From assembly GCA_946410005.1 (NCBI GenBank), contig CAMJYS010000006.1, forward strand, positions 1 through 16,563: a DNA stretch of 16,563 bases, read 5' to 3'. Shown here piece after piece: positions 1 to 16,563 of this stretch. The translations under genes and the position numbers were made by a program. Source of the DNA: an uncultured Clostridia bacterium. Lineage in GTDB: Bacteria > Bacillota > Clostridia > Oscillospirales > Acutalibacteraceae. Positions within the stretch are counted from its first letter, which is position 1; the number at the start of each line of letters is the position of its first letter. The notes under the pieces are model-generated. The model was not told the origin of the DNA, ran no database searches, and saw only the letters and a program-made list of their open reading frames with translations.

Positions 1-43
1 ACCGAGATCTACACTCTTTCCCTACACGACGCTCTTCCGATCT
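1..43. other. Illumina TruSeq P5 / Read-1 adapter remnant
   Basis: The first 43 bases are identical, as I recall it, to the last 43 bases of the Illumina universal P5 adapter with the Read-1 primer site, ending in the characteristic GCTCTTCCGATCT. Coding sequence of xseB begins directly after the final TCT. This is library adapter left on a contig end, not genomic DNA, and it should be trimmed. Confidence 0.97.
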
Positions 44-180
44 CCGGCAACGAAGGACTTGAAAAAACCGTTCTGCTTTATCAGGAAGGAAACGACATTG
101 TGGATAAATGCGAAAAAGAGCTCGAAAATGCAAAACTCAAATTGACTGTAATTAGCAAAGATAAAGGAGCGACATTGTAA
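44..180 (+). CDS. xseB: Exodeoxyribonuclease VII small subunit, 5'-truncated
   Basis: Only the C-terminal 44 residues are present, running from GNEGLEKTVLLYQEGNDIV to a TAA at 178-180. The pattern 'GLEK-(T/S)-(V/L)-LYQEG' followed by a charged helix with a cysteine (DKCEKELENAK) is typical of XseB, the small helical subunit that joins XseA to form exonuclease VII, which degrades single-stranded DNA to oligonucleotides. The start is lost where the contig meets the adapter. The stop lies 2 bp before the ispA start, and the ispA ribosome site (AAGGAG, 164-169) lies inside xseB, so the two are translationally linked. The xseB-ispA order is common in Bacillota and proteobacteria, which supports the call on so short a fragment. 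Confidence 0.85.
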
Positions 181-182
181 AA

Positions 183-1022
183 ATGTTTGCAGAAAAAATG
201 GAACTGTATAGAAAATCCATAAATGATTTTCTGGAAAATTATTTGGATAGTATAAAAAATAAAATTGAGCAAAATTTGTTTAAATCCATGAAATATAGCC
301 TTTTGTCCGACGGAAAAAGAATTCGTCCGATTTTAACTTTAAGCGTATATGATTTATTAAATAAAGGCGAAAAAAATGACGAAATTTATAAATTTGCCGC
401 AGCGGTAGAAATGATTCATACTTATTCGCTTATTCACGACGATTTACCTTGTATGGACGACGACACAACAAGACGTGGGAAGCCTTGCAATCATATTGTT
501 TACGGAGAAGATATAGCACTTTTAGCCGGCGATGCACTTCTTACTCAGGCTTTTGAAATTATGAGCTCGGTAAACAATGAAAATATAAATCCGAAAAATA
601 TTCTAAAAAGTATTAATGTTTTGGCCAATTGCGTAGGTTCCGCAGGTATGATTTCAGGGCAATGTTTTGATATTAAGTTGAATGGTCAAAATTACGACAA
701 AAAAGAGCTTTTAAATATTTACAATTTAAAAACTTCTAAGCTGATAGCTGCTTCTACAATAATCGGAGCGGTTTTAGCGGGCGGAAACAGCGAAGAAATT
801 TCATATATCAAAAAATTCGGCGAAAATATAGGGATTGTTTTTCAGCTTGTTGATGATATTTTAGACAACGAAACTTACAACATTTCGATTTTTAAAAATC
901 CAAATATAAATGAATTAATACAAAATTTAACCTATGATGCCATAAATGCCATAAAGAAAATAAACGGAAATATCGAATTTTTGGAAAATTTCGCAAAATT
1001 TTTGGCATCAAGAGTGATTTAG
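183..1022 (+). CDS. ispA: Polyprenyl (farnesyl/geranylgeranyl) diphosphate synthase with shortened second Asp-rich loop
   Basis: Trans-prenyltransferase that condenses isopentenyl diphosphate with allylic diphosphates to make FPP or GGPP in the cytosol. The first Asp-rich motif is intact (HDDLPCMDDD, D86/D87 to D92/D93, followed by T-T-R97-R98-G), as are the substrate-binding G-K-R-I-R-P near residue 45 and G-Q-C-F-D near residue 160. The second motif F-Q-L-V-D-D-I-L-D (D224, D225, D228) is present but is followed immediately by N-E-T-Y. In E. coli IspA about 19 residues, including the L-G-K and G-(A/S)-D segment, separate the DDILD from the matching S-T-Y. The protein is 279 residues against 299 in E. 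coli, consistent with that gap. ATG at 183 is chosen because the next in-frame ATG (198) would cut the N-terminal helix. The gene lies between xseB and dxs in one operon. Product chain length cannot be assigned, and reduced activity is possible. Confidence 0.88.
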   Translation: MFAEKMELYRKSINDFLENYLDSIKNKIEQNLFKSMKYSLLSDGKRIRPILTLSVYDLLNKGEKNDEIYKFAAAVEMIHTYSLIHDDLPCMDDDTTRRGKPCNHIVYGEDIALLAGDALLTQAFEIMSSVNNENINPKNILKSINVLANCVGSAGMISGQCFDIKLNGQNYDKKELLNIYNLKTSKLIAASTIIGAVLAGGNSEEISYIKKFGENIGIVFQLVDDILDNETYNISIFKNPNINELIQNLTYDAINAIKKINGNIEFLENFAKFLASRVI

Positions 1023-1060
1023 TGGGTAGTTTTAAAATTTTAGATAAAAGGTAAGGAAAT

Positions 1061-2920
1061 ATGAATTTTTATAACGATGATTTTTCGATTTTAAATAGTA
1101 TGGATTTCCCGAAAGACTTAAAAAATGTAAAAAATTTGAATGAACTTTGCTCTGAAATACGAAAAAAAATAATAGATGTAGTTTCTAAAAACGGAGGACA
1201 TTTAGCTCCGAATTTAGGAGTTGTAGAGCTTACGGTTGCGCTTCATAAAATTTTTAACGACGACGAAGATAAAATAATATGGGACGTCGGACATCAAAGT
1301 TATACTCATAAAATACTAACAGGAAGATACTCCAAAATGGATACGTTGAGGCAAAAAGACGGAATATCCGGATTTATGAACAGAAACGAAAGCGAATACG
1401 ATGCATTTACTTCGGGACATAGCAGTACATCTATTTCGGCAGCACTCGGTCTTGCAAATTCAAAAAAAATATTTAATGAAAAAGGACATGTGGTTGTTGT
1501 AATCGGTGACGGAGCTTTGACCGGAGGACTCGCTTATGAAGGTCTAAATAACGCTGGAAGATTCAATAAAAATTTTATAATTATTTTGAACGATAACAAA
1601 ATGTCGATTTCTAAAAATGTCGGCGCTATGGCTAGATATCTTTCAATAGCAAGAGTAAAGCCTGTGTATATGAAAGCAAAAAATGCTCTCGAAAAAGTTC
1701 TCGACAAAACAAAAATCGGCTTGAAAATCAAAGATTTGATGAAGTGGTCCAAAACGACCGTAAAAAAAGTAATTTGTCAGGGAAATATATTCGAAGATAT
1801 GGGATTTACTTATTACGGCCCCGTAGACGGACATAATTTAGAAGAGCTACAAAATGCTTTAAATATTGCAAAAAACTTAAATAAGCCATCTGTAATACAT
1901 ATTATTACAACAAAAGGCAAAGGATATAAATTTGCTGAAGAAAATCCGAAAATATATCACTGCGTACCACCTTTTGATGTAAATACGGGTGTTGTGTTGA
2001 ATAAAAATCAAGAAAATTTTTCAAAAGAATTTGGCAAAACCATGTGCGAGATAGCGAACGCAGAGCCTAGACTTTGCGCTATAACTGCGGCAATGACTTC
2101 GGGAACCGGTCTTGCAGAATTTAGGAGTAAATATAAATCGAGATTTTTTGATGTAGGTATAGCCGAAGGACATGCGGTTACTTTTGCGGGCGGGCTTGCC
2201 ACCGGAGGATTAATACCTGTTTTTGCGGTTTATTCAAGTTTTTTACAAAGAGCATACGATCAGATCGTTCATGATGTGTCTTTGCAAAATTTAAAAATAG
2301 TTTTTGCGATAGACCGAGCGGGATTTGTCGGAAACGACGGAGAAACACACCACGGAATATTTGATGTTCCGTTTTTAAATACAATACCTAATGTCACAAT
2401 TTACGCTCCAAGTTTTTTGGAGGAACTAAAACCAATGCTCGAAAACGCAATTTATGTTTCGCCAAAAATATCGGCTGTAAGATATCCAAAAGGAAATGGC
2501 TTTAAAAAAATTGAAGAATTTAAATATACTGGAAACAATTTTGATTTTTATGGCGATGAAAATTCGGATTTTTTAGTAATTACATACGGCAGAATTTTTT
2601 CAAACGCATATTTTGCTACAAAAGAAGTAAATAAAGATATTTGTCTTTTAAAGTTAAACATAATAAAGCCTATTGATATCTTATGTGTAAAAAAGTCAAT
2701 AAACTTTAAAAAAATAATATTTTTTGAAGAATCACTGAAATCCGGCGGAGTAGCGGAAAAATTTTCAACTTTGTTAATTAATTTGGGTTATAAAGGAGAA
2801 TACAAAATAAACGCCGTAAATGATGAATTTGTAAAACATGCCACAATAGATGAACAACTTAAACAATACAATTTAGATGTAATGGGAATGAAAAAAGTTA
2901 TTGAAGAATTTTTTTATTAA
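1061..2920 (+). CDS. dxs: 1-deoxy-D-xylulose-5-phosphate synthase
   Basis: Thiamine-diphosphate enzyme that condenses pyruvate and glyceraldehyde 3-phosphate to DXP, the entry step of the MEP isoprenoid pathway and a precursor for thiamine and pyridoxal. At 619 residues it is full length. Visible motifs are the N-terminal G-H-L-A-P-N-L-G-V-V-E-L-T, W-D-V-G-H-Q-S-Y-T-H-K, the ThDP/Mg motif G149-D-G-A-L-T-G-G with N177-D-N179, the transketolase-type glutamate E369 in V-G-I-A-E-G-H-A, and D-R-A-G-F-V-G-N-D-G-E-T-H-H-G. Family members usually have Gln after that glutamate; here it is Gly370. The start is supported by AAGGA just upstream, although the spacing is short. The gene follows ispA by 38 bp with no terminator between, so the operon pairs the first and a late isoprenoid step. 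Several N-D-G and K-rich substitutions look like ordinary AT-driven drift. Confidence 0.95.
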   Translation: MNFYNDDFSILNSMDFPKDLKNVKNLNELCSEIRKKIIDVVSKNGGHLAPNLGVVELTVALHKIFNDDEDKIIWDVGHQSYTHKILTGRYSKMDTLRQKDGISGFMNRNESEYDAFTSGHSSTSISAALGLANSKKIFNEKGHVVVVIGDGALTGGLAYEGLNNAGRFNKNFIIILNDNKMSISKNVGAMARYLSIARVKPVYMKAKNALEKVLDKTKIGLKIKDLMKWSKTTVKKVICQGNIFEDMGFTYYGPVDGHNLEELQNALNIAKNLNKPSVIHIITTKGKGYKFAEENPKIYHCVPPFDVNTGVVLNKNQENFSKEFGKTMCEIANAEPRLCAITAAMTSGTGLAEFRSKYKSRFFDVGIAEGHAVTFAGGLATGGLIPVFAVYSSFLQRAYDQIVHDVSLQNLKIVFAIDRAGFVGNDGETHHGIFDVPFLNTIPNVTIYAPSFLEELKPMLENAIYVSPKISAVRYPKGNGFKKIEEFKYTGNNFDFYGDENSDFLVITYGRIFSNAYFATKEVNKDICLLKLNIIKPIDILCVKKSINFKKIIFFEESLKSGGVAEKFSTLLINLGYKGEYKINAVNDEFVKHATIDEQLKQYNLDVMGMKKVIEEFFY

Positions 2921-2958
2921 AAAATTCCCTCTCTTCTTTTGTAAAAAAGTAGAGAGGG
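2919..2958 (-). terminator. Rho-independent terminator for the Cys-rich peptide gene
   Basis: A perfect 8-bp stem (CCCTCTCT 2927-2934 with AGAGAGGG 2951-2958) is followed, in minus-strand reading, by A-A-T6. On the plus strand the hairpin is followed by TAAAAATTT, a poor T-tract, so it is mainly a minus-strand terminator. It may weakly stop dxs transcripts, which converge on it. Confidence 0.7.
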
Positions 2959-2999
2959 TAAAAATTTAGATATAAATTTTAAGAATTTTTTTAATATTA

Positions 3000-3134
3000 T
3001 CAGCCGTTACAGCCACAGCCGCAACCACAACCGTTTCCGCAACAGTTGTCATTTCCGCCACAGCAGCAGCATAGGACAATAATTAAAAGTATAATAAGAC
3101 AACAGCTGTTTCCGCCAAATATGTTATTGCACAT
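3000..3134 (-). CDS. Small membrane-associated Cys/Gly-rich peptide
   Basis: A 44-residue peptide with 13 cysteines. Residues 1-12 carry C2, C11 and C12; residues 13-21 form a very hydrophobic run (LIILLIIVL) that could embed in the membrane; CCCC sits at 22-25, CC at 31-32, and the C-terminus alternates as G-C-G-C-G-C-G-C (35-42). ATG at 3134 is chosen over the upstream in-frame ATG at 3200 because AAGGAGG lies at a proper distance before it (minus strand, around 3143-3149). A good minus-strand terminator follows. I do not recognise a named family; similar short CCC/CGCG peptides of unknown role occur in Bacillota. Metal or thiol chemistry, or a spore or envelope location, is possible but not shown by the sequence. 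It diverges from the large AAA+ gene across about 160 bp. Confidence 0.75.
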   Translation of the reverse strand: MCNNIFGGNSCCLIILLIIVLCCCCGGNDNCCGNGCGCGCGCNG

Positions 3135-3214
3135 ATGTGAATTCCTCCTTTTAATATTTACATTAACTATATTATTTAAAATCCATATAATTGGTGACAT
3201 TCAATAAAATACTA

Positions 3215-3243
3215 TTGACTTTTTGATAAACTTGTCCCATAAT
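3215..3243 (+). promoter_or_regulatory. Sigma-A-type promoter for the AAA+ gene
   Basis: TTGACT (3215-3220), a 17-bp spacer, and CATAAT (3238-3243), about 50 bp upstream of the ATG at 3292. The ribosome site AGGAGGG lies at 3279-3285. No equally good promoter is visible on the minus strand for the divergent Cys-rich gene. Confidence 0.75.
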
Positions 3244-3291
3244 GACAATTAGGTGGACTCTATTATTAATTAATTTTCAGGAGGGAAATAT

Positions 3292-6162
3292 ATGCGAGAA
3301 AATATTTACAAGATGTCGAAAAAGTTACTTGGAAATCCTGAATTTTGTAAAAAATTAGCTGAAAAGGAAACTTTTGACGACACTTACAAGTTCTGTGAAT
3401 CCATACAAGGTGGTTATACGAAAGAAGAATTTGAAAGCTTTTTAGATGAATCGGTTCATAACATGAATAAAGCTTTCATGGAAATGCTTTCACAAATTCC
3501 AAATGAAAAGCAAGAAAAATTTATAAAAGATTTCGCAAAGGAATTTTGCGGAATGTCAGAAACAGATTTTAATATTTTAATCGGAAAATTAACGCCGAAA
3601 CAAATGTCGCAAGTTACCGGCGGGATAAAAGGCCGAACTTACAATAAAATGCTTGCAAGCTCTTTGGCCGCATTAACCCTTGTATCTCCAATGCAACCGG
3701 CCTTTGCTGCAGAAAATGTCACAAGTTCAAAAGAAATATCCGGCGCTAATAAAAATCAAGATAAAAACGAAAGCGAACAACAGCCGGGGCTGTTTAAACG
3801 AATTTGGGAAAAAACGAAAAATTTTGTATGGAATAACAAAGGCAAAATTACCATAGGTGCCGCAGTTTTAGCGACTTTATTACTGTATGGATTTAACGTG
3901 AAAGGGTTAAGAACAGAAATTATAAATCCAAAGGCTAAAAAAATTGGAAAAGATGTAAAAAGTTTTTTTGTGAGCTCGACAGACTCGACAGATAAAAATA
4001 AATTAAAATACCGTATGGAAAAAAAGAAAACCGAGGATGGTAGTCACCATGTTAAATATACTATTCAACAAGGCAATGAATGTTATATATTAAGTAAGAC
4101 ATTTGGTTTGGAAGACGATGCTAAAAATGAAATGAGTGAAATAAATAAAAAAATAGAAGATAATGGAAATATAGATGATATTAAAAAAGATCTGCGAGAA
4201 GGTTGGAATGCAAGTTACAATAATAATTATGAATCATCGAAGAAGAGCGCTAAACAGTACTATAAAGATGTGAAAAACAAATTATTGGATAAAACCGGTA
4301 TAGGCGATCTACTATTGGGTGTAGGCTTTGTAGGTTTTATGATTGAAGATGCTCAAAATGTTGCCAAAAATGTTGAAAATTTATGGAATTTCAGATGGAC
4401 TTATCAAAGCATGAAAAAATCATTGAAAAAGTGGTATGAAAAAAAGCTTAATGAATTGAATTCAAGAGAACTGACAGTAGAAGAGTCTTTGCAAAATCTC
4501 AATGAACTTTTTAGCGTTGTAAAAGGACAATCAAAAGCAAAAGAAACTATTAGAGCTCAAGTTAATACAATACTGAGAGACCGTGATTTCTATAAACGCA
4601 GAGGACAACAATACAAAAAATGTAATATATTCTATTTCATAGGGCCATCCGGCGTAGGAAAATCCATGATTGCAAAAGGTCTTGCTGACTTTAATGTTCT
4701 TTCTTCGTCAACTCCATATTACATGTCCGCTTCGTCAATAGACAAGAAAAGTAATGAATCATATATTGAACAACTTTTCGGTGTAAACAGAAGTTATTAC
4801 AGCTATGGAAATGAAAATTCTAAGGGAGAAGCTACCAGCTTAGTACAATATATAAAATCAAATCCTAACGGTGTCGTTGTTATAGACGAATACGACAAAA
4901 TGTGGTGCGAAGGACTTGACGAAATATTCAGAACCGCAATGGATAAAGGAGAAATAGAAGTAAGACAACAAAAGATAGATTGCAGTAATATAACTTTTAT
5001 TTTAACTTCTAACGAAAGCATTGAAGCTATAAGAGGAGATAAACCAATAGAAGTTGAAATGGACGACGGAACAACAAATTTAGTCAGCCACGATAGATCG
5101 TTTATAAATCGTGTCACACGTGTACAGTTTGAAAACTTGTCTGTTGAAAATAATATGGAAATCATAAAACAAGAATTTGAAGATACCGCTCTTTCATATT
5201 GGAAAGACGATGAAATTGCCGGAATAGATATCGTACTAGACGATGATTGTTTAAGAAAAATGGCAATAGCAGTTATCGAAACAAAACGCGGTGCAAGGTA
5301 TATTGAAGAACTCAGAAAAAATTTGATGAGAGATGTAACCAAAAAAATATTTAACTCCTCAAATGACGGAAACAGCGGTGTTTCCACATATAGAGGTAAA
5401 CAACTGTTTGCTTGCTTTAATGATTATGACACAAACGAGAAAAAACACAGCTTCAGACTGCTTACAGAAGCGGAAAGAAACGCTTTGGTCAAAAAGCACG
5501 TCGAAGTCATGAAGAAATACTTCGAATCATCAGCTTTGGCTTACTGGAAAGACAAGGCCGACGTAGATATAGTTTTGGATGACGAATGCTTAAGAAAAAT
5601 GGCACTTTCGATCATCGCAACAGGAAACAGTCCAAAATACATTGAAGTTGTTGAAGAAAATCTAATGAAAGATGTTGCCGAAAAAATATATGGTACATCC
5701 GACCAAGATGGTTCTGACAAAGATTCCAAATATAAAGGACAAAAATTACTGGCATACTTTAATGATTATGGTATGGATGAGGAAAAACACGGCTTTACAC
5801 TTCTGTCCGAAGACGAAAAACGTGCTTTGGATAAAAAGGAAGAAAATAAAGTTAAAATCGATAATTTGGATATAGAGTCTATTGAAGAGCAAAAATCAGA
5901 AACCGATGAAGAAAAGAATTCAGAGACTACTGAAGAACAAAAATCAGAAACCGATGAAGAAAAAAATTCAGAGCCTGCTGAAGAACAAAAATCAGAAACC
6001 GATGAAGAAAAAAATTCAGAGCCTATTGAAGAACAAAAAGCAGAAACCGATGAAGAAAAAAGTTCAGAGCCTAATGAAGAGCAAAAATCGAAAAATGATA
6101 AAAATAAAGTTAATCCGATAGACATAAAACCATTAATTCCGGAAAACAAAAATAGGCGTTAA
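3292..6162 (+). CDS. Membrane-anchored AAA+ ATPase with Nif11/double-glycine leader-like N-terminus and acidic repeat tail
   Basis: A 956-residue protein with a mosaic layout. Residues 1-55 resemble a Nif11-type leader (LLGNPEFCKKLAEKETFDD, then YTKEEFESFLDE). Residues 100-111 read LTPKQMSQVTGG, a double-glycine leader ending at G110-G111. Hydrophobic segments lie at 120-140 (ending AFAA) and 186-203, which would make a membrane hairpin with both ends cytoplasmic. Residues 210-400 are charged and helical with a weak hydrophobic patch at 336-351. A Clp/HSP100 D2-like AAA+ module spans about 410-735: Walker A GPSGVGKS (451-458), Walker B VVVIDEYD (528-535), sensor-1 N574, arginine finger R607 and sensor-2 G-A-R669. 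The small subdomain then recurs at 737-847 with Lys782 where R669 would be. The tail (865-939) is a 16-residue acidic repeat. The gene has its own promoter and terminator, so it is monocistronic. The ATPase activity is well supported; the role is unknown. Remodelling of a membrane or exported substrate is an inference only. Confidence 0.85.
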   Translation: MRENIYKMSKKLLGNPEFCKKLAEKETFDDTYKFCESIQGGYTKEEFESFLDESVHNMNKAFMEMLSQIPNEKQEKFIKDFAKEFCGMSETDFNILIGKLTPKQMSQVTGGIKGRTYNKMLASSLAALTLVSPMQPAFAAENVTSSKEISGANKNQDKNESEQQPGLFKRIWEKTKNFVWNNKGKITIGAAVLATLLLYGFNVKGLRTEIINPKAKKIGKDVKSFFVSSTDSTDKNKLKYRMEKKKTEDGSHHVKYTIQQGNECYILSKTFGLEDDAKNEMSEINKKIEDNGNIDDIKKDLREGWNASYNNNYESSKKSAKQYYKDVKNKLLDKTGIGDLLLGVGFVGFMIEDAQNVAKNVENLWNFRWTYQSMKKSLKKWYEKKLNELNSRELTVEESLQNLNELFSVVKGQSKAKETIRAQVNTILRDRDFYKRRGQQYKKCNIFYFIGPSGVGKSMIAKGLADFNVLSSSTPYYMSASSIDKKSNESYIEQLFGVNRSYYSYGNENSKGEATSLVQYIKSNPNGVVVIDEYDKMWCEGLDEIFRTAMDKGEIEVRQQKIDCSNITFILTSNESIEAIRGDKPIEVEMDDGTTNLVSHDRSFINRVTRVQFENLSVENNMEIIKQEFEDTALSYWKDDEIAGIDIVLDDDCLRKMAIAVIETKRGARYIEELRKNLMRDVTKKIFNSSNDGNSGVSTYRGKQLFACFNDYDTNEKKHSFRLLTEAERNALVKKHVEVMKKYFESSALAYWKDKADVDIVLDDECLRKMALSIIATGNSPKYIEVVEENLMKDVAEKIYGTSDQDGSDKDSKYKGQKLLAYFNDYGMDEEKHGFTLLSEDEKRALDKKEENKVKIDNLDIESIEEQKSETDEEKNSETTEEQKSETDEEKNSEPAEEQKSETDEEKNSEPIEEQKAETDEEKSSEPNEEQKSKNDKNKVNPIDIKPLIPENKNRR
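5155..5832 (+). repeat. Protein-level duplication of the AAA+ small subdomain
   Basis: Residues about 622-735 and 737-847 of the AAA+ protein align over their length with an offset of 113-115 residues. Shared landmarks include ALSYWKD/ALAYWKD, DIVLDDDCLRKMA/DIVLDDECLRKMA, YIE-(8)-MRDV/MKDV, and CFNDYDTNEKKHSF/YFNDYGMDEEKHGF. The nucleotide sequences have diverged, so the duplication is not recent. Confidence 0.85.
5884..6108 (+). repeat. 48-bp in-frame tandem repeat, four full units plus a partial fifth
   Basis: Units at 5884-5931, 5932-5979, 5980-6027 and 6028-6075, with a degenerate fifth from 6076. Each encodes E-E-Q-K-S-E-T-D-E-E-K-N-S-E plus two variable residues (TT, PA, PI, PN). The units are near-identical at DNA level, which implies recent slippage or recombination. 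The result is an acidic, probably disordered tail whose length is likely to vary between strains. Confidence 0.93.
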
Positions 6163-6181
6163 CAAGCAAATTAATTAACTG

Positions 6182-6223
6182 TTCTTCTGTAAATTAATAA
6201 AATATTTACAGGAGAATTTTTTT
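6182..6223 (+). terminator. Rho-independent terminator after the AAA+ gene
   Basis: A 13-bp stem (6182-6194 with 6204-6216, one G-U pair), a 9-nt loop, then seven T (6217-6223). It separates the AAA+ gene from the next transcription unit. Confidence 0.88.
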
Positions 6224-6239
6224 ATCAGTAAATAAATTA

Positions 6240-6268
6240 TTGACTATTTCGTATAATATGTTTAGAAT
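6240..6268 (+). promoter_or_regulatory. Sigma-A-type promoter for the DUF1292 gene
   Basis: TTGACT (6240-6245), a 17-bp spacer and TAGAAT (6263-6268), directly after the terminator. The ribosome site GGGAGG lies at 6290-6295, before the ATG at 6305. Confidence 0.75.
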
Positions 6269-6304
6269 ATTATCGAGAATCAAAATACTGGGAGGATTCA
6301 TCTT

Positions 6305-6586
6305 ATGGAGGAAAATTTATCAGCAGATATTGTTACTTTAATTGACGATGAAGGTATAGAGAGAGAATTCGAGGTTTTGGATTTCATTGAAAATTCGCAA
6401 GGGAAATTTTATGCCCTAATGCCTAATTTTGATTTGCCGGATGAAAACTTAAATAAAGAAGAAACTTATTTTATCTTTCAAGTTATTGAAGAGAATAACG
6501 AAGAACAACTGATAGAAGTATATGATGATGAACTTTTAGATGAATTATCCGAAGAGTTTGAAAAACGTCTTGAAAGTAACTATTAA
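6305..6586 (+). CDS. DUF1292 family acidic protein (YrzB-like)
   Basis: A 93-residue, strongly acidic protein. It begins with the DUF1292 pattern of a beta-rich stretch, D-I-V-T-L-I-D-D-E-G-x-E-x-E-F-E-V-L-D, then 'GKFYALMP' and, after an acidic loop, 'YFIFQVIEENNEEQLIEV', ending in a charged helix (DELSEEFEKRL). Members such as B. subtilis YrzB are small and of unknown function. They often sit with yrzL and ruvX (yrrK) in Bacillota, but here the gene stands alone between a terminator and a structured RNA. The start is fixed by GGGAGG at a normal distance. There is no signal peptide or membrane segment, so it should be cytosolic. Confidence 0.85.
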   Translation: MEENLSADIVTLIDDEGIEREFEVLDFIENSQGKFYALMPNFDLPDENLNKEETYFIFQVIEENNEEQLIEVYDDELLDELSEEFEKRLESNY

Positions 6587-6611
6587 TATTTAAAAAATCA
6601 ACAAAAATATT

Positions 6612-6794
6612 ATTCTGCTTAATTCGCGGACTGTGTTCATATAACCCTACAACTTTTTATAGGGAGCTCGGCCTCCCGTATCTGATTGCAGACCTCCCGA
6701 TTATTTGTCGGACGAAGGGAGCGTGAGGATGCGGGGAGAGCACCCACCTGCTTAGGTAGCAGGTTATTTCGAGCACGATACGGTTAAGCGGAAT
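6612..6794 (+). ncRNA. ssrS: Probable 6S RNA
   Basis: This fills most of the roughly 320-bp gene-free gap before cvpA. The ends form a closing stem (ATTCTGCTTAA 6612-6622 with TTAAGCGGAAT 6784-6794). Inside, CCGTATC (6677-6683) can pair with GATACGG (6777-6783), adjoining the closing stem on the 3' side. The 3' part has the segment GAGCACCCACCT followed by a CCTGCT/AGCAGG hairpin and TTATTT, which I recognise as the conserved 3' half of bacterial 6S RNAs. Local hairpins GGGAG/CTCCC and CCGA/TCGG and the size of about 185 nt fit. The bases are much more GC-rich than the flanks, as expected for structured RNA. 6S RNA mimics an open promoter and binds sigma-A RNA polymerase. The identity rests on memory of the family, not on a covariance search, and the ends are approximate. 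Confidence 0.72.
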
Positions 6795-6836
6795 TTTATT
6801 GTGAAAATATTGATGTTTTTTATAAATTCGGACAAG

Positions 6837-6865
6837 TTGTTTAATCTCTTGGATTATGATATACT
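6837..6865 (+). promoter_or_regulatory. Promoter for the cvpA-pgsA genes
   Basis: TTGTTT (6837-6842), a 17-bp spacer and TATACT (6860-6865), lying between the putative 6S RNA and cvpA. A ribosome site AGGTGGT follows at 6894-6900. Confidence 0.6.
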
Positions 6866-6910
6866 GTACTTGAATGAAATGGTAATTAAAATTAGGTGGT
6901 GCCGGTTTTT

Positions 6911-7618
6911 TTGAACAGTCTTTTACTTGACATTTCAGTTGTAATGATTTTTTGTATATTCATTATTTTAGGTTTTAGGAGCGGTGTTATAAAGTCATTT
7001 TTATCATTTGCAGGTTATATTTTTTCATCGCTAAGTTCAGTATATTGTGCGGATATATCGTCGAAATTTGTGTACTTTAACTTTATAGAGCCGGAAATAT
7101 TAAAAAAAGTGGAAAATCAAATTATGAGTAAAACGTTTAATTTAGACAAGCTTTTAAATTCTATTCCAAAGCCTATTCTTGAGTTTTTACCCAAAAACGG
7201 AATAACACCATCTACAATAAGCCATATTATAAATAATAATACGGTTTCTGTTTCAGCACAGAAAATAGTAAATTCATTTTCACCGATAATTATAGATATT
7301 CTTAAATCTTCGTTTACTGCCGTGTTATTTATAGTTTTTGTAATACTTACAAAATGGATATCAAAATTAATTTTCAGAATATGCAAATTCTCACCTATAA
7401 AACATACCAATACCATTTTAGGGGGAATTTTCGGATTATTTAAAGGATACATATCAATATTAGTTTGTATGTGCTGTTTAAGAGCGATTATCACAATTAA
7501 GCAAGATGTAGACGTTTCACAAATTTTTTCTGAAGAAAGTATATCAAATACCATGATATTTAATAAAATGTATGAGAACAATCCAATTTATAACTTTTTT
7601 ATAGGAGTGTCTAATTGA
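6911..7618 (+). CDS. cvpA: CvpA family membrane protein
   Basis: A 235-residue integral membrane protein. The N-terminus (LLLDISVVMIFCIFIILGFRSGV, then IKSFLSFAGYIFSSLSS) has the CvpA signature of a first helix, an R/K-x-G turn and a second helix. Later helices run around 'FTAVLFIVFVILTKWISKLIF' and 'LGGIFGLFKGYISILVCMCCL', where the G-x-x-x-G-x-x-K-G is typical. CvpA proteins were named for a role in colicin V production but are widespread, and their function in Bacillota is not settled. TTG at 6911 is chosen: AGGTGGT lies at 6894-6900, whereas GTG codons at 6896 and 6899 fall inside that ribosome site. The stop is about 30 bp before the pgsA start, so the two are probably co-transcribed. 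Confidence 0.82.
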   Translation: MNSLLLDISVVMIFCIFIILGFRSGVIKSFLSFAGYIFSSLSSVYCADISSKFVYFNFIEPEILKKVENQIMSKTFNLDKLLNSIPKPILEFLPKNGITPSTISHIINNNTVSVSAQKIVNSFSPIIIDILKSSFTAVLFIVFVILTKWISKLIFRICKFSPIKHTNTILGGIFGLFKGYISILVCMCCLRAIITIKQDVDVSQIFSEESISNTMIFNKMYENNPIYNFFIGVSN

Positions 7619-7649
7619 AAATAAAATTATGGAAGGACTTTTATGCGAA

Positions 7650-8225
7650 ATGAAAGATTTATTTTGTGAAAAAGGCAATTTAACAGTTCCAAATATTTTA
7701 TCGGTTATGAGAATAATACTTATCTTTCCTTTCGTAATATCAATATTGAATGACAATTATATTCACGCAGGAATAATTTTGATTTTATCCGGAATCAGCG
7801 ATTTATTAGATGGCATAATTGCAAGAAAATTAAATCAGATAACAACTCTCGGAAAAATTCTTGACCCTATGGCTGATAAATTAACACTTATGGCTGTTAT
7901 GATATGTTTTGGAATAAAATTTCCATGTATATTTCCATTTATGATTATTTTGGTTTTTAAAGAACTATGTATGCTTTTTGGTGGAGCAATACTTATAAAA
8001 CAAAAGAAAATTCCGACAACCGCAAGATGGTATGGAAAGTTCGCTACAGTGGTATTTTATTTTTCTGTAATTATAATAATCGGTTTGAAAGCACTTTTCG
8101 GAATAGAAAATTATTTTGTAAATATTTCATTGATGCTTTTAACAGCATTGTGTATGTGTTATTCTATATTTAGATATTTTCAAATTTTTATGTTTATTAT
8201 AAAAAATGACGAAGCGTTAAAATAA
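7650..8225 (+). CDS. pgsA: CDP-diacylglycerol--glycerol-3-phosphate 3-phosphatidyltransferase
   Basis: Membrane enzyme that transfers phosphatidyl from CDP-diacylglycerol to glycerol 3-phosphate, giving phosphatidylglycerol phosphate for anionic lipids. The complete CDP-alcohol phosphotransferase signature D-x2-D-G-x2-A-R-x8-G-x3-D-x3-D is present in the stretch SDLLDGIIARKLNQITTLGK followed by ILDPMAD. The start of the mature fold, N-L-T-V-P-N-I-L-S-V-M-R-I-I-L-I, matches PgsA and favours it over phosphatidylserine or cardiolipin synthases. Several hydrophobic helices follow. ATG at 7650 is preferred because GGAAGGA (7631-7637) precedes it and PgsA proteins usually begin shortly before this N-P-N-x-L-(S/T) motif. 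An in-frame ATG at 7629 would add seven residues but has no good ribosome site. It is downstream of cvpA and 57 bp before clpE. Confidence 0.9.
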   Translation: MKDLFCEKGNLTVPNILSVMRIILIFPFVISILNDNYIHAGIILILSGISDLLDGIIARKLNQITTLGKILDPMADKLTLMAVMICFGIKFPCIFPFMIILVFKELCMLFGGAILIKQKKIPTTARWYGKFATVVFYFSVIIIIGLKALFGIENYFVNISLMLLTALCMCYSIFRYFQIFMFIIKNDEALK

Positions 8226-8282
8226 TTCATTTAGAGCAACGGTTTATAATATAAAAAATAAAACATTTAAGGAGTAAAAATT

Positions 8283-10586
8283 ATGCTTTGTTCAAGATGC
8301 AAAAAAAGAGCTGCGGTAGTTTTTATATCTTCAAATAAAAATAAAAATTCAGGAACGGAAGGATTATGTGTTCCTTGTGCAAAAGAAATAGGAATAAATC
8401 CTTTTGATAATATAATGAAAGATTTTAATATTTCGGAAGAAGAAATGTCAGATATGCAAGAGCAAATTTCAGAAATTTTTGATGGTGACTCGGATCAAGG
8501 TGATAATAATGACGAAGATGAAGAAGACATCGTTAAAGGTGGTGCGACAACTTTTCCGTTTGTTAAAAATCTGTTTTCGAATATGCTTTTCTCTAATAAA
8601 CCTAATGACAATGATGAATCTTCGGAAAATTCTGAAAAAATTGAAAAATCAAAAAAGAAAAAGAAATCCAAAAGAAGAAACTTAAATTTATATTGCATAG
8701 ACTTGACCGCTAAAGCTAAAAATGGTCAAGTAGACCGCATAATCGGAAGAGATAAGGAAATTAACAGAGCAATACAAATTCTGTGCAGAAGAACAAAAAA
8801 CAATCCTTGTTTAATCGGTGAACCCGGTGTCGGAAAAACTGCCATTGCGGAGGGATTAGCGTGTAAAATAGCTAACGGAGATGTGCCGTTTAAGTTAAAG
8901 AAAAAAGAAATATTTTTACTGGATTTAACCGCTCTTGTAGCAGGTACGCAATTTAGAGGACAGTTTGAAAATAGAATAAAAGGACTTATCGAAGAAGTAA
9001 AAAAGGAAGGTAATATAATACTTTTTATTGATGAAGTTCATAGTCTGGTCGGAGCGGGAGATTCCGAAGGCTCGATGAATGCGGCGAATATTTTAAAACC
9101 AGCTCTTTCAAGAGGTGAAATACAAGTAATCGGCGCCACTACTTTCGCAGAATATCGAAAATATATCGAAAAAGATTCTGCTTTGGAAAGAAGATTCCAA
9201 TCCGTAAAGATAGCTGAATCCACCATAAATGAAACTATAGATATTTTGAAAGGAATAAAAGACTATTACGAAACGCATCATAGAGTAAAAGTATCTGATT
9301 ATATAATAAATCGTTTGGTTACCCTTTCAGAAAGATATATAACCGATAGATTTTTGCCCGATAAAGCAATTGACCTTTTGGATGAATCCTGTACACATGC
9401 ATCGTTGGAAAACAAAGATTTGGCAAAATACGATTTAGAAAACGCAGATTTGCAAAAATTAAAATCAGAAGAAGAAGCAATTTTAGCTTCAGGTGAAGAA
9501 GCTGATTACGAAAAATTAGCACAAATTCGCTGTAATATAGCTAAACTCGAAAAAGAAATAGAAAGCTTAAAAGAAATAGCTCTTAATAGAGAAGTTACTG
9601 AAAACGACATAGCTTATGTTATAGAACTTTGGACAGGAATACCGTCATCGAAAATAACAGAGCATGAATTTAAAAAACTGGCAAATTTAGAAGACCATTT
9701 AAAAAAGAAAATAATAGGTCAAGATAAGGCTATAAAAGAAATTTCAGCAGCAATCAGAAGAAATAGAGTGCAAATAAGTCCTCGCCGTAGACCGGCATCG
9801 TTTATATTCGTCGGACCAACCGGAGTCGGTAAAACAGAGCTTGTTAAAACTCTCGCAACGGAACTTTTTGACGTTCCCGATTCACTCATAAAAATAGATA
9901 TGTCAGAATACATGGAAAAACATTCTGCGGCTAAAATAGTAGGTTCACCTCCCGGATACGTTGGATATGACGAAGCGGGTCAATTAACAGAAAAGGTTCG
10001 TCAAAGACCTTATTCCGTTTTGCTTTTTGATGAAATCGAAAAAGCACATCCTGACGTTTTAAATATTCTTTTGCAAGTTTTGGATGAAGGAAAAATAACG
10101 GATTCGCACGGCCGAGTTGTCAATTTTGAAAACACAGTAATAGTTATGACATCAAACGCCGGAAGTAATAAAAAAGATGGTGCTTTGGGATTTGCAAAAA
10201 CTGAAGGCGATTTAGTAAAAGAAAAGACTTTAAAAGCATTGAAAGAATTTTTAAGACCTGAGTTTATGAGTAGAATTGACGAAATAATCGTGTTTAATAA
10301 TCTGACAGAAAAAGATTACGAAAAAATTGCGAAAATTATGCTCGATGAATATGTTGATATACTTTCTGAAAGAAATATAAAATTCAGCTATGACAACGAA
10401 GCTTTGAAAAAATTAGCAAACAAAGCATTTGGCGGTGAAAGCGGAGCAAGGGATTTAAGAAATTTGATTAGAAAAGAAGTCGAGGATAAAATTTCTCTTG
10501 CAATAGTAGATAATGACGGATTTGACATAGGAGAAGTTAAATTAACTGCAAATCCGGAGCTAAATTTAATCGTGAACAAAAAATAA
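8283..10586 (+). CDS. clpE: ATP-dependent Clp protease ATP-binding subunit, ClpE type
   Basis: HSP100 unfoldase of 767 residues that should feed proteins to ClpP. It begins with a zinc finger (C3-x2-C6 and C29-x2-C32), then an acidic and Lys-rich linker (about 40-130), and lacks the Clp-N repeat domain, which is the ClpE layout. Two AAA+ modules follow. D1 has Walker A GEPGVGKT (179-186), Walker B ILFIDEVH and the GQFRGQFE-type pore region (GTQFRGQFE). The middle region is short and UVR-like. D2 has GPTGVGKT (511-518), [10 protein letters not shown], the G-Y-V-G pore loop, and GAR near the C-terminus. L635-G-F sits in the ClpP-docking loop position. AAGGAG (8269-8274) supports the ATG. clpP is not in the window. 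I see no CtsR-type heptad repeat upstream, so its heat-shock control is not evident here. ClpC is the alternative name. Confidence 0.93.
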
Positions 10587-10597
10587 AATTTATAAAG

Positions 10598-10633
10598 AGA
10601 ATATGCTTAGCGGCGTATTCTTTCTTATTTTTT
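10598..10633 (+). terminator. Rho-independent terminator after clpE
   Basis: AGAATATGC (10598-10606) pairs with GCGTATTCT (10613-10621) with one G-U pair around a 6-nt loop, followed by the T-rich tract TTCTTATTTTTT. Confidence 0.8.
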
Positions 10634-10672
10634 CGGAATTATGTATAATTAGAGTATATTTAACGGTTACCC

Positions 10673-10680
10673 GAGGTGAT
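10673..10680 (+). promoter_or_regulatory. Ribosome binding site that fixes the nrdR start
   Basis: GAGGTGAT matches the extended Shine-Dalgarno sequence (GGAGGTGATC). Its AGG ends 9 nt before the ATT at 10686. The nrdR frame has a TGA at 10680-10682, so initiation must be between there and the conserved Lys-Cys codons at 10689. TATAAT at 10644-10649 is a plausible -10 element, but its -35 is weak. Confidence 0.75.
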
Positions 10681-10685
10681 GACTT

Positions 10686-11138
10686 ATTAAATGTCCATAT
10701 TGTGCTTATTTAGAAAGTAAAGTTACGGAATCACGTTGTGCAGACGACGGATTAAAAGTTCGTAGGCGTAGGGAATGCGAAAGCTGCCATAGACGTTTTA
10801 CGACATACGAAGTTATAGAAAGCGTGCCGATTATGGTAATTAAGCGCAATGGAATGCGTGAGAAATTCGAGAGGAAAAAAGTTTTTGACGGGCTTTTTAA
10901 ATCCTGTGAAAAAAGGAAAATCACGCTCGATGATATTGAAAAAATGACGGATTCCATAGAGAAAAAAATTCAAAGTTTGCCGGAACGTGAAGTTTCATCA
11001 ACCCATATCGGTGAACTTTGTATGGATGAACTCAAAAAAATCGACGAAGTTGCGTATATACGTTTTGCGTCTGTTTATCGAGAGTTTAAAGATGTCCAAG
11101 CTTTTATGAAAGAACTCGAAACTTTTTTAAATAAATAA
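10686..11138 (+). CDS. nrdR: Transcriptional repressor NrdR, ATT start codon
   Basis: Zinc-ribbon/ATP-cone repressor that senses ATP and dATP and represses ribonucleotide reductase genes. With initiation at ATT (10686) the protein is 150 residues, the normal length, beginning M-K-C-P-Y-C. The zinc ribbon has C3-x2-C6 and the C-E-S-C pair, followed by H-R-R-F-T-T-Y-E. The ATP-cone starts at V-I-K-R-N-G-M-R-E-K-F and ends in the conserved VAYIRFASVYREFKD. No ATG, GTG or TTG exists in frame upstream of the ribbon: TGA occupies 10680-10682, followed by CTT and ATT. Standard gene callers would start at GTG or ATG near 10815-10824 and lose the whole DNA-binding ribbon. The gene has its own terminator-flanked unit. 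The target nrd genes are outside the window. Confidence 0.88.
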   Translation: MKCPYCAYLESKVTESRCADDGLKVRRRRECESCHRRFTTYEVIESVPIMVIKRNGMREKFERKKVFDGLFKSCEKRKITLDDIEKMTDSIEKKIQSLPEREVSSTHIGELCMDELKKIDEVAYIRFASVYREFKDVQAFMKELETFLNK

Positions 11139-11146
11139 TTCCTAGT

Positions 11147-11190
11147 AAAAAACACCTTTTGAATTTTTCTTCAAAAGGTGAATTTATTTT
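11147..11190. terminator. Bidirectional terminator between nrdR and tRNA-Ala
   Basis: A perfect 11-bp stem (CACCTTTTGAA 11153-11163 with TTCAAAAGGTG 11170-11180) and a 6-nt loop. On the minus strand it is followed by T6 (11147-11152), on the plus strand by AATTTATTTT. It serves the converging nrdR and tRNA-Ala. Confidence 0.88.
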
Positions 11191-11191
11191 C

Positions 11192-11267
11192 TGGTGGACT
11201 TAAGGGGGGTCGAACCCCTGACCTCTGCATTGCGAACGCAGCGCTCTACCAACTGAGCTATAAGCCC
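11192..11267 (-). tRNA. tRNA-Ala (anticodon CGC)
   Basis: A 76-nt cloverleaf on the minus strand with encoded CCA. The acceptor GGGCTTA/TAAGTCC contains the G3-U70 pair that marks alanine tRNAs. The D arm is GCTC-AGTTGGTA-GAGC, the anticodon stem CTGCG/TGCAG with loop TTCGCAA (anticodon CGC, reading GCG), and the T arm AGGGG-TTCGACC-CCCCT. A CGC isoacceptor is a specialised addition in an AT-rich genome, where a UGC tRNA usually suffices. Confidence 0.95.
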
Positions 11268-11285
11268 GAAACCGTACACATATAT

Positions 11286-11314
11286 ATAGTATAGCATAGG
11301 ATATATTTTGTCAA
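11286..11314 (-). promoter_or_regulatory. Promoter for tRNA-Ala
   Basis: In minus-strand reading: TTGACA (11314-11309), a 17-bp spacer and TACTAT (11291-11286), about 20 bp before the tRNA 5' end. An overlapping TATACT gives a 15-bp spacer instead. Confidence 0.7.
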
Positions 11315-11348
11315 CTCGTAAATTTAAAAATTAAATCCAAAATAGGTA

Positions 11349-11376
11349 TTGACATTTTGTGCCCATTTGATATAAT
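11349..11376 (+). promoter_or_regulatory. Promoter for tRNA-Thr
   Basis: Consensus TTGACA (11349-11354), a 16-bp spacer and TATAAT (11371-11376), ending 11 bp before the tRNA 5' end at 11388. Confidence 0.85.
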
Positions 11377-11387
11377 AATGAATGGTT

Positions 11388-11463
11388 GCTGATATAGCTC
11401 AGCAGGTAGAGCACATCCTTGGTAAGGATGAGGTCACCGGTTCAAGTCCGGTTATCAGCTCCA
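11388..11463 (+). tRNA. tRNA-Thr (anticodon GGT)
   Basis: A 76-nt cloverleaf with encoded CCA. The acceptor is GCTGATA/TATCAGC with discriminator T, the D arm GCTC-AGCAGGTA-GAGC, the anticodon stem CATCC/GGATG with loop TTGGTAA (anticodon GGT), and the T arm ACCGG-TTCAAGT-CCGGT. It reads threonine codons ACC and ACT. Confidence 0.96.
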
Positions 11464-11504
11464 TAGATCTCTTTTATAATATTTTTCTGTAATGATTCAA
11501 GCTT

Positions 11505-11534
11505 TTCCTCGGATTTGTTTCCGAGGAATTTTTT
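11505..11534 (+). terminator. Rho-independent terminator after tRNA-Thr
   Basis: TTCCTCGG (11505-11512) pairs with CCGAGGAA (11521-11528) around an 8-nt loop, then T6. The next 110 bp up to the promoter at 11644 are very AT-rich, and I see no gene or clear motif there. Confidence 0.9.
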
Positions 11535-11643
11535 ATTCAAAAATTTTCTGAAAAAATTTTTCTCTATAAATTCCACAAAATAGCGGTTTTGAGTGAATAA
11601 TTTATTCTAAAACGACAAATTATAAAAAATATTCACAAAAGTA

Positions 11644-11672
11644 TTGACAATAAAATTTCAAATATGTATCAT
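11644..11672 (+). promoter_or_regulatory. Promoter for the surface-protein/signal-peptidase operon
   Basis: TTGACA (11644-11649), a 17-bp spacer and TATCAT (11667-11672), about 40 bp before the ATG at 11713. It is the only clear promoter I find for the genes from 11713 to the window end. Confidence 0.8.
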
Positions 11673-11712
11673 ATATACGAAAACAATAATTTGTAGAAAG
11701 GTGGTTTTTTTG

Positions 11713-12429
11713 ATGAATACAAAAAAACACGGTAAAGTTACTATGGCATTGGTCATGATTGGAGGTTTGGCGGCGCTTTCAATTGCATATGCGGCAATTT
11801 CAACACAGCTCAACATTCGAACGAACGGAGACTCAGAAAAAGTTGAAGCGTCTGCAGTTATGTTTGATGAGACTTCTGATGCATGTAAAGGTTATGGCGT
11901 TTCAAAGCCTGTGGATTCGAGTGGGGTAATATCAGCTTCAAATGAATATGAAAATACACCGGGTAAAGAAACAGATAACGATTTAGCAAAATGCGGAAGT
12001 GTTGTAATTGGAAGTTCAAACAAAAGAAACGATACTGTAACAATTAATGGAACAATTCTAAGAGATTATGGTGCGTTTGCTGTTTATAAATTGACTATAG
12101 TGAATAGAGGTAGTACTGCTGTACAATTAACAAATAGTCCTAATTCTAACGATGTTATAAAATTCACAGATGGTACAGATTCAAAAATTCAGAAAAACGT
12201 AACAATAGGAGTATACACAAATCCGGAATGTACATCATTGGTTTATCAAGGTGCACAAATTGCAGGAGGCGCGTCTACTACATGGTATGTAAAAGTTGCT
12301 CACAGAGCTTATGGCACAGAATATACTGGAAGTAACCCGACGGATATATCATATGGTAACGATACACAAGATATTACATCAGGCCAATTCGGATTTACAA
12401 TTACACCGGTTTGGGAAAACGTTCAATAA
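11713..12429 (+). CDS. TasA/CalY-like exported protein with SipW-class signal
   Basis: A 238-residue secreted protein. A short basic start (MNTKKHGK) leads to a hydrophobic core at about 9-24 and then S23-I-A-Y-A-A-I-S-T-Q-L-N-I-R, which resembles the signal region of SipW-dependent proteins such as TasA, where cleavage falls near an A-(Y/W)-A-x-(F/I) sequence. The mature part has 'TVTINGTILRDYGAFAVYKLTIVNRGSTAVQL' type beta strands (here split by turns), as in TasA/camelysin-like Ig folds, and ends FGFTITPVWENVQ. The ATG at 11713 is preferred because AAAGGTGGT (11698-11705) precedes it; an in-frame TTG at 11644 lies in the promoter. The signal peptidase gene follows by 55 bp, so this is its most likely substrate. 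It may form surface fibres, by analogy only. Confidence 0.8.
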   Translation: MNTKKHGKVTMALVMIGGLAALSIAYAAISTQLNIRTNGDSEKVEASAVMFDETSDACKGYGVSKPVDSSGVISASNEYENTPGKETDNDLAKCGSVVIGSSNKRNDTVTINGTILRDYGAFAVYKLTIVNRGSTAVQLTNSPNSNDVIKFTDGTDSKIQKNVTIGVYTNPECTSLVYQGAQIAGGASTTWYVKVAHRAYGTEYTGSNPTDISYGNDTQDITSGQFGFTITPVWENVQ

Positions 12430-12431
12430 AG

Positions 12432-12454
12432 AAAATATAGAAAAACTATATTTT
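12432..12454 (+). terminator. AT-rich intergenic hairpin (possible weak terminator or processing site)
   Basis: A perfect 9-bp stem AAAATATAG (12432-12440) with CTATATTTT (12446-12454) around a loop of five A, followed by AATTCTT. The T-tract is mostly part of the stem, so it would terminate weakly. It sits between the abundant-substrate gene and the peptidase gene and could lower expression of the latter. Confidence 0.45.
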
Positions 12455-12484
12455 AATTCTTAATTTGAAAATGATAGGAAGTTT

Positions 12485-13657
12485 ATGGTGAAGAATTATG
12501 TAAGTAGGTTGTGGAAATTGAAAAAGAATACAATAATTTTATTAATTGCGGAATTCTTACTTACAGTCGCTTTAGTTGTCGACAGTTTCATATATGATAT
12601 TGTGTCTATAAATTTTTTAACAGTTTCTATGGCAATGCTATCGGTATGGCTGGTAGCACTTGCCAGATTCGAAAAAGATGATAGACGTTATAACGAAGAT
12701 GCGATTTCAATAGTTATAATAGTTGCGGCGTCATATTATATATCAACTTATCTGTTTGGACTTATTTCAGGATTTCATTGGAACACAAACGATATGTCAT
12801 TTTTTGGAATAGCTAAAAATTTATTGCAGTTTGGGCTATACATTGTCTTTTGCGAAATGTTTAGATATGTTATTGTCTCGAAAAGATATAAATCGAGATG
12901 GATCTATGTTTTGCTTATAATAATTTTATCTCTTTGCGATACATCTGACTTGATATATAAATGTAATTTAAAAGATATTAGCGATACGGTAGAATTGGTA
13001 GGATATTACGTTTTACCAAGTATCTTAAAAAACGTTACACTTACTTATGCTTCATTTAAAGTCGGATATAAGCCGACAATTATTTATAGACTGTTGCTTG
13101 AATTGCCGATATACTTTTTGCCATTTATACCGAACACAGGGCTTTATCTTCAATCCGTAATTAATATAGTATTACCTGTTATGCTATTTTTGTATTTCTT
13201 TGTTTCATTCAGAAAATTCAAACAAGCAAAAGTTAATAATAAGAATAAATATTTAAGTTATATTTTACCGACATTGCTTTTGATGATATTGCTGTCGGGC
13301 GTCGCACTTGTCAGTGGATATTTTAAATATTATTTAGTTACAATAGGTTCCGGATCTATGACACCCACAATATGTAAAGGTGATGCGATTATAGTAAAAA
13401 AACTTGATGAAGAAGAAATCAAAGAATTAAATGTCGGTGATGTTCTTGTGTTTAGAAATTCAGGTAAAACAATTGTGCATAGAATTGTAAAAGTTCTGCA
13501 AATTAAAGGGAAATATTGTTTTAAAACCAAAGGTGATTATAATGTTGCAGAAGATGCAAATATTACAAATCAAGATGACGTTGTGGGAACTACTTATTTA
13601 AGAATCCCGTGGATAGGTATTCCTACGGTTTGGCTTAATGAACAAGTAAATTTCTAA
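12485..13657 (+). CDS. Signal peptidase I, ER/SipW type, with polytopic N-terminal domain
   Basis: A 390-residue membrane peptidase. The catalytic domain occupies the last 115 or so residues: G-S-G-S291-M-T-P-T carries the serine nucleophile, I-V-H332-R-I-V has histidine where bacterial SPases use lysine, and T-K-G-D351 and E-D357 supply the aspartates. This Ser-His-Asp set is the archaeal/ER type seen in B. subtilis SipW. SipW itself is only about 190 residues; here about 270 residues with roughly eight hydrophobic segments precede the catalytic part, the last one (about 258-280) anchoring it as in SipW. The extension looks like a membrane domain of unknown role. AGGAAG at 12476-12481 is close to the ATG at 12485, so GTG at 12488 is an alternative start. 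Likely job: processing the exported proteins encoded on both sides. Confidence 0.88.
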   Translation: MVKNYVSRLWKLKKNTIILLIAEFLLTVALVVDSFIYDIVSINFLTVSMAMLSVWLVALARFEKDDRRYNEDAISIVIIVAASYYISTYLFGLISGFHWNTNDMSFFGIAKNLLQFGLYIVFCEMFRYVIVSKRYKSRWIYVLLIIILSLCDTSDLIYKCNLKDISDTVELVGYYVLPSILKNVTLTYASFKVGYKPTIIYRLLLELPIYFLPFIPNTGLYLQSVINIVLPVMLFLYFFVSFRKFKQAKVNNKNKYLSYILPTLLLMILLSGVALVSGYFKYYLVTIGSGSMTPTICKGDAIIVKKLDEEEIKELNVGDVLVFRNSGKTIVHRIVKVLQIKGKYCFKTKGDYNVAEDANITNQDDVVGTTYLRIPWIGIPTVWLNEQVNF

Positions 13658-13667
13658 TGAAAGTAGA

Positions 13668-14732
13668 GTGTTTAAGGTGAAAAAAATAAAAAAATCAAGT
13701 ATTTTTATTGCGATAATACTTGTATTGCTGTCATCTGTTTGTTTTTACTTCGGCGCAAACTATAAGCTTGAACATAGGCTTAATTACAGCGAAAAAGGAA
13801 GTATGGATTACAAAGTTTTTTTGAAAGAAAACAATGATTTCGAAACTCCTTTTTTAGAAAAAGACAAAAAATATATTGCAAGTTTGATAGACCATATCGA
13901 TATTGATTATAAATATGCTTTTAAATCAAACTATGATATGGATGTAATTTGTAAATATTACGTTTTAGCCTCGGCTTATGTTCAAGACGGTAGCAATGAG
14001 GGCAAAGTGATTTATCAAAAAGATAAATATATTTTGGAATCTAAAACCAAAGAATTTGCGGCGCAAAAAGAAGTAAATTTGAACGAAACAGTAGTTTTAA
14101 ATTATGATGAATACAATAACATAATTAAAGATTTTACATCGAGATATAATCTTTCGAGTACGAAAAATACGCTGGATTTGTCGTTATGTATTGAACTTGA
14201 AGCGAAAAATGAAAATTTTGAAAATCCGTTTGTTGACACAAGCAAGTTAAATGCGACAATTCCTTTAACAGATCAAACTTTGGCGGTAGACCTTGAGTAC
14301 AAAGAGATTGACCAAAACGGAACAAAAGTTCAGGTATCTTCAAATAAACTTGTAAATATTTTACTGTTTATTGCTGCGATTTTAAGTGCATTACTTGCTG
14401 GTATTCTTATAACTTCGATTGCAAAGCAATATTTAAAAATAAAAAACGAAGAAACGAAATACCAAAGAACCAGAAACGAGATACTTAGCAGCTATAATAA
14501 AGTTATTTCAAAGCTTACAAGTATAACGGATATGTCATCTTACGATGTAGCTGATACGAATGACTTTTTAGATCTTGTGAATATAAGAGATTGTCTTGAC
14601 AGGCCGATACTTTTCGTGGAATTGGAAAAAGATAAACTTGCATGGTTTATGGTTTTAGATAATGCTGTTTTCTATAGATATATTTTAAAAGATGAAGAAA
14701 ATGAAAAAAATGGCGAGAAATCCGAAATCTAA
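13668..14732 (+). CDS. Bitopic membrane protein, DUF5305-like
   Basis: A 354-residue protein with an N-terminal membrane helix (about 11-28, IFIAIILVLLSSVCFYFGAN), a roughly 200-residue extracytoplasmic region, a second helix (about 226-247, VNILLFIAAILSALLAGILI), and a cytoplasmic C-terminal region of about 100 residues. The outer region has patterned strands (Y-K-V-F-L-K-E-N-N-D-F; 'DVICKYYVLASAYV'; 'VVLNYDEYNNIIKDF'; 'LCIELEAK') that fit DUF5305, a family found beside ER-type signal peptidases in archaea and Bacillota. Its function is unknown. It starts 10 bp after the peptidase stop, so it is co-transcribed and probably works with it, perhaps in folding, holding or sorting the substrates (inference). 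The start is uncertain: GTG at 13668 or GTG at 13677, neither with a strong ribosome site. Confidence 0.72.
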   Translation: MFKVKKIKKSSIFIAIILVLLSSVCFYFGANYKLEHRLNYSEKGSMDYKVFLKENNDFETPFLEKDKKYIASLIDHIDIDYKYAFKSNYDMDVICKYYVLASAYVQDGSNEGKVIYQKDKYILESKTKEFAAQKEVNLNETVVLNYDEYNNIIKDFTSRYNLSSTKNTLDLSLCIELEAKNENFENPFVDTSKLNATIPLTDQTLAVDLEYKEIDQNGTKVQVSSNKLVNILLFIAAILSALLAGILITSIAKQYLKIKNEETKYQRTRNEILSSYNKVISKLTSITDMSSYDVADTNDFLDLVNIRDCLDRPILFVELEKDKLAWFMVLDNAVFYRYILKDEENEKNGEKSEI

Positions 14733-14753
14733 ATTTATGTAGGATTGGTGTTT

Positions 14754-14801
14754 ATGAAAAAGCGCATAAACAGAATAAATAAAAACAGATTCAAGCGGTA
14801 A
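14754..14801 (+). CDS. 15-residue basic micro-ORF (possible leader peptide)
   Basis: ATG at 14754, reading MKKRINRINKNRFKR then TAA. AGGA at 14741-14744 with GGTG just after gives it a fair ribosome site. Seven of the 15 residues are Lys or Arg. It resembles the basic start of an export signal that never reaches the hydrophobic core: compare MKKRHKLFYRHR in the next gene and MKNKFRLIRIKK in the one after. A terminator-like hairpin follows its stop at once. It may be a translated leader of an attenuator, a decayed fragment of a surface-protein gene, or simply chance in AT-rich DNA. Confidence 0.4.
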   Translation: MKKRINRINKNRFKR

Positions 14802-14806
14802 TATTT

Positions 14807-14838
14807 TGCGCCATTTTTAAGTGGCGCATTTATTTTTT
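14807..14838 (+). terminator. Terminator-like hairpin inside the surface operon
   Basis: TGCGCCA (14807-14813) pairs with TGGCGCA (14822-14828) around an 8-nt loop, followed by TTTATTTTTT. No promoter is visible between it and the gene at 14870, so downstream expression would depend on read-through. Confidence 0.75.
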
Positions 14839-14869
14839 ACACAATTTAGTGAAAGAAGGAGAAAATTTC

Positions 14870-16012
14870 ATGAAAAAAAGGCATAAACTTTTTTATCGGC
14901 ATAGACTAGCAAGTTCAATTTTTTATTTGTTTAGTTTTGCAGCGCTTATTTGTACAGTTTCAATTGTATACACCTCAATTACCTCTTCGCTTAATATATC
15001 AGGGGAAGGTATAGTTGATGGACCGGTTAACGAATACTACTATAAATCAGGATATTTTTATGAGGATGAAGCTTGTACGGTAAAAGTAACTTCAAACGGC
15101 TCGGATGTAAGAAAGTTTTCCGATATGGTAAATATAGCAAAGGACGGAAATACTATATACATGATGAGCAACTACACTGTTGGAGTCGGAACTGAAGAAG
15201 TAACGGTTGGCGCAAAGAACATACAAGTAAAACGTCATCCGAGTTTTACAAGTAGAAGTATGTTTTATATAATTGTATCGTCAGCAGCGCCATCATCAGA
15301 ATATAAAACTTTTACTATTAAAGCTGAAAATTCAAGTGGTTCGATAGTATTTGATGGACAAAATATAGAAGTTTCAACAGATGAAGGTGGATTATTTAAT
15401 CTTTATGGAACAAATGCTACATTGAATATTATCGGTAGTGAAAAATCAAACGGAGAAAAAAATGTAAAACTAATAAATAGTAAAATTAAAAATTCTTCAG
15501 ATTCTGTGGGCGGCGCAATAGAAAATTACTCTGGTGGAACAGTTGACATAACTCATTGTGAATTAAGTGGCAATTCTGCTATTAGTTCATCAAGCTGGGC
15601 CGCAGGAGGAGCGATATATACCACAGTTAATGTTGCTACACTTAATTTAAATAGTTGTACTATAAGAAATAATATTACTTCCGGAATTAATGATCGTGTA
15701 CAAGGTGGCGGTGTATACAACGGTAAAAATATGACCATTAAAGGAAAAATGATTATTGAAAATAATAAATCTATTATTAACGGAGTTGAAAAAACAGACA
15801 ATTTATATTTGAGTTACTCAACAGTCGACACAAGCGGTTTGACGAGCGGAAGCAGAATAGGCATAACGACTTCGACAACTCCGACAAGCAGTTCAAACGT
15901 AACTATTTCTCCGAGCGGTTCGGCGGCTTCTACAGCAGACTACTTCTTCTCGGATGTTTCGGGATATATAGTTAGTCTTGTAAATAATGCACTGGTCTTA
16001 AAAGTAGGATAG
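14870..16012 (+). CDS. Exported surface protein with beta-helix repeats
   Basis: A 380-residue protein. The start MKKRHKLFYRHR is strongly basic, followed by a hydrophobic core (17-33) and the motif S31-I-V-Y-T-S-I-T-S-S-L-N-I-S-G-E-G shared with the other exported proteins here. Residues about 150-300 carry right-handed beta-helix-type repeats, with glycine-led turns 32-33 residues apart at G214-G-A-I, G246-G-A-I and G279-G-G-V-Y and alternating hydrophobic strands with N-N or G-N turns between them. This layout is typical of adhesin-like or Pmp-like surface proteins. The C-terminal part is Ser/Thr/Gly-rich and has no LPXTG motif or anchor. ATG at 14870 is chosen because AAGGAG (14856-14861) precedes it at 8 bp; an in-frame GTG at 14849 lies upstream of that site. 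It is probably processed by the operon's signal peptidase. The biological role is unknown. Confidence 0.78.
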   Translation: MKKRHKLFYRHRLASSIFYLFSFAALICTVSIVYTSITSSLNISGEGIVDGPVNEYYYKSGYFYEDEACTVKVTSNGSDVRKFSDMVNIAKDGNTIYMMSNYTVGVGTEEVTVGAKNIQVKRHPSFTSRSMFYIIVSSAAPSSEYKTFTIKAENSSGSIVFDGQNIEVSTDEGGLFNLYGTNATLNIIGSEKSNGEKNVKLINSKIKNSSDSVGGAIENYSGGTVDITHCELSGNSAISSSSWAAGGAIYTTVNVATLNLNSCTIRNNITSGINDRVQGGGVYNGKNMTIKGKMIIENNKSIINGVEKTDNLYLSYSTVDTSGLTSGSRIGITTSTTPTSSSNVTISPSGSAASTADYFFSDVSGYIVSLVNNALVLKVG

Positions 16013-16065
16013 TTTAAAATATCGTGTGTACTACTAATGCAAAATTTTTTAAGATAGGAGAATTT

Positions 16066-16563
16066 ATGAAAAATAAATTTAGATTAATTAGAATAAAAAA
16101 GTTTTTTAAAAAAAGAATAATTTCTATAAGTGTATTGGCCGGTCTTGCTATTTTAATGGTAAATATCTGTTTTCTCTCTATTTTATATGGTGCAATAAGT
16201 ACAATGATTAATATTTCCGGAGAAGGAAGAGTAGTTTCGGAATCAAGCTTAACGCTTTCCTTGACAGACTATTCCCAAATAAAAATTACACCAACGGGAT
16301 ATTATAGTTTAGAAAGCGATAATGAGACTTCATATACAGGCCCATATATAATCACAGGTTCTAGTACAAGTTATACACCATTGTTTATATTCAATGACAC
16401 TTCAAGCGGCGGATACAATGGTGCGGTTTTTAATATTAAGTTGGTTGACGCTACAATTAAGGGTAAAACATGGTGTACGTCTATACTCATCCAAGGTGAC
16501 TGTAGCTCTGTTGTAAATATAGAAACAGAAGGAACATGTCAATCGATTGGATATAACCACGCA
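16066..16563 (+). CDS. Exported surface protein, 3'-truncated by window end
   Basis: The frame is open for 166 codons from ATG 16066 to the last base, with a ribosome site ATAGGAG (16054-16060). The N-terminus is basic (MKNKFRLIRIKKFFKKR), followed by a hydrophobic core (18-37) and S38-I-L-Y-G-A-I-S-T-M-I-N-I-S-G-E-G, closely matching the signal motif of the gene upstream (I-S-G-E-G shared exactly). The visible mature part is Ser/Thr-rich with alternating hydrophobic strands (VFNIKLVDATIKGKTW, then SVVNIETEGTC), which suggests another beta-solenoid protein, perhaps a paralogue. It follows the previous gene by 53 bp with no terminator, so it belongs to the same operon. Confidence 0.78.
   Translation, partial: MKNKFRLIRIKKFFKKRIISISVLAGLAILMVNICFLSILYGAISTMINISGEGRVVSESSLTLSLTDYSQIKITPTGYYSLESDNETSYTGPYIITGSSTSYTPLFIFNDTSSGGYNGAVFNIKLVDATIKGKTWCTSILIQGDCSSVVNIETEGTCQSIGYNHA

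Follow-up and report, generated by a model that had tools for sequence, protein, structure and literature searches.

A putative Nif11-type double-glycine leader on an HSP100-like AAA+ ATPase and other large proteins of a Clostridia clade

A small-genome bacterium of the Clostridia encodes a 956-residue AAA+ ATPase that is one of a set of tagged large proteins in its clade. Judged by profile comparison, residues 1-111 are a divergent Nif11-type double-glycine leader, and the clade most likely re-uses on large proteins the tag of a peptide exporter. C39-peptidase ABC exporters are known for exporting small bacteriocins and RiPPs. The peptide-exporter tag is now found on several unrelated kinds of large protein, where it is accompanied by a second, signal-peptide-like element. 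A first-pass annotation of the window (the whole 16,563-nucleotide stretch that was analysed) had placed such a leader on the ATPase and raised a possible tie to a C39/ABC exporter, a reading that sequence comparison with relatives supports.

Layout and ancestry of the leader-bearing ATPase

The ATPase frame spans 3292-6162 (+), and its features are collected in Table 1. Because AGGAGGG stands six bases before the ATG, the start of the leader is well placed. The hydrophobic stretch described directly after the double glycine is present (residues 120-138, mean hydropathy 1.23). The second membrane segment of the first-pass annotation is also real, lying near residues 186-204 (1.57), but a third at 336-354 (1.35) had been overlooked. 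Charges flanking the membrane segments give no clear topology signal. Compared with homologue L004, linker residues 186-385 have changed at a fraction of 0.14 of nonsynonymous and 0.17 of synonymous sites.

Table 1. Features of the ATPase gene, in window coordinates
Feature	Residues	Position	Strand	Basis or remark
Ribosome-binding site AGGAGGG		3279..3285	+	Read directly; six bases upstream of ATG
Nif11-like helical leader part	1-55	3292..3456	+	Conserved columns Y32, C35, GY 41-42, E46, F50; hhalign
Leader spacer	56-99	3457..3588	+	Lower conservation and greater length compared with other leaders
Putative leader end, LTPKQMSQVTGG	100-111	3589..3624	+	L(-12), Q(-8), M(-7), V(-4), G(-2)G(-1)
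Signal-peptide-like hydrophobic segment with AFAA end	112-140	3625..3711	+	Hydropathy; start point of leaderless relatives
Predicted membrane segment	186-204	3847..3903	+	Hydropathy
Fast-changing linker	186-385	3847..4446	+	Separates near-identical leader and AAA+ regions
Third hydrophobic segment	336-354	4297..4353	+	Hydropathy
HSP100 (ClpC/ClpB second-ring) type AAA+ module	386-720	4447..5451	+	Profile matches, motifs
Walker A GPSGVGKS		4642-4665	+	Within AAA+ module; IDEYDKM also present
Apparent second copy of AAA+ small (lid) subdomain	721-862	5452..5877	+	Internal similarity read from translation
Acidic repeat tail (EEQKSETDEEKNSEP)	863-956	5878..6162	+	Copy number differs among homologues

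An AAA_2 domain with both Walker A and Walker B intact places the protein with AAA+ proteins of the HSP100 second-ring type; a conserved Arg (R607) and a GAR motif (667-669) are also present. The AAA+ module and the Walker motifs are common to the second ring of the unfoldases ClpC and ClpB, whereas the present ATPase has one ring, membrane segments, an apparently doubled lid and an N-terminal leader, and a Pfam scan of it found no Clp N domain. Identity as a ClpG or TssH equivalog was rejected, the full-length curated cut-offs being missed (TssH 65/885 bits, ClpG 32/1900 bits). With 845 residues after the double glycine, a RiPP precursor with a short variable core is ruled out.

The first-pass proposal that residues 1-55 look like a Nif11-type leader found no match in plain HMM searches of the window sequence, the check that it had itself named, in which neither PF07862 nor TIGR03798 scored on the leader (Pfam and NCBIfam), but it was borne out by profile-profile comparison through relatives. 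A profile of 14 related leaders (A2) aligned in hhalign with a profile of 13 Nif11 leaders from relatives' exporter loci (A3) at a probability of 96.3 and an E of 1.5e-9 for a single comparison. On rerunning, the pair scored 43 and the best of the column-permuted controls 16.9, with 0 of 200 reaching the real score. One sequence, P0149, forms a bridge: it is 40% identical across the first 47 residues, has PF07862, and matches TIGR03798 at 4.6e-7 (30.0 bits, slightly under the cut-off of 32.3). Given the profile match, this bridge and the retention of the double glycine in homologues, the negative plain HMM test is overturned.

An unrelated helical domain that resembles Nif11 by accident would account for the shortfall of the curated HMMs, and for a fold search with the predicted leader model (block means of pLDDT 76-91 across residues 1-80, built on 5 aligned sequences) that yielded only weak helical matches. 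By sequence, profile A2 gave an end-to-end but weak alignment with the Nif11 entry 9zn4 (E 0.43). Set against the permutation control, the bridging P0149 and the C39 pattern in held-out leaders described below, an accidental resemblance is barely credible.

The double glycine and a candidate exporter

Homologues with the same fusion of leader and ATPase exist, eight close and eight more distant. GG110-111 is kept in 8/8 of the close ones, five of which are 94-95% identical overall, so that this conservation amounts to about four independent cases; GG also stands at the leader end of the eight distant ATPases. A ninth close homologue, P0010, is without the leader, and its N-terminus is the signal-peptide-like segment.

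Residues 100-111, LTPKQMSQVTGG, had been likened to the end of a double-glycine leader, and they conform to the published C39-peptidase pattern except for Gln instead of Glu at -8. The pattern that we tested is loosened from the published L/E/L and position -4, as given in the portion of the source available: L/I/V/M/F at -12, D/E/Q/N at -8, L/I/V/M/F at -7 and L/I/V/M/A/C at -4. All four positions were matched in 35/50 held-out leaders with GG, a set that takes in close orthologues, compared with 2/470 other GG sites. For this count GG was chosen with no constraints at -7 to -3, and two GG sites before F were missed. Among the A2 profile leaders the full pattern occurs in 6/14 (6/13 with GG), below the held-out rate. 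The predicted C39 cut site of the ATPase is after G111.

The C39 peptidase/ABC transporter anticipated in the first-pass annotation was found in the same genome. It is an NHLM-type exporter, with matches to TIGR03796 (including C39), TIGR03797 and, partially, TIGR03794. The C39-ABC gene is split across two contig ends in the assembly (332 and 522 bits), whereas relative G007 has it at full length. The second ABC subunit (ABC2) scores 709 bits, and the HlyD-like subunit, with 213 aa for the 421 positions of its model, is short and scores under the cut-off. The C39 domain is closest to LahT, matching structure 6mpz at 5.6e-54, and the Cys of ECGAA, the His and the Asp all align; we take these to be the catalytic residues. 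The exporter shares with NHLM/NHLP systems (TIGR03794, TIGR03796, TIGR03797) the C39-ABC protein, the second ABC subunit and a catalytic motif that aligns with LahT, but differs in its short HlyD-like subunit and in its siting: in the source genus V-type ATP synthase genes precede it, with no neighbouring precursors in the three relatives' loci read (subunit D was identified by model, the others by eye). The closest solved relative of the C39 domain is LahT, an AMS/PCAT protease of Lachnospiraceae (PMC6363468; PDB 6mpz), and LahT150 is reported, in the part of that source available, to cleave Nif11 leaders at GG. The characterised cargo described there is small precursor peptides, some with a maltose-binding protein tag.

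Large leader-bearing proteins and their possible targeting

Carriers of the leader in 15 related genomes are small peptides plus proteins of 263-2787 aa. The large kinds include HSP100-like and classical AAA+ proteins, lipase-like proteins, BspA-LRR proteins and giant proteins. Under the chosen rule GG is present in 34/36 large leader proteins; the leaders of two large G043 proteins lack it. The segment after GG reaches a peak hydropathy of at least 0.99 in 34/34 of those with GG and at least 1.6 in 22/34. Such a segment is seen in 0/20 of the small precursors encoded at exporter loci, and 1.8% of 1700 control windows reach 1.6; for this count the choice of GG preferred certain residues at -7 to -3. 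A class-wide search with TIGR03798, a curated model, at E 1e-5 placed 18/18 matches of the sample in frames of 84-163 aa. That model misses the window leader, however, and could likewise have passed over divergent leaders attached to large proteins in other parts of the class.

We consider it probable that the ATPase bears a true Nif11 leader that is read, and most likely cut, by the exporter, that it belongs to a set of proteins with a two-part address, and that it is a membrane-anchored unfoldase. The NHLM-type C39-peptidase ABC exporter of the cell would recognise residues 1-111 as the first part of an address that runs from leader through GG and hydrophobic segment to mature protein. Cleavage after G111, most likely by the NHLM-type C39 peptidase, would remove the leader and make the hydrophobic segment the new N-terminus. 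The mature part may then be moved by NHLM itself, or by Sec after unmasking, to give a membrane-anchored HSP100-like protein with predicted topology and putative unfoldase activity, its AAA+ ring most likely cytosolic. Weighing against this explanation are the window leader's want of a direct match to the curated Nif11 models and the Gln at -8, where Glu is expected. In the portions of the literature available, moreover, described NHLM/PCAT cargo is small, and described large type I cargo carries an uncut C-terminal signal.

It is rather unlikely that the leader serves instead as a mask, blocking Sec engagement of the signal-peptide-like segment until C39 removes it and Sec transports the protein. 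The segment after GG does resemble a Sec signal and is followed, in 31/34 large leader proteins with GG, by a loose [AVSG]xA motif (a count without a control), and leaderless relatives begin exactly at the signal-peptide-like segment. Those leaderless versions apparently manage without a mask, however, and no evidence supports the timing.

Leaderless ATPase relatives with an ordinary signal-like start also indicate that the leader is dispensable for some members, and in G006 and G010 it is a separate gene adjoining the ATPase gene. Such neighbouring genes, the HSP100-type fold of the AAA+ module and the presence in the same genomes of large leader-bearing proteins, possibly in need of unfolding, would suit a docking role, in which the uncut leader binds the exporter C39 domain and holds the unfoldase there to prepare that cargo. 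We think this unlikely: GG and positions -12/-8/-7/-4 are preserved as in cut substrates, some relatives' ATPases have no leader, and the occurrence of the same leader on non-ATPase proteins argues for a general cargo tag. The separate leader gene in G006 and G010 could also point to a fused precursor-peptide remnant that is functionless today. This is very improbable, given that homologues with 30-42% identity in the linker keep 91-98% identity over residues 1-55, that GG is preserved in distant homologues, and that the same architecture recurs on unrelated proteins.

Beyond the ATPase and its probable cleavage by the exporter, we suggest tentatively that in this clade a RiPP-type exporter has turned into a general protein-targeting system, serving some three dozen large proteins (regions read) whose address would combine a Nif11 leader, cut by C39, with a signal-peptide-like segment. 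If true, this would be a sorting pathway that we have not found described for bacteria. Should the tag prove to be cut and used, the cargo of the whole exporter family is widened, and there is a new route to spotting secreted and membrane proteins in small-genome Clostridia, most of whose proteins are unnamed today. It also raises the question of whether an NHLM exporter moves a 100-kDa protein or passes it to Sec after the leader is cut.

Nif11-like leader RiPP precursors (PF07862, TIGR03798; N11P, Haft et al. 2010, PMC2887384) share the helical leader and a V/I-S/A/T-GG end, as far as the available part of that source describes them. They are homologous by profile comparison, and the same type of exporter is present here. 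In place of their short variable core, the cargo here is an AAA+ protein of 956 aa that has a signal-peptide-like segment, and the window leader falls under the curated models. YcaO was found in 0/18 genomes and LanC as three fragments and nothing more, which makes a modification-guiding role for the leader less likely. For RiPP-mining tools the warning is that a Nif11 leader is not proof of a natural product.

Distribution of the leader in related genomes

Strong leader matches occur in 15/97 related genomes from 5 genera, and the exporter is present in 15/15 of these; a TIGR03796 match above 800 bits occurs in just 3 of the remaining 82. Leaders were located via the ATPase and not via the exporter. 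However, 11/15 leader-positive genomes belong to one genus and the five genera possibly form one clade, so the co-occurrence of leader and exporter may reflect shared descent. Profile A2 was built from leaders in 12/15 positive genomes and its matches there are therefore partly by construction; its own contribution is G007, G051 and G056, the additional copies, and the fact that the other genomes stay silent. The 70 leader ORFs comprise 60 found by profile (E < 0.01, fetched regions) and 10 added by hand from PF07862 matches or reading. The first 120 residues are identical in G000 and G007, so both collapse into one row.

Within the source genome, a search with the 111-residue leader returned the self-match alone, even at E 10. 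Profile A2 gave one further match there, C22, and C67 has a weak PF07862 match (0.003), read by eye. Weak leader matches beyond the 15 genomes were treated as chance (G086 at 3.4e-4; G053, G095, G064, G087 and G068 at 0.006-0.045). The G086 match, the only one of these whose region was read, sits near the end of a gene that we take to be HtpG-like. Two further sequences depart from the usual layout: P0146, on a 65-kb contig, has a leader that ends at GGKS, and P0148 has the leader start followed by a different tail; these may be fissions or chimeric contigs.

The Nif11-type leader of the AAA+ ATPase

At Pfam gathering scores the 956-aa ATPase matches solely AAA-type domains, the best being AAA_2, and its nearest solved relatives among the matches listed by sequence and fold searches are ClpC/ClpB-type second rings. 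Walker A reads GPSGVGKS and the Walker B region VVVIDEYDKM. A leaderless 363-aa AAA+ paralogue (34% identity across the ATPase domain) is encoded on contig C46 of the same genome, with a hydrophobic stretch seen by eye at its N-terminus.

Coordinates of features in the window and in related sequence regions
Feature	Sequence	Position	Detail
ATPase frame	window	3292-6162	956 residues
AGGAGGG	window		six bases 5' of the ATPase ATG
Leader	ATPase	residues 1-111	N-terminal to the AAA+ module
Hydrophobic segment	ATPase	residues 112-140	ends AFAA
Membrane-like segment	ATPase	residues 186-204	
Linker	ATPase	residues 186-385	window 3847-4446
Second membrane-like segment	ATPase	residues 336-354	
AAA_2 match	ATPase	residues 447-586	9.6e-14
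Zinc-finger frame	window	10680-11138	
SipW-like cluster	window	11644-16563	
Leaderless AAA+ paralogue	L002 (C46)	1363-2454	363 aa
Leader or GG-type ORFs	L148 (C22)	2574-2897, 4578-4898	
Leader or GG-type ORF	L163 (C67)	86-586	166 aa
AAA+ genes before leader ATPase	L071	4238-9991	
AAA+ genes before leader ATPase	L067	2315-8001	
AAA+ genes before leader ATPase	L072	894-5410	
Giant leader proteins of G051	L165	2626-15898	
Giant leader proteins of G051	L166	3227-9562	

The first-pass annotation had read residues 1-55 as a Nif11-type leader. When the leader region was searched, the curated Pfam and NCBIfam Nif11 models gave no score on the window sequence itself, yet homology to Nif11 is shown, at the level of sequence, through relatives. 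In genome G051, the exporter locus runs HlyD-like, C39-ABC, second ABC, followed by nine or more small GG precursors; of six scanned, four exceed the Pfam Nif11 cut-off and two that of TIGR03798. Thirteen leaders of this exporter-locus type (G051 and G056) were compared by hhalign with a profile of 14 window-type leaders, giving a probability of 96.3 and a single-comparison E of 1.5e-9 over 63 columns; a rerun scored 43.0, and 200 column permutations of the exporter-locus alignment peaked at 16.9. The related protein P0149 shares 40% identity with the window leader across residues 1-47, carries PF07862, reaches 30.0 bits with TIGR03798 (slightly below the cut-off of 32.3), and by these alignments forms a bridge to the Nif11 models. 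The profile comparison and this bridge bear out the earlier reading. A leader-only structural model, built from an alignment of five, predicts a bundle made up entirely of helices, a short one (102-109) lying immediately before the GG; solved structures searched with it yielded no informative match.

The accompanying claim of a double-glycine leader end was also upheld. GG is kept in all eight close homologues bearing the leader, five of which are 94-95% identical overall; another relative, P0010, is without the leader and begins at a signal-peptide-like segment. An excerpt of PMC6959990 gives the C39 pattern as L(-12)xxxE(-8)L(-7)xxxxGG, with -4 as a specificity position, and one of PMC6363468 also gives its L/E/L. 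We scored L/I/V/M/F at -12, D/E/Q/N at -8, L/I/V/M/F at -7 and L/I/V/M/A/C at -4; the corresponding residues of the window protein are L, Q, M and V. GG was assigned by rule in 50/56 held-out leader ORFs, with all four positions matching in 35/50 and at least three in 45/50, against 2/470 and 42/470 at other GG sites of the same regions. Among the 14 profile rows, 13 have GG, six match at all four positions and ten at three or more.

Compared with the homologue L004, the 333 bases of the leader show no DNA difference and the AAA+ region has three synonymous changes and one nonsynonymous change; in the linker the uncorrected fractions of changed sites are 17% (synonymous) and 14% (nonsynonymous). 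Identity to the related proteins P0007-P0009 is 91-98% over residues 1-55, 30-42% in the linker and 72-93% in the AAA+ region. By these comparisons the leader is not drifting, and they suggest that the hypervariable linker is diversifying or swapped by recombination.

The exporter and its co-occurrence with the leader

C39 peptidase/ABC transporter genes, which the first reading proposed to look for, are present in the same genome. A HlyD-like subunit, scoring 100 bits against the 156 of TIGR03794, is encoded on contig C66, as are positions 1 to 299 of TIGR03796; C5 encodes the remainder, plus TIGR03797 at 709.0 bits of 709.4, and both TIGR03796 halves stop at contig ends. The best solved match of the C39 domain is LahT (6mpz, E 5.6e-54), with ALECGAA, NHFVV and NDPA aligned. 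According to an excerpt of PMC6363468, LahT150 cuts seven tested LahA substrates bearing Nif11-type leaders, and also nitrile-hydratase-type leaders. In this genus the exporter lies directly 3' of V-type ATP synthase genes, with no adjoining precursor, as read in G003, G004 and G007 (from regions L175, L176 and L178), and C66 has the same gene order; subunit D alone was named by a model, the other V-type labels being assigned by eye.

The window protein, TIGR03796 and the leader profile were each searched in the same 97 genomes. The profile matched 21 at E 0.05 or better and 15 strongly (1e-4 or better: G000-G010, G015, G043, G051, G056). TIGR03796 exceeded its cut-off of 853 bits in 15 (G001-G010, G015, G043, G051, G056, G059), fell slightly below it in G063 (843) and G046 (829), and is in two pieces in the window's own genome, G000. 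By genome, the exporter occurs in 15/15 leader genomes versus 3/82 others (>800 bits; Fisher 5e-15), leader presence in 12 of the 15 being partly by construction because the profile rows come from those 12. By genus, the figures are 5/5 versus 3/76 (2e-6); the leader genomes are not independent, as 11/15 belong to a single genus and all five genera may together form one clade.

Other leader-bearing proteins and the fate of the leader

In the regions retrieved and a few search loci we collected, after de-duplication, 70 leader ORFs (60 by profile, 10 by hand) spread over all 15 genomes, G000 and G007 occupying one shared row. At least 250 aa are encoded by 36 of them, from 13 genomes, with none from G006 or G010. 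Large leader proteins include HSP100-like ATPases, classical AAA proteins (L194, 1.6e-22; L196, 1e-21), Mbeg1-like lipase folds (G001, 6.6e-51; G002, outside the 70, 4.7e-52), a BspA-type LRR protein (3e-69), a peptidase-MA-like protein (1.9e-9) and a 1049-aa repeat protein, Ig-like by eye, with no Pfam domain above cut-off. Pfam at 0.01 gave no match for five of ten large leader ORFs. G051 encodes giants of 1598, 2787 and 2111 aa with a Nif11-like leader and GG; a Pfam scan matched neither of the first two, and the third was scanned against NCBIfam only. The window's genome has further leader or GG-type ORFs on C22 and C67, and that on C67 resembles the leader part of a G001 lipase-like protein and may be a shortened copy.

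GG is present in 34/36 large leader ORFs, and the best 15-residue hydropathy after it is at least 0.99 in 34/34 and at least 1.6 in 22/34 (median 1.68). The latter value is reached by 0/20 small precursors of exporter loci (21 listed, one too short), by 9/29 sufficiently long leader ORFs under 250 aa (median 0.59), and by 1.8% of 1700 random windows of the same large proteins. Across 293 genomes of the class, TIGR03798 at 1e-5 gave 18 matches in seven genomes, all in frames of 84-163 aa; since this model misses the window leader, the survey shows that canonical Nif11 leaders are on small proteins in these genomes, and divergent ones may still occur on large proteins.

Leader homology, the GG with its recognition site, the exporter and the recurrent architecture are all observed. 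The leader and the exporter are of known types, but the use made of them here is genuine, recurs and is unusual. That exporter and leader form a general protein-targeting path in this clade is not quite an even prospect, in our judgement. An excerpt of Haft 2010 (PMC2887384) defines the families, with short and variable cores. Titles and abstract openings of the open-access matches listed describe no large or fused Nif11/double-glycine cargo, nor do excerpts on graspetides (PMC8939145), Legionella NHLP-type exporters (PMC6959600) or HetC (PMC10986499), the last giving the HetC substrate as unknown.

Cleavage is our first-ranked reading, since the recognition site has been retained in the way seen in substrates that are cut, and cargo other than ATPases carries the tag too; alternatively, the leader may dock the ATPase at the exporter. 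With cleavage, the exporter's C39 domain would cut after G111, leaving a new N-terminus that exposes the hydrophobic segment, and the protein would then be membrane-anchored, its AAA+ ring probably facing the cytosol because ATP is needed. Charges flanking the membrane segments are compatible with more than one topology. The mature part may be moved or inserted by the NHLM exporter, or by Sec after unmasking.

Gene neighbourhoods and the rest of the window

The ATPases of G010 and G006 (787 and 799 aa) have a Sec-like signal at their very start, and 3' of each sits a gene comprising leader, GGG and short core; the G010 product is 109 aa long, 33 residues of which form the core. With the leader gene on that side, simple read-through does not account for the N-terminal fusion in the window. 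The G010 locus adjoins what looks to be tyrS, and G008 retains its leader gene beside tyrS, near a contig end. Two genes precede the leader ATPase on its strand in G001 and G002, an AAA+ gene whose start is signal-like and a longer one of HSP100-like type; both upstream G001 genes match AAA+ defence models such as DolB. G005 has the HSP100-like gene before the leader ATPase, the middle AAA+ gene being absent.

Elsewhere in the window, an NrdR-like frame has no usable ATG, GTG or TTG before its zinc-finger part (LIKCPYC) in the ORF list, reflecting either an unusual start codon or a sequence error. In the SipW-like cluster, a SipW-like signal peptidase I (90 bits to TIGR02228) is encoded together with a DUF5305 protein and three others whose N-termini are of the SipW/TasA type (e.g. 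SIAYAAISTQLNI); the cluster resembles a locus for a secreted fibre or an adhesin.
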